A stretch of DNA of 64,000 nt. Origin: Deltaproteobacteria bacterium. Its GTDB lineage: Bacteria > Myxococcota_A > UBA9160 > UBA4427. The notes under the pieces were generated by a model. The model was given only the letters and a program-made list of their open reading frames with translations, had not been told where the DNA came from and searched no databases. The DNA is taken from assembly GCA_002691205.1 (NCBI GenBank), contig NZHD01000086.1:4651-68650 (forward strand), given 5' to 3'. A program made the translations under genes and the position numbers. Position 1 is the stretch's first letter, and every line of letters starts with the position of its first letter. Below are positions 1 to 64,000 of this stretch, piece by piece.

Positions 1-1008
1 GTGGACGCTTTGAGTTATTTGCCGGGTGTCAGTCTCGATCTTATTCGGAGCCTGCCAGGCTTGCCTGAGTCGGCAGGATCCGCATTTCGTCGCTTCATAA
101 GGAATCCTGGATACACAGAATTTGAATCGCTTGCACTGCGAGTCATTGAACATGTTTCGCCCACACGAGAGAGGCCTTCGATCACCGATCAGTTTCCGTC
201 GGGCATTTTTGAAAACAGTTCCTTGGAGCGATGGTTGCGAAAGAGCTTGGATCTGCTGGGCCTGCCAAATGACTTTGGCGCTTTCGGACGGCAAAGGGGA
301 AGCTCTCTCTATCTGAGTGCGTGCGAACTGGACACGGCGGAGCGAGTGATCTTCGGAGCGGATGAGAATTCGGAAGTGACGATTTCTCAGGCTGTTCAGG
401 CCTCTACGGCGCTGCCCATATTTTATAAACCGGCTCGCCTGAATGGGATCGACTACGTGGACGGAGGAGTGCGAAACACAGCCAATATTGATGTGGCCAT
501 CGAGAAAGGAGCCGATCTGATCATCTGTTATAATCCGTTTCGGCCCTTCTTGAATCGCGCTAATCCGGAGGTCAGAGACCCGGAGAGTTTTGCGAAGGGG
601 GCTCATCTCGCGGACCGAGGGTTAAAGCTCGTTCTGAATCAGACATTCCGAACTCTCCTTCATTCTCGGCTCCAGCTTGCTTTGCAACACTATGCTTCGG
701 ATCGCGGCTTTCAAGGCGATATTATTCTGTTGGAACCGGAAGAACACGACGCCGACTTTTTTGCCCTTAATCCCATGGCGTTCTGGCATAGGTCGGAGGC
801 CATGCAGAATGGTTTCGAATCCGTCCGTTCAACGGTTGAGGAAAACTTCGATGCGTTGGATGAAGTGCTTAGCCACCATGGTCTGAAGATGAGTCGAAAA
901 GTGGCCAGGGAGCAGGCTCGAATCCTGAGGGAAGAGCAGGGCTGGGCTTCACCGAGGCGCAGGCAGGTACGGAGGGAGGCCCCGTCGCTGCGTGCGGTGG
1001 GATCCTGA
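1..1008 (+). CDS. Patatin-like phospholipase, 5'-truncated by the window edge
   Basis: Open from base 1; 'ASTALPIFYKPARLNGIDYVDGGVRNTANIDVAIEKGAD' resembles the patatin catalytic Asp (DGG) region; the GxSxG part would lie upstream. Confidence 0.75.
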   Translation: MDALSYLPGVSLDLIRSLPGLPESAGSAFRRFIRNPGYTEFESLALRVIEHVSPTRERPSITDQFPSGIFENSSLERWLRKSLDLLGLPNDFGAFGRQRGSSLYLSACELDTAERVIFGADENSEVTISQAVQASTALPIFYKPARLNGIDYVDGGVRNTANIDVAIEKGADLIICYNPFRPFLNRANPEVRDPESFAKGAHLADRGLKLVLNQTFRTLLHSRLQLALQHYASDRGFQGDIILLEPEEHDADFFALNPMAFWHRSEAMQNGFESVRSTVEENFDALDEVLSHHGLKMSRKVAREQARILREEQGWASPRRRQVRREAPSLRAVGS

Positions 1009-1414
1009 GCCGTTGGCGTCAGGCCAATCACTCTGACTCTTGTCTGCTGGCTTGCGAAGGGCCCGTTTTTGAAGTACTTTCAAGGGCTATCTTAGGCGCC
1101 TCTATAAGCGAATTAGTTGATTTTCAGGATAATCATCTTAATTCCAGCCCAGTGACTCGGTGAGATTTTTTCAAATTCCAAGTCGACGGCGGGCAAATCG
1201 GAAAGAGCGGGCAGCCGAGTGGAGCAAGGTGGGGACGACGCGGTTGGCCTCCTTCCTGTCGAGCTTCGGATAAGCAGATGGGAAGTAAATCAGAATCCGA
1301 TAAGCCTAAGGGGCCTCTAGCCGCTTTCAGGCGAGGGAATCCGCGGGATCTCTGAAGAATAAGTCGGTGGGTCGAGGTCATGAGCCTCTAGAAGAACGGG
1401 ATAGCGAGCCTCGA

Positions 1415-2227
1415 ATGTGCACTCTGATCGCAATTTATAGGCAAGTTCCGGACCGTTGGCTTGTGGTCGCTGCGAACCGAGATGAGTATCTGGATCGTCC
1501 TGCGGAAGGGCCGGCCATTCGCTCGTCCGCTTCGGGCCGAGTTCTTTCGCCACTCGATGTGAAGGCTGGAGGAACTTGGATCGGAATGAATCAGTCGGGT
1601 GTTTTTTGTGCGCTGACGAATTTGTCCGGTTCTCAAAATGAGTCAGACCGCCTCTCGCGTGGGGAGGTCGTCACGAACTGTTTGAGTGCCCCTCATGCAG
1701 TCGATGCCGCTGAATGGCTTAAGGCTCTTCCTGCGGAGCAATACAACTCATTTAATTGTTTTGTGTGTGATCAAGATAATGCGTTTCTGGCGGTCTATTC
1801 AGACGAGTGCCACGTTCAGGAACTGGGGCCAGGTGTGCATGTTGTGGGCAACTCGGATGGATTGGCCGCTCCTGTTCAGAAGGTTGCCCGTCTACGCGAT
1901 CGAGTTGAGGGCCTTACGGAAAGTCTTCCCGATGACCTACTGGGTCGACTGGGTGAGGTCTGTGGTGAGCACGGTGTCTCAAAAGTGGCGCTTGATGAAA
2001 CATGTGTTCATGTAGCCGACACTTACGGAACGCGCAGCTCATGGCTTCTTGAGCTAGACGATGAGTTTGGGAAAAATCATTTGGGAGGCAGTGCGGAGAG
2101 CAAGTTGTTTTACGCAGATGGGCCTCCTTGCGTGGCTCCATACAAAAATCTTTCACCTCTGTTGAAGGAGTTCGAGCAGATGCCGAACAGCCAGACGACG
2201 GAGTTTCTTACGAGGAATGCCAGTTGA
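1415..2227 (+). CDS. NRDE/TANGO2 family protein
   Basis: MCTLIAIYR...VAANRDEYLDRPAEGP motif; start moved to the ATG giving N-terminal Met-Cys. Confidence 0.85.
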   Translation: MCTLIAIYRQVPDRWLVVAANRDEYLDRPAEGPAIRSSASGRVLSPLDVKAGGTWIGMNQSGVFCALTNLSGSQNESDRLSRGEVVTNCLSAPHAVDAAEWLKALPAEQYNSFNCFVCDQDNAFLAVYSDECHVQELGPGVHVVGNSDGLAAPVQKVARLRDRVEGLTESLPDDLLGRLGEVCGEHGVSKVALDETCVHVADTYGTRSSWLLELDDEFGKNHLGGSAESKLFYADGPPCVAPYKNLSPLLKEFEQMPNSQTTEFLTRNAS

Positions 2228-2550
2228 GACGTATAGGTAGCAATATCAGGAAGAAGAACTCTGAAGAGCGTTCACATCGAGTCACTCAGAATATCATTGA
2301 GTACTCGACTGAAGAGGCCCCCAAAAATGATTACCCTCGGCGAATCGTTTCGCCTCCGACGCCGTCCTCGTGCTGCACGGATAAAAACCGAGTGAGCGTA
2401 GGCAGTGTGCGAGAGGTCGAGGGTTTCAAGTTCTGTTACAAGGTTTGTCAAGAATGCGGACACGCTGTGAAATACTTCTTCCCGGCCATCGAGTCGACGA
2501 GCGTTGCGACGAAGAAGTACCGCGAAAGTCAGCGCTACCTTCAGCAATAG
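2224..2550 (+). CDS. Small Cys-rich (putative zinc-binding) protein
   Basis: Frame open from 2128; a TTG at 2224 overlaps the stop of the upstream gene (TTGA). C-terminus CCTDKN...FCYKVCQECGH looks zinc-ribbon-like; a terminator-like hairpin follows. Confidence 0.5.
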   Translation: MRRIGSNIRKKNSEERSHRVTQNIIEYSTEEAPKNDYPRRIVSPPTPSSCCTDKNRVSVGSVREVEGFKFCYKVCQECGHAVKYFFPAIESTSVATKKYRESQRYLQQ

Positions 2551-2571
2551 TCGAGCTGTGTTTAGAAGAAC

Positions 2572-2612
2572 GGAAGGGCGGTCTTTTGAATGGGCCGCCC
2601 TTCTGTATTTTT
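2572..2612 (+). terminator. Rho-independent terminator-like hairpin
   Basis: GAAGGGCGG...CCGCCCTTC stem followed by TGTATTTTT. Confidence 0.75.
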
Positions 2613-2641
2613 AGGTTTACCGTCGGGTCAATCGGATAGCG

Positions 2642-4003
2642 GTGATGAAGAGGATTCAGACAGCGACCGAAGCGGGGGCGTGGCTAGAGGGTTTGATTAA
2701 TTTCGAACGTGATCCGGCTTTGAGCAATGATCGGCTCAACTTGGAGCCCATTCGAGGACTTCTCGATCGGGTTGATCGGCCAGAACGAGGTCTCTCAATC
2801 ATTCATATTGCAGGTTCCAAAGGCAAAGGCTCTACGAGTCTCTTTGCCGAGTCAATTTTGAGAGCCGGAGGCGAGCGTGTAGGTACTTTTACATCCCCTC
2901 ATTTGGAGCGCTGGACGGAGAGGTTTCGCATCAATGGCGAAGAGGTGGAAGGGGGTGAACTTGCGAAAGCGGTGGAGACTCTTAGACCTCATGTAGAGGC
3001 CATGCGCCAAGACCTTCCTTCGCGCGCGCCCACTTTCTTTGATGTAACGACGGCTGCAGCTCTCCTTTTGTTTTCGCGATTAGGTATGGATCGCGTGATT
3101 TTGGAAGTGGGTCTTGGGGGCCGCTTGGACTCGACGAATGTCGTCCAACCTGCGAGTACATGTGTGACTCAGATTGAGCTTGAGCACACAGATCGTTTGG
3201 GAAATACACTCGCAGCCATCGCTGGCGAGAAAGCAGGGATTCTCAAGCCCGGCGTTCCGGTCGTCATGGGACGCTTGAAGCCATCGGCTGCGAAGGTGGT
3301 GGTCGCTCGTGCAGAAGAGGTGGGCGCGCCTCTTCGTCGTTTTGGAAAAGATTTTAAAGTGGAGTCCCTTGAAATAGGGACGGAGGCGGCAGTTGATTGC
3401 CCAAAAGAAGCTCTGCAGGGCTTCCGGTATCATGACGGGGCAGGGCTCAAAGCATCCATGGGACTGTCGGTTTTAGGTGCCCACCAAATAGACAACGCGG
3501 TCCTGGCGATGGAAGTGGTCGCGAACCTCCCGGGTTGGAGTCGGTTGGCAGTGATTGAGGCTGCTCGGAGCGGCCTGATGGAGGCTCGCTTGCCCGGGCG
3601 CTTGGAGATCCTTGAGACGAAGCCTTTCGTTCTAGTGGATTCGGCGCATACGGAAGAATCCGCTCGGGCGTTGAGGCGAGTGCTTGATCAAGTCCGAGTT
3701 GGGCAAGAGCGTTTTGTCCTTTCCATGTCTCGGGATAAAGACGTAGAGGCCGTGCTGGCTCAGTTGATCTCGGGGAGCTCCGAAATCTGGTTAACCCGGG
3801 CGGACGCCCATCGTTCTCTCGACCCTCAATCCCTATCCCTCATCTGCGAACGCGTCGCGCCGGGGTGCCGAGTGACATGTGAGGAGAATCCCCGAGCGGC
3901 CTTAGCGGCGGCTCGTAATACATTGGGCCAGGAGGGGCTTCTTTGTTGTACGGGTTCGGTTTATCTGGCGGGTCTCGCACGAGGGATACTGGGCCGTGGA
4001 TAG
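2642..4003 (+). CDS. folC: Bifunctional folylpolyglutamate synthase/dihydrofolate synthase
   Basis: HIAGSKGKGSTS P-loop, TSPHLERWTERFRING, EVGLGGRLDSTN motifs. Confidence 0.92.
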   Translation: MMKRIQTATEAGAWLEGLINFERDPALSNDRLNLEPIRGLLDRVDRPERGLSIIHIAGSKGKGSTSLFAESILRAGGERVGTFTSPHLERWTERFRINGEEVEGGELAKAVETLRPHVEAMRQDLPSRAPTFFDVTTAAALLLFSRLGMDRVILEVGLGGRLDSTNVVQPASTCVTQIELEHTDRLGNTLAAIAGEKAGILKPGVPVVMGRLKPSAAKVVVARAEEVGAPLRRFGKDFKVESLEIGTEAAVDCPKEALQGFRYHDGAGLKASMGLSVLGAHQIDNAVLAMEVVANLPGWSRLAVIEAARSGLMEARLPGRLEILETKPFVLVDSAHTEESARALRRVLDQVRVGQERFVLSMSRDKDVEAVLAQLISGSSEIWLTRADAHRSLDPQSLSLICERVAPGCRVTCEENPRAALAAARNTLGQEGLLCCTGSVYLAGLARGILGRG

Positions 4004-4508
4004 TCATCATTGAGCCCTCAGGCCGCCTTTTTGAGAAAGGTTCGGTCTGCCGCTTCATGCTCTTCGCGTGAATCGAACATGACGCGGAGCAACAAGTGAG
4101 AGGCCGATCGTCGATGACAGTGAAAAACGCGCTCGAACCAGCTCCTCGCACACTAGGGCGAGGGGAGGGATGGCTGGCTCGAGCGCAGAACAGGGAGGCG
4201 AACCCGCTCCTCGATGGAATCGCCCCATTCCTGAGCTTTAAAACCTTCAGACTCTCAGAACGGTCGATTTAGCAGGCGACTGAAGTTTTAAATTGAGTTT
4301 TATGTATTTTGAACTTGAATTGGACCCGAGTGCCCCGGGAAGGTCTCAAGTGCAGCATGTGTGAGGCATATTCACTGTGAGAGGCCCCACAAGGCTGGCT
4401 GAGAAAAGGCACTTGTCTATTTAGTGTGGAGGTAACCCTGGGTGCTATCTCTTGGATCCGGTTATGGAGAGATTTACCTTCTCGAGGCAGAAGACAAAGG
4501 ATTTTTGT

Positions 4509-5261
4509 ATGGATTCGGATTCAAGACGGCCAGGTCGGCCAGGGGGAACGGGGAGATCCGAATCGCCTATGGGCGAACTATTGCTCAAATCAGAAGCCTC
4601 AGGCTTGGCCGTATTTTGTGACTTTGACGGCACCTTGAGCGTGCAGGATGTGGGCAGTCAAATTGCTCAGATGTATCTCTCTAAACCTCGAGCGGAGCTC
4701 GGTGTTCTTTTTAAAGAAGGCCAAATAGATGCATGGGAGTATGCGGTGAAGCTTTTTGACGGGTTTCACTTTTCTTCTCAAGCGATTCATAATTTTCTTC
4801 AGAGCATTGATCTAGATCCAGGCGCTCGAGATTTGCTGGACTGGTGCGACAGCAGAGCGATCCCCTTCCAAATTCTTTCCGATGGCTTCGATTACAATTT
4901 GAACGAACTGCAAGTGATCCATGACATTCAATTTTCGTATCGAGCGAATCATTTACGGTTAGAAGGAGATATTTGGCGTCTCTCGCCAGGGGGAAGAAAT
5001 TCAGCGTGTTCATGTGGGACTGGGCTCTGTAAACGCACGCAGATCGAGACATATCGTCAAACAGCGCCCGAGGTGCTGTGTGTTCATATCGGCAACGGCC
5101 GAGTCTCCGACCTTTGCGGAGCCGAAGCGGCAGACGTGGCCTTTGCTAAGGAGACTCTGGCTGAGGCCCTTGCAGAACGAGAAATCGAATATTACACCTT
5201 TGAGACGCTTCACGATGTCATTTTGCATCTGCAGGCTTGGTACGACTCGCGAGTGCAATGA
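4509..5261 (+). CDS. HAD-superfamily (MtnX-like) phosphatase
   Basis: FCDFDGTLSVQDVG motif I, LSDGFDYNL, CSCGTGLCK Cys cluster, HIGNGRVSDLCGAEAAD motif IV; start uncertain (ORF 4452; ATG at 4509 or 4569). Confidence 0.75.
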   Translation: MDSDSRRPGRPGGTGRSESPMGELLLKSEASGLAVFCDFDGTLSVQDVGSQIAQMYLSKPRAELGVLFKEGQIDAWEYAVKLFDGFHFSSQAIHNFLQSIDLDPGARDLLDWCDSRAIPFQILSDGFDYNLNELQVIHDIQFSYRANHLRLEGDIWRLSPGGRNSACSCGTGLCKRTQIETYRQTAPEVLCVHIGNGRVSDLCGAEAADVAFAKETLAEALAEREIEYYTFETLHDVILHLQAWYDSRVQ

Positions 5262-5311
5262 CGGGCCGAGGTCGAAGATCGGCGCTAGTTTGAGGCTCTT
5301 CGGAGAATAAG

Positions 5312-6682
5312 GTGAAAGTCAATAAACCCATGAATATTATCGTGGTCGGTTCGGGTCTGTCGGGACTTGTTGCGTCCATGCGTTTACAATCCGCCGGCCA
5401 CGAAGTCAGCCTGCTCGAAAAGAAAGATCGCGTGGGGGGGCAGCTCGTTTCTGATCGCGAAGAAGGTTTCTGTTTCAGCCACTCTCTACAAACCTTACAT
5501 ACGGGCAATCGATATATGCTCGGTTGGATTAAAGAACTGGGGTTGGCGGATTCTCTTTTGCCACTGAGGCCGCTTCAATTAGCTCAGATTCATAATGGTC
5601 ACCCAGTTGAGATTGAACCGCATCGTTTGCTGGGTGTAGCGAGCATTCCGGGCCTTCGTAAAACGGATGCGGGTCGCTTGGTGCGTTGGTCCAGATTAAT
5701 GGCTCGCTACGGACCTCTTCTTGACCCCACGCAGCCCGAATTGGCAGAATCTCTCGATTACCGAAGTGTTGCAGATTTTATTCGTCTCTATTTCGGAAAA
5801 ACTTCTTTGTCGCGCTGGGTCGCTCCAGAAGTTCAGTCCGCCTACTCAGGAAGTGCGGAATCCCTCTCGAGGGTAGCCGCTCTTTTGAATTGGGTCTCAA
5901 GAGGAGTAGGCAGAGCAAGAGCCTGCGTTCACGGTGTGCCCCGTGCCGGTATCGATCCGGCCCTTCATACGGCTGCGGAGAGGCTTTCGGTCCGTTACGG
6001 AGTAGAGGTGTCTCGTTTGGACGAGCTGCCAGGAGGTGGCTTTCGCGTGGAGTGCGAGGCACTTCAAGGCGGAAAGGGCTCTTTGGAGGCGGATGCGGTT
6101 GTCTTGGCAACATCAGCCGGGGAAGCCGCGGCACTGAGTTCATCCTGCATATCGCTGGCGGAAAGGGACTTTTTGACAGGCGTCAGAGAACGCCCATCAA
6201 CAACAGTGGCGATTGCATTGAATGAAGTCCCTTCGCGATTGGCCCGACTTATTCGAGTCCCGCGAGAGGCCTCTCTTTGTATTGAAGAGGTTCTCTTGGA
6301 GCCCGGGATGGAGGGCGGTCGAGCACCACAGGGCTGTGGCTTGGTGACTCTGAAAACGACTGAAGTCTTTGCAGAGGAGAACCGGAGGACCGATTTAGAT
6401 GTTCTTCAGAAGTCCATTTTGGCCGACTTTAATCGACTTTTCCCGGACCTAAGCAAAACCCTACGTCACACTTCGATCCAACGGCGCGACGCTGCAGTCC
6501 CAGCTTTTGATGTTGGCGCATATCGCTCCCTTGCGCGATTTCGGCGGGTGCAGGCTGATCAAAGAGCACTCGGGCGTCCGCTTTTTTTCGCAGGCGATTA
6601 TTTGATCTCGCCGGATGCGGAGGGTCGAGCTGTTGCAGGCTTTCGCGCGGCAGCGGATTTGCTGGATGATGCTGAAGCCTGA
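5312..6682 (+). CDS. FAD-dependent amine-oxidase/protoporphyrinogen-oxidase-like protein
   Basis: N-terminal IIVVGSGLSGLVASMRLQSAGHEVSLLEKKDRVGGQ; C-terminal LFFAGDYLISPDAEGRAVAGFRAA. Confidence 0.8.
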   Translation: MKVNKPMNIIVVGSGLSGLVASMRLQSAGHEVSLLEKKDRVGGQLVSDREEGFCFSHSLQTLHTGNRYMLGWIKELGLADSLLPLRPLQLAQIHNGHPVEIEPHRLLGVASIPGLRKTDAGRLVRWSRLMARYGPLLDPTQPELAESLDYRSVADFIRLYFGKTSLSRWVAPEVQSAYSGSAESLSRVAALLNWVSRGVGRARACVHGVPRAGIDPALHTAAERLSVRYGVEVSRLDELPGGGFRVECEALQGGKGSLEADAVVLATSAGEAAALSSSCISLAERDFLTGVRERPSTTVAIALNEVPSRLARLIRVPREASLCIEEVLLEPGMEGGRAPQGCGLVTLKTTEVFAEENRRTDLDVLQKSILADFNRLFPDLSKTLRHTSIQRRDAAVPAFDVGAYRSLARFRRVQADQRALGRPLFFAGDYLISPDAEGRAVAGFRAAADLLDDAEA

Positions 6683-6714
6683 CCTGTGTTCATAGGCCTT
6701 TTCGGATTCTCCTC

Positions 6715-7017
6715 TTATGGTTCTTCTTCTTGACGGGCGGTTGAATGAGATGGCCCTATCCAGCCCGTGGCACGGGCTAGGCAGTAGAGGGTGATTCCTG
6801 CGGTCCCCCATTGAACCGAGTAAAGCAAACCGGCTTCCTCGGGTTTAGGAGCGACACCAAGGGCGAGGTACCCGAACAAAGAGCCGCTGGCCACGGTTGC
6901 CATCAACCAGGATTTGGGGCCGTGACACATGCGCTGAGCGAGGCCGGCTCCCAAAAAAAGGAGCGCCATAGAGATGGCTGCTCGCAATAGATAGCCTAGC
7001 CAGGTCGTCTCACTCAT
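6715..7017 (-). CDS. Small membrane protein of unknown function
   Basis: Three hydrophobic segments, located just downstream of mutS2 on the same strand. Confidence 0.5.
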   Translation of the reverse strand: MSETTWLGYLLRAAISMALLFLGAGLAQRMCHGPKSWLMATVASGSLFGYLALGVAPKPEEAGLLYSVQWGTAGITLYCLARATGWIGPSHSTARQEEEP

Positions 7018-7044
7018 GATTCTCCGTTTCAGTTGGGAGTATGA

Positions 7045-9534
7045 TTATCCGGATGCTTTGGTCTTGCTTAGATCGACAAGGGTAACACCCTGGCCACCTT
7101 CTGAATTCGGAGGTGAGCTGATCTGTTCCGCATAATCCAATCCTGCGAGTTCTTCGCGAATAGCATTTCGTAGGGCTCCGGTACCTATGCCGTGAATGAT
7201 TCGAACGCCATCACGACGATCGGTGACTGCTCGGTCTATGACTTCTCTCAATCTGGATAAGGCGGAGAGCACTCGCTCACCACGAAGGTCGCATTCCTCG
7301 ACGCCTCCACCGAGCGTCCCAGCGGTTTCGCTTGGAACCGCTCTTTCGATGGAAACGTGAATTTCTTGACTTGCCGAGGCTTTCTTGGTTTTTGAGGCTC
7401 GAATGAGTCCGACGTTCGCTGCGTCCATCATCAATTTTTTGCCCTGAGAGCGGATGCCAACTCTACCTTTTCGGTCAGGAAGGCTCTCCAGGGTTCCGCT
7501 TCCGCCCAGAGCGAGTTCGACGGAGTCTCCCACCGAAATCTGAAGCCAGTCGATGGGAATGAGCTGGGAATCGCCTTTTGATTCTTTAGAGATGCCCAAG
7601 TCGTTGCGTGTGTTTTCGGCGGCCTTCTCCAACGCCAAGAGCTGCCCTCGAGCCTCAGCTGCTTGTTGAGAGCTCGGACCCCGCTGCAATTCACGAATGA
7701 CATCTGCGACTTCGTGATGTGCATTTGCGAAGGCTTGATCTAAGTCATCTCGCATACTGTGGAAGAGTTTTTCCCGACGCTCTTGGAGCCCTTCGAGTTT
7801 AATTCGATATTCATTTCGAGCGGCTTCGCCTTCAGCACGTACTCGGGCTGCAGAAGCTTGTTCTGCTTCGAGTTGTGCGCGCCGTGTCGAAAGTTCGCTG
7901 AGCATCTGATCCAGTCGCCGATCGTCGCGATCGAGAAGGCTCTTGGCTCGTTCGAGGACATCGTCCGGCATTCCCATTCGGGCAGCGACGGCAGAGGCTG
8001 AGCTGCTTCCTGGAGTGCCGATTTTTACCCGGTAGGTGGGCGCCAAGGTTTTAGCATCGAACTCCACGCTGGCGTTTTGAAATCGGGGGTCGACATCCGC
8101 CATTTCTTTGAGGAGGTTATAGTGTGTTGTAGTGACCACGCGAGCGCCCGTCTCGGCCAGGCGTTCCAAGATAGATTGAGCAAGGGCGGATCCCTCCGAC
8201 GGATCCGTACCGACTCCAATTTCGTCTAATGCAATGAACGCATTTTTTTCAGCCCTCTGGACCGTCTTCGCGAGGTTGGCCATATGGGCCGAAAAAGTAG
8301 AAAGGTTTTCGCCGATATCCTGATGGTCACCAATTTCTGCAAAGACAGAGCCTACGAGATCGACCCTTGCGCCGGCTTCGCAAGCCACATGAAGACCTGC
8401 TCTGACAAAAAGACAAGCGAGTGCAATTGATTTCATGCAAACCGTCTTCCCCCCCGCATTGGGCCCGGAAAGGACGAGAACGACAAAGTCATCTCCAATT
8501 CGGATGTCATTGGAAATGCATTCGTCTGGGTCAATCAACGGGTGGCGAAGAGCAGGAAGTTCAAAAATGCCCTGATCTTCGACCTTAGGCGAATGGGCTT
8601 GCAAGTTTTGAGACATTCGTCCTCGCGCGAAAGCGAGATCGATCCAGGACAAGGCTTCAAGGCTGCTTCGAATACGTCCACTGGCTTCACCGACACTTTG
8701 TGACAGTTCGCGGAGAATTCGTTGGATCTCTCGCGAGATCGTGAGCTCGCTCTGCTTAAGGCGGTTGTTTAGATCGATGACGGCTTCAGGCTCTATAAAT
8801 AATGTAGTCCCGGAGCGAGAGGCATCATGAACGATGCCTTTGACTTTACTTTTAGAATCAGAGCGAACGGGCAGGACGTATCTCTCGTTACGGAGCGTGA
8901 AGTAATTATCAGAGAGATGTTCCGTAACACTGCTATCGCTTAAATAACCTTGAAGCCGTTTTTGCAGATTGCCCGAGAGCGTGAGCGATGTTTTCCGCAT
9001 TTTAACAAGAAGCTGTGATGCGTCGTTCCGAACCTCACCGTCCGGGCCAATGACGGATTCGATTCTCGATTCCAGGCTTTCCTCGGGTTGAATTTGATCT
9101 GCCCACCGCCCTAAGTGGGGACATTCGTCGGCCTTTTGGTCGAGAAAGCGAGACATTTCACGAAACGTTCGGAGTACGTTTTTGAGATCCCGGAGAGATT
9201 CGAGTTCGATGACTCCCCCTCTTCCAGTTTGACCGAGGGCTTCAGTTAAATCTGGGGTAGACCCGAGCGGGGGCTGATGGCCGGCGTCCAGAAGAACGCG
9301 GGTTTCGTCGGTCTCGGCAAGGCGTTGATGGACTCCATCGAGCGTTTGCTCAAAGAAGTCTGCCCATGGGTGAGGCGCTTTTTGAATGGATGTGGAATTT
9401 TGCGTATTCGCTGTAATAGGGAGGCCTAGCAGACGCTCTCGTGCTTGATGGGTACGGCACAGATCAGCCAACCCTCGGACCACCCGAGGCCATTCCAATG
9501 ATTCCAGCGTTTCAGTCTCGACTCGAAAAGCCAC
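7045..9534 (-). CDS. mutS2: Endonuclease MutS2
   Basis: LVLSGPNAGGKTVCMKSIAL Walker A, ALDEIGVGTDPSEGSALAQ Walker B, C-terminal Smr domain (DLRGER...IIHGIGTGALRNAIREEL). Confidence 0.93.
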   Translation of the reverse strand: MAFRVETETLESLEWPRVVRGLADLCRTHQARERLLGLPITANTQNSTSIQKAPHPWADFFEQTLDGVHQRLAETDETRVLLDAGHQPPLGSTPDLTEALGQTGRGGVIELESLRDLKNVLRTFREMSRFLDQKADECPHLGRWADQIQPEESLESRIESVIGPDGEVRNDASQLLVKMRKTSLTLSGNLQKRLQGYLSDSSVTEHLSDNYFTLRNERYVLPVRSDSKSKVKGIVHDASRSGTTLFIEPEAVIDLNNRLKQSELTISREIQRILRELSQSVGEASGRIRSSLEALSWIDLAFARGRMSQNLQAHSPKVEDQGIFELPALRHPLIDPDECISNDIRIGDDFVVLVLSGPNAGGKTVCMKSIALACLFVRAGLHVACEAGARVDLVGSVFAEIGDHQDIGENLSTFSAHMANLAKTVQRAEKNAFIALDEIGVGTDPSEGSALAQSILERLAETGARVVTTTHYNLLKEMADVDPRFQNASVEFDAKTLAPTYRVKIGTPGSSSASAVAARMGMPDDVLERAKSLLDRDDRRLDQMLSELSTRRAQLEAEQASAARVRAEGEAARNEYRIKLEGLQERREKLFHSMRDDLDQAFANAHHEVADVIRELQRGPSSQQAAEARGQLLALEKAAENTRNDLGISKESKGDSQLIPIDWLQISVGDSVELALGGSGTLESLPDRKGRVGIRSQGKKLMMDAANVGLIRASKTKKASASQEIHVSIERAVPSETAGTLGGGVEECDLRGERVLSALSRLREVIDRAVTDRRDGVRIIHGIGTGALRNAIREELAGLDYAEQISSPPNSEGGQGVTLVDLSKTKASG

Positions 9535-9605
9535 AGGAATAGTGTAGCGAGACCATTCTGATTGTAAGGCTCAGTTCTAAAGTCGATTGGCCCGAATAAG
9601 AAAGA

Positions 9606-10448
9606 ATGCAGAAGCTTTCAGACTACGCTCGGCCCACAGAGGCCAATCTAGAAATGGCCCAGGAACTCGATCAAAGTCCCATTGAGGACATTTTAGGTTT
9701 GATTCATCGCCAGGATGGAGTGGCTCATGAAGCCGTGGGCGAATGCTTGTCGAGCATGGCTGAAGCTGTGGAGGTGTTGGTGACGTCGCTCTCCGGAGGA
9801 GGCAATTGGTTCAACGTGGGTGCAGGCACGAGCGGACGTCTTGGCGTGTTAGACGCCTCAGAGGTTCCGCCGACTTATGGGATGAGTCCACGCCGTGTTC
9901 AAGCCCTTATGGCCGGCGGGGAACGAGCGCTCAGAAATGCGGTGGAGGGAGCGGAAGATGATTTTGAGGCGGCGGGATTCGAACTGCAGCAGAGAGGGCT
10001 CGGGTTGGGAGATGTGGTCGTGGGAATTTCTGCAAGCGGTGGAACGCCTTACGTTCTGGGTGGGCTTGAGTTTGCCCATAAAAATGGGGCCCGAACTATC
10101 GGGATCACATCCGATTCGAACTCTGAGTTAGCGACTTCTGCGGAGATCTCAATCGTTCCTAATGTGGGACCGGAGGTAGTAAGCGGTTCTACGCGTATGA
10201 AGTGTGGGTTAGCTCAAAAGATGATACTCACTGCGATCTCGACGACAGTGATGGTTAAGCTGGGTCGAGTCCGCGGAAATAAGATGACCCATCTCTCTGC
10301 GGTTTCAGATAAGCTTCGAGGTCGCGCCGTTCGAATTGTTATGGACTTAACGGGAGTGGATTTTGGTTCGGCGCGAAAACTTCTTCGGGAAACCGATGGC
10401 TGTGTTCACACAGCCGTTGACCGTGCGCTCAACGTAAAACGACCTTAG
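9606..10448 (+). CDS. murQ: N-acetylmuramic acid 6-phosphate etherase
   Basis: NVGAGTSGRLGVLDASEVPPTYG, GISASGGTPYVLG, STRMKCGLAQKMILT. Confidence 0.93.
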   Translation: MQKLSDYARPTEANLEMAQELDQSPIEDILGLIHRQDGVAHEAVGECLSSMAEAVEVLVTSLSGGGNWFNVGAGTSGRLGVLDASEVPPTYGMSPRRVQALMAGGERALRNAVEGAEDDFEAAGFELQQRGLGLGDVVVGISASGGTPYVLGGLEFAHKNGARTIGITSDSNSELATSAEISIVPNVGPEVVSGSTRMKCGLAQKMILTAISTTVMVKLGRVRGNKMTHLSAVSDKLRGRAVRIVMDLTGVDFGSARKLLRETDGCVHTAVDRALNVKRP

Positions 10449-10488
10449 ATCGCTTTGCGTTGATTGGCCGCACTGGCTCTCCGCGCTT

Positions 10489-11193
10489 TTACTTTCGTCT
10501 TGTCATTCGTTGACTGACTTGAAGGCTAACCAGCCGCGCAATAAAGATGGCTACATAGAGTTGTCCGATGACGGCTTCTGCGCTGGTGAGTAATCTGGCC
10601 CAGGACGTTTTGGGGACAATGTCGCCGTATCCGAGGGTGGTGAGTGTCGTAAAACTAAAATAAAGCATCGTTGAAAAGCCATGAAATTCGCGGCCGGAGA
10701 TAAGGAACTCTTTCATAGGTTGGCCGCCTAAGTCGTAGGCATCGGGGTTGCCGATCAAGACGGCCATGTGGAGCAGCATGAAGGTGAGCCCAATGAGTAG
10801 GTACGCGTCAATTCCTCCGATGATGGTCTCAGCCGTGACATTTTCGTGTTTGACTACGGCTGTGCTTACGACTACAGCCGTGAACGTGAAACACGCAGCC
10901 GCAGAGAGAAGCCGCGAAACTTCCGCAATGTTCGGAGAGAGAAGATCTGGGCCAAGCCATGCAAACAGAGCGGGAAGCATTAGAAAAAGAGCAACGACTA
11001 GGAATCCTTTTCGAACAGACGCCGCATAGACACCCGAAATTAGAATCGCAAAAAGGGCGAATAATCGAACCCATCGGCCAAACGAACTGCCGTTTATGAT
11101 GGGTGTTAAGGCGACGAAGACAATTTGAGTAATAAGAAGTAAGACAAAAGCCCACCTCTCGGGACGGACTGAGATGATTTGGTTCTGATTCAT
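10489..11193 (-). CDS. Two-TM potassium-channel-family protein
   Basis: TTLTTLGYGDIVPKTSWARL pore loop with GYG filter; internal ATG at 11193 chosen because the upstream part overlaps the neighbouring gene. Confidence 0.8.
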   Translation of the reverse strand: MNQNQIISVRPERWAFVLLLITQIVFVALTPIINGSSFGRWVRLFALFAILISGVYAASVRKGFLVVALFLMLPALFAWLGPDLLSPNIAEVSRLLSAAACFTFTAVVVSTAVVKHENVTAETIIGGIDAYLLIGLTFMLLHMAVLIGNPDAYDLGGQPMKEFLISGREFHGFSTMLYFSFTTLTTLGYGDIVPKTSWARLLTSAEAVIGQLYVAIFIARLVSLQVSQRMTRRK

Positions 11194-11204
11194 CGGATCG
11201 ACTC

Positions 11205-12002
11205 TCAAAGGTTGTAGTGGCGTCGTATTAACGCGAGCGAAATGCGATCTGGAAGAATGCGGCGTGCAATGGGCACGAGTCGTGAACTTGCGCCCACCGT
11301 ATAGCGGCTGCGTGGACGCTTTGCTCTGAGTGCGCGAGCGATGCAATGCGCTGCGACCTCCGGTCTTGGGGCCTTTAAGAGGAGTTGCCGGTTTTTTGTT
11401 TCGCAGCGCTCGATTGCTTCACCGTAAGCAGACTGTTCATGACCGGCTTTCCAATTGACGGCGTCGTTAAATGGAGTCGAAATGTCCCCGGGTTCGATGA
11501 GCGATACATGGACCCCAAAAGGGGCGAGCTCGGTGTAGAGCGCCGCCGAAAGCGCATCAATAGCCGCTTTGCTGCTTGAATAGTGGGACTGAAAGGGAAG
11601 GGGAGCGCGTCCTGCGAGAGAGCCTACGAGAAGGATTCGCCCTCCCTTGGCTTGGCGCATTCGAGGGATGACCTCACGCAAGACTCTGAGGGTGCCGAAA
11701 TAATTTGTGTCGAATTGGGATTGCGCATTCTCGATTGAAACTTCTTCTGTCGCTCCGAAGATGCCGACTCCTGCGTTGCAGATGAGAGCGTCCATATGGC
11801 CGCATTCATCAAAGAATTGAGCTACCGCGTTACGAACGGAGTCGGAGTCACGGACGTCCATAGTTAGAGATCGAGCTGAGAGCTGCTCTCCGAGAGGGCG
11901 CCGACTCGCTCCAAAGACGTGCCATCCAAGCTTTGAAAGATGCTTGGCCGTAGCCTCACCTATTCCTGACGAGGCACCGGTAATCAAAACATTTTTGGCC
12001 AT
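11205..12002 (-). CDS. SDR family oxidoreductase
   Basis: VLITGASSGIGEATAKHL, CNAGVGIFG, YSSSKAAIDALS. Confidence 0.88.
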   Translation of the reverse strand: MAKNVLITGASSGIGEATAKHLSKLGWHVFGASRRPLGEQLSARSLTMDVRDSDSVRNAVAQFFDECGHMDALICNAGVGIFGATEEVSIENAQSQFDTNYFGTLRVLREVIPRMRQAKGGRILLVGSLAGRAPLPFQSHYSSSKAAIDALSAALYTELAPFGVHVSLIEPGDISTPFNDAVNWKAGHEQSAYGEAIERCETKNRQLLLKAPRPEVAAHCIARALRAKRPRSRYTVGASSRLVPIARRILPDRISLALIRRHYNL

Positions 12003-12010
12003 GAATGCCC

Positions 12011-12784
12011 TCAGCCTGCACCACTGCCAATGAGCATGCCACCTTCGACGGGTAAGACATGCCCTGTGACTAGGTCTGATCCTTGGATCAATGAGAGAAT
12101 GGCCTCAGCGACATCTTCAGGAGTACTGACGCGGCCGAGCGCTGCTCGCGCGCTTTGATGTTGCTTTATGGCCTCGTAGCCATCGCCTAAAACCTGTTTC
12201 AACCAGCTGCCATCAATAAATCCAGGAGCGACGGCGTTCACTCGAACATTGGGTCCGAGAACTCGGGCGAGAGTGACCGTGAGATTGTTAAGCCCTGCTT
12301 TCGATGCCGCGTAAGGGATTGAAGAACCTACTCCTCGAAGCCCGGCGATACTTGAGGTCATGATGACTTCTCCTCCTCCGTTTGCTTCCAGTAGGCTTCT
12401 TGCTGCACGCGTACACTGAAAAGGGCCACGTAAATTTACGCCTAGGATTTGGTCCCAATCTTCTAGCTTAACTTCCTCAAGTTGATCGTGGGGAATTCCC
12501 CGAGTGGTGCCTGCATTATTAATCAGGATGTCGAGTCGACTAAACACTCTCTCAGCCTCGGCGACCAGGGCTCGGCATTCTAGGTCCTCGGCGACGTTGG
12601 CCTTAAAAGCGATAGCTTCGACTCCTTTTTGTCGAGCTTCTTCGGCGACTTCTTCTGCGGCGTCCTGTGAACGGCTATAATTGACGATGACCGAACAGCC
12701 TTCTCCGGCAAGTTGCAGCGCGGTTGCGCGACCTACGCCCGTTCCAGCCCCTGTGACGATGGCGGCTTTTCCTTCAATCTTCAT
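12011..12784 (-). CDS. SDR family oxidoreductase (FabG-like)
   Basis: AAIVTGAGTGVGRATALQLA, INNAGTTRG, YAASKAGLNNL; start at MKIEGKAA. Confidence 0.88.
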   Translation of the reverse strand: MKIEGKAAIVTGAGTGVGRATALQLAGEGCSVIVNYSRSQDAAEEVAEEARQKGVEAIAFKANVAEDLECRALVAEAERVFSRLDILINNAGTTRGIPHDQLEEVKLEDWDQILGVNLRGPFQCTRAARSLLEANGGGEVIMTSSIAGLRGVGSSIPYAASKAGLNNLTVTLARVLGPNVRVNAVAPGFIDGSWLKQVLGDGYEAIKQHQSARAALGRVSTPEDVAEAILSLIQGSDLVTGHVLPVEGGMLIGSGAG

Positions 12785-12821
12785 TTTAAAGTCCTTTTGA
12801 ATCAATTGGCTGAAAGTCGCA

Positions 12822-13655
12822 CTACTCTTCAAACCTGGGTTTGAGCACAGACCTAAGAGAGTGTACCTCGGAGAGTAGAGCATCTAGATCGCCGAACGTT
12901 AACTGGCAGGGTCCATCTACGGGCGCATCCTCAGGGTTTTCATGCACTTCGAGGAATAGGGCATCGACGCCAAAGGCTACCGCGGCCCTGGCCAGGGGAG
13001 CAACGAATTTCCTTTCGCCGCCCGAGGCGCCATCGCGCTGGCCCGGTCGTTGGACCGAATGAGTAGCGTCAAAGCAGACGGCAGAGAATTCTTGCATTCT
13101 GAGCAAGGAGCGCATGTCAACGACGAGATCGCCATACCCGAAGCTTGTTCCTCGCTCCGTGACGAGAACCTGATGACCGCCGAAGTGTTTTATCTTTTTC
13201 ACAGCATGTTCAAGATCTGCGGGAGCGATGAACTGCCCCTTCTTAATGTTGATGGGTTTCCCCGTGGCTGCACACGCTTGAAGTAAATCGGTCTGGCGGC
13301 AGAGCATGGCGGGGATTTGCAGAGCATCAACAACCCTGGCGGCGTGCGCTGCTTGCTCGTTCGTGTGTATGTCTGTGATGATAGGCAAGCCTGTATGCTT
13401 CTTGATCGCAGTGAGGATTTCTAATCCCTGTTTAAGGCCTGGGCCGCGGAAGGCATCAACGCGAGTTCGATTGGCTTTATCGAAAGAGGCTTTAAAAATG
13501 AGAGGCAGGTCATTTTTTTGAGCAATTTCTTGGACTCGTTCTGCGCAAGCGATGGCGGGGGCTAGATCTTGCAAGACGTTGAGCCCTGCAATGATAGCCA
13601 GTGGATTTCCTTGTCCGATTTGAATGTTTGCGATTTGCATCGTGTTTGTTTTCAT
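12822..13655 (-). CDS. kdsA: 3-deoxy-8-phosphooctulonate synthase
   Basis: FKASFDKANRTRVDAFRGPG, ITDIHTNEQA, VTERGTSFGYGDLVVDMRSL, FDATHSVQRPG. Confidence 0.95.
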   Translation of the reverse strand: MKTNTMQIANIQIGQGNPLAIIAGLNVLQDLAPAIACAERVQEIAQKNDLPLIFKASFDKANRTRVDAFRGPGLKQGLEILTAIKKHTGLPIITDIHTNEQAAHAARVVDALQIPAMLCRQTDLLQACAATGKPINIKKGQFIAPADLEHAVKKIKHFGGHQVLVTERGTSFGYGDLVVDMRSLLRMQEFSAVCFDATHSVQRPGQRDGASGGERKFVAPLARAAVAFGVDALFLEVHENPEDAPVDGPCQLTFGDLDALLSEVHSLRSVLKPRFEE

Positions 13656-13783
13656 TTTCGGACCCGTTCGACCGCGAGTTTTACGTTGACCCAGAGAGTG
13701 GCTATTCTCTTCATTGAGTAGGGGGCTGTCTGAGCGGGAATTTGCCCGTGAGCCTTACCCGAGTTTGATCCCAACTTCGGAGA

Positions 13784-14938
13784 ATGTACATGCGCCGAGA
13801 AATTTTTAGTGATGAGCATGATCATTTTCGCTCAGAGTTCCGCCGCTTTGCTGAGGCTGAGATCGTGCCTCATCTTGAGGATTGGAACCAGCGGGGCTTC
13901 AGTAGTAAAGACGCATGGAGGAAAATGGGTGCGTCCGGGTACCTGGGAGCAAACGCCCCGGAGGAATACGGGGGTGCTGGTGCAGGCTTCCTTTTTGAAG
14001 TGATCGTGATGGAAGAGCTCGCTGATTTGCGGGCTCATGCATTGCAGACTTCTGTGCACAGCGGCATCTGCATGCCCTACCTCATCCACTATGGAAACCC
14101 GGATCAGAAAAAGAAATATTTGTCGGATGCCATAGAGGGTTCGCGGGTTCTGGCCATCGCCATGACTGAGCCGGGTACGGGTTCCGATTTGGCGAATGTC
14201 CAGACACGCGCGATTCGTGAAGGCGATGAGTATGTCATCAACGGAGCGAAAACTTTTATTTCAAACGGGCAGAACTGCGGTCTCGTTTTTGTCGTAGCGA
14301 GAACCGATCCGGAAGCAGATCCTCCGCACAGCGGAATTAGCTTGATTATGGTGGAGGCTGAGACGGCTGGGTTTGAGAAGGGCCGCAACCTGAAGAAGCT
14401 TGGACTGAAGGGACAGGACACGAGCGAACTTTTTTTTAATGATTGTCGAGTTCCTGTGGAAAACAGATTGGGTGAAGAGGGACAAGGGTTTAAAATGTTG
14501 ATGGCTCAGCTTCAACAGGAACGCCTTTGCATCGCTGTGGGTTCTATTGCTTCTTGCCAGAGATCGTTAAAGGACACACTTAAATACGTCCAAGAACGAA
14601 AAGCATTCGGCCAGCCGATAGGTCAATTTCAGAACACGCAATTCAAGTTAGCGGAATTGGCGACGGAGGTTGAGATCGGGCAATGTTTTGTAGATCGACT
14701 GGTTATGGCTCATCTTAAGGGAGACGATCTTGTTTCAGAAGTGAGCATGGCAAAATATTGGATCTCAGACCTGCAGAAAAAAGTGGCTTCCGAGTGCCTC
14801 CAGTTGTTCGGTGGATATGGATTTATGGATGAATATCCTATTTCTCGAGACTATGCGGATGCAGCGGTTCAGTCTATTTATGCCGGGACAAATGAAATTA
14901 TGAAGGTGATCATTGCCCGCCGACTAGGCATTGGCTGA
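13784..14938 (+). CDS. Acyl-CoA dehydrogenase
   Basis: AIAMTEPGTGSDLANV, LQLFGGYGFMDEYPISRDYADA, IYAGTNEIMKVIIARRLG. Confidence 0.92.
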   Translation: MYMRREIFSDEHDHFRSEFRRFAEAEIVPHLEDWNQRGFSSKDAWRKMGASGYLGANAPEEYGGAGAGFLFEVIVMEELADLRAHALQTSVHSGICMPYLIHYGNPDQKKKYLSDAIEGSRVLAIAMTEPGTGSDLANVQTRAIREGDEYVINGAKTFISNGQNCGLVFVVARTDPEADPPHSGISLIMVEAETAGFEKGRNLKKLGLKGQDTSELFFNDCRVPVENRLGEEGQGFKMLMAQLQQERLCIAVGSIASCQRSLKDTLKYVQERKAFGQPIGQFQNTQFKLAELATEVEIGQCFVDRLVMAHLKGDDLVSEVSMAKYWISDLQKKVASECLQLFGGYGFMDEYPISRDYADAAVQSIYAGTNEIMKVIIARRLGIG

Positions 14939-15050
14939 AGGAGTCTCGCTCGTGCGTAAGTCGGTTTCGCATTGAAACCATCAGCTGCTAAGTTTGGCCA
15001 CCGAGCTTAAAAGGCTTGAGTGAAAATATGCAATAGGAGAACGCTGACAG

Positions 15051-15311
15051 ATGGCAAATGTTCCTGGCCTGGCTCTTTATCATTTCGTGGGTTGTGGGTA
15101 CTGCGCCCGTGTTCGTGCAGCTATGCAGGGACTCAATGTAGAGATCGAATTGAGAGATACGCTTGAGAATCCAGACTTCTCCGCGGATGTGCGGGCGGCC
15201 ACAGGTCGATCAACGGTTCCCGTATTGAGAATTGAAGGGGAGGATGGCGACGTGCGTTGGCTGCCTGAATCTCTTGATATTATTCGGTATCTACAAGAGC
15301 GGTTTCAATAA
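15051..15311 (+). CDS. Glutaredoxin / GST-N-terminal-domain-like protein
   Basis: LYHFVGCGYCARVRAAM (CxxC), TGRSTVPVLRIEG, ESLDIIRYLQERF. Confidence 0.8.
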   Translation: MANVPGLALYHFVGCGYCARVRAAMQGLNVEIELRDTLENPDFSADVRAATGRSTVPVLRIEGEDGDVRWLPESLDIIRYLQERFQ

Positions 15312-16497
15312 TCGCCTTCTCGATGGTTCGGACTCCCTCGTCAACTTCCTCTCGAGAGAGAGTGAGAGGAGGGGTGAGGCGAAGTATCTTTTCACCTGCA
15401 GAGATGACGAGGACACCTGAATTTCGGCAGGCCTCGATAACGGGGCCCACCGGTCGAGTGAGTTCAATGGCTCGGAGGTGCCCCTTACCGCGGGACTCGA
15501 CGATTTTTTCAGGTCCGAGCCGATTGGCCAAGTCTTCGAGTTCTTGTCCGAGATAGGCTCCAACTTTTTGGGCATGATCGAGAACGCCTTCTTGAGTGAG
15601 TTCGTCGATCACCGCACAGGCGGCTGCGGCTGCGATGGGGTTGCCGCCGAAAGTTGATCCGTGAGTCCCGGGCACTAAAGAGTGAGCGACACGTTCAGTT
15701 GAGCAGAGTGCGCCTATGGGCAATCCGTTGCCCAGTGCTTTGGCCAGAGTCATCAGGTCTGGCTCAACTTCAGAGATTTGATGTGCGAAGAGCTCTCCAG
15801 TGCGGCCTATGCCCGTTTGCACTTCGTCCATAATGAGCAAACAGCCATTATGGTCGGCGAGTTCTCGAAGGCCGGTGAGGAATCCTGCTGGCGCCGGGTG
15901 GACACCGCCTTCGCCTTGGACCGGCTCAACGATAATGGCGGCTGTTTTTTCGGAAAGTCGACTTTGGGTGGCCTCTAAGTCTCCGTACGGGACGTGATGA
16001 AAGCCTGGCACGAGGGGTTCAAAGCCTTGCCAGTAGGCGGGGGTTCCAGTTGCGCTCAGCGTGAATAGGGTTCGGCCGTGGAAGCCACCTTCGAAGGCAA
16101 TGAATTCGAATCGGTCTTCTCCTTGGTCCCGAGCGTACCGCCGAGAGAGTTTTAAGGCCGCCTCGTTGGCTTCTGCGCCTGAATTGCAGAAAAAGAACCG
16201 GTCTGCAAAACAGAACTGGGCGAGCCGTTCAGCGAGTTCGACTTGGGGGCCTGTTCCGTAGAGATTTGAGACATGCCAGAGTTTGTGAGCTTGTCGTTCC
16301 ATTGCAGCGGTCACCTTCGGGTGACAGTGTCCAAGGACTGCGGTGGCAATGCCGCCCATCAAGTCGAGATAGGCCGTGCCATCGGCATCCCAGACGCGAC
16401 AGCCAACGCCTTTTTCGATTTGAATCGGCTGAGTGGCATAGTTGGGCGTCAGAACTGCCTTCCGTCTTTGGTCCATCTGCTCGTTGTTGCTCCTCAT
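15280..16497 (-). CDS. argD: Acetylornithine/aspartate aminotransferase-family PLP enzyme
   Basis: DLMGGIATAVLGHCHP, FFCNSGAEANEAALKLSRR, LIMDEVQTGIGRTG, LAKALGNGLPIGA. Confidence 0.85.
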   Translation of the reverse strand: MRSNNEQMDQRRKAVLTPNYATQPIQIEKGVGCRVWDADGTAYLDLMGGIATAVLGHCHPKVTAAMERQAHKLWHVSNLYGTGPQVELAERLAQFCFADRFFFCNSGAEANEAALKLSRRYARDQGEDRFEFIAFEGGFHGRTLFTLSATGTPAYWQGFEPLVPGFHHVPYGDLEATQSRLSEKTAAIIVEPVQGEGGVHPAPAGFLTGLRELADHNGCLLIMDEVQTGIGRTGELFAHQISEVEPDLMTLAKALGNGLPIGALCSTERVAHSLVPGTHGSTFGGNPIAAAAACAVIDELTQEGVLDHAQKVGAYLGQELEDLANRLGPEKIVESRGKGHLRAIELTRPVGPVIEACRNSGVLVISAGEKILRLTPPLTLSREEVDEGVRTIEKAIIETALVDTE

Positions 16498-16513
16498 TTT
16501 CTCGCTCCGACCC

Positions 16514-16556
16514 CATACGGCTTATGATGTATCCTCTAAACAGCATACGACGTATG
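16514..16556. promoter_or_regulatory. Tandem palindromic operator candidate between argD and the DUF4336-like gene
   Basis: CATACGGCTTATG (16514-16526) and CATACGACGTATG (16544-16556), centres 30 bp apart in a 78-nt divergent intergenic region. Confidence 0.5.
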
Positions 16557-16575
16557 AACGGTCGCGGCACATGGT

Positions 16576-17334
16576 GTGCGAGTGAGAAGCAGCGAAATAG
16601 AAAAAGACCGCCATAGACGGTTCCATCGGACCGCGATTCACGAGAGGGTTGATATTTTGCTCACGCTATTGGACAAAGACATCTGGGTCGCGGACCACGA
16701 TTTTTCACTCTTAGGGGTCAATATCGGCACGCGTACCACTGTTGTTCGATTGAAAGGGGGAGGGCTCTTCTTGCACTCTCCCGGACCTCTCGATTCAGGT
16801 TTGAGCCATGAGATCGATGAATTGGGTGAGGTGGAATACCTTGTCGCTCCGAATAAATTCCATCACCTCTATTTAGGCGATTATATGGCTCGCTGGCCTG
16901 CCGCTAAGGTCTATGGTGCACCCGGCTTGGCTCAGAAGCGTATGGATCTGCACTTTGACGGGGATCTTCAAGACCATCCTGATTCGGGATGGAAAGACGA
17001 TCTAGATCAAATTTGGATAGAAGGGGCGCCAAAAGTAAATGAGATTGTATTCCTACATCGACCTACGCAGACCCTGCTTTTGGTTGATCTGGTTTTTAGT
17101 CTAAAACCTTCGACGTTTGGGATGCGAATTTTCTCGTGGCTGAATGGGTCTCAATCACTGGGGACCTCTCGTTTGATGCGCCTTCTTTTGAAGGACAGGG
17201 AGGCCACAAAGGCTTCTGTTCAAAAGATTTTCGAATGGGATTTCGACCGAGTTATTATGTCTCATGGAGAAATCATCGAAGCAGACGGTAAATCAAAGTT
17301 GAGTTCAAGCTTTCGCTGGCTGCTCGATGGTTGA
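16576..17334 (+). CDS. DUF4336-like (metallo-beta-lactamase-fold-like) protein
   Basis: DKDIWVADHDFSLLGVNIGTRTTVVRLKGGGLFLHSPGP, LVAPNKFHHLYLGDYMARWP; GTG start. Confidence 0.65.
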   Translation: MRVRSSEIEKDRHRRFHRTAIHERVDILLTLLDKDIWVADHDFSLLGVNIGTRTTVVRLKGGGLFLHSPGPLDSGLSHEIDELGEVEYLVAPNKFHHLYLGDYMARWPAAKVYGAPGLAQKRMDLHFDGDLQDHPDSGWKDDLDQIWIEGAPKVNEIVFLHRPTQTLLLVDLVFSLKPSTFGMRIFSWLNGSQSLGTSRLMRLLLKDREATKASVQKIFEWDFDRVIMSHGEIIEADGKSKLSSSFRWLLDG

Positions 17335-17342
17335 GTTTTGAA

Positions 17343-19013
17343 TCAGTTCTGACTGAGTCGAATGACTCGGAAGGGACTGACTTTTTTCTGTTTGCCCTTG
17401 AGTTGCAGTTCGCCTAGGGGCTCGCAGTCAAAGGTCGATCGAACTCGCTCCCATGTGCTTTCTCCGACGATGATTTGACCCGAGCGGGCTACTTCAGACT
17501 CTAAACGACTGGCTGTGTTCACGACGTCGCCGATGACGGTATAGTCTTTTCGCTGGGGGGAGCCGATATCTCCCACGACAGCGCTGCCTGAGTTGATGCC
17601 GATTCGCATTCGTATAGAGTTCTCTTCAGTTCCTTCAGGGTTGAGTTCATCGAGGGCTTTCTGCATTTGAAGCGCAGCTTTGACAGCGCGCTCGGCATGG
17701 TCAGGCATGGCGAGAGGAGCGCCGAAGAAGGCCATCATGCCGTCTCCTTGGAATTTATCGAGTGTTCCCTCAAGCGAGAAAACCACTTGGGTGAGCCTTT
17801 CGAAAACACGATTTAGCATTCGAATCACATCTGGAGGTGGAAGGTTTTCGGCTAAGGCCGTAAAGCCTTCTAGATCCGCGAAAAGTACGGTGATTTCGCG
17901 CTCATCGGTGACCATGTCCAGAGCGCCGCTATTGGGCCCTTTGAGAATCTGATCAACGACCGTGGGCGAACTGTATCGAGCGAGGCGGCTTCGAAGTTCT
18001 TGTTCGTGCCGGATGCTGTCTCGAAGAACGGCCGTCTCTACGGCTACGGCTGAAATGACCGCGAGCGCCGAGAGGGCGAGGAGATGCTCTGTCTCGAAGG
18101 GCTCATTGCCACTCTGCCTGTCTACGTAGATGAATCCGGCCACGCGGTCTTCTCGGTAGAGAGGTGCACACATGGCAGAGTGAATGTCCATCATGATGAC
18201 ACTCTGAGCCGCTCCAAACCGATCGTCCGTAAGGGTGTTGCGGACCAGCAAGGCCTGCTTTTTTTCTAGAACGTGGCTGACGATATTGCTGCTGACCTGG
18301 ATCGGTTCATCGGGGATCCCCGATTTAGTTCTCATGACGTTGGGTTGACGACTTGGGTTCTCCTCGTCGTGGAGGCAGATAAGGCCTCGTTCGGCGGGGA
18401 GGTTGTTAAAGACCAAGGCGAGAATACGTTCTAGCGTTTGGTCGAGCGATTCACAGGAGATCAAGGCCTCTGCGGCTTCACTCACGAGACGAATCATGGC
18501 GTCGCCCTCGTACTGGGCCAGAGAGCCTCTTTCTTTGGTGCCGTCTTCAGAGGCTTGACCGAGTCCAGAGAGCGCACTCGGTTTCTGTCCCGAGGCGACG
18601 AGGAGGGAAGAGAGTCCGGACATTTCAAAAATTTCTGTATGTTGATTTGGCAGTTCATTTTCGATGAATTGAACTTGGCCGGATCCAGTCGGAGAGTCGA
18701 CGGGCTTGATCTCCACTATGAGCTGAGCGGTTCCAAGGTCGATCCGATCACCGTCTCGGATGGCTTCCTCTTGGACACGGAAGGTGTTGATTCGAACCCC
18801 ATTTTTGCTCTCAAGGTCTGTGATGAACCAGCGTTCTTCTCGACGGCTCAATTGAGCATGAGCCCGAGAGACGCTTTCGTGATTGAGCACCCAATCGCAA
18901 TCGGAAGATCGGCCGATGATGCCGTCTTTGTTTTCGACCACGAAGGTCAGCTCATCGCCTGACTTTGTGTCGGTGTAATGGAGGTGACAGATTTCTTGTT
19001 TCGGATCAATCAA
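17343..19013 (-). CDS. FHA-GAF-class III adenylate/guanylate cyclase
   Basis: N-term FHA (GRSSDCDWVLNHESVSRAHAQLS, DLESKNGVRIN), GAF-like middle, C-term cyclase (VLFADLEGFT, DKFQGDGMMAFFGAP, YTVIGDVVNTASRLE). Confidence 0.9.
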   Translation of the reverse strand: MIDPKQEICHLHYTDTKSGDELTFVVENKDGIIGRSSDCDWVLNHESVSRAHAQLSRREERWFITDLESKNGVRINTFRVQEEAIRDGDRIDLGTAQLIVEIKPVDSPTGSGQVQFIENELPNQHTEIFEMSGLSSLLVASGQKPSALSGLGQASEDGTKERGSLAQYEGDAMIRLVSEAAEALISCESLDQTLERILALVFNNLPAERGLICLHDEENPSRQPNVMRTKSGIPDEPIQVSSNIVSHVLEKKQALLVRNTLTDDRFGAAQSVIMMDIHSAMCAPLYREDRVAGFIYVDRQSGNEPFETEHLLALSALAVISAVAVETAVLRDSIRHEQELRSRLARYSSPTVVDQILKGPNSGALDMVTDEREITVLFADLEGFTALAENLPPPDVIRMLNRVFERLTQVVFSLEGTLDKFQGDGMMAFFGAPLAMPDHAERAVKAALQMQKALDELNPEGTEENSIRMRIGINSGSAVVGDIGSPQRKDYTVIGDVVNTASRLESEVARSGQIIVGESTWERVRSTFDCEPLGELQLKGKQKKVSPFRVIRLSQN

Positions 19014-19163
19014 TCTGTTTTTCCCTTTGCCTATTTTCTTGTCATCCCACTCTTCGGGAGTTTACCTTGACTCTGTTTCGACCCGACAGCGAAGAGCTGT
19101 AGCCCGAATAAGGTTTGTCCGAGTCATCGAGAGAGATTCTCCGAGAACAGCTCGCCCCAGGGG

Positions 19164-19835
19164 ATGAAGGTCTGGTCTCTTTGGGATTTGGGGGCCTTTG
19201 TGCGAACCCGTGTTGAGTCCCCATGGTACCTTAAAAGCGTGAGCATTCAGCAGCTTCAAGAGGGTGAAGAAAATGCCTTGGCTGAGGCTTTAGCGGAAGC
19301 TTTTCGTGACAACCCACTGAATCGAGCCGTTGTAGCCCGTGACGTGAGGACTCGGGTTCGAGTCAATCGCGTGGGCATGTGGTTGACGCTGGAGTCTGGG
19401 AAAAATATCGCAGAGGTTTGGACGGCTACGGGCGACCTGCATAAGGTCGTTGGGGGCTTGATTGCGGTGCCTCCGGGCGGTTGGCCCCTTCCTGGACCTG
19501 CAGTCGGCCATCAAATCTGGGGTCTTTTTCGTCAGGGCCTGAGGGCGACTCATCGCTGGGGCCATGTTTACAGCGAGTTGGAGAGGGTTCATCCGTCTGA
19601 GCCGCATTGGTATCTGTCCACCCTCGGTATTCATCCGGATTACCAGCGCCAGGGCCTAGCCTCGGCTTTGATGAAGCGCTGGTTAGAGACGGTTGATGAA
19701 ACTCGGTTTGGATCGTACTTAGAGACGGATCACCCCGAGAGTTTGTCCTTTTACCTAAGGTACAATTTTGAAATTCGCGAAGAGCTTACGCTTTGGGGCG
19801 TTCCCATTTGGCGTTTGTGGCGCCCTGGCGCGTAA
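19164..19835 (+). CDS. GNAT family N-acetyltransferase
   Basis: WYLSTLGIHPDYQRQGLASALMKRWLE acetyl-CoA binding motif. Confidence 0.8.
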   Translation: MKVWSLWDLGAFVRTRVESPWYLKSVSIQQLQEGEENALAEALAEAFRDNPLNRAVVARDVRTRVRVNRVGMWLTLESGKNIAEVWTATGDLHKVVGGLIAVPPGGWPLPGPAVGHQIWGLFRQGLRATHRWGHVYSELERVHPSEPHWYLSTLGIHPDYQRQGLASALMKRWLETVDETRFGSYLETDHPESLSFYLRYNFEIREELTLWGVPIWRLWRPGA

Positions 19836-19865
19836 GGGTCAAGTTCAGACAGGGAGGAGAAATCT

Positions 19866-20672
19866 ATGTTCAGTCGTCGAAGTGATGGTCGGTTGGTTCA
19901 GAATTTATCCGCGACTCGTCGCTTTATGCCCTATCTCTCTGGGCGACGTAATTCGTCGCTCGTATATTACACCGCCGAAGTGGACGTGGGCCCAGCTCTT
20001 GCGTTTCTTGAGGAACAGAATCGATCTCGAAGTTCGGATCGTCAGATCACTCTTTTCCATATTTATCTCCACTGTCTTGCTCTTGCTCTGCATGAGAGGC
20101 CTGGGGTGAATCGATTCGTTGTGGGTGGGCGGCTATGGCAAAGGGAGGGCATCTGGATCACCTTCAGTGCCAAGCAGGCTTTGTTAGATGGCGCGCCGGT
20201 TCTCACGATCAAACGAAAGTTCGATCCCAATGAGCCCTTCATGAGTCTTGCGGAAGCCATGATTGATGAAATTCATCTTCGTCGGTCCGGGCGGCGTACA
20301 ACTTCCGATCGAGAAATCGACTGGGCACTGCGTCTTCCGGGTGGCTTGATCAGCCTTGGCATGGGACTGCTTCGGCTTGCAAATCGACTCGGATGGCTTC
20401 CCCGCGCGATGATCGAAAGCGATCCTATGTTCAGCTCAATTTTTGTTGCGAATTTGGGTTCAGTGGGTCTCGATGCGGGCTATCACCATCTCTGGGAGTA
20501 TGGGACGTGCTCTATTTTTGCTGTTCTCGGACAGATTCACGCCCGACCCGACGGCGCCCAAGTGATGAATGTGAAATACAGCTACGACGAGCGGATCGAG
20601 GACGGTCTTTACGCGGCGATTGCCATTGAAGGAATCAAGGCGAGGCTCGAGGACCCGTCCTCTCTGATTTAA
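19866..20672 (+). CDS. Stand-alone 2-oxoacid dehydrogenase E2 / CAT-like acyltransferase domain protein
   Basis: SSIFVANLGSVGL and C-terminal YSYDERIEDGLYAA aligned with the E2 DHRxxDG motif; no lipoyl domain. Confidence 0.65.
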   Translation: MFSRRSDGRLVQNLSATRRFMPYLSGRRNSSLVYYTAEVDVGPALAFLEEQNRSRSSDRQITLFHIYLHCLALALHERPGVNRFVVGGRLWQREGIWITFSAKQALLDGAPVLTIKRKFDPNEPFMSLAEAMIDEIHLRRSGRRTTSDREIDWALRLPGGLISLGMGLLRLANRLGWLPRAMIESDPMFSSIFVANLGSVGLDAGYHHLWEYGTCSIFAVLGQIHARPDGAQVMNVKYSYDERIEDGLYAAIAIEGIKARLEDPSSLI

Positions 20673-20698
20673 AAATCCTAATGGAATCAAGTACTTAC

Positions 20699-20722
20699 AA
20701 TAAAGCCCCAGGGGGCATTATT
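20699..20722 (+). terminator. Weak terminator-like hairpin
   Basis: AATAAAGCCCC/GGGGCATTATT, one mismatch, short loop. Confidence 0.4.
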
Positions 20723-21033
20723 CAATGAGGTCAAAAAATTCCATTCCGACATCATTTTGTTTCCTATCTCATCTGGGTTTCGCGTAGTATGAAAAATCAG
20801 TCATTTTACTCCGGTGAAATGGCCAAACCACCGACGATGAGTGCGTTCGGCTCTTCTGGGAAGGGGTATGCCGGACGCTGGAGGCCGTGTCTGAGGACTC
20901 GGCCTCCACTCTTCTGCGTTCAGAAGAAGCCAGTCTTTCGGCCTCTCTGAGCATGCTCTGTCTGAGTCTGGCGGAGCGCGGTCTTCTCCTATTTTTCGCA
21001 TGGATCTGGCTGATCGAAGTTCACTATGCGAAG

Positions 21034-21726
21034 ATGTTCGCTTATATGGCAGAAAAGCGAAAAAACACTCGTCTTGCCAAAACCAAGGGAGAGGCGAAAG
21101 GGTCCGCCGGGCTTCGGGCGGATGACGGTCGACTGCTTCGGGGGCAGAAAAGTCGAGCTCGTATCCTTAAGGCGGCCCGCGCGCTCTTTGCGGAGCGAGG
21201 CTTTGACGACTCTACTTTGCGTGCCATAGCAAAGCGTGCAGGGATGGGAGCCAGCTCGATTTACCGGCATGTTCAGAGCAAAGAAGAGCTCTTGATCGAT
21301 CAGTTGTCGGATCTTCAAGAAGAGGCCTGGAAACGGTTTCGAGCTTCCGATCGCCGTGACGCGCCCACGCGAGATCGAATCCGAGCGTTTTTGGATGCTC
21401 AGCATGAACTTCTCGCTGCGGATGAAGATCTAACACTTATCGCGCTTCGGTCGACGACCCGTCCAGGGGCTCGAGTCGCACAGGAAGTTCTGTCTTTGAA
21501 TGATCGCACGGTGGGTCTTTTGATGGAAGTTCTTCAAATGGGACGAATGCAGGGACGACTGTCGAAGAAAGTCGATGTCCTTGAGGCGGCTCGCGTTATT
21601 TTTCACATTACGCAGGGCGCTCGAATTTCATGGGCCAACGGCTTGATGGACCCGGACGCTTGTCGTGAGGCGATTGGGTCAGGGGTTCGTATGCTTTTTG
21701 ATGGTCTCGATGCTCGCGGGACTTAG
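21034..21726 (+). CDS. TetR family transcriptional regulator
   Basis: SRARILKAARALFAERGFDDSTLRAIAKRAGMGASSIYRHVQSKEELL HTH; ORF opens at 20887 but the TetR homology begins after ~21100. Confidence 0.85.
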   Translation: MFAYMAEKRKNTRLAKTKGEAKGSAGLRADDGRLLRGQKSRARILKAARALFAERGFDDSTLRAIAKRAGMGASSIYRHVQSKEELLIDQLSDLQEEAWKRFRASDRRDAPTRDRIRAFLDAQHELLAADEDLTLIALRSTTRPGARVAQEVLSLNDRTVGLLMEVLQMGRMQGRLSKKVDVLEAARVIFHITQGARISWANGLMDPDACREAIGSGVRMLFDGLDARGT

Positions 21727-21746
21727 CTGGAAGGGCTCCGGTTTTT

Positions 21747-22325
21747 TTAATCTATAGGTCCTAGAATGGCGAGGTCGAGGTCTTCAGCGATTTCGGATTC
21801 CTTTTGTTTTCGCCATTCGACGTATTCAGGACCCGTCCACGCGCGATGATTTCCTTTCAAGTAGGCTTGGGCATTGTAATGATAGTGCCAGGCATTCAGC
21901 CTATTTGAGTGTCGGTTCTCTCGTTCGCCAATTTGTTTCGCAGGCGTCCCTGCGATGATCGAGTTTGGTGGAAATACACTGCCTTCCTTGACAACAGCCC
22001 CTCCGGCTATGATTGACCCCTTGCCGATGACCGCACCATCCATGACGACAGCCTGAATGCCGATGAGACATTCATCTTCGATTCGGCATCCGTGTAGGGT
22101 GGCATGGTGTGTGATGGAGCAAAAATCACCGACGAAGACTTCGTGGTCGTATCCAATATGGACCATGACGAAGTCTTGAAGGTTGGTATACCGGCCCACA
22201 TATACGCGGTTGGCTTCAGCCCGAATGACGCAGTTGGGCCAAATGGAGGAGCCTTCACCAATCTCAACTTCGCCGTAGAGTCGGGTTTCCGGAGCTTTGA
22301 ACACTGTTTTATGGATGTATGCCAA
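21747..22325 (-). CDS. Gamma-carbonic anhydrase-like hexapeptide-repeat protein
   Basis: VEIGEGSSIWPNCVIRAEANRVYVGRYTNLQDFVMVHIGYDHEVFVGDFCSITHHATLHGCRI left-handed beta-helix with His ligands. Confidence 0.88.
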   Translation of the reverse strand: MAYIHKTVFKAPETRLYGEVEIGEGSSIWPNCVIRAEANRVYVGRYTNLQDFVMVHIGYDHEVFVGDFCSITHHATLHGCRIEDECLIGIQAVVMDGAVIGKGSIIAGGAVVKEGSVFPPNSIIAGTPAKQIGERENRHSNRLNAWHYHYNAQAYLKGNHRAWTGPEYVEWRKQKESEIAEDLDLAILGPID

Positions 22326-23487
22326 GGGGACTCTCCTTTACCGGGGCGGCCGCGGCCAAGAAACTTGGCCATTCGTCCCCATGTATTTGAGTCACTTGGT
22401 AGCCCTTCTTTCTGAGGCCTTGGCAAATCCCTCTCTTTCCGATGAGGTGGGCTACATCGATGGAAACGAAAACACTCTCTCCTGAATGCTGTTTCGCATT
22501 GAGAAGGACTTCAAGTTGGGCCTGCATTCGATTGTTTCGTTGGAAGACCATAGTCTCAAAGAAAGGTACGAAGGCTTCGTCGTGATCTAGAGTTTGGAAG
22601 GTGAGTTGTTCAAGTCCCTTCTCGTCGCCAGCCCTCCAAGCGTTGACAAGTTCTTGCATCTCGCTCGGGACTTTTTGAGATCGCCTCAACGTATCGAGAA
22701 GCGCAAGTTGTTGGGTGTGTAAGGGAAGGTTCGCAAGGCTGGCCATCTGCATCTGAATGCTCTCAAGGGGCACAATGCTTCTTTGTCCCGCTCGGGCGAT
22801 GAAATAGGATTCGGCACCGCCCTGAGCGAGGTAGCCTGATTTTCGAATTTGTTCGAGCACAAGGAGTTCGCTCAGTAGCCATGGTCTCATTCGGTTGACG
22901 GCTGAAACACGGAGGCGCGACTCTTTGAGTTCACTCGCGAGGAGCGACCAGGTCTGAGGCTCCAATAGATTTCGTAAATATTGCCCGGGAGGCAATTGGC
23001 CATAGACTTGAATCATCTGGGCAAGCAGGGGCTGAGAGAGTTCATTTGGATCCACTTCAACGACTAAGGCTTGAGCTTGTTTGAAGGCGGCCTCGACCTG
23101 CGCGGGATATTCCCAACCTTTTCGAGGGGCCAAAGGAATCGAACCTATGATGTAAAGGTCCGTTCCCTCATGACCCTCTACATGCCAGAACAAGGGTCGG
23201 GTTTCGCGCGGGCCAAGGTCGTTGAGAATATTCTGTGGATTACGCAGGCTGGCGCAATGGCAGAGCGTGACCACACAAAGAATAAGAAGGCTCCATCGCC
23301 CGCTTAGCTGGACCGTTTTGATCCAGTTCCATCGATGTTTTAGCTGCCGAGTTGCTTGAAAACTCACTGATCTGCCTAGAGTCTGCTCTAAAGGGTGGGG
23401 AAGGGCGTTCGTCGTAGACTGTAGCGAGGAGTCGGGAGGCGGGCGCAAGATTGGTGGGAATCGAAGATATTCTCTACGACTGCTCAT
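22309..23487 (-). CDS. TraB/GumN family protein
   Basis: LYIIGSIPLAPRKGWEYPAQVEAAFKQAQALVVEVDPN and C-term VFVSIDVAHLIGKRGICQGLRKKGYQV; start uncertain. Confidence 0.75.
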   Translation of the reverse strand: MSSRREYLRFPPILRPPPDSSLQSTTNALPHPLEQTLGRSVSFQATRQLKHRWNWIKTVQLSGRWSLLILCVVTLCHCASLRNPQNILNDLGPRETRPLFWHVEGHEGTDLYIIGSIPLAPRKGWEYPAQVEAAFKQAQALVVEVDPNELSQPLLAQMIQVYGQLPPGQYLRNLLEPQTWSLLASELKESRLRVSAVNRMRPWLLSELLVLEQIRKSGYLAQGGAESYFIARAGQRSIVPLESIQMQMASLANLPLHTQQLALLDTLRRSQKVPSEMQELVNAWRAGDEKGLEQLTFQTLDHDEAFVPFFETMVFQRNNRMQAQLEVLLNAKQHSGESVFVSIDVAHLIGKRGICQGLRKKGYQVTQIHGDEWPSFLAAAAPVKESPLGIHP

Positions 23488-23545
23488 ATTTTACGTTCGG
23501 AGCCAGATTGGCCGCGGACTTGGACTGTAAATTGGCCCTGCTGCC

Positions 23546-23582
23546 AAAAAAAGACGGACCGCTCAAAATGAACGGTCCGTCT
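23546..23582 (-). terminator. Rho-independent terminator downstream of glnB
   Basis: Perfect 10-bp stem AGACGGACCG/CGGTCCGTCT with a T-tract on the minus strand. Confidence 0.85.
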
Positions 23583-23614
23583 ATTTAGATTCTTATTCTA
23601 GGTTTGAGCTGGAT

Positions 23615-25445
<1,831 letters not shown>

Positions 25446-25589
25446 AACTTTCTCCAGAGTTGATTAAAACGTTCGGTTAAATAAATTTTGGGTCAAATGG
25501 GGCTTCGTTCTGACTACACCGTTGGGCTCTTCTTTAATAAGTGTCGAGAGGTGACCCTTGGCCTGTCATGATTTGATGGACTCTGTATA

Positions 25590-25605
25590 AGCAACAGGCG
25601 TGCCA
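25590..25605 (-). promoter_or_regulatory. Sigma-54 (RpoN) promoter
   Basis: Minus strand reads TGGCACGCCTGTTGCT, exact match to TGGCACGNNNNTTGCW, 145 nt upstream of amtB. Confidence 0.8.
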
Positions 25606-25871
25606 ACATTTTGAGGAACCACCCTCTAGAAAGGCGTCGCTATGGCGAGTTTGAATCGAATTTGTGGGGGAAGAGGTGAGAAAATCGAATTGGAGCGCCT
25701 AGCCATTGGGCAACCATTGACTCTCTTGCAGGCATTCGATGAAGAAAGCGGGTCCGGATGCCCTGTTTTGAGAACTTTCGCTCAGTGAAGCAGGCCCCTG
25801 GAGCCTGCCCAGCGATTTTGAGCCAAAGGGCCTAGGCTGCCCCATAGAGACCACCAAGAAGGAGAAGTCAA

Positions 25872-26783
25872 ATGAGTGAATTTCGCCTCCCTGCGGTGGC
25901 GTTGGCTGCGGTTCCAAAACGTCGTCTCGCATGCCTGGAATTGGCAAAAAACATTGAAAGACGAGGCTTTTCAGGGATTTACTGTGCCAGCGTGGGAGAT
26001 GGGCTGGGCTTATGCTTAGCCATGGCCGGGGAGACTCATGAAATTCCTTTCGGAACGGCGATCTCGAATATCTATACAAGGATGGCGTCCGATTACGCTT
26101 CTACGACGGCGCTGATTCACGAACTTTCAAATGGCCGGTTTCGTTTTGGAATTGGGGTGAGTCACGAGCCCATGCTGAGGCGGATGGGAATTGAGGGTGG
26201 TCGCCCTCTCTCCGAGATGCGCTCATTTGTGGAAGCTTGGCGGGCCACGCAAAAAACGGGTGAGCAGCCTCCGCTAGTTCTGGCAGCCATGAGGAAAAAA
26301 ATGGTGGCTCTCGCAGGAGAGATCGCCGAGGGCGTTGTTTTTGCGAACGGAGCCCTCTCTCATATGGCCGATTCTTTGACGGCTCTGTCAGGACCTGCCT
26401 GCAAACGTGAAGACTTTTTTGTTGGATGCATGATTCCAACCTGCATTAGCGAAGATCGCGATGCTGCGGCGGCGGTTCATCGTCGAACTCTAAGTTTCTA
26501 TGTGACCTTACCCAACTACCGAAATTATTGGAAAGAAGCAGGATACGTCGAGGAAATGGAAGCCATCGAAAAGGCACTTTTGGAGGGGAAGCAAGATCGA
26601 GTGCCTTCTTTGATGACTGACGCTTGGCTCTCGGATTGCACGCTTTATGGTTCGCGCCATGAAGTTCGCGAGACCCTTGAAGCCTGGTTTGAGGCCGGAG
26701 TGAGCACGCCGATTATTGTGCCGTCGTCGGTTGAAGGAAATCAAATGACTGCATTTGAGGAGATCTTCGCGCTCTACTCCTAG
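25872..26783 (+). CDS. LLM class (luciferase-like, possibly F420-dependent) oxidoreductase
   Basis: LAKNIERRGFSGIYCASVGDGLGLCLAMAGETHEIPFGTAISNIYTR, LSNGRFRFGIGVSHEPMLRRMG. Confidence 0.8.
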   Translation: MSEFRLPAVALAAVPKRRLACLELAKNIERRGFSGIYCASVGDGLGLCLAMAGETHEIPFGTAISNIYTRMASDYASTTALIHELSNGRFRFGIGVSHEPMLRRMGIEGGRPLSEMRSFVEAWRATQKTGEQPPLVLAAMRKKMVALAGEIAEGVVFANGALSHMADSLTALSGPACKREDFFVGCMIPTCISEDRDAAAAVHRRTLSFYVTLPNYRNYWKEAGYVEEMEAIEKALLEGKQDRVPSLMTDAWLSDCTLYGSRHEVRETLEAWFEAGVSTPIIVPSSVEGNQMTAFEEIFALYS

Positions 26784-26808
26784 ACGCTCTTCCATGAAGA
26801 GTGTCTAG
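26780..26808 (+). terminator. 13-bp hairpin overlapping the stop codon of the LLM gene
   Basis: CTAGACGCTCTTC-CAT-GAAGAGTGTCTAG, one wobble, no strong U-tract. Confidence 0.45.
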
Positions 26809-26920
26809 GACACACACTCTCCTTCTTGCTTGTGATAGAGGGCCACAAGAGCAACATAGATTGTTATCTTTTGGCCGTGCCCTTTTGGGTGGCTTAAAAA
26901 TATTCGAGGGAGAGAATTAG

Positions 26921-27781
26921 ATGGTTCATTCTACGCATCGTTTACGAGAACTGCTCGCCGAAGAGCGTCTCCACGTCATGCCATGCTGCTTTGATGCGCT
27001 GTCCGCACGCCTTATTGAACGGGCTGATTTCCCCCTGACATTCATGAGCGGCTTTGCTGTAAGCGCGACTCGTTTGGGTCTGCCCGATACAGGATTGATC
27101 TCGTATGGCGAGATGGTCGATCAGGGAAGAAATATTTGTGAGGCCGTATCGATTCCGGTGATAGGAGATGCGGATACAGGTTACGGAAACGCGGTGAACG
27201 CGAAGCGCACTGTCCGGGGTTATGCGGCCGCAGGCTTTGCATGCGTGACCATCGAAGATCAACTGGCACCGAAGCGATGCGGGCACACTTTGGGTAAAGA
27301 AGTGGTTTCGAGAGATGAAGCGGTAGCGCGTGTGCGAGCAGCTGTAGATGCCAGAGACGAGGGCGCGGACACTTTGATCATGGCAAGAACGGATGCTCGC
27401 AAAGAATATGGTTTTGATGAGGCGATTTGGCGCTGTCAGGCTTTTGCGGATCTCGGTGCGGATATTATTTTCTTCGAAGCGCCTCAGAGCGAGGCTGAGA
27501 TGGAGCGTCTGTGTCGCGAAATTCCAGGCATTAAAATGGTGAATATGGTGGAGCAAGGAACGACGCCCGTTCTCGCCCCTGAGCAATTGGAGTCCCTTGG
27601 ATTTAGGATTGCCGCTTATCCACTCACGCTTCTTTCAAGTGCGATTCGCGCCATGAATGAGGCCTTGGCCGATTTGGCCCAAGGCCGCTCGCCCACAGGT
27701 CTATTGGACTTCGAAAATCTGAGAGAGGTGGTGGGTTTCCCCGAGTATGATCTTGAGCAGGACAGATATCGTTTAAAGTAA
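26921..27781 (+). CDS. Isocitrate lyase/PEP mutase family protein
   Basis: FPLTFMSGFAVSATRLGLPDTGL, DADTGYGNAVNAKRTVRGY, IEDQLAPKRCGH. Confidence 0.87.
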   Translation: MVHSTHRLRELLAEERLHVMPCCFDALSARLIERADFPLTFMSGFAVSATRLGLPDTGLISYGEMVDQGRNICEAVSIPVIGDADTGYGNAVNAKRTVRGYAAAGFACVTIEDQLAPKRCGHTLGKEVVSRDEAVARVRAAVDARDEGADTLIMARTDARKEYGFDEAIWRCQAFADLGADIIFFEAPQSEAEMERLCREIPGIKMVNMVEQGTTPVLAPEQLESLGFRIAAYPLTLLSSAIRAMNEALADLAQGRSPTGLLDFENLREVVGFPEYDLEQDRYRLK

Positions 27782-27787
27782 ATCGCT

Positions 27788-30376
27788 TCACTCGGAGATT
27801 GAGCGTAATCGCAGAAGTGGATCTGCTGGGTTTCCGTCGCTTTGGAGGTCCACGTTGCCTTCGATCGCCCAGAAGTTATCGCCTCGATGATCTACGATCA
27901 CCTGCCGTACACGAAACTGTCGAGGGCTAACTTCATCAATCACGCAGAAATGCGCCTGACGGGATCGCGTGTCTCGGATGATGGCTTCATACTCTTCGAA
28001 ATAAGGGGCGAGTGCTTCCTCAAATCGGTGTGGAGGCCAATTCTTTTGGCTTTCTGGGTTGAGAAGGTGGCTGGCATCTTCGAAGCGCTTCGAGGCCAGG
28101 GCACCAACGAGTTGTTGAAGCTCACCTCGGATCCGTGCCCTTAGCGCTTTTGGATCCGCCACAAGGTCGTATTCTCGAGGCACGGCGCTGGAGGGTGCTT
28201 TGGGATCAGCGTTCGCTCCCGGCTGTACGAGATTCTCCCAGGCTTCAAGCAGGCTTGAGTCGACTCTTCCGATCATCGCTCGGAAGAAGCCCACCATGTC
28301 TTCAACTTCATCTGTCTTTAACGCTTCGGGGACAGATTGTTCAAGTGTGTTGTGGACTTGGCCCAGGTAACGCAAAAGCACACCCTCGACCCGCGTAATT
28401 TCCATCCTTTTGACCCAGTCGTCAAAGGTTGAGCTTGATTCGTAGATGTCCCGAGCAATGCCTTTGGGCCGAATCGCATCGGTCCCAACCCAAGGGTGTT
28501 TTGCTGAAAAAAGATCGAAGGTGGCGTGAAGAAAGTCCTCCGACGGTTTAGGCCAGGTTACTTTCTCGACCTTCTCCATTCGTTCTTCGTAGGGGACTCG
28601 GTCGGCTTTTAGCTGAGCGATTAATTCTCCGCGTGCTTTTCTTTGTTGTTGGATCAGGATGGGCATTGGGTTTTGAAGAATTCCCTCTGTGATGGCGAGG
28701 ATATCCAACGCGTAATCCGGAGCTTCTCGATCTAGGGCGCTGGCCGCGTCCACAAGGTAGAGTGAAAGGGTTTGATGCAAGGAGAAGTCACGTTGCAGTT
28801 CACGGCTGACCCGGACTCGCTGGCCTCCCTCGGTGGCTGACTCAACTTCCACGAGACCTGCTTCTCTGAGGGAGCGAAAAAATCGAGCGGCTTCTCGTCG
28901 GTGTGTCCTGAGATTGGCGGCTGGCTCATGGCTTTGTGTGATCAAATCACCGAGACCATGGTAGCCGGGTGCCTCGGAGTCGGTGCCGTCTGCTGATTTG
29001 AGGAAGCTAATAATCAGTCCGTGAGAGATTCTGAATCGCGATTCAAGTTTTTCGGGAGGACTCCATATTAATTTATCAAAGGTTTCCTTAGTCCAATTGA
29101 CAAAACCCCGCTCGGGCGGCTTTTTCCGGACAATTTTTTTCCGCGAAGAACCTTTTTTCATTTTCTCGTCAATGCGTTGATTTGCAATGACGTGCTCAGG
29201 TGCTTGTGCGACGACGCTTCCCTCTTCATCGAATCCCTTCCGACCGGCTCGACCCGAGATTTGTTTAAAATCCCGTATCGAGAGCAAGGAAACTTTTTCG
29301 CCGTTGAATTTGCAGAGTTGGGTAAAAAGCACCGTGCGGATTGGGATATTGACCCCCATGCCGAGTGTGTCCGTGCCGCAAATGACGCGCAGCAGTCCAT
29401 CTGCGGCGAGTCGTTCCACGAGCAAGCGATATTTTGGCAGGAGGCCCGCATGATGGAGCCCGATGCCATGTCGGAGAACTCGCTTTATTTCTGGGCCATA
29501 GGGAGTATCGAAGCGAAATCCGCCGATGGCCTCGCCGATGGCTTTTCGTTGTTCCCGATTGGTGATTTTTGCGCTCGTGAGTCCTTGGGCTTGTTCAGAG
29601 GCGGCTCGTTGAGTGAAGTGAACGATATAGATGGGCGCTTTTTTTCCTTGTAGGAGAGCTTCGACGGATTCAAGGATAGGTGTCTTGGCGTAAAGAAAGT
29701 CTAGCGGGACCGGTCTCTCTTCTGAATGGATACGGCAGACACGCTGGCCTGTGCGGGATTCGATTTTGCGTTCAATCTCGGATGTGTCGCCCAGCGTGGC
29801 AGACATCAACAAGAAGTGAGTTCGAGGCAGTTGGATAAGTGGAATTTGCCAAGCGACACCTCGGTCACGATCTCCGTAGTAATGAAACTCATCCATGACG
29901 ACGTACGGTGCGTCGGCCTCTTCACCTTGCGCAATGGCCATGTTGGCCAAGACTTCGGCTGTACAGCAGATGATGGACGCCCCCCAGTTCAGGCTGGCAT
30001 CTCCGGTAAGCATGCCGACGTTTTCGGGGCCGAATTGTTCGCAAAGATCAAAAAACTTCTCGCTTACTAAAGCTTTGATCGGTGCCGTGTAGAACGATCG
30101 TTTGCCCTCGCACATAGCTTTGAAGTGAAGGCCTTGGGCAACCAAGCTCTTTCCCGAACCGGTTGGTGTGCTGAGAATGACGTGTCGCCCGGTCATGAGT
30201 TCGAGAAGGGCTTCTTCTTGAGCGGGGTAGGGGGTAATTTTCTGTTCGCTGACCCATTCAAGGAAGCGGTCGAGGATGGCCTCTCCATCAAGGGCGCCGT
30301 GATGGGGCAAGTAGGCTTTAAGAGGTTTTTGGACCCGACTTGATTCTTGGGAGGTATCCGTTGTGTCGAGGATCAT
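27788..30376 (-). CDS. DEAD/DEAH-box (Ski2-like) helicase with DUF3516-like C-terminus
   Basis: STPTGSGKSLVAQ, MDEFHYYGD, LMSATLGD, GTDTLGMGVNIPIRTVLFTQL, QISGRAGRKGFDEEG. Confidence 0.87.
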   Translation of the reverse strand: MILDTTDTSQESSRVQKPLKAYLPHHGALDGEAILDRFLEWVSEQKITPYPAQEEALLELMTGRHVILSTPTGSGKSLVAQGLHFKAMCEGKRSFYTAPIKALVSEKFFDLCEQFGPENVGMLTGDASLNWGASIICCTAEVLANMAIAQGEEADAPYVVMDEFHYYGDRDRGVAWQIPLIQLPRTHFLLMSATLGDTSEIERKIESRTGQRVCRIHSEERPVPLDFLYAKTPILESVEALLQGKKAPIYIVHFTQRAASEQAQGLTSAKITNREQRKAIGEAIGGFRFDTPYGPEIKRVLRHGIGLHHAGLLPKYRLLVERLAADGLLRVICGTDTLGMGVNIPIRTVLFTQLCKFNGEKVSLLSIRDFKQISGRAGRKGFDEEGSVVAQAPEHVIANQRIDEKMKKGSSRKKIVRKKPPERGFVNWTKETFDKLIWSPPEKLESRFRISHGLIISFLKSADGTDSEAPGYHGLGDLITQSHEPAANLRTHRREAARFFRSLREAGLVEVESATEGGQRVRVSRELQRDFSLHQTLSLYLVDAASALDREAPDYALDILAITEGILQNPMPILIQQQRKARGELIAQLKADRVPYEERMEKVEKVTWPKPSEDFLHATFDLFSAKHPWVGTDAIRPKGIARDIYESSSTFDDWVKRMEITRVEGVLLRYLGQVHNTLEQSVPEALKTDEVEDMVGFFRAMIGRVDSSLLEAWENLVQPGANADPKAPSSAVPREYDLVADPKALRARIRGELQQLVGALASKRFEDASHLLNPESQKNWPPHRFEEALAPYFEEYEAIIRDTRSRQAHFCVIDEVSPRQFRVRQVIVDHRGDNFWAIEGNVDLQSDGNPADPLLRLRSISE

Positions 30377-30379
30377 CTT

Positions 30380-31405
30380 TTAGGGTGAATTGGCTGGGTC
30401 TTCGAGGCCCAGAAGGAGCAGTGCGAGGATGCCAGCCAGGAGAATCAGAGTAATAGCCCATCGCAGCCACGGTCCTGCGGCGGCGGCTCCTGGATTTTTG
30501 CCATCTGAGGGCGCGCGTGTGATTCCGTCTTCGGATTTCGGTCGGGGCAGGACGACCACCTGAACGGTAACGTTGTCCATTCCGCCAGCTTGATTGGCCT
30601 CTTCGATCAGCTTTTCTGCGATCTCTTGCGGATGGCCCTCACTCAGAATTTCAGAGATTTGAGGTTCGGAGAGCATGCCAGAGAGGCCATCAGAACAGAG
30701 CAGGAAACGATCTCCGCGCATGATGTCGATGGGGGTGAGTTCGATTTGCACTTCATTGCGTGTCCCAAGCGCCCGCAGGATTTCGTTGCTTTGTGGATGA
30801 TGTCGAGCCTCTTCCAGAGAAAGTTGACCTCTTTTGACCAGTTCCCCCACGACGGAGTGATCGGCCGTTAGTTGCTCGAGTTGGCCCTCTCGCATTCGAT
30901 AGGCTCGACTATCTCCAACATGAGCGAGTGTCGCGGCGGGGCTTCCGTCGAGGAGCAGAGCCACGGCGGTGGTTCCCATACCGGCCAGTTCACTCTCGTT
31001 GCTGGAGCGCTCAAAAATGACCTGATTGGCTTCATTGAAAGCATGCTCGAGAAGGCGAGACGGTTCGACGGTCGAGTCCTCTTGGAAAACCTCGCCCATG
31101 CGTCGCACGGCCATTTGGCTGGCGACTTCACCTCCCCGGTGGCCTCCCATACCATCGGCGACCAGCAGCAGACGCACCCCGCTCTCGGGATGTTGAAAGT
31201 CTCCGCACTCGTCTTGGTTGATCGTCCGGACTCGGCCAATATCCGATGCCGAGGCAATCAGTGCGATGGTCGGGTCGTAGCCCGAATGCGTGAGAAGGCT
31301 GTCCTTCTTTTTTTCTGAGCTCAAGTTGAGAGTGTACCGCCGTTTCTGAGGAATCGTAGGCTCCTCGCTGGGTTCGCGACCCGCTTGACGTGAGCTTGAC
31401 CCCAT
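30380..31405 (-). CDS. PP2C-type serine/threonine phosphatase with C-terminal TM segment
   Basis: GRVRTINQDECGDF, LLVADGMGGHRGGEVAS, HVGDSRAYRMREG, LLCSDGLSGML, GGMDNVTVQVV. Confidence 0.9.
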   Translation of the reverse strand: MGSSSRQAGREPSEEPTIPQKRRYTLNLSSEKKKDSLLTHSGYDPTIALIASASDIGRVRTINQDECGDFQHPESGVRLLLVADGMGGHRGGEVASQMAVRRMGEVFQEDSTVEPSRLLEHAFNEANQVIFERSSNESELAGMGTTAVALLLDGSPAATLAHVGDSRAYRMREGQLEQLTADHSVVGELVKRGQLSLEEARHHPQSNEILRALGTRNEVQIELTPIDIMRGDRFLLCSDGLSGMLSEPQISEILSEGHPQEIAEKLIEEANQAGGMDNVTVQVVVLPRPKSEDGITRAPSDGKNPGAAAAGPWLRWAITLILLAGILALLLLGLEDPANSP

Positions 31406-31476
31406 TCTAGACCCATGTGACCTTTCAGTGCAAAGAGGACTTCAGAATTTGCCCCAGGGCGGTTATTCTTCTGCCC

Positions 31477-32178
31477 ATGACTCGCGCCGACAAGGCGAAA
31501 AAAATTTTAAAAATCCTGAAGGACCTCTACCCCTCTCCTCCGGTGCCTCTTCAGCACGAAGATCCCTTTTCGTTGTTGGTGGCCGTTCTTTTGTCGGCTC
31601 AATGCACAGATGAAAGGGTGAATCAGGTCACACCGGGGCTCTTTCGTCAGGCAAGCACGCCTGAAGAGATGTCCAAATTGCCCGTCAGTCAAATTTTGGC
31701 TGAAATTCGTTCCTGCGGACTTGCGCCTTCCAAGGCAAAAAACATTAAGGCTTTATCGGAACTTCTTGTTGAGCGTCACGAGGGAAGGACACCGGAAAAC
31801 CTAGAGGCGCTTGAGGCCTTACCCGGGGTCGGGCATAAGACGGCGAGCGTGGTTATGGCGCAGGCATTCGGTCACGCGGCTTTCCCCGTGGACACGCATA
31901 TTCACCGTTTGGCCGCACGCTGGGGGTTGTCCCGGGGGACAACTGTCGAGCATACAGAAAGAGACTTGAAGAAAGTTTTTGATGAAGAGGAATGGTCGTG
32001 GCTTCATCTGGCCATCATTTATTTTGGTCGGGAGCATTGTCCGGCGCGCGGCCACGCTCTCGCTGATTGTCCCATCTGTGGTTGGGCGGCCACTCGGAAA
32101 CGGATGCGCGAAGAGGCCATGGCAGGCGGGGGCGGCCCGAGATCTCGGCCAAGCGAGTCGTCAAAGGCCAAACGTTGA
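31477..32178 (+). CDS. nth: Endonuclease III
   Basis: LLSAQCTDERVNQVTPGLF, LEALPGVGHKTASVVMAQAFG HhH, VDTHIHRLAARWGLS. Confidence 0.92.
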   Translation: MTRADKAKKILKILKDLYPSPPVPLQHEDPFSLLVAVLLSAQCTDERVNQVTPGLFRQASTPEEMSKLPVSQILAEIRSCGLAPSKAKNIKALSELLVERHEGRTPENLEALEALPGVGHKTASVVMAQAFGHAAFPVDTHIHRLAARWGLSRGTTVEHTERDLKKVFDEEEWSWLHLAIIYFGREHCPARGHALADCPICGWAATRKRMREEAMAGGGGPRSRPSESSKAKR

Positions 32179-32239
32179 AAATCAAGTTCCTCGAAGGATC
32201 GAAAGAGTTTTTTGGGGATGGTTCGGGCTTTGAGTGGTT

Positions 32240-33136
32240 CTAGGAACGGCGGATGAGGACGATTCTGTTAGCGAGACTGGCTTCAGGCAAGTCTTCCACC
32301 TTTTCAAGTTCGATGCGGTGACCGACCACTTGAACCAGATGTGTGCCTGCATCGGTCTCGACAAATCCCTTCGCTCTCAAAAGCCCCGGTTGAGAAAGTC
32401 TTGCTTCTAGCTTGCTTATGGAAATTCCGGCTTCAACAGACCAGATTTCAGTTTCGAAATGTTCGTGGCTGTGTGCGGGAGCGGAGGGTGCGGGGCCATT
32501 CCGGTCTAATTCTCCTAAGTCGGGTGGGAAGAGTAGATCGGGTGCCACTTGGCCCATCCGAGAGTTGACGATGGGCGCGTCGGGTTCGATGGCGCGTAGT
32601 CGAGTAAGAACTCCTTCGAGTTGGTCTGCGTTGACGAGGTCAACTTTGTTTAGGATGAGAAGGTCAGCGCTTGTGGCTTGGTCAGTGAAAGTGCCTTCAA
32701 GGTCACGCCCTTCGAGAAGTTGTTCGGCATTAACGACGACTACGGCCATATCATCGCCGACCCAATCACGGACCGGGTCACGCCAGAAGTTGAGTTGCGT
32801 ATCAAAGGGCAGGGCGGCCCCCGATGTCTCGACAATAATACGGTCGGGATTAATCTCGTCCTTGAGAGTCTGGAGGGTCTCTATGAGGTCATCTGCGAGT
32901 TCGCAGCACACGCAGCCTCCCTCGAGTTCGACGTAGGCTTTGCCGCCTTGGCCCAAAAGGGCACGGTCAATTCCTAATTCTCCCAGCTCATTGGAAATCA
33001 GAGCCACACGGATGCCGGTTCTGACGGCCTCATCCAGAAGGTTTCGAATAAGGGTGGTTTTGCCGCTGCCGAGAAATCCGGAAACGACGAGGGCTGGAAC
33101 CTTCGCGTTTGTCTTTACTTGGGTATCCTCAGTCAT
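32240..33136 (-). CDS. CobW/COG0523 family GTP-binding protein
   Basis: VSGFLGSGKTTLIRNLL, ELEGGCVCCELADDL (CxCC), NKVDL. Confidence 0.9.
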   Translation of the reverse strand: MTEDTQVKTNAKVPALVVSGFLGSGKTTLIRNLLDEAVRTGIRVALISNELGELGIDRALLGQGGKAYVELEGGCVCCELADDLIETLQTLKDEINPDRIIVETSGAALPFDTQLNFWRDPVRDWVGDDMAVVVVNAEQLLEGRDLEGTFTDQATSADLLILNKVDLVNADQLEGVLTRLRAIEPDAPIVNSRMGQVAPDLLFPPDLGELDRNGPAPSAPAHSHEHFETEIWSVEAGISISKLEARLSQPGLLRAKGFVETDAGTHLVQVVGHRIELEKVEDLPEASLANRIVLIRRS

Positions 33137-33193
33137 CGTGCTTGGTTAGATAGAACATTCGGGGCGGCAGATCGAATTTAAAGTGAGGAAAAC

Positions 33194-34561
33194 ATGTCAG
33201 AATACGATTATGACCTTTTCGTGATTGGCGCGGGTTCGGGAGGAGTCCGGGCAAGTCGACTCGCGGCTTCCTTCGGGGCGAAAGTCGCTGTGGCTGAGGA
33301 GCGTTTTCTGGGTGGAACATGCGTCAATGTCGGTTGTATTCCCAAGAAGTTGCTCGTTTACGCTTCCGCTTTTCGCGAGGAATTGAAAGAAGCTACGGAA
33401 GGGTACGGATGGTCGGTGGGGGAAGCTCAGTTTGATTGGGCGACCTTGATTGAGAATAAAAATCGAGAGATCGAGCGTTTGAATGGAGTCTATGCCCATC
33501 TACTTGACTCTTCCGGGGTAGAGACCATTGAAGGCCGAGCGGTGATCGAAGGACCAAACAGCGTGTCTGTTGCAGGCCGTCATTTCTCCGCTCGGCACAT
33601 CCTCGTGGCGACGGGGGGCCGTGCTTTCCGACCTCCTGAGATTGAGGGGATTGAGCACGCGATCACCTCGGACGAGGCTTTTTATCTAGAGGATCTGCCG
33701 AAAAGTATTTTGGTGATGGGCGGGGGCTATATCGCCGTCGAATTTGCCGGTATTTTTTCGGGTCTTGGAGTCGAGGTCTGCCAGCTGTATCGAGGCCCCC
33801 TCTTTTTACGCGGCTTTGATGATGACTTGCGGGCGCATCTGGCCGATGAAATTCGCGAGGCCGGTGTGAATTTGGTCTTTGATCGTGTGCCCACACAAAT
33901 TGAGCGCTGCTCAAACGGTGTGCGGGTCACACTTGATGATGGCCAGATTTTAGAAGCGGATTACCTATTGGCGGCGACGGGTCGCATTCCGTACAGCGCC
34001 GACCTCGGATTAGAAAAAGCCGGAGTGAAGGTGGCCTCCAACGGGGCGATCGAGGTGGACGAATATTCTCAGACCAATATTCCGAGCATCCACGCAATTG
34101 GCGACGTGACAGATCGGATGAATCTGACTCCCGTGGCGATTCATGAAGCCATTTGTTTAGCGAATACGCTCTTTGCCGATCGGCCTATGGCACCAAGCCA
34201 TGCGTGTGTGCCCGCGGCCGTGTTTAGCCAACCTCCTCTCGGTACGGTGGGATTGACGGAGGCAGAAGCTCGCGAGCAGGGCTTCAAGGTCGACATCTAT
34301 CGCTCGAGTTTTCGAGGGCTTAAGCAGACGCTGACATCTTCTCGTTCACGTACGTTGATGAAGTTGGTGGTGGATCAGGAGACCGACCGCGTGCTAGGGG
34401 CCCATATGGCTGGCCACGAAGCTGCAGAAATTATTCAGGGTTTGGCGGTGGCGGTGAAGGCTGGACTGACCAAGGGTCAATGGGATGCCACGTTGCCTAT
34501 CCATCCCACTTTGGCAGAGGAGTTCGTGACTTTACGCGAGCCGGTGGGACTGATTGATTGA
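33194..34561 (+). CDS. gorA: Glutathione-disulfide reductase
   Basis: LFVIGAGSGGVRASRLAAS, GGTCVNVGCIPKKLLVYAS, C-term HPTLAEEFVTLREP. Confidence 0.9.
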   Translation: MSEYDYDLFVIGAGSGGVRASRLAASFGAKVAVAEERFLGGTCVNVGCIPKKLLVYASAFREELKEATEGYGWSVGEAQFDWATLIENKNREIERLNGVYAHLLDSSGVETIEGRAVIEGPNSVSVAGRHFSARHILVATGGRAFRPPEIEGIEHAITSDEAFYLEDLPKSILVMGGGYIAVEFAGIFSGLGVEVCQLYRGPLFLRGFDDDLRAHLADEIREAGVNLVFDRVPTQIERCSNGVRVTLDDGQILEADYLLAATGRIPYSADLGLEKAGVKVASNGAIEVDEYSQTNIPSIHAIGDVTDRMNLTPVAIHEAICLANTLFADRPMAPSHACVPAAVFSQPPLGTVGLTEAEAREQGFKVDIYRSSFRGLKQTLTSSRSRTLMKLVVDQETDRVLGAHMAGHEAAEIIQGLAVAVKAGLTKGQWDATLPIHPTLAEEFVTLREPVGLID

Positions 34562-34580
34562 GTCGACTCGGACCAAGGGT

Positions 34581-35999
34581 ATGAACGCAAAAAAGGCAGG
34601 GCTCGCTGGAATCATTTTTGCCTGTTTGGCAATGGGGCTTGTAGCCGGAATCAGTAGCCCTTCCTATGCACAGCCGAGCGAATTGGACCCAAGCGCCGGA
34701 GAGCAAGAGACCGGCGGAGAGCTAGATCCACCGCCCGCTGAAGAAGATTACGACCCATGGGAGGGAATTGACCGAAGCGGCCGAATCCCTAAAGTGGAAC
34801 TCCCTTCAGACATCAAGCACCCTGAGCGCTGGAGGTATATTCCAGAAGGACGGATCAAGCCGGGGAACCCCTTTCAACGTTTTCTCGTGAGTAGCTTTAT
34901 TGCCCCGTATGCCTTTAGTAACGGGGATGTGGGTACGGGGTTTGGTATCGCCTTTACAGATATTGATTTCCGGCTGAAACGTCGTAGGGAGTTTGCCGGG
35001 ATCTCCGCTTCTTACACAACCAAGGGGCAACAGCGCTACAGCTTTAGCTGGCGGCGCATGCTCAAAACGAGAGATTTGCCGGACGGCGGCGTGATTCAGC
35101 AGGAGCGGAGCTGGGTCTTTTTAAAGGCTCAGTACAGCAAGACATTGACGCGTCGCTTTTTTGGTTATGGGCCAGACACTCTGGAGTCAAAAGAGAGCAG
35201 CTACCTCGATGAGGCGATTACAGTGTCTTTCGGTTTTTCTTCATCACTCCCCGAACCCTTTGATGACTTCGTTCTTGAGTTGGGCCTCAATATTGAATCT
35301 CATGAACTCGGGGCAGGGACCGTTGAAAACGTACCCACGACTCAGCAGGCCTTCCCAACGGTCTTTGACCCGGACCAAGATCGAGTTTTTGGATTGGTTC
35401 GGACAGAGTTGCGATGGGATACGCGAGATAGTCAGAGGAATCCCTATTCCGGTCAGTCTCTGGGTTTCAGCATCGACGCGCCTTTGGCTCAGGACGGAGG
35501 TGCGGTGGGTGCGGTCTTCAAAGTTTTCGGAAGTCAAATCTTTAAAGTGCCCGGTCTCTTTCATGACGATGGGGATGCGGATGAGGCTCACCCCCCCACG
35601 GACACACTGGCCTTCGGCGCATTTGCTCAGGGGAGTGCAGGCTCGATGCCTTTTTATCTTCTTCCCACGCTTGGTGGAACGCGTACGCTTCGGGGCTTTG
35701 TGGACGGTCGCTGGAGAGACCGAGCTGCGTGGCAGGCTGCGGCGGAGTATCGCTTCTGGGTGATTCCTCGCGGGATTCCAATTACTCGAAACATTCGAAT
35801 CGAAAGGCTCGGCCTCGCGCTTTTTTACGAAGTCGGTGCTGTTGCTTCAGATGTAGGCGCTATTTTTCATTCACGCGTGGCACAAAGTTATGGTTTTGGA
35901 TTTCGAGTTGGGCTCGAGCGCGCAGCAATTTTTCGTCTCGACCTCGGGTTCTCTGACGATGGTTTAAATTTTGCTGCGGGTTTTGGTCTGAGTTTTTAG
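34581..35999 (+). CDS. Omp85/BamA-like outer-membrane beta-barrel protein
   Basis: Signal peptide, GGTRTLRGFVDGRWRDR motif, C-terminal GFGLSF ending in aromatic residue. Confidence 0.8.
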   Translation: MNAKKAGLAGIIFACLAMGLVAGISSPSYAQPSELDPSAGEQETGGELDPPPAEEDYDPWEGIDRSGRIPKVELPSDIKHPERWRYIPEGRIKPGNPFQRFLVSSFIAPYAFSNGDVGTGFGIAFTDIDFRLKRRREFAGISASYTTKGQQRYSFSWRRMLKTRDLPDGGVIQQERSWVFLKAQYSKTLTRRFFGYGPDTLESKESSYLDEAITVSFGFSSSLPEPFDDFVLELGLNIESHELGAGTVENVPTTQQAFPTVFDPDQDRVFGLVRTELRWDTRDSQRNPYSGQSLGFSIDAPLAQDGGAVGAVFKVFGSQIFKVPGLFHDDGDADEAHPPTDTLAFGAFAQGSAGSMPFYLLPTLGGTRTLRGFVDGRWRDRAAWQAAAEYRFWVIPRGIPITRNIRIERLGLALFYEVGAVASDVGAIFHSRVAQSYGFGFRVGLERAAIFRLDLGFSDDGLNFAAGFGLSF

Positions 36000-36119
36000 C
36001 TGGGCTTGGGTCTCATTTTTCCACGTTCGCATAGGTCTGGTTTTTTGCTTTTTTGATTGGATAAGTGATTTGGCTTTTTTCGGAAGGCGGTAGACTCCGA
36101 GAGATAGAGGTGAAAATCA

Positions 36120-36704
36120 ATGCATCGGCGAGCGCTTCTCTCTTTACTTGATCGCTACGAAATCCTTCACTCAGATGAGTCCGAGTGCGTTTGTCGAATC
36201 CGAGCCTTAGTTGAACAGCAGACAGATTGCTTCGAGCGTGATTGTCTGCCTGGGCACATTACGGCGTCCGTTTGTATCGTCTCATCAGATCGAAGTCGTT
36301 GCCTGTTGACTCATCATCGGAAGCTGGATCGATGGCTGCAGTTGGGAGGTCACGCGGACGGAGATTCAAACGTGATGCGGGTAGCCGAGCGAGAGGCCCG
36401 AGAGGAGTCGGGACTGCATGACTTCACTTGGATTTGCGGAAGTGGCTCTTGGCTCGAGGGAGATGAGCCTCTTCCCTTGGATATAGATGTACATCAGATT
36501 CCCGCTCGTAAAGGCGAGGTGGAGCATGAGCATCATGACATTCGGTTCCTGCTCATTGCCGAGCCAGGCCAAGAGATTCAGATCAGCGATGAGTCGAACG
36601 ATTTGGCTTGGTTTTTGTTTGATGAACTTCCTGGGCTCGGCGCCGACGAGAGTTTGCTTCGCCTGGCGAGAAAGGCTCAAGCCTTAATGCATCCGAAGGC
36701 TTGA
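36120..36704 (+). CDS. NUDIX hydrolase
   Basis: GGHADGDSNVMRVAEREAREESGL Nudix box (GX5EX7REUXEEXGU). Confidence 0.9.
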   Translation: MHRRALLSLLDRYEILHSDESECVCRIRALVEQQTDCFERDCLPGHITASVCIVSSDRSRCLLTHHRKLDRWLQLGGHADGDSNVMRVAEREAREESGLHDFTWICGSGSWLEGDEPLPLDIDVHQIPARKGEVEHEHHDIRFLLIAEPGQEIQISDESNDLAWFLFDELPGLGADESLLRLARKAQALMHPKA

Positions 36705-36928
36705 GGGAGAAGTGACCGATCTAGGGCGAGGGGCAGAGGGAGAGGGTTCAGCTATTCGGAAAAAAATTACCCTCTGCCCAGAACCATCGGTCTCACACGT
36801 CCAGAGACTGCTTTAGGCGCCCGCTGCGTTACTCATTGGACCTTTAAAAGAGGTATGTATTTTGCATTCTTCTGAAGGGACGACTCAGATGGGGTCGTTT
36901 ATTGACCGCAGAGGAGGAGGTGGGAGGA

Positions 36929-37324
36929 ATGGCCATCCCGCCCAAAAGGGCCGCGAAAGGCAAAGTGGGTTGGGCAGGTTTTGTCCTGCTCGGGGTGGTC
37001 TGGTTGGGCTTGGCTGGCTTAGCTCAGGCGAATGAGTTGATTCGACCGCACACGACTCTTGAGGAGGCCCCCTCTTGGTATGAGGGGAACGATTTCGATT
37101 TGATCGATGACTCGCTTTGGCGTGTTCTTGCCGAAGGTCAGGATTCAAGCATGGCCTCATCCAGAAGCTTTTCCCCAGCAGTTTTTGAGTTTCCTCAGCA
37201 AGAGTTTTCGTTCACGCTGGTGGAATACAGCTCTCCGATTCGAGTGGTGGAGAATGAAATGCTTTTCCGCTTTGAAGCGCCAGGAGTAGGGCGCGCACTC
37301 GTATCTTGTGAATTTATTTTTTAG
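36929..37324 (+). CDS. Hypothetical exported protein
   Basis: Strong purine-rich RBS before ATG 36929; hydrophobic N-terminal signal ending AQAN. Confidence 0.5.
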   Translation: MAIPPKRAAKGKVGWAGFVLLGVVWLGLAGLAQANELIRPHTTLEEAPSWYEGNDFDLIDDSLWRVLAEGQDSSMASSRSFSPAVFEFPQQEFSFTLVEYSSPIRVVENEMLFRFEAPGVGRALVSCEFIF

Positions 37325-37425
37325 AGCCCTTTTCTTTGGACGGCCAATTCAGATCGACTCGGATTCCCCCGAGGGTCTGACTTGGTTTCGAGGGAGCGAG
37401 GCGCGCTTTAAATCATGGAAGCATC

Positions 37426-38763
37426 TTGCAAGCGGTCTTAGATCGCTATGGTTCGGAGATGGCCGAGATGGTACCTGACCTCCTCACTTTTATTGATCGT
37501 TCGCCGACTCCCTACCACGCGGTGGCCGAGGGCGTAGCTCGTCTTTCGGCAGCCGGTTTCGAGCCTGTCTCCGAGAGTGAATTGTGGGACTTTGGACCAG
37601 GCAAGTGCGGGTATGTGGTTCGGGGAGACGGAAGCCTGGCCGCTTTTCAAGTGGGCATGAATTCACCCGCGAGGGCTGGGTTCCGTATCCTGGGTGCCCA
37701 TACCGATTCTCCTAACTTGCGTCTCAAGCCAGATCCGGATGTCTCTGCCCATGGATATCGACAAATGGCGGTGGAGCCCTACGGCGGTGTTCTTCTTCAT
37801 ACTTGGCTTGATCGAGATCTCTCTTTGGCGGGCCGGGTGGTGGCTCAGACTGCAGATGGAATCCAGACTTTTTTAATCGATTTTGCTCGGCCCCTGTTGC
37901 GGATACCGAATCTGGCCATTCATCTTTTCCGAGAGATTCGTGAGAAGGGCGTCAAACTGGATCCTCAAAAGCACATGGTGCCCGTTGTGGGTCTTGAGGA
38001 AACGCCTCCGATTCGTGATCTATTAGCGACTGAGCTCAGAGCGCAGGGCATCGCCAAAGTGAGCCCCAAGCAACTGCTCTCTTTTGACCTCATGTTGTAC
38101 GACACCCAACCGAGTGGTGTCATCGGATCTCGCGGCGAGTTCATTTCGGCACCCCGCCTTGATAATTTAGCTTCCAGTCACGCGGTCTTGGCCTCTTTGA
38201 TTCGCGCCCAGACACAAGCCCCGGCTCCGTTTACTCGGGTGGTGGTTTTATACGATCACGAGGAGGTGGGGAGTCGCAGCGCTCAAGGCGCGGCCGGGAC
38301 TTTCTTGATCGATATGTTGGAACGCATTGCCTCTGGATATAAGGGGGGTGAGCCTCAGGCGATGGCAAGAGCAGCTTCTCAGTCCGAGATGATCTCGGTG
38401 GATATGGCGCACGCCGTTCATCCAAATTACGCGGATCGGCATGAGTCGGGTCATCATCCCATCGTGGGCCGGGGGCCCGTCATCAAGGTCAATGCAAATC
38501 AAAGCTATGCCACCGATGCGGAGACAGCCGGCGCCTTTAGTGCCCTTTGTCGAAGCCAGAATGTAGAACCCCAGCATTTTGTGACGCGGAGCGACTTGGC
38601 CTGCGGTTCCACTATCGGACCGATTACCGCGGCCCAGACCGGAATCCGAACCGTTGATGTGGGGAATCCCATGCTGGCTATGCACTCGTGCCGGGAGATG
38701 GCTGGCTCGGAGGACGTTGCCCCAATGATCGATGTTCTGACGGCTTTCTTCGCCGGCCCCTAG
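37426..38763 (+). CDS. M18 family aminopeptidase
   Basis: LGAHTDSPNLRLKP, VVLYDHEEVGSRSAQGA, TRSDLACGSTIGPI, VDVGNPMLAMHSCREM; the annotated start codon is uncertain. Confidence 0.92.
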   Translation: MQAVLDRYGSEMAEMVPDLLTFIDRSPTPYHAVAEGVARLSAAGFEPVSESELWDFGPGKCGYVVRGDGSLAAFQVGMNSPARAGFRILGAHTDSPNLRLKPDPDVSAHGYRQMAVEPYGGVLLHTWLDRDLSLAGRVVAQTADGIQTFLIDFARPLLRIPNLAIHLFREIREKGVKLDPQKHMVPVVGLEETPPIRDLLATELRAQGIAKVSPKQLLSFDLMLYDTQPSGVIGSRGEFISAPRLDNLASSHAVLASLIRAQTQAPAPFTRVVVLYDHEEVGSRSAQGAAGTFLIDMLERIASGYKGGEPQAMARAASQSEMISVDMAHAVHPNYADRHESGHHPIVGRGPVIKVNANQSYATDAETAGAFSALCRSQNVEPQHFVTRSDLACGSTIGPITAAQTGIRTVDVGNPMLAMHSCREMAGSEDVAPMIDVLTAFFAGP

Positions 38764-38840
38764 TCTTGGCGGCCTCTCGGCAGAGAGGCCCCCGGCTCTG
38801 TTCCTGACGCTCTTGGCTCGGCCTAAAGGACTCGTGGACC

Positions 38841-40490
38841 TTAAGCGGTGAGGATGGCTCGGCCGATGACTTTGAGTTCAAGAATCGGCTTCACGCCTTC
38901 AAAAATCGGCAGAACCGTTGCGTCCACGACGTACCGGCTGATGGGGTACTCCTCCGCGTAGCCCCAGCCACCGTGCATCAGTTGACCTTGTTGAGTTACA
39001 TCGACCGCCACATCGCAGGCGAGGAGTTTGGACTGCGCTGCGATGGTTGAAGCGGATCGTTCATCCTCATCAAACGCTTTTGCGGCCGCGTAGGTAATCG
39101 CTCGAGCTCCGGCCAGTTTGGCCTCCATCTTTCCAAGTGTGTACTGGGTCAGTTGGAATTCAGAAATGGGTCGATCGAATTGCTCACGGTCCACCACGTA
39201 CTTGGCGGTCTCCTCGAGGGCGGCTTGAGCCAAACCACAGGCTCGGCCTCCTGTCTGGAGTCGCCCGGCTGCGAATCCGGCCATCTGAAGATAGAAACCT
39301 CGCCCCTCGCCCTCGGGACCTCCAACCAGGTTTTCCGCCGGAACGAAAAAGTTCTCAAATTGGAGAGTGTAAGAGTGCATCCCCCGATATCCCGGCGTGG
39401 CATCCGCTTTGCCTGAAAGCTTGCCCCCGCCTGGCTGAATTTCTTCAAAGGCATGTTCAGTGGAAGAGGCTTTAGGCACGATGAAGAGAGAGAGCCCTCG
39501 GGCACCGCTGGCCGGATCGGAGTCCGTGCGGGCGAGGAGGGCCAAAACGTTTGCTCTTCCTGCGAAGGTACACCAAGCTTTCGGGCCGTTGATGACCCAG
39601 CCCTCTTGGCCATCGACCACTGCCTTCTCAGCCTTGCATTTCGCACCCGCCACATTGCTGCCAATGCCGGGTTCAGTGACCGAGATGCCCACCATCACTT
39701 CACCGGACGCCAACTTGGGAAGCCACTCTTGTTTCTGCTCTTCCGTCCCTCCTCCCATCAGTGCCTTGGTCAGAATTTCGGGGCGCGTAATTAAGGAGCC
39801 CGCGGCGGCCAAAGAGGCTCTGGAAAGTTCCTCGGTCGTGAGGATCATCGCGAGATTTCCCATCTCAACGCCCCCGTATTCCTCGGGGACGGACAATCCG
39901 AAAAAGCCTAGGTCGGCCATACTGGTAATGAAGCTCTCTGGAACGAGCTCGTCGTTGCGATGGATGTGCTCGGCGTGAGGAGCGACTTCGTTGAGTGCAA
40001 ACTCCCGAACCTGCCCGCGAACCTGCTCATGCATTTCATCCAGAGGGAATTCGTTGCTCCCCTGACGTTCAGCCACTTGGATGCCCACGTCTCGAAAAAG
40101 TGATTCGCTCGTCGTGCGGCGCAGGAGGCCGCGAATTTCGGCCGGAAAAGCGCTTTCCATGGCTTCGTCCCCGAGCCCAAGGTCGTCGATCACCTCAAAG
40201 AGCCGCCCGCGTAGGTCGGAGACCAGTTGTCCCATGGCGCCCACCGAGGTTAACTCCAAAGTGGCGTCGCTTCGCCCTTCGGCTCTGAGTTCGAGTACGG
40301 AGTTCAAAACTTCTCTGGCCGCGATCGCTTCGGTAGCCGCATACGCCAGTCTCTCGGTCACCACTTGATGATCGTCGATGAGTTTTCCGCCACCGGTCAG
40401 GGTTTGGCCCGCGGCGAGGGAGCGTTCGAGAAGGCCCTCGGCGGCTTCAAGCAGTGAAGTGGCATCATCAAGACTGGGGTGGGCGTTCAT
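38841..40490 (-). CDS. Long acyl-CoA dehydrogenase (methylsuccinyl-CoA dehydrogenase-like architecture)
   Basis: ACAD core (MVGISVTEPGIGSNVAG, MHGGWGYAEEYPISRYVVDA) preceded by ~150-aa helical N-terminal extension. Confidence 0.82.
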   Translation of the reverse strand: MNAHPSLDDATSLLEAAEGLLERSLAAGQTLTGGGKLIDDHQVVTERLAYAATEAIAAREVLNSVLELRAEGRSDATLELTSVGAMGQLVSDLRGRLFEVIDDLGLGDEAMESAFPAEIRGLLRRTTSESLFRDVGIQVAERQGSNEFPLDEMHEQVRGQVREFALNEVAPHAEHIHRNDELVPESFITSMADLGFFGLSVPEEYGGVEMGNLAMILTTEELSRASLAAAGSLITRPEILTKALMGGGTEEQKQEWLPKLASGEVMVGISVTEPGIGSNVAGAKCKAEKAVVDGQEGWVINGPKAWCTFAGRANVLALLARTDSDPASGARGLSLFIVPKASSTEHAFEEIQPGGGKLSGKADATPGYRGMHSYTLQFENFFVPAENLVGGPEGEGRGFYLQMAGFAAGRLQTGGRACGLAQAALEETAKYVVDREQFDRPISEFQLTQYTLGKMEAKLAGARAITYAAAKAFDEDERSASTIAAQSKLLACDVAVDVTQQGQLMHGGWGYAEEYPISRYVVDATVLPIFEGVKPILELKVIGRAILTA

Positions 40491-40715
40491 TGGACTATTT
40501 CCTTCATTTCAGTTGATCGTGCTGGTTTCTCTGATGGATAGACTGCCCTGCTTTTCACATGAAGCGTCACGAGGCCCTTTAAAAATAGGGCTCCGGTCCC
40601 ATTAGACCAGATCATTTTGTGAGGCCATCAAATCAAAATGAGAGCAGGCGGGCTTAAAATGGTCTCTAAGAGTAGCGCAAGGAAGTAAAATGCCCGTTTT
40701 CAGGAAGCATTTCCA

Positions 40716-41492
40716 CTATTTTGAAGCATCGAAGAGCTCTGCGATCTGCTCCACAAGTGCCGGGCTTCCGAAAATCAGATCCAGTTTCCCTCGAGCGCCC
40801 TTGCGGGTCACACAGGCGCCTCCGGCTTCGACGGCCAGGAGCTGGGTGGCGGCGGCATCCCAGGGGCTTAGGTCGCAGTCCACCATGGCATCGAGGGCTC
40901 CGTTTAAGACCATGGCATGTCCGAAAGCGTCGGTGTAGCCGCGAACGAGGGGAACGGTGTTGAGGAGTTGGTTCAGGACTGGGCGCCGGCCAGCCCATTC
41001 AAAACAGATGGGGTCGCCCACGGAGATCAGGGCGCGGTCCAGGCGTTCCGCTTGGGAGGTTTGGACAGGCTGCCCGTTGCGCGTGCAGCCCCCCCCTTGC
41101 CATCCCACGTAGCGTTCGTCGAGCGCGGGGAGATCAATCACCCCAACGCTTGGGGCGGACTGTTCCATGAGGGCGATGAGTGTTCCAAAGAGCGGCAGGC
41201 CCCGCGAGAATGAAATAGTGCCGTCAATGGGGTCGATGATCCATTGGGGCAGCCCATCTCTTGCTCCTTCTTCTTCACCATACTCTTCCCCGAGCACGCC
41301 GAAATCTGGATATGCCTGCCCGAGTACTTCGCGAATGGCGCGTTCGGCTGCGCGGTCAGCCTCGGTGACAGGAGTTCCATCGGCTTTAAACTCTACAGCC
41401 ACGTCTCTAAAACGGGGCAGAATCTCAGCACGGGCTCGATCACAGGCGCGTATTGCGGCCTGCGCTGCCTTTTCTCGCTCTTCGATATTCAT
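40716..41492 (-). CDS. Inositol monophosphatase-family phosphatase
   Basis: GVLGEEYGEEEG, WIIDPIDGTISFSRGLPLFG, DLSPWDAAATQLLAVEAGG. Confidence 0.9.
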   Translation of the reverse strand: MNIEEREKAAQAAIRACDRARAEILPRFRDVAVEFKADGTPVTEADRAAERAIREVLGQAYPDFGVLGEEYGEEEGARDGLPQWIIDPIDGTISFSRGLPLFGTLIALMEQSAPSVGVIDLPALDERYVGWQGGGCTRNGQPVQTSQAERLDRALISVGDPICFEWAGRRPVLNQLLNTVPLVRGYTDAFGHAMVLNGALDAMVDCDLSPWDAAATQLLAVEAGGACVTRKGARGKLDLIFGSPALVEQIAELFDASK

Positions 41493-41600
41493 GTCGGCAA
41501 GGTATCATCCCCGGTGCAAGACGCTTGCAGGGTGGACCGGTGTTTTTGGAGATCTTGTTTTTTTTTGATGGTTTTTCGCGGCGTCTATGGAGTTTTGCCT

Positions 41601-42401
41601 ATGAATGTTTTTAGCCAGCTCGCAGGTTCGGGCCCAGAGGTTGTGCTCGCGCATGGATTTGCCGGAAGCGCGCGCAACTTTAGGGGGCTGATTCGAGCTC
41701 TGAGCCCCGATTTTCGAGTCTTGACGTACGATGCGCGAGGTCACGCGCGAAGTCCTGCACCCCACGACCCTCAGGCCTATTCGATGGACCTTTTGGTGTC
41801 AGACCTTTTGGGCTTACTCGACGGGGAAGGGATGACCTCGCCTGTCGTCCTAGGAGGCCTTTCGATGGGGGCAGCGACCGCCCTTCAGTTTGCTCGTATG
41901 TATCCCAGCAGGGTGAGAGCTCTCGTTTTGATCTCTTACCCCCTGGGTACTGGAGGCTCCACAGGGCTCTCTGGTCAAGCCTTGGAGTTTGCTCAGGCGA
42001 TTGAGGACGTGGGTGTTGAGGCCGCCGGTGAAAAATTTGTTTGGGGGCCGGGTTCAGGCACGTCGCGTGAAATGGGAAAGCAGGTTCGAGCGGGTTTCCT
42101 TGAACACTCCGCTCAGGGCCTGGCGGGTATTCTGAGGGGGGTCATTTCGAAATGGCCCGCTCCCATGGAATTGGGGAGCGAATTAGAGGAGATTCCCGTT
42201 TTTGTGATCTCTGGGGAGATGGATCCTGACTCTCGTCGAGCCAGCGAATTGCTAGTGGGTCAGAATCATCACATCCAGACCAAAGTGATCCCTGGGGCCG
42301 GTCATGTCGTGAATTTGTCTCAGCCGGTCTCCTTTAACTCCGCTTTTATCGATTTCTTGCATCGCCTGCCCGATGCGGGAGAAGTACTGTCTGGTCTATG
42401 A
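41601..42401 (+). CDS. Alpha/beta hydrolase
   Basis: VVLAHGFAGSARNF, GGLSMGAATALQ nucleophile elbow, PGAGHVVNLSQP; ATG 41601. Confidence 0.88.
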   Translation: MNVFSQLAGSGPEVVLAHGFAGSARNFRGLIRALSPDFRVLTYDARGHARSPAPHDPQAYSMDLLVSDLLGLLDGEGMTSPVVLGGLSMGAATALQFARMYPSRVRALVLISYPLGTGGSTGLSGQALEFAQAIEDVGVEAAGEKFVWGPGSGTSREMGKQVRAGFLEHSAQGLAGILRGVISKWPAPMELGSELEEIPVFVISGEMDPDSRRASELLVGQNHHIQTKVIPGAGHVVNLSQPVSFNSAFIDFLHRLPDAGEVLSGL

Positions 42402-42724
42402 CAGATGATGATCGAACTCGCCCCGTCGATATTACTCAAGCGGGACCTCTGGAACTTAAAATTGCCTGGGGAGACGGAGAGCAGACGACCTTTGCGGTTC
42501 GAAACCTCCGGCTCGCGTGTAGCTGCGCTGTCTGTGTTGATGAGTGGACGGGCGAGTACAAACTAGATCCTTCGAAGGTGCCCGAGGACGTTCGCCCGGT
42601 TCGCGTCCGCACGGTGGGGCGGTATGCGCTGAACGTCGTTTGGAGCGATGGCCATGAGAGTGGCATCTACCCTTTTGAACGGCTGCGGAAGTTAGGCGAC
42701 AGCATGTCGGGCGGAGTGAGCTAA
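42398..42724 (+). CDS. DUF971 domain protein
   Basis: LRLACSCAVCVDEWTGEYKLD, VGRYALNVVWSDGHESGIYPFERLR; ATGA overlap with upstream gene. Confidence 0.87.
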   Translation: MTDDDRTRPVDITQAGPLELKIAWGDGEQTTFAVRNLRLACSCAVCVDEWTGEYKLDPSKVPEDVRPVRVRTVGRYALNVVWSDGHESGIYPFERLRKLGDSMSGGVS

Positions 42725-42734
42725 GGTCACAGCC

Positions 42735-43421
42735 ATGACTGATCAAAACAGCGACGCCATCGCGATTCTCGGTGGCACAGGAGACCAAGGATTAGGGCTG
42801 GCGCTTCGTTTCGCGCAAGCGGGGCGTTCGGTGGTCATTGGTTCACGTAAAGAGGAACGGGCTCTGGCAGCGGCCGAGGAGGTCCGAAACGCGGTCCCAA
42901 ATGCTCAGGTCACCGGTCACGGTAATGAGGAGGCGACGCGCCTTGCTCCGATCGTGATTATATCGGTGCCTTTTGAACACACTGCAGGGACCGTTAAAGC
43001 GATTCGAGACTCTCTGTCTGAAGGTCAAATTCTGGTTTCCATGGCTGTTCCTCTCGCTACAGCGGTGGGGGACGGTGCCGCCCGAACTGTGGGGATTTGG
43101 CAAGGGTCGGCCGCCGAGATGGTCGACTCGTTGGCCCCTAAAGGGGTTCACGTTGTGTCCGCTTTTCAGAATGTGTCGGCTCACAGGCTTCGTGCCCTTG
43201 GCGAATCGGTTGAATGTGACGTCGTCGTCTCTGGCCCCAAAGCGGCCCGAGAAAAGGTGATGGAGCTATGTCCCCTAGTGGATGGCCTGCGGGCTGTGAA
43301 CGGTGGGCCTTTGTCGAACGCTCGAACGGTCGAGATGATCACGGCGCTTCTCATCGGAATGAACATTCGGTACAAGCAACCAGACGGTATGGGGATCCGG
43401 TTTACCGGCTTGCCCGACTAG
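42735..43421 (+). CDS. npdG: NADPH-dependent F420 reductase
   Basis: IAILGGTGDQGLGLALRFAQAGRSVVIGSRKEERA, VVSAFQNVSAHRL, C-terminal IRFTGLPD. Confidence 0.82.
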   Translation: MTDQNSDAIAILGGTGDQGLGLALRFAQAGRSVVIGSRKEERALAAAEEVRNAVPNAQVTGHGNEEATRLAPIVIISVPFEHTAGTVKAIRDSLSEGQILVSMAVPLATAVGDGAARTVGIWQGSAAEMVDSLAPKGVHVVSAFQNVSAHRLRALGESVECDVVVSGPKAAREKVMELCPLVDGLRAVNGGPLSNARTVEMITALLIGMNIRYKQPDGMGIRFTGLPD

Positions 43422-43838
43422 CTCCTCACGAACCTCTGTCGCACTCGAGTTTGGCCCGAAGCTCAGCTGAGCTCCATGGGACACGCTTGTCGCCCCGCGG
43501 GCCTTAGGGTTTGGTTCTTCTCTGTCTTGAAAACCGGTCTGGCCACAATAGGTTGTGGTTGTCTTTCCATGAAACCCCAATATTTTGTGTTTTTCGGGTT
43601 GACTTGCGAGGCCTCCCAAAGCATCTTGCTTGAACGGGGATGTGATGTTCCTCCTGTAGCCTGGGGGGGTCGCAACTTGGCGGTTGCGGGGAGGGACAAG
43701 AGCCTTAGACCGGGGTCATGCTCGTCGTTTGTCATCTCCTGAAGGGCAAACGAGGAGTCAGCCTGGCTCGGGTTCGGGGGCGTCGGGGGTACCGGCGCTC
43801 CCCTCATCTGCTCGCAGGGGGAACCAACAAAACAAAAA

Positions 43839-43868
43839 GGCCGCAGTCAAAAATGAGCTTCTGTGGTC
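43839..43868 (+). other. RNA hairpin candidate in the long intergenic region
   Basis: GGCCGCAG...CTGTGGTC pairs fully as plus-strand RNA with two G-U wobbles; as minus-strand RNA it has two A-C mismatches but is followed by a T-rich tract. Confidence 0.4.
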
Positions 43869-44581
43869 TTAAAGGCACAAGTGGTTTCTCAAATTTCTAG
43901 ATAGATGCACGTCTCGGTACGCGCCCACGTCCCGAAGTTGGAAGACAGCACTGTGAACAACGAACACTCGACACCAAAGTAAAAGAATAAGTTGATCAAG
44001 ATCGAAACAGAGAAACAACGGCAGAGAAAAAATAAATCAAATTCAAATGCGGCATGTCGCCGGAAGGCAGCGAGCAGCACCTAACTCAAAAGACGAGGTT
44101 GAACGCGCAGCGAAAAGGGAAGTTTTGGGAAGTTTGATCAAAGTCCCGCTTTCCATCGAAAGTCCAAGAAGAGCCAGAAACGAACTCTGTTTGATTTTAG
44201 TGGCGCTTCATCGTGGTACTTGAAGGTGGCAAGGTTGGCTTGAAGAGCTTTGTATCCTGGATCGTTGACGCATCGTCCTTAGACATTGAAAGATAAGAAA
44301 GATTTGAATCAGAAAGATTGATTAGCTGGGAATTGGGCCGGGAGATCCCGCCGAGGGTCTGGACCCGAAACCCACTGAGAGGGCCCGAAAGCCTAAAAAA
44401 GAACACCTTTTGATTTAAGGCACTGAGAGAGTGAGTGGCTAAATTCAAAATTTTTTTTGGGAGCGGTGCCGAAAAAGTCTAAGGCGGGTGAAGAGAATCC
44501 AAAGAGGTTCGATAAGCTTGCAGATTCAAATCAAAATGCTCAAAGCTAAGCGGACTGCATGACAGCAATGGGGGGCGAACC

Positions 44582-47371
44582 GTGAACGATTCAAGAGAAA
44601 TGATGGCCAAAGCAGCGGACTCTAAGGGCTCAGGACCAGCAAGCAGCAAAAGCGCCAAGCGAACTAAAAAAACAAAGGGCGAAGGGCGCGGCCTAAAGAT
44701 TGATCGGCACTTCACGCAGCGCGGCGAAAACCCCTTTGACCTTGTCGAATGGGAATTGCGAACCGCAGGAATCAACAACGAGTCAGGCGAAACGGTTTTC
44801 GAGCAAACGGACGTCGAAATTCCAGCGAGTTGGTCTCAGCTGGCGACGAACGTTGTCGTGTCGAAATACTTCCGTGGCCACGTGGGTCAGCCCGGTCGCG
44901 AGCGCAGTATCAAGGAGTTGATCGGTCGTGTCGTGGGTCGGATCACTGAGTGGGGGCACGAAGGCGGGTACTTCGCCAGCGATGAGGATGCCGAAGCTTT
45001 TTCAGATGAGCTCACACATTTGCTGCTTCATCAGAAAATGGCCTTCAACAGTCCCGTTTGGTTCAACCTGGGTGTGCCGGATACACCGCAGCAAGCGAGC
45101 GCATGCTTCATCAACTCCGTTGAGGACAAGATGGAGTCGATCATGGATCTCGCAAAGACTGAAGCGATGTTGTTTAAGGGAGGTTCGGGCGCAGGAACAA
45201 ATATCTCAGCGATTCGCTCTTCTCGAGAGCAGTTGGCGGGTGGAGGCATGGCGTCGGGCCCGGTCTCGTTCATGCGGGGCTTTGATGCTTTCGCGGGCGT
45301 GATTAAGTCGGGTGGAAAGACGCGTCGAGCCGCGAAGATGGTCATTTTGAATGTCGAGCATCCAGACATTTTGGATTTCATTCGCTCCAAGCAGAGCGAA
45401 GAGGAAAAAGCTTGGGCATTGATCGACGCTGGCTATGACGGAGGCTTCAATGTCCCGGGTGGTGCCTACGATTCGATTTTCTTTCAGAATGCGAATCATT
45501 CGGTTCGAGTGACAGACTCCTTTATGGAAAGTGCCGAGAACGGCGACACTTGGGACACTCGTTCGATCACAACAGGCAAGCGTGTAGACACTCATGAGGC
45601 GAAAGACCTTTTGCGAGAGATGGCGGAAGCCGCTCATGTTTGTGGTGATCCTGGGATCCAGTATGACACGACGATTAACCGCTGGAATCCGGTGAAGTCC
45701 TCGGGTCGTATTAACTCAAGTAATCCTTGCTCCGAGTACATGTTCCTAGATGATACGGCGTGTAATCTGGCGAGTTTGAACCTGATGACCTTTGCCGATG
45801 AGCAAGGTGCATTTGAAGTCGAGGATTTCAAGCGGTCGGTGGCCATCACGATTCTGGCCCAGGAAATACTGGTTGATTTTGCCAGCTATCCAACCAAGGC
45901 CATTGAGAAAAATAGCCACTTGTATCGGCCGTTGGGGCTCGGGTACGCGAACCTAGGTGCTCTTTTGATGTCGAGTGGGAAGCCGTACGACAGTCAAGAA
46001 GGCCGAGACCTGTCCGCTTCAATTACTTCATTGATGTGTGGCCAGGCTTATTTGACGAGTGCTCAAATTGCAGAAGCCATGGGGCCTTTCTCTCGGTACA
46101 AGACCAACCGAAAGCCGTTTATCGAGGTGATCGGGATGCATCGCGACGCGGCGCAAGAGCTTGAGGGCGAGACGGTTCAGGCCGACTTGCTCGAGCAGTC
46201 TAAGACGGTGTGGGACCAAGCTTTGGAGTTAGGCAAAGAGCACGGGTATAAAAATGCGCAGGTGACAGTTCTGGCTCCAACAGGAACCATCGCTTTTATG
46301 ATGGACTGCGACACGACAGGGGTCGAGCCCGACATCGCTTTGGTCAAGTACAAGAAATTGGTGGGGGGTGGCTTTCTTAAGATTGTCAACAACACGGTTC
46401 CTATGGCTCTGGATCGACTGGGCTACAGCGAGGAAGATCGGAACTCAATCTTGGCCTACGTCGATGAGCACGAGACAATCGAAGGGGCCCCGGGCTTGTT
46501 GGAAGAGCACTTGCCGGTCTTTGACTGCGCTTTTAGGGCTCAGAACGGACAGCGTTCGATCCATTGGATGGGGCATGTTCGGATGATGGGCGCCGTTCAA
46601 CCGTTCCTCTCGGGAGCCATCAGCAAGACTGTGAACCTGCCAGCCGATGCCTCCGTGGACGATGTGATGGAAGCGTACACGCAGGGGTGGCATCTAGGTC
46701 TTAAGGCGCTCGCCATTTACAGGGACGGAAGTAAGCGAACGCAGCCTTTGAATTCGGGTCGCGATGAAAAGGACAATGTCACTCGGCTAGAAGATTACCG
46801 GCCGATGAGGAGGAAGCTTGACGATGAGCGTCAAGCATTCACTCATAAGTTCTCGATTGCCGGTCACGAGGGTTACCTGACTATCGGAATGTACCAAGAG
46901 GGCGATCCGGGTGAAATCTTCCTTAAGATGGCGAAAGAAGGAAGCACCATTTCGGGATTAATGGATACGATTGCGACGATGACGTCCATTGCACTTCAAT
47001 ACGGAGTGCCTCTCAAAGCGTTGGTCGATAAATTCAGCCACACTCGCTTTGAGCCTTCCGGATTCACGAATAACAAGGAAATCCCGATCGCGAAGTCCGT
47101 CATGGATTACGTGTTCCGTTATCTCGGCAATCGCTTTATTGAGGTTGATGGCCAAGTGATTGAAGCCGAGTCAGGCACGAGTTCTTCAGAGCCGGTGGCT
47201 GTGATCGGTGCGGTGGCGGGAGGCTCTGGGGCGGGAATTGAGCGAGAGGCGACCTCCAGCTTCATAAACCAAGCCGACGCGCCTTCCTGCATGGATTGTG
47301 GATCAATTATGATTCGCAACGGCGCTTGTTACAAATGCGCCAACTGCGGCAGCACAAGCGGTTGCAGCTGA
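44582..47371 (+). CDS. nrdJ: Vitamin B12-dependent (class II) ribonucleotide reductase
   Basis: MAFNSPVWFNLG, ACFINSVEDKMESIMDLAK, NPCSEYMFLDDTACNLASLNL, C-terminal CMDCGSIMIRNGACYKCANCGSTSGCS. Confidence 0.95.
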   Translation: MNDSREMMAKAADSKGSGPASSKSAKRTKKTKGEGRGLKIDRHFTQRGENPFDLVEWELRTAGINNESGETVFEQTDVEIPASWSQLATNVVVSKYFRGHVGQPGRERSIKELIGRVVGRITEWGHEGGYFASDEDAEAFSDELTHLLLHQKMAFNSPVWFNLGVPDTPQQASACFINSVEDKMESIMDLAKTEAMLFKGGSGAGTNISAIRSSREQLAGGGMASGPVSFMRGFDAFAGVIKSGGKTRRAAKMVILNVEHPDILDFIRSKQSEEEKAWALIDAGYDGGFNVPGGAYDSIFFQNANHSVRVTDSFMESAENGDTWDTRSITTGKRVDTHEAKDLLREMAEAAHVCGDPGIQYDTTINRWNPVKSSGRINSSNPCSEYMFLDDTACNLASLNLMTFADEQGAFEVEDFKRSVAITILAQEILVDFASYPTKAIEKNSHLYRPLGLGYANLGALLMSSGKPYDSQEGRDLSASITSLMCGQAYLTSAQIAEAMGPFSRYKTNRKPFIEVIGMHRDAAQELEGETVQADLLEQSKTVWDQALELGKEHGYKNAQVTVLAPTGTIAFMMDCDTTGVEPDIALVKYKKLVGGGFLKIVNNTVPMALDRLGYSEEDRNSILAYVDEHETIEGAPGLLEEHLPVFDCAFRAQNGQRSIHWMGHVRMMGAVQPFLSGAISKTVNLPADASVDDVMEAYTQGWHLGLKALAIYRDGSKRTQPLNSGRDEKDNVTRLEDYRPMRRKLDDERQAFTHKFSIAGHEGYLTIGMYQEGDPGEIFLKMAKEGSTISGLMDTIATMTSIALQYGVPLKALVDKFSHTRFEPSGFTNNKEIPIAKSVMDYVFRYLGNRFIEVDGQVIEAESGTSSSEPVAVIGAVAGGSGAGIEREATSSFINQADAPSCMDCGSIMIRNGACYKCANCGSTSGCS

Positions 47372-47393
47372 GCCAGTGCATTCTCTTTCAGCC

Positions 47394-47434
47394 CTGTGAG
47401 CCTGGTCCGAGTGTCTCGGATTCAGGCTCACAAG
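47394..47434. terminator. Long inverted repeat between convergent nrdJ and ETF-QO genes
   Basis: TGTGAGCCTG...TCCGAG-TGT-CTCGGA...CAGGCTCACA, about 16 paired bases; no U-tract. Confidence 0.45.
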
Positions 47435-47602
47435 GCCGGCTGAGCCATTCATAAGCCTGGCGGGTCGACCCTCAGCAGGAGCCTTGAGGGGTTGGCTGAT
47501 CTCAATGTTTCCCAACTAGCCCCCACTACGACCTAATTCTATACCCCGTCCTGCTGGGCAAGAATTATGGAGGTCGCAGGTGGACGAGAAGATCTCTTCC
47601 CA

Positions 47603-49288
47603 CTACATCTGGGAGTAGTCGGGTCCTTCTCCGCCTTCGGGCGGCGTCCATGTGATGATTTGATACGGATCGGCAATATCACACGTTTTGCAGTGAACGC
47701 AGTTTTCGTGATGAACGAAAAGCTTTTTGAGACCTGGGTTGTCCGTGTCCGGAACCATTTCATACACCGCGGCTGGGCAGAAGTTTTCGCAGGGGTTCCC
47801 GTAGTCTCGAGCGCAGTCGGTCGCGCAAACGTTTCGGTCAGCGACTTTAAGATGGGCGGGCTGGTCGACTTCATGCTGCGTGCCACTGAATCCAACAAGA
47901 TGCTCCTTGCTAAACGTGAGCACGCCATCGAATTCAAACTCTTCCTTCTTTCGTTCAGAGACCGGAAGCTCCCATATTTTCTTCATGGCGGTATAAGGGG
48001 CATGGAGGTCGAGGTTCTCCACGAGGCCTCGGCCCCCGGTGAGCATCATGAAAGGGATATTGGCGAAAGCAAAGTATGGGGACAAATCAGCAGAGGCCTC
48101 GAAGTTTCGAGCCTCTCGATGCTCTTGATAGGCCCAGCTCTGCTTGTATTTCTCCGCGTAAGTTCCAAGCTGAGCGGCTGTGAAGTCATCTTTGCCCAAT
48201 GCTTCTAGGATGGCTTCGGCGGCCAGCATGCCGGTCTTGACCGCCATATGGACTCCGGCCAGTCGCATGGGGTTGAGCATGCCAGCGGAGTCTCCGACCA
48301 GAAGCAGGCCGTCGGCGTAGAGCTTGGGTTGCGAATAGAGACCACCCATAGGAACGCATTTGGCTCCGTACCGTACGAGTTCCCCGCCTTCAAGCAGATC
48401 CCGCATGAAAGGTACGGTCTTGAAACGCTGAGCGTTGAGATGGGGGTCGTTGTTTGGGTTCTTGGCACTCAAAGAGGTGACGTAGCCAAAGGACACCAAG
48501 TTGTCTTTCATGTCGTAAAGCCACATGCCGTCAAGAGATTTGAAGGCATCTGGAAAGAGACTTCCGTGGACGACTCGGCCGGGCTTGTGTTTTTCGGGCT
48601 TCACTCTCCAAATTTCTTTGATTCCGGTTTTGAAAGCTTGGGGATGTTCACCTTGAAGTTCAAATCGCTCAATAATGTCTTCCGTGAGAGTTCCACGGAC
48701 GCCTTCGCCCAAGATGGTAACTTTGGCCAGGATATCCATGCCGGGCTGGAAGGTGGGCTTCTCCTTGCCGTTCTTGTCGATTCCCATATCGCCGGTTCGA
48801 ACACCGGTCACGCGGCTGCCATCCGTGAGGATTTCGGCGGCTGCAAAGCCGGGGTAAATCTCCACTCCAAGCTCTTCGCATTTTTCAGCCATCCACTTCG
48901 CAATATTGGACAGGGAGGCGATGTGATACCCCCGCTTGTCGAACATGGGCGGACATATGGGAGATTTGAAGGTGTGCTTGCGCGTAAAGGCGATGAATTG
49001 AGCGTCATCGCAGATGTACTCCGTGGGGAAACCCTGCTCGACGAAGTCGGGCATGAGTTCTCCGAAAGCTTTCATGTTGATGACTGCGCCTGAGAGTTGG
49101 TGGTCTCCTACTTCGGCGGCTTTTTCGATAATGAGCACTACGGGCGGCTCTACGGGTTCGACTCCGTTTGCTTCCGCCTCGTTGTTATGGAGTTCAACTT
49201 GCTTCATTAGGTGGTAGGCTGAGGCCAGGTTGGCTGGTCCAGCTCCTACATAAAGCACATCCACTTCCATGCTCTCACGTTCACTCAT
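47603..49288 (-). CDS. Electron-transfer flavoprotein:ubiquinone oxidoreductase
   Basis: VLYVGAGPANLASAYHL, HQLSGAVINMKAFGEL, GCxxCxxC-type 4Fe-4S region (CARDYGNPCENFCPAAVYE...HHENCVHCKTCDI). Confidence 0.94.
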   Translation of the reverse strand: MSERESMEVDVLYVGAGPANLASAYHLMKQVELHNNEAEANGVEPVEPPVVLIIEKAAEVGDHQLSGAVINMKAFGELMPDFVEQGFPTEYICDDAQFIAFTRKHTFKSPICPPMFDKRGYHIASLSNIAKWMAEKCEELGVEIYPGFAAAEILTDGSRVTGVRTGDMGIDKNGKEKPTFQPGMDILAKVTILGEGVRGTLTEDIIERFELQGEHPQAFKTGIKEIWRVKPEKHKPGRVVHGSLFPDAFKSLDGMWLYDMKDNLVSFGYVTSLSAKNPNNDPHLNAQRFKTVPFMRDLLEGGELVRYGAKCVPMGGLYSQPKLYADGLLLVGDSAGMLNPMRLAGVHMAVKTGMLAAEAILEALGKDDFTAAQLGTYAEKYKQSWAYQEHREARNFEASADLSPYFAFANIPFMMLTGGRGLVENLDLHAPYTAMKKIWELPVSERKKEEFEFDGVLTFSKEHLVGFSGTQHEVDQPAHLKVADRNVCATDCARDYGNPCENFCPAAVYEMVPDTDNPGLKKLFVHHENCVHCKTCDIADPYQIITWTPPEGGEGPDYSQM

Positions 49289-49437
49289 TTCAGCCCCTTA
49301 TTTCTTTTGACGCCGACTTTCCTCGAAAAGTAGTCATTTTCGAATATTTTCTGGGTTGCTCGGCTTTTCTAGACTCTAGAGGAACGACTTGATCTGTACA
49401 ACAGAGGTGTTTCGGCATGAGGCGGTATAATGTCGTT

Positions 49438-50391
49438 ATGACGAGGATACGTTCTGAAATGGTCGATATCGTTCGGGACTTTATCGAAGCCCACGGCTTG
49501 ATGACGTCGATGACTCATCGGCATGCAGAGGGTGTGCTCGGATTTGGTGACGTTGAGCAATTTGTAGGCGACGACGCTTCGAGCATCTTATTCCGGTTGA
49601 AAGAATCATGTCATTCGATTTTTCGTTCCTCAGGGAGCGAGGGGTCAGCCGATGTGGGGGCAGGGGCTTTGTTGGATCTCGTGGTGGGTTCACTTTTCCA
49701 TGAAGCCATGGCTTTGCGAGAGAATTTGTACCAGCTCGAAAGTTATGGGGCTCGAGTGGAAGCACTTCGTGGCGTGGGGACGTCTGCGACTCTCGGACTT
49801 CTGCAGGAATTTAAAAAGATTCATAGGGCGTCTTCGCAGCGACTCGATGATTCTGTGATTCAGATCGATGCTCTTCTTGTTCAGGCGCGCCGTCAATTTC
49901 TACTTCTACTCATCGAGCATAAAAGCCAAGGTTTATTGGCTCGCTGCGTTTGGGAAAATGCGGAAAAATTCTCTTCAGCGTTTGGTCAGAGTTTTATCGA
50001 GATTTTAAATGAAATCTACGGAGACCCTGGGGTGGCTCTTCTGCTTGCTGCTGATTCTTACTTGGATAGTGCTTATTATTCAGATGGACTCCGAGTTCTC
50101 GCTGATGCGAGGGAGCGAGTGACTCTCGGAGATGGGGTGCAAGAAAGAATTGATTATGCGCGCGGAATGCGTTCGTTTATGGATCGTGACTATCGCGCCT
50201 GCATCGATGAGCTCAGTCAATGGTGGACAGTCAACTCTTCCGAGCATGATCCAGGTCGAGTCCAGTTTGCCCTTGATGCTGTCGCTCACATTAAGAGCGT
50301 GTTGGCCGATGAAGCATCGATCAGCATAGATCCAAGTGAGGTTGAGGATCTATGGGCTCGCTTGAACGCATATATGGACGGGCTTTCCTAG
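49438..50391 (+). CDS. Hypothetical alpha-helical protein
   Basis: Long ORF with RBS/promoter context; no family recognised. ORF opens at 49417 but TATAAT at 49426-49431 suggests ATG 49438. Confidence 0.65.
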   Translation: MTRIRSEMVDIVRDFIEAHGLMTSMTHRHAEGVLGFGDVEQFVGDDASSILFRLKESCHSIFRSSGSEGSADVGAGALLDLVVGSLFHEAMALRENLYQLESYGARVEALRGVGTSATLGLLQEFKKIHRASSQRLDDSVIQIDALLVQARRQFLLLLIEHKSQGLLARCVWENAEKFSSAFGQSFIEILNEIYGDPGVALLLAADSYLDSAYYSDGLRVLADARERVTLGDGVQERIDYARGMRSFMDRDYRACIDELSQWWTVNSSEHDPGRVQFALDAVAHIKSVLADEASISIDPSEVEDLWARLNAYMDGLS

Positions 50392-50409
50392 CTGTGGCGC
50401 TTAGTTTTC

Positions 50410-51165
50410 CTAGGCGGCCGCCGAGGCTGCATTTTTTTGCCGGTAGTGAAACCAGAGCCCTAGGCCTGTGACGATCAGGCCTAGTCCGATCCATTGAGGC
50501 TCGGTGAGTCCGAGGGCGACTTCCTGATTGACTCGCCAATTTTCGATGACGATTCGGCCGGCACCATTCAGCGCAAGATATTCTCCGAGAAGAAATGGAC
50601 TTTTCTTCCTTCGCCACCATAGAAAAGCGGCGACAGGAAGAAGCCAGGCGACTTCGTACAACTGCGTCGGGTGAACCAGTTCGAGCGTGGGCGGCGCTCC
50701 TTCAGGAAAGGACACAGCCCAGGGAACATCGGTGACGCGTCCGTAGTCATCGCCGACTAAAAAGCAACCGACGCGACCCAGGGCCTGGCCCACCGCGAGT
50801 CCGGGGGCCACCGAATTTGCAAAACCTCGAATATTGACGCCGTAGTAATAACAGGCGAGAACGCCTGCAAGCGCTCCGCCCATGAGTCCGCCATACCAAG
50901 TGATTCCGGCGCGTGCGAAAAGAAGGTCGAAGAAGGGGTATCCCTCACGGAGTGACACGTCGATGGCGAAGTAGAGCTTAGAGCCGAAGACCCCGCCCAG
51001 CATGATCCAGATCAGGATATTAGGGGCCGTCTCGGGGTCGAGGTTCTCCTCAACCATGCGCATTCTCGTGATCCAGTAGCCTACTAGAAACCCGGAGGCC
51101 ATCATGACACCGAACGTGCTGATTGTGTATCCGGTGCCGGGGATCGTGAAAAGTTCAGGATACAT
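50410..51165 (-). CDS. lgt: Prolipoprotein diacylglyceryl transferase
   Basis: ARAGITWYGGLMGGALAG, QALGRVGCFLVGDDYG, HPTQLYEVAWLLP. Confidence 0.92.
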   Translation of the reverse strand: MYPELFTIPGTGYTISTFGVMMASGFLVGYWITRMRMVEENLDPETAPNILIWIMLGGVFGSKLYFAIDVSLREGYPFFDLLFARAGITWYGGLMGGALAGVLACYYYGVNIRGFANSVAPGLAVGQALGRVGCFLVGDDYGRVTDVPWAVSFPEGAPPTLELVHPTQLYEVAWLLPVAAFLWWRRKKSPFLLGEYLALNGAGRIVIENWRVNQEVALGLTEPQWIGLGLIVTGLGLWFHYRQKNAASAAA

Positions 51166-51272
51166 GAGATTCCTCACCGCAAAGGGGTCAACGAACTAAG
51201 GGCTGATTAGGCGGGGAAACCTAAGGGATGGCATGAGTCGGGGCAAGCGTTCACAGACAAAGGCCTTGTCCG

Positions 51273-52421
51273 CTATTCGGAAGGAAGCTTTACATAGAAC
51301 TGAGCGCCCATCCCCGGGGCGCTCTCGGCCCAAGCTTCTCCGCCATAGACAGAAGCGATTCTTCGAACGATGGCAAGACCCATACCGCTTTGAGGTGTTT
51401 TCTGATCCGGGGGTAGTCCTGAGTGAAAAATGTTAAACACCGTTTTTAAGTCCTGGGTCTGGATGCCTTTCCCGTGGTCTCGGACCTGAATGAGACTGCT
51501 CTGTCCAAGTTCTTTGACTTCGATCTCAATTTTTCGATTCTCGCAATCGCCCCTGTGTTGGATTGCATTTTCGATGAGGCGAAAAAAAACTTGATGGAGA
51601 TGCTGAGGATCGCAAAACAGCGTTGGCATCTCTTGTCCGATCACTAGGCTCGTGTCAGTCTGCTCAAGTTGAAGCTTTATTTCAGATTCAATTTGCATCA
51701 AGGTTTCGCGCGGATTGATCAGCTTGCGGTTAGCTTGCTGGACGCTGATTCTGGAAAAATTGAGCGTTTGGTCAAGTTTTTCGTTCAGAGCATGGGCGGC
51801 TTGCTCGATTCGGTTGATAAAACGACGACCTTCGTCTCCGATGATTTCCGCATAGTCATCTCGCAACAGGCGAGAGAAGCCAAGGAGCGAGACAAGGGGA
51901 GATCGAAGGTCATGAGAAAGGATCTGTAGGCAGCTTTCAAGATCTTCGTTCGTACGTTTGAGGGCAGAGGCTTGATCTCTCTCCACGTCGATTGAAACGG
52001 GGTCGGTGACCGAGATGAGAAAGCATTGCCCGGAGTCGATTCGAGTCGAAAAGGTTTTGAGTTGGACTCGCTGGTCTGTGCCGGAGGTGTCTTCGAATAC
52101 AATCGAAAAGGCATCAGGTTGAATTTCAGAAAGCAGAGATTGGTGGATGCGGGTCAGTTGGTTTTGGATTTCGCGGCCGTCAGGATGGGTTTCTGAAACC
52201 GGCAATAGAGTGACCAGCGGAGGCCCAGCCTCAAGTCCGGCCAGAACGGCGTTTGGCAACCGTTTATCACTTGACCAGATTGCTCGACCATTCGGGTCAC
52301 TGAGGCCGACCCAGGCATGGATTTGGGCCAAGCCTTCAAGAAAGGGCAGGAGAGAGAGCAGATCAGTCGCCGCAGCGGGTTGGGGGGTGTCCATAGAGGC
52401 CCTCTGTGTTGTCAGACGCAC
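51273..52421 (-). CDS. Sensor histidine kinase
   Basis: LQILSHDLRSPLVSLLGFSRLL H-box, VFFRLIENAIQHRG N-box, GMGLAIVRRIASVYGGEAWAES. Confidence 0.9.
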   Translation of the reverse strand: MRLTTQRASMDTPQPAAATDLLSLLPFLEGLAQIHAWVGLSDPNGRAIWSSDKRLPNAVLAGLEAGPPLVTLLPVSETHPDGREIQNQLTRIHQSLLSEIQPDAFSIVFEDTSGTDQRVQLKTFSTRIDSGQCFLISVTDPVSIDVERDQASALKRTNEDLESCLQILSHDLRSPLVSLLGFSRLLRDDYAEIIGDEGRRFINRIEQAAHALNEKLDQTLNFSRISVQQANRKLINPRETLMQIESEIKLQLEQTDTSLVIGQEMPTLFCDPQHLHQVFFRLIENAIQHRGDCENRKIEIEVKELGQSSLIQVRDHGKGIQTQDLKTVFNIFHSGLPPDQKTPQSGMGLAIVRRIASVYGGEAWAESAPGMGAQFYVKLPSE

Positions 52422-52708
52422 GAGGCGAGGGTATCAGATGGGACGATTTGGGAGAAGTGCGCTCACGTGGTTAAGCCTCATGGGTCACAAAGCATTCCCC
52501 GGAAGGCGAAAAGAGCCGCGACTTAAAAGGGAGATGGACCTCGGCCCGGAGCGGGAGTACAATGCAAGGGTTCCTTCAGGCGGATGGAGGCGCCCTTTCC
52601 CTAGGGGAAAAGGGGGGCTTCGGGTCAGACTCGATTCCAAGATCCGACTTGAAGTGTTCAGAAGACCATCGTCCCCCCATGCTTTTATTTTGACCGACCT
52701 GCCCTTGG

Positions 52709-53344
52709 GTGTGTCGGCTCACGGTTGAGTGCGCGGGGCCTGTTGGTCGGAGGCTCGAAGTGCAGCGCATCCACCCCCCGAACGTTTTCGAGACACAGCG
52801 CAATCGCGTCATGGCTTTACTGTGCGTGTCCGTGCTGATGTTGAGCGGAAGCATTGAGGAAGCGAGTAGAGTGGGGATACGCTCGGCGACTTTGTTGCCC
52901 CAGCGAAGCGCTGTGGTGGACACAGCTGACCCGCTTGAAATTAGCCTTGCGCGTGCGAACCCTTCACTTGGCTCTGAAGAACGAGATCGTATTTTGGCGG
53001 CCATCGACCGATACAGTGATGAGTATGGGCTTGATTCAGATTTGGTGATGGCCGTGATGCTTGTGGAGAGTGGGGCGAGGCCCTGGGCTCATAGCCCGAA
53101 GGGCGCCGTTGGACTGATGCAGGTCATGCCGCACATGATGAGGCCGATGGATTTGGCTGGAAACTTGGCCACAGTTGAGAGCAACATTGAAGCGGGATGT
53201 TTTATCTTGTCCAACAACATCAGACGTCTGGGACTTGAGCGAGGAATTTCGGCCTACTTTTGGGGTTCGCGGATTCGTGGAGTGGCCTATCTAAACAAGG
53301 TCCTTGAGGTGCGCGAACAAGTTCGAGAACAGCGGGCCTCCTAA
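52709..53344 (+). CDS. Lytic transglycosylase (SLT-like) domain protein
   Basis: VMLVESGARPWAHSPKGAVGLMQVMPHM; exact start uncertain. Confidence 0.8.
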   Translation: MCRLTVECAGPVGRRLEVQRIHPPNVFETQRNRVMALLCVSVLMLSGSIEEASRVGIRSATLLPQRSAVVDTADPLEISLARANPSLGSEERDRILAAIDRYSDEYGLDSDLVMAVMLVESGARPWAHSPKGAVGLMQVMPHMMRPMDLAGNLATVESNIEAGCFILSNNIRRLGLERGISAYFWGSRIRGVAYLNKVLEVREQVREQRAS

Positions 53345-53406
53345 CGCTTTTTGCGTGAACGGGCCCTGAGCAACTCAACTCTTCTCGCTTTCGACCTCAG
53401 CGGACG

Positions 53407-54306
53407 TTGGACTTTGATTTTTTGCTGTTGGGAGAGTCCGTGATGTCGGGTGTTCTTCGTACGATCGAGCGGCACGTCCAGGCGCCTTCGGGCCGGCACC
53501 TTTTCTGCCGTTCTTGGTGCCCAGAGGCTCCGGTGTCGCCTCCCATGCTCTTCGTGCATGGGTTTGGGGAGCATGGTGGGCGCTATGAAGAGATGGGCCG
53601 TTGGTTCGCTCGTCAAGGGCGAAACGTACATGTCTATGATCAAGTGGGTCATGGATTATCGTCAGGAAAGCGCGGTCACGTTGAGCGATTTGACGACTAT
53701 TTAGAAGATCTTGAGTTTGTGCTTGGTCATATCGCGAAAGAAGGCGATGCCCAAAGCCCGGTGGTCGTTGGGCACAGCTTAGGGGGCTTAATTTCAGCGA
53801 CTTTGGCCTGCGAACGAGAACCTCAAATTTCGTTGCTTGTGCTTTCAGGTCCGGCTTTAGCTCTGGGGCAGGACTTTTCTAGCTTCCGAATTTGGTTGGC
53901 CCGGGTGCTGCGAGGGGTATGGCCTCGAATGTCCATGGAGGCGGGCCTCGAACTTGAGGCGCTTTCGCGAGACCCCAAGGTGATTGCCGACTACGTGAAC
54001 GACCCTCTCGTTCACGGTCGGATTTCGGCCTCTATGGCCGCGGGAATGACTGAGCGAATTGTCAAAACGGCCGCATCGGCTCGTTTGCTCGGAGTGCCTG
54101 TTCTGATCCTACATGGGGAGGATGATGCTCTTTGTCCAGTGGAAAGCAGTCGAAACTTCTACGCTGAGCTTCCGAAAGGGGTGATGGGGTTAAGCCGTCT
54201 GAAGACTTATCCGGGGCTTCGTCATGAAATTTTCAATGAACCGGAGCGCGAAGAGGTCTACGATGACCTGCGATTGTGGTTAAAAGAAATGGAAGTCCGG
54301 AAATGA
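53407..54306 (+). CDS. Alpha/beta hydrolase (monoacylglycerol-lipase-like)
   Basis: LFVHGFGEHGGRYEEMGRWFARQGRNVHVYDQVGHGLSSGKRGHV, VVGHSLGGLISA. Confidence 0.88.
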   Translation: MDFDFLLLGESVMSGVLRTIERHVQAPSGRHLFCRSWCPEAPVSPPMLFVHGFGEHGGRYEEMGRWFARQGRNVHVYDQVGHGLSSGKRGHVERFDDYLEDLEFVLGHIAKEGDAQSPVVVGHSLGGLISATLACEREPQISLLVLSGPALALGQDFSSFRIWLARVLRGVWPRMSMEAGLELEALSRDPKVIADYVNDPLVHGRISASMAAGMTERIVKTAASARLLGVPVLILHGEDDALCPVESSRNFYAELPKGVMGLSRLKTYPGLRHEIFNEPEREEVYDDLRLWLKEMEVRK

Positions 54307-54833
54307 CCCAAAAGAATTCGAATTCGAGCGGACTCACGCATCTCGATGCGGAGGGTCGGGCTCGCATGGTCAACGTCGGAGAAAAGGCCATGACCCACCG
54401 TATTTGTGTGGCCCGGTGTGAAGTGGTGATGAAGCCTGAAACCCTCGACTTGATTACTTCTGGACGGATCTCCAAGGGGGACGTGATGGCGACAGCCCGA
54501 GTGGCCGGCATTCAGGCCGCGAAACGGGCCGGTGAATGGATTCCGTTGGCTCATCCCATGCCTCTCGACGCAGTGGAAATTCGCCTGGACCCTTACCCCG
54601 AAGGGAGCTTGATCCGCGTGGAAGCCCGGGTGGAAGCGCATTGGAAAACCGGGGTTGAAATGGAATCGATGGTTGCAGCCTCGGCTTCCGCGCTCACTAT
54701 CTATGATATGTGTAAAGCAGTGGACCGCGGCATGTCAGTTCAGAATTTAAGGCTCAGTGAGAAGATGGGCGGTAAAAGCGGCCATTTCGTTCGAGAAGGT
54801 GAAGGATCGGCCTCACTTTCCCCAGGGGAATAA
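54303..54833 (+). CDS. moaC: Cyclic pyranopterin monophosphate synthase
   Basis: LTHLDAEGRARMVNVGEKAMTHR, GKGDVMATARVAGIQAAKR-like, PLAHPMPL, VEMESMVAASASALTIYDMCKAVD. Confidence 0.94.
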   Translation: MTQKNSNSSGLTHLDAEGRARMVNVGEKAMTHRICVARCEVVMKPETLDLITSGRISKGDVMATARVAGIQAAKRAGEWIPLAHPMPLDAVEIRLDPYPEGSLIRVEARVEAHWKTGVEMESMVAASASALTIYDMCKAVDRGMSVQNLRLSEKMGGKSGHFVREGEGSASLSPGE

Positions 54834-54910
54834 GATTGACGAGTCTGGAAACGGAAAAAAAAGAGGAACTATCCCACTCGACACGGGGTCCTTCTCCCCG
54901 GAGGCACACT

Positions 54911-55570
54911 ATGAATTTCGAGATGGTAGAGCGAAGGCCGGGAGAGACCGCGGTGGCTGCGCGGAACGCACGGGGCATCGTAATCGAGGATCCGGATGCG
55001 GACTTGGTGGCCCGTTGGAAGGCGGGTGATGACGATGCCTTCGAAACGTTGATCGGCCGGCATGAACAACGTGTGTTCCGACTTCTGATGCGGATGATGG
55101 GAACCCGCGAGGAAGCCGAAGACGTGGCCCAAGAGACTTTTTTGAGTCTGCACCGGCATGGTCGGCGTTTTCGTGGCGATTCTCGCTTTTCCACATTTGT
55201 TTATCGTGTGGCCGCTAATGCGGCTTTGAATCGTCGCCGATCTCTGGGTCGGAGTCGGGCTCGCGTTGACAAGCTCGCCGTAAGACAGGCCGCAGGAGAC
55301 GATCTTCCCTATTCCCCCAGAGACCCTGAGGATGCCACTCTCGGTTTGGAAATGACTGAGCACGTGAGGGCCGCTCTTCAGAAGTTGTCCCCCACGCTTC
55401 GTATGCCCGTGGTTCTGTACGATATCGAAGGGCTGGCGTATTCAGAGATTGCCAAGGTTTTGAGCATTGCGGAAGGGACCGTGAAGTCCAGGATCCATCG
55501 TGCGCGGCAAGCTCTGCGAGAGGATTTAAGTGGAGTTGTGAACCAGCAGACTGAGAGAGAAATACTTTGA
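54911..55570 (+). CDS. ECF-family RNA polymerase sigma factor
   Basis: Region 2 EEAEDVAQETFLSLHRHGRRFRGDSRFSTFVYRVAANAALNRRRS; region 4 EGLAYSEIAKVLSIAEGTVKSRIHRARQALRE; RBS GGAGG before ATG 54911. Confidence 0.92.
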   Translation: MNFEMVERRPGETAVAARNARGIVIEDPDADLVARWKAGDDDAFETLIGRHEQRVFRLLMRMMGTREEAEDVAQETFLSLHRHGRRFRGDSRFSTFVYRVAANAALNRRRSLGRSRARVDKLAVRQAAGDDLPYSPRDPEDATLGLEMTEHVRAALQKLSPTLRMPVVLYDIEGLAYSEIAKVLSIAEGTVKSRIHRARQALREDLSGVVNQQTEREIL

Positions 55571-56550
55571 AGCATTCTGACATTCGCAACCTCATGGCCG
55601 ATTATCTCGAGGGCGATCTAGAACTCGACCAACGCGCTCTTTTCGATGCTCACTTAGACGATTGTTTGGTGTGCGCAGAAGAGATTGCGGGTATGCGAGG
55701 GACCATCGCTCTGCTTCACAATTTACCGGACCCCCAAGTGCCGGCGGCCATGAGCCAGCAGGTGATGCGCCGAATACGATCGGGCGAAACGCGTTCAGCC
55801 TGGCGCGAGACGCTCAATTCGATTTTTGCCCCCGTGCTTGAGCCTCGCATTTTGGCCCCCATCTCAGCCGGGCTTTTAGTACTGGGCCTGGTGATTGGCA
55901 CGGGAGAATTTAGTTTTCAGTCCGGTAGGCCAGAGGCTCAGGGCAGCTTGGCCCGAGGGAACGTGTTGACTCAGAGTGCCACCGCACAGTTCCGGAATAT
56001 TCCAACGGATCGAGGCCAAGCTCGGTTTATCATGGTGCCCTCAGATGTGAGTTTTTCTCAAGGTGAGCCGATTCAGCTGACGCCTAGGCAAAGTATGATT
56101 GCGCTCTCTAAATTCATGGCGAGTCCCTCGCCCCTGGGCCAAATGCGATTCAACGCTTGGCCCCAGCCGCCCCTGGGCCAGGGTTCAAACTATGGCGGAA
56201 GCGCTCCTTTTTCTCCGTATGAAACGGTGGCGGTTCAGGGGGGAGCCAGTTCCTCCTCGCAAATGAATTTCGGCAGTCAGAACTTGTCTTTTGGACTTGA
56301 TCGTGCGCGCCAGCCCAGTGCGGATGAATGGTTGGTTCGGCTTCAGGATGACCCGTCTGGTTTTGCGGGACGCCTAGCTGCTGCGAGTTTGGCCGAACAG
56401 GAGCTGTGGGTCGAGTATCTCGCCAAGAGAGCTCTTGAAGAAGAACAGCTCGATGACGTCGTCGCCTCGCTGCGTTCAAGTCCGAGTCGGAGCGCCCGAC
56501 TGCTGGCCGATGATTTTGAAGCGACTCGTCCGACGCCTCCAGCTCGCTAA
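55567..56550 (+). CDS. Zinc-finger anti-sigma factor, single TM
   Basis: FDAHLDDCLVCAEE (HxxxCxxC), TM LAPISAGLLVLGLVIG, TTGA start/stop overlap with sigma gene. Confidence 0.82.
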   Translation: MKHSDIRNLMADYLEGDLELDQRALFDAHLDDCLVCAEEIAGMRGTIALLHNLPDPQVPAAMSQQVMRRIRSGETRSAWRETLNSIFAPVLEPRILAPISAGLLVLGLVIGTGEFSFQSGRPEAQGSLARGNVLTQSATAQFRNIPTDRGQARFIMVPSDVSFSQGEPIQLTPRQSMIALSKFMASPSPLGQMRFNAWPQPPLGQGSNYGGSAPFSPYETVAVQGGASSSSQMNFGSQNLSFGLDRARQPSADEWLVRLQDDPSGFAGRLAAASLAEQELWVEYLAKRALEEEQLDDVVASLRSSPSRSARLLADDFEATRPTPPAR

Positions 56551-56638
56551 ATAGGCAGAGCGTACTCCTCTCCTGATCGGTACTCTTCGTGCGTCGGTGG
56601 TCGGCTAGAGGCCTCCGTAGGAAGAGGAGCGGTTTCGA

Positions 56639-57904
56639 ATGAGGCGCGTCTTGATGAGCTGGCTGCTGTCCCCATTGGGGTTTGTGGGTCTGTTCCTGCT
56701 GCTTTTTTCGTTTCAGTCCATGGCTGAGTCCGAGACGCTGGCTTTTGAGACCTTAGATATGCGTCCCGATCAGCCTCCGAGTTGGAGCGGTCGTCATCTG
56801 TCGGCGCCCATCGTTTCGTTGTTCCGCGGGACAGACTACATGTACGCGGAGCGTACTTTTAGAATCGAGACGACGCCCGCTCATGGATATCTCGATATTT
56901 TTTATGTTCGATCTGGCTTTCAGAAAAAATTTGAGCAAGCCGAGTCGCCCGTCGAAATCATCATCCCAGCGCGTATTGAATCGAGTCCAAGAGATTCTCT
57001 CACGATTCGTGCTTTTGCAGAGGGCTATGAACAGTCGAGCGTTCGGGTCGAGATCGATGGAAAGGTGAAGGATCTGGTGATTGATCTCGAGCCTCTTCCC
57101 AATAAACTTGAGGCCATCGAGTATCGTTACTTTGCAGGCCGGGCCACGCTGACTTTTGTCACCAAGGAATCTCTCATGTTTCGAGTTCAGGATTCTGAAT
57201 CGGGGTATGCCGTGATTCTGAATCAGACGGCCATCAGTCCGGCGGCTGCGGAGGTCGTTGAGCGTATCCAGGGCCCGAACATCATCGAAGCCTACCATCA
57301 GCAATTGGGGGACGACTTGATGGTTGGCTTGGTTCTTAGAAATCAGGAGTCGGAAGAAACAGTGGATTTACGGTCTCGCCAGGCCTATGACGCCCCTCGC
57401 GATGTACATCTTTTTGAGGTGGATCTTGTTTCGACGGGTTCATCAGCCGCCTCCGTAGAGAATGCCTTAGCGGCTCTTGCTCGAGTTCAATCCGCAGATG
57501 TGAGTGGGTGCGCGGCCGTATTTGATGACAAGCTTCGCCGTGAACTGGATTCTGCGGAACTTGCCCGAGCTCTTCGTCCGCGAGGTGCATTCTCAGACCG
57601 GTATCTACGCGCTGCGATGCGTCGACTAGGGGAGGTGTCGGTGGACCAAACCGTCGACTTCGAAGACGGCAGTCGATTGCGTTTAGAGAGTCCTTTGGAG
57701 CTTGAGATGGCGATTACGAATTCAAGCACGGCCCGCGGTTATCTTTCGTTATTGCGTCGATTCGTCAGTGAGAATGAGGTCGATTCCTTGGCTGAGAGAC
57801 AAGGTTTTCGAAGTCTGTTGGCCCCGAGTTTGACGATGCAAGAGTTCGAGCAGAAGGTGGGCGTCGCTCGGGCCGCAGAGGCGAAGTGCCGAAATAACCC
57901 TTAG
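56639..57904 (+). CDS. Hypothetical exported protein following the anti-sigma gene
   Basis: Signal peptide LGFVGLFLLLFSFQSMAESE; beta-rich N-terminal half; no family recognised with confidence. Confidence 0.65.
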   Translation: MRRVLMSWLLSPLGFVGLFLLLFSFQSMAESETLAFETLDMRPDQPPSWSGRHLSAPIVSLFRGTDYMYAERTFRIETTPAHGYLDIFYVRSGFQKKFEQAESPVEIIIPARIESSPRDSLTIRAFAEGYEQSSVRVEIDGKVKDLVIDLEPLPNKLEAIEYRYFAGRATLTFVTKESLMFRVQDSESGYAVILNQTAISPAAAEVVERIQGPNIIEAYHQQLGDDLMVGLVLRNQESEETVDLRSRQAYDAPRDVHLFEVDLVSTGSSAASVENALAALARVQSADVSGCAAVFDDKLRRELDSAELARALRPRGAFSDRYLRAAMRRLGEVSVDQTVDFEDGSRLRLESPLELEMAITNSSTARGYLSLLRRFVSENEVDSLAERQGFRSLLAPSLTMQEFEQKVGVARAAEAKCRNNP

Positions 57905-58007
57905 CGACGGTTTTGAATGCCGGGTCAGTCTTTAGGTTCACGGTGGCGTCGGCTTGAGAAGGTCTTTACTTTGGGCTTCGATCTCGGTCCCGAGAAGATT
58001 CGAAGAG

Positions 58008-58757
58008 ATGAGCAAAAGCACTGTAGGCATGGATTCCTCCTCTCTGGTGGGTGTTCGGAGGGAAGCGCGAAAGGTCAGCCGGCGAGTAAATCGAGAGGCG
58101 CCGCGCGAGCGGCTCGAACGACTTGGGGTGAGTTCTTTATCCGACGCAGAACTTACTTCGCTCGTGCTTCGAACAGGTGTTAGGCACCTCGATGTGCTTT
58201 CTCTTGCTCAGGTGCTTTTATCCGACGTGGGTGGCATTCAGGGGCTTGCGGCTCTTTCTTTGAGACAACTGACCATGCACTTTGGGCTAGGTCGAGCTAA
58301 ATCGGCTTCTCTTTTGGCGGCATGGGAACTCGGTAACCGATTGGCGAGCAGTCCTCAGTTGGATCCCGGGGTGCCGATCCTTCATCCGCAAGATGTTCAT
58401 CGCCATTTTTTTCAACGATTGCGTCGCCTCCGCGAGGAGCATTGTTTTGTTCTGATCTTAGATGGCCGGAACCGTGTGATTCGAGAGTCGCAGGTTTCGG
58501 TAGGAACCTTGACTTCCAGTTTGGTTCATCCACGAGAGGTTTTTCGTGTGGCTGTGAGGGACGCTGCAGCATCTTTGATCCTTGTTCACAATCACCCCAG
58601 TGGAGACCCCGCTCCAAGTCGTCAGGACCTCGACATGACTCGCCGTCTCGTCGAGGTTGGGCACCTTTTAGGAATTCGCTTAGTGGACCATATCATCGTG
58701 GCCGAGTCGGGCTTCTACAGCTTTCGAGAACACGATTGCCTGGAGGGGGATTCCTAA
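58008..58757 (+). CDS. RadC-like JAB domain protein
   Basis: RERLERLGVSSLSDAELTSLVLRTGVR, SLVHPREVFRVAVRDAAASLILVHNHPSGDPAPSRQDLDMTRRL; ORF opens 57954. Confidence 0.9.
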   Translation: MSKSTVGMDSSSLVGVRREARKVSRRVNREAPRERLERLGVSSLSDAELTSLVLRTGVRHLDVLSLAQVLLSDVGGIQGLAALSLRQLTMHFGLGRAKSASLLAAWELGNRLASSPQLDPGVPILHPQDVHRHFFQRLRRLREEHCFVLILDGRNRVIRESQVSVGTLTSSLVHPREVFRVAVRDAAASLILVHNHPSGDPAPSRQDLDMTRRLVEVGHLLGIRLVDHIIVAESGFYSFREHDCLEGDS

Positions 58758-58875
58758 GTACCTGATTTTAATAAGATTTAAAGTATTTTGATGAATATCA
58801 AAAAGGGGCTCAGGCAGACACCGAGTTTGGCCGATGAAGGAAAAGGGCGGGAAGTGGAAGAAGGAGGATTTGCGG

Positions 58876-59256
58876 ATGGCGAGTGTGACCGTCGAAAGCC
58901 AACACGAAGATCCATGCCAGGTCGAACTCGATCTCGATCGGCGCCAGGCACAAAGAACTCGGTTGATTGTTCGAGTCGAGTATTCGACGGTGGACGAGTT
59001 TTTTTCGGATTTCACGCGCGACATTAATCGGGGAGGCTTATTTATCGAGACCTCTCGACCCCTGTCCTTGGGCTCAGAAGTGATGATGCGTTTCAACCTG
59101 CCTGAACAAAGGGAGGTGATCGAGACAGTTGGGCATGTGGTTCGGGTCACTCCTGGAAGTCGCCTGGAACCTTCAGGGATGGGGCTTGAATTTGAGCAAC
59201 TTCGTGGCATCGATCGCGTCCGAATCGACGCGCTGGTCCGAACGTTGAAAGCCTAA
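58876..59256 (+). CDS. PilZ domain protein (TIGR02266-like)
   Basis: RLIVRVEYSTVDEFFSDFTRDINRGGLFIETSRPLSLGSEVMMRFNLP. Confidence 0.85.
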   Translation: MASVTVESQHEDPCQVELDLDRRQAQRTRLIVRVEYSTVDEFFSDFTRDINRGGLFIETSRPLSLGSEVMMRFNLPEQREVIETVGHVVRVTPGSRLEPSGMGLEFEQLRGIDRVRIDALVRTLKA

Positions 59257-59263
59257 TTTCTTT

Positions 59264-59300
59264 TACGCGGCCCTTCTTCGATGGTCCCAAAGGGCCTTCC
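59264..59300 (-). terminator. Hairpin between convergent PilZ and ssb genes
   Basis: GGCCCTT...AAGGGCC stem. Confidence 0.4.
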
Positions 59301-59303
59301 TGC

Positions 59304-59768
59304 TTAGAATGGAATGTCGTCGCCTGGCTCTGGCGGTCCGTCGTTCATGGGGCCTCGAGGTTCCTCGCCTTGTGGGCCTGTTGGAGTGCCCATTGAGGCT
59401 GGATTTCCGCCTCCAGCCGTTTCCCCGGTGTCGTTGCGTCCCGAGCCAAGGAATTGCACGGTTTGAGCGGTGACCTCGGTCGTATATCGTTTTTGCTTTT
59501 CCTTGTCCTCCCACTCCCGTGTTTGAATTCGGCCTTCGAGGTAGACAGAGCGTCCCTTGGAGAGATATTTCGAACAAAGCTCGGCCGTTTTGCCCCAGAC
59601 GACGACGCGATGCCATTCTGTGCGCTCGCTTTTCTCGCCGTTTTTGTCGTTCCACGTCTCACTTGTAGCGACGGTGAAATTGGCCACAGCTTGACCGCTT
59701 TGGGTGTATCGAAGCTCAGGATCACGACCCAAGTTTCCGAGAAGAATTACTTTGTTGACGCCTGCCAT
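59304..59768 (-). CDS. ssb: Single-stranded DNA-binding protein
   Basis: [37 protein letters not shown]...[13 protein letters not shown], acidic tail GDDIPF. Confidence 0.95.
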
Positions 59769-59976
59769 AGGGGGTTTCTCCAAGATCGGGGGGGTAGCGA
59801 GAGGATTCCTGGGGCGAGGCGGACCGTCAAGGGTGTCCATGAAGTCTCTATATGGCGAGGATCGGATGGCGCCGCATGCAAGGGGAAGGTATCTTATGAA
59901 TGTCGTCCCTTTCCGGGGGGGTAGGGGGCGAGAGTGGCGCATAATGCGTATTGTGGGATTTTGTTGAGCTCCCAGG

Positions 59977-62445
59977 GTGTTTTTTCCCATGGCTAGAGCG
60001 GTCGCCAAGAAAAGGGCAGCCCGGAAGTCGGTTGAGCCCGAGGCTTCGGGCTGGATGGTCTTGGCTGTATCCGAAATTTCGGGTCTGGTGCTGTTGAGCC
60101 TCGCAGCCTTACTGACCCTTGCCCTGGCCACGTATTCGGACTCGGATCCTCTTCTAAGTCTTTCACCCGTAGCGAATGCGGCGGGGTTAGTGGGGGCCAA
60201 TTTGAGCGGCGGACTCATTTGGCTCTTGGGTTGGGGCTCCCTGGTTAGCGTGGTGGCTCTGACACTTCTCGGCGGTAGTTTGGTGATCGGGCGTGGAGCG
60301 AACGCACTGGGGACCCGCGCCTGGACGGGCCTTTTCTTGCTCACCGTGGCGGCTGCGACATTGCCTCCTTTGCTCGACAGTTTGGCCCCCGGTCGGCTCG
60401 GGTCGGAGCTCGGAGGGCAATTGGGAGATCGCCTTTCGAGCCTCGAAGAATTGTTACTCAGCCATTGGGGAGCGCTCCTTCTAAATGTTGTTCTCGTCTT
60501 GGTTGGCTTCCTAAGCGTTACGGGAATTTCAACGGGGGCTGCATTGCTGGCTCTTGGTTCCGGGGCGAATTGGATTGGCGAGGTCACCGTGGCCGGAGGG
60601 GGGCGTTTGGTGACCGCGGTCGTCGCGCTGGGTCAGCGGATCGCGGCTTCGGCCGAAAGCACTTTGACTCGTCTAGGAGAGACTTGGGTCGCCTTCGGAG
60701 TTTGGCGCGAACGTCGTGCTCGACGAGGTCGCGTTGAAGAGTTGCGGACCCCCGAATTGCCTCCAGAGCCCAAGCCAGCCAAGCTAAAAGATTCTCAAGC
60801 GACGCCGTCAGAGCCTGCGCCCGAGGGAGTTGAAGCGAGCCAGCGGCGTGGTGGACCGCGTCACGACCCTCAGATCGTTGATCATATTGAAGAACGCGAG
60901 AGCGTCAGGAAGCCCGAGCAGGAGGCTTTTCAATTTAAAGACGAAGGTCCATCGGGGCCTTTCCAGTTGCCAGACGTCGCCCTTTTTGAGTCTCCTCCCG
61001 AGGGCGTGAGGAACTTCGATCGTGAAAGTTTGTTGATGAACTCACGCATTCTTGAGAAGAAACTCTCGGACTTCGGCGTGAAGGGCAAGGTGGTGCGTGT
61101 TCATCCAGGCCCTGTGATTACGATGTATGAGTATGAGCCTGCCCCGGGCGTCAAAGTGAATAAAATTGTAGGCCTGACCGATGACCTGGCGATGGCGCTT
61201 CGGGCCATTTCCATTCGAATCATCGCACCGCTCCCCGGCAAAAGTGTTGTTGGAATTGAAATCCCGAATGCATCTCGTGAAATGGTTTATCTTCGAAGCA
61301 TTCTCGAGAGCGATGGCTTTAGGAAGAGCAAGTCAGCGATCAGCGTTGCCATGGGCAAGGATATTTTTGGAAACCCGGTCAGCTCGGACCTTGCAAAGAT
61401 GCCGCACCTTTTGGTGGCGGGGTCTACAGGAACGGGAAAAAGTGTTTTCTTGAATTCGTTTCTTTGTTCGCTGTTATGTCGAGCGACCCCAGATGAATTA
61501 AAGCTCTTGTTAGTCGATCCGAAATTGCTTGAGCTTTCGATCTATCAAGGCATTCCGCATCTCATTGCCGATGTGGTGACGAATCCGAAGAAAGCAGCGG
61601 CCGCGCTCCAGGGGATCGTTCGAAAGATGGAAGAGCGCTACGTCATGATGAGTTCGGTGAAGGTTCGTAATGTGGCTCAGTTTAACGAGAAGGCGCTGGA
61701 GCAAATCGAAGCGGGAAATCCGACCTTCGAGATCAAGACTCGGTCTGATAGTGGAGAAGAGACCTCCGAAGAGGTGGCCTGGGCCACCATGCCTTACATC
61801 GTGGTGGTTATCGACGAGTTGGCTGATCTCATGGTGATGGCGGCTAAGACGGTGGAAGAGTCTTTGCAGCGTTTGGCTCAGATGGCTCGAGCCGCGGGAA
61901 TTCATCTTGTTTTGGCGACCCAGCGTCCAAGCGTGGATGTGTTGACGGGTGTGATTAAGGCGAATTTTCCGTCACGGGTTTCTTTTCAAGTTTCGTCAGC
62001 CACGGACTCAAGGACAATTTTGGACCAGAAGGGTGCTGAGAACCTTTTGGGTCTGGGTGACCTGCTCTTTTTGCCCCCAAGTACGGCGCTGGTGGAACGC
62101 TTGCATGGCTGTTTTGTGAGTGAGAAGGAAGTCGTGGAGTTAGTGGATTTCTTGAAGGAGCAAGGGAACCCGGTTTTCGATGAGGAGCTTGTTCGCTTTA
62201 CGGCCGAAACCAACGAGGGTTCCGATTCAGATTCGGATGAGGACGTGGATGAGATGTTTGATCAAGCTGTGGCCGTCGTGGCCGAGAGCCGCAATGCTTC
62301 CATTTCCTATGTCCAGCGCCGCTTGAAAGTGGGATATAACCGTGCTGCTCGTATGGTCGAGAAGATGGAGAACGACGGGATGGTGGGCCCTCAGGTCGGT
62401 ACCCGCTCTCGTGAAGTCTTTTTGAGGAATCCGGACGAAGAGTGA
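59977..62445 (+). CDS. ftsK: FtsK/SpoIIIE DNA translocase
   Basis: N-term TM segments, [67 protein letters not shown]-term gamma domain. Confidence 0.95.
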
Positions 62446-63218
62446 GGGGCGGAGTGATCATCAGGAGCATGTTCACTTTGATTCAGGAGTTCTCTCGGGC
62501 GACTTCGCTATGGACTCTAAGCCTCGGGTTGATCTGTCTCTTGGGGCCTTTGTTTTCTCCGAAGGCATCGGTTGCTTCCGAAAATGAAACGGACCAGAAG
62601 TCGACAGAGACGGTCTGTGGCGACATTGACGCGATCGTGGCTCTCGTTCAGCGACGCTACGACGGGATCGAAGATTTGTCTGCGCAGTTTGAACAAACGA
62701 GTCGCTCCGTTGTTCTGGCTGGTTCGCCTAACTTGGGCCCTGCGAAGAGTCTCGGCGAAGTGGTGCTCGCTAAGCCTGGTCGAATGCGATGGAGCTATTC
62801 AGAGCCCGATCCAAGTGTAGTCGTAAGCAATGGGGAAGTGCTCTGGGTTTACGACGTGACGGGGCACCAAGTCACTCGGGTGCCGGTGGATCAAGGGTAT
62901 CTTTCAGGGGCGGCGCTCCACTTCCTTTTGGGCGGGGGCGAACTGAGCGAATCCTTTGAAATCAGCTCACTTGGATGCGAGGCCGACGGCGTTCAGTTGG
63001 AGTTGAAGCCTCTGTCGCCCAGTAGTTATGAGCGTTTGTCGATGACTGTGGACACGGCTTCTGGGCTCGTCACGGCCACTGCCATCGATGATCTCTTTGG
63101 CAACCGGACTTGGGTACGGTTCAAGGCCTTAAAGGTGAATCAGTCGCCGAAGTCAGAGGTTTTTGAATTCACGGTCCCTAAAGGGGTCGAAGTGATCGAT
63201 CTCAGCGGGCCCTCGTAA
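62442..63218 (+). CDS. lolA: Outer-membrane lipoprotein carrier protein LolA
   Basis: DLSAQFEQTSRS, GEVVLAKPGRMRWSYSEPDPSVVVSNGEVLWVYD; immediately follows ftsK. Confidence 0.87.
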   Translation: MRGGVIIRSMFTLIQEFSRATSLWTLSLGLICLLGPLFSPKASVASENETDQKSTETVCGDIDAIVALVQRRYDGIEDLSAQFEQTSRSVVLAGSPNLGPAKSLGEVVLAKPGRMRWSYSEPDPSVVVSNGEVLWVYDVTGHQVTRVPVDQGYLSGAALHFLLGGGELSESFEISSLGCEADGVQLELKPLSPSSYERLSMTVDTASGLVTATAIDDLFGNRTWVRFKALKVNQSPKSEVFEFTVPKGVEVIDLSGPS

Positions 63219-63614
63219 AGTGTCTGAATTTTCAAGAGAGCGTGAGAGATACAACGGGCTGCCGAGAGAGGCAGAAAATGTTCCTAAAATCGGAATATGC
63301 GTTCCTAAAAAAAGAACTCCGCAAATCATTTCTCAGTGGAATGCTTGAGCCCTTTGAAAAGTTTAAACAGTTTGAAAACCTCGCTGTTTTGAATGAAGTC
63401 ACAGAGGGGAAAAACCTTCATCGGTGGCCCTTCGGTTTCGGTGCGGAGCATTCCTTAGAAATATCGTCTGATTCATCTTTCGGCTCTTAAAGCCTTGAGC
63501 GAAGCCTTGTGCAGATCACTGTTTTGAAAATGCCGATTTTTTTTTCCAAACACAAAGTCGAGAGTTGGGTTGGGCTAAAAGCGGCGATCTGGCCGTTCTG
63601 AAGGCCTTCTGCGC

Positions 63615-63642
63615 TTGACACTCGATAGCCAAGGGTTAGACT
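63615..63642 (+). promoter_or_regulatory. Sigma-70-like promoter candidate
   Basis: TTGACA-N16-TAGACT (6/6 and 4/6 matches). Confidence 0.4.
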
Positions 63643-64000
63643 TTTTTGAGGAAAACATGCGTAATTTCGGGAACTTTGACGCTTTCAGCCTGATTTGCAC
63701 GCCCTTTTTCGGACGTGTCAAATACACCCGCCGGGTCCACCTTAATCCGGAAGAGACGACTGTTGCTCTGGAGCGAGAGCCCCTGCCCTCGGGTAATCCA
63801 TCGGCCCAGCGCGGGTTCGGCAAGAATCGGGAACCTGGCTTAAGGCGAATGCATCCTAAACCTGAGAGTCCAACGGGACGATTGTGGAAGAGGAGAAAGA
63901 GTTGCAACTCTGAGGCAGCTCAGGGCAGTCACTTTTTGTCTGTTTCTAACGGGCGGCACAGTCTTTGCTTTCTTTAAAGGGCGAGAAGAGGGAGTTCAGG

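Follow-up and report, generated by a model that had tools for sequence, protein, structure and literature searches.

Ribonucleotide reductases (RNRs) supply all DNA precursors, and the known nucleotide-responsive control of their genes is the repressor NrdR, which responds to dATP/ATP. The known control by RNA consists of cobalamin riboswitches on B12-independent RNR genes, whose expression is lowered by B12, and metagenome surveys are said to have turned up a motif of structured RNA upstream of nrdJ, the gene for the adenosylcobalamin (AdoCbl)-dependent, class II enzyme. In Propionibacterium acnes, cobalamin riboswitches have been annotated in the nrdAB and nrdDG leaders and not in that of nrdRJ (PMC3848588). 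NrdR itself has been described as well fitted to bind, at the promoters of RNR genes, a pair of boxes separated by ~three helical turns (PMC9110341). Here we describe a locus at which a B12-dependent RNR, the only one detected in its genome, bears an uncatalogued RNA of its own.

The locus lies in a 64-kb stretch of DNA, analysed as a whole and called the window below, from a 4.55 Mb assembly that is 94% complete. The npdG gene ends at 43421 and nrdJ begins with GTG at 44582, so the gap between them (43422-44581) is exactly 1160 nt and, as the original prediction had it, exceeds every other gap of the window. It keeps this rank under greedy ORF calling: counting a spurious antisense ORF of 114 aa still leaves it at 774 nt, whereas the second-longest gap has 448 nt and the median is 61 nt. 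The gene downstream had been read as a class II RNR and passes the equivalog cut-off as such, with 575 bits for TIGR02504 (cut-off 400) and 1410 bits for PRK06556 (cut-off 859). NrdJ is the only RNR detected: the 94%-complete assembly holds one match to PF02867 (class I/II large subunit), and neither the class I small subunit PF00268 nor the class III family PF13597 was found in it. The part from ~43.9 to 44.55 kb had also been described as free of convincing ORFs; the ORFs of the gap that we tested have no NCBIfam family match. Two ORFs, at 43476-43742 (+) and 43463-43807 (−), cover a conserved stretch and were rejected as coding; similarity is equal on both strands and relatives have stops, so it is the DNA and not a reading frame that is conserved there.

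The A-richness predicted for ~43.9-44.55 kb is real, the frequency of A at 43900-44550 being 0.337 against a window mean of 0.214 (s.d. 0.026), a value reached in 2 of 1267 sliding windows. Conservation, however, lies elsewhere. With the gap as query, a DNA search of 61 genomes (the window's own and 60 relatives) matched 30, almost always at query positions 120-390, which correspond to window positions 43541-43811. The A-rich stretch gave no match in that search and could not be usefully aligned even with the window's congeneric sister species. Its folding is unremarkable (z = −1.7 vs shuffles), and in relatives it is replaced by leaders differing greatly in length and composition. To judge from these comparisons, the A-rich part is a fast-evolving spacer, and the conserved block is the G+C-rich sequence just upstream of it. 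The suggestion of a long 5′ leader or a small RNA was thus right in that a conserved structured RNA precedes nrdJ and mistaken as to its place, since the A-rich 43.9-44.55 kb is unconserved. The outcome that would have spoken against any such RNA, a sequence unconserved in relatives or a decayed gene, is not what we found for 43632-43813.

The RNA encoded there is ~180 nt long and G+C-rich, and its helix P1 closes a junction of P2, P3 and P4 (Table 1). In the alignment, the elements follow one another in the order NrdR boxes, TTGAC, a variable stretch, an invariant ACGGGGATGTGA (from 43634), GCCTGGGGGGGT and GGCGGT, and the 3′ end of the conserved stretch is a G+C-rich hairpin ending in CTCATC. 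P1 is longer in many relatives, and P3 carries an extra hairpin in the window's genus and a GGGAUGGAGGACC loop in most relatives. This loop (e.g. in locus L061, 4046-4191 (−)) contains GGAGG, a perfect Shine-Dalgarno-like sequence that no start codon consistently follows. In genus g10 (L107-L112) the P3 arm has an insertion of ~120 nt, with P4 and the 3′ strand of P1 intact downstream; the seemingly different 3′ half of these loci comes from this insertion. An alternative hairpin within P2, CGCAAC/GUUGCG, fits the window's family and was set aside as the local fold, the extended P2 being the order-wide form; the RNA may possibly switch from one to the other. Two further ideas, that the P2 tip forms a G-quadruplex and that P3 mimics P1, were judged by eye and dropped because some families do not keep the letters concerned.

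Table 1. Features of the npdG-nrdJ region, in window coordinates
Feature	Position	Strand	Basis or remark
npdG-like F420-NADPH reductase gene, usual upstream neighbour	42735..43421	+	protein family search
Possible terminator of npdG	43498..43513	+	weak consensus match; matches not above shuffles
NrdR box 1 (CCACAATAGGTTGTGG)	43543..43558	+	box pair in oriented alignment
NrdR box 2 (CCCCAATATTTTGTGT)	43575..43590	+	box pair in oriented alignment
−35 element TTGACT	43599..43604	+	near-invariant TTGAC at 43599-43603
Conserved structured RNA, four-helix junction (main finding)	43632..43813	+	alignment, covariation, covariance models
P1, 5′ strand GAUG, pairs with CAUC 43805-43808	43639..43642	+	alignment
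P2 arm, near-invariant apical CCUGGGGGGGU and GGCGGU	43647..43697	+	alignment
P3 arm, length variable	43699..43775	+	alignment
P4, G+C-rich hairpin, many compensatory changes	43776..43802	+	covariation
Variable A-rich leader spacer	43814..44581	+	not conserved
nrdJ, AdoCbl-dependent (class II) ribonucleotide reductase	44582..47371	+	TIGR02504, PRK06556

When 23 sequences were aligned without structure, RNAalifold returned the four-helix junction, with compensatory changes in 19 of 43 pairs. In a named 38-pair version of this structure, 97.7% of the cells of the 23 sequences are paired and double changes are found in 17 of the 38 pairs and 53 cells, as compared with 8.8 ± 1.8 pairs and 16.6 ± 4.2 cells in shuffles; none of the slid versions came close. 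The covariation analysis of relatives that had been proposed with the original prediction also came out in favour of a structured RNA: across 64 sequences from ten families, in an alignment again made without structure, 31 of 50 pairs and 250 cells show double changes, against 21.7 ± 2.1 pairs and 80 ± 10 cells in shuffles. These totals count related rows repeatedly, and the slid controls, which retain that relatedness, fall far below them at 36-74 cells. The window RNA folds with z = −5.4, and not one of 200 shuffles was equally stable. That a conserved structured leader RNA exists at 43632-43813 we consider practically certain.

Two palindromic boxes ~three helical turns apart and an NrdR encoded in the genome are the marks of an NrdR-regulated promoter, and both are present here. 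Box spacing is 32 nt in 42 of 58 loci from across the order, and the NrdR gene scores 163.6 bits for TIGR00244 (cut-off 124.65). The TTGAC lies ~31-36 nt upstream of the model start in most loci, and standard −35 spacing would place the nrdJ +1 at about 43634, the A of ACGGGG; the −10 is weak in the window, with no sigma-70 match at the scan threshold. If transcription of nrdJ starts at this point under the tandem NrdR-box operator, the mRNA would open directly with the ~180-nt structured RNA.

A search with a covariance model (R1) detected the RNA in 71 of the 80 genomes of the order, nearly always as a single copy, and in none of the 299 genomes that make up the rest of the phylum sample. 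This order most probably corresponds to UBA9160 of GTDB, which has been placed in Myxococcota (PMC10919026). Among 60 fetched loci, nrdJ lies downstream on the same strand in 58, which come from 10 families; the two exceptions are a contig end (L104) and a marginal match of 26 bits (L106). Nine genomes of the order have no R1 match. In two, of family f9, nrdJ is present and the RNA absent, so the RNA is dispensable there, and f9 genome G037 retains the NrdR boxes. Of the remainder, G019 has an nrdJ that begins at base 2 of its contig, G065, G052 and G042 yielded only partial NrdJ, and the search for NrdJ returned nothing in G016 and distant matches only in G059 and G070. Three f9 loci (L028, L248 and L249) have nrdJ without the RNA, and L028 keeps the NrdR boxes ahead of a short leader. 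Elsewhere, locus L066 (G005, contig C122, 1294-1438) is a second, f7-like RNA with nrdJ in a genome already having its own copy, probably on a contaminant contig of the assembly, and L072 and L073 (G062, contigs C24 and C115), which have identical model scores, are a single locus represented on two contigs of that assembly, probably through double assembly.

Scanning 84,980 genomes with a sequence pattern, one too strict to detect the neighbouring order, turned up 116 loci. At E below 1e-4 the model confirms 46 of these, every one from the same order; the others are taken as chance. When 379 genomes of the phylum were searched with a second model (R2), built from the order only with the neighbouring order excluded, two matches fell outside the order. 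Both come from a family of the same class, f12 (E 2e-8 and 9e-8), and lie directly upstream of nrdJ: the RNA ends at 14608 and NrdJ homology starts at 14773 in G160, and at 8406 and 8582, respectively, in G198. A targeted search of f12 nrdJ loci found the RNA in 7 of 9 (E 1e-6 to 5e-10). In f12, P1 is formed by different complementary strands (CAAGGA/UCCUUG, CAGGGG/CCCCUG). Most loci there keep all four helices, and TTGAC and box-like sequences are found upstream of the RNA. The NrdJ tree sets f12 apart as a separate supported group and nests f9 within the order; its branches inside the order have modest support, and row L119 is wrongly placed, on a long branch. From these positions the RNA probably arose before the two orders diverged and has since disappeared from f9; it is shared by at least two orders of uncultured Myxococcota.

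By its conserved structure and its exclusive association with one gene, the RNA presents itself as a cis-acting regulatory element of nrdJ, one that probably helps set the amount of NrdJ made. Riboswitches generally have an aptamer-like domain of conserved structure that lies in the 5′ leader of a gene related to it in metabolism, and such a domain is found at this locus. Linkage to one gene, a position at the transcript start, a P1-closed junction and near-invariant letters at the P2 tip together make the RNA look like a leader that senses a ligand or a protein. As to the expression platform, there is no conserved terminator after the RNA and none beyond chance in the window; T-runs follow the RNA in a minority of relatives only, and attenuation by an intrinsic terminator was rejected for want of a conserved T-run. 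The distance from the RNA to the start codon ranges from tens of nucleotides to over 1 kb, with the ribosome-binding site at a variable distance. Because this distance varies and no terminator follows, the output is probably distance-independent, and would be control of elongation or of mRNA stability. In the mechanism that we propose, the RNA would sense a compound tied to NrdJ, either AdoCbl or a nucleotide/deoxynucleotide, and would thereby adjust nrdJ expression after initiation, atop the dATP/ATP control exerted by NrdR.

We give a probability of about 0.5 to the reading of the RNA as a cis-acting regulatory leader that is riboswitch-like and has a distance-independent output. The fuller proposal, that of a new riboswitch class which predates the order split, senses AdoCbl or a (deoxy)nucleotide and controls the sole class II RNR, is more tentative, with the odds somewhat against it; AdoCbl and deoxynucleotides are the first candidates for the ligand. 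Were a riboswitch present, the supply of DNA precursors would be watched by two layers of sensing, with NrdR acting at the DNA and an aptamer in the mRNA. Sensing of AdoCbl or a deoxynucleotide would make the finding clearly more important and would define a new class of aptamer, one for a central metabolite; the matching of RNR level to cofactor and dNTP supply in organisms with class II RNR alone would then become directly testable.

The main rivals of the riboswitch-like reading are elements that act on stability only and elements that bind a protein, since a protein-binding or mRNA-protecting element would leave much the same pattern. A 5′-terminal stability or processing element, in which P1 sequesters the first nucleotides and shields the long leader from 5′-end-dependent decay with no ligand involved, would suit an RNA that starts at the predicted +1 and is as stable as this one, and its distance-independent output would suit the variable leader. 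Such an element needs helices only, yet the P2 tip is near-invariant (CCUGGGGG..GGCGGU) and part of it, the G-run, is kept across the two orders; we hold this explanation to be unlikely. A somewhat weaker case can be made for a site bound by a regulatory protein, for instance a translational regulator of the CsrA/RsmA type or an antitermination factor. Regulators of the former type prefer GGA in hairpin loops, and the GGGAUGGAGGACC of most relatives and the GGAGGAGG of the neighbouring order would present GGA in the loop of P3. The P3 loop motif is absent, however, from the window's genus and several related genera, and it is the P2 tip that is kept, so that the proposal appears doubtful.

More improbable still is a stand-alone small RNA, 6S-like or otherwise trans-acting, that adjoins nrdJ and shares its NrdR promoter. 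A structured RNA right behind a promoter would be expected of it, and the genome's lack of a 6S match leaves that slot open, but the RNA is followed by no conserved terminator, keeps its place before nrdJ across 10 families (58 loci) as well as in the neighbouring order, and has a junction in place of a long bubble hairpin. That the gap holds only a long A-rich leader or a decayed gene, and nothing more, is scarcely credible: its composition is unusual, but the A-rich part is unconserved, the tested ORFs match no family, and a conserved RNA for which that reading is already refuted (43632-43813) precedes it.

The riboswitch-like leader is best described as a candidate orphan riboswitch, from an uncatalogued family of structured cis-regulatory leaders, and it can be compared with several known systems. 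In a scan of the complete window against Rfam 15 (4227 families), nothing reached the gathering score, and a search of the region at E up to 10 and of eight relatives returned weak chance matches only. The Rfam scan first suggested for this gap, with the nrdJ-associated motif in mind, therefore came back empty, and the RNA does not belong to any nrdJ-associated family that Rfam 15 contains. Like the motif reportedly seen in metagenome surveys, it is a structured RNA upstream of nrdJ; no Rfam 15 family matches it, and a literature text search for that motif gave no match; our claim to novelty is limited accordingly to a family uncatalogued in Rfam 15. With 6S RNA (RF00013), the first guess from size and position, it shares a length of ~180 nt and the character of a structured bacterial RNA, and it differs in its junction architecture and strict nrdJ linkage; RF00013 matches neither the region nor the genome, and the 6S assignment was rejected.

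The cobalamin riboswitch (RF00174) is likewise a structured 5′-leader RNA tied to cobalamin biology, whereas the RNA described here has another junction and other conserved letters and stands on the B12-dependent RNR gene itself, where RF00174 gave no match in the region even at E 10. The same genome carries a canonical RF00174 element (L121, 1501-1745 (−), 83.7 bits) upstream of an ORF for a putative secreted or surface protein, which suggests B12-responsive control elsewhere in the genome; as the model finds this clear element, its negative result at the nrdJ leader carries weight where that class is concerned. To have a leader RNA directly on nrdJ is also unlike the precedent of P. acnes, given where riboswitches are annotated in that species. 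Another related system is the NrdR regulon, in which tandem palindromic boxes stand by the promoter (PMC9110341), as they do here at 32 nt. The papers that we found describe no leader RNA layered on an NrdR-controlled nrdJ. NrdR acts at the level of DNA, and the leader RNA would add to it an extra layer of control.
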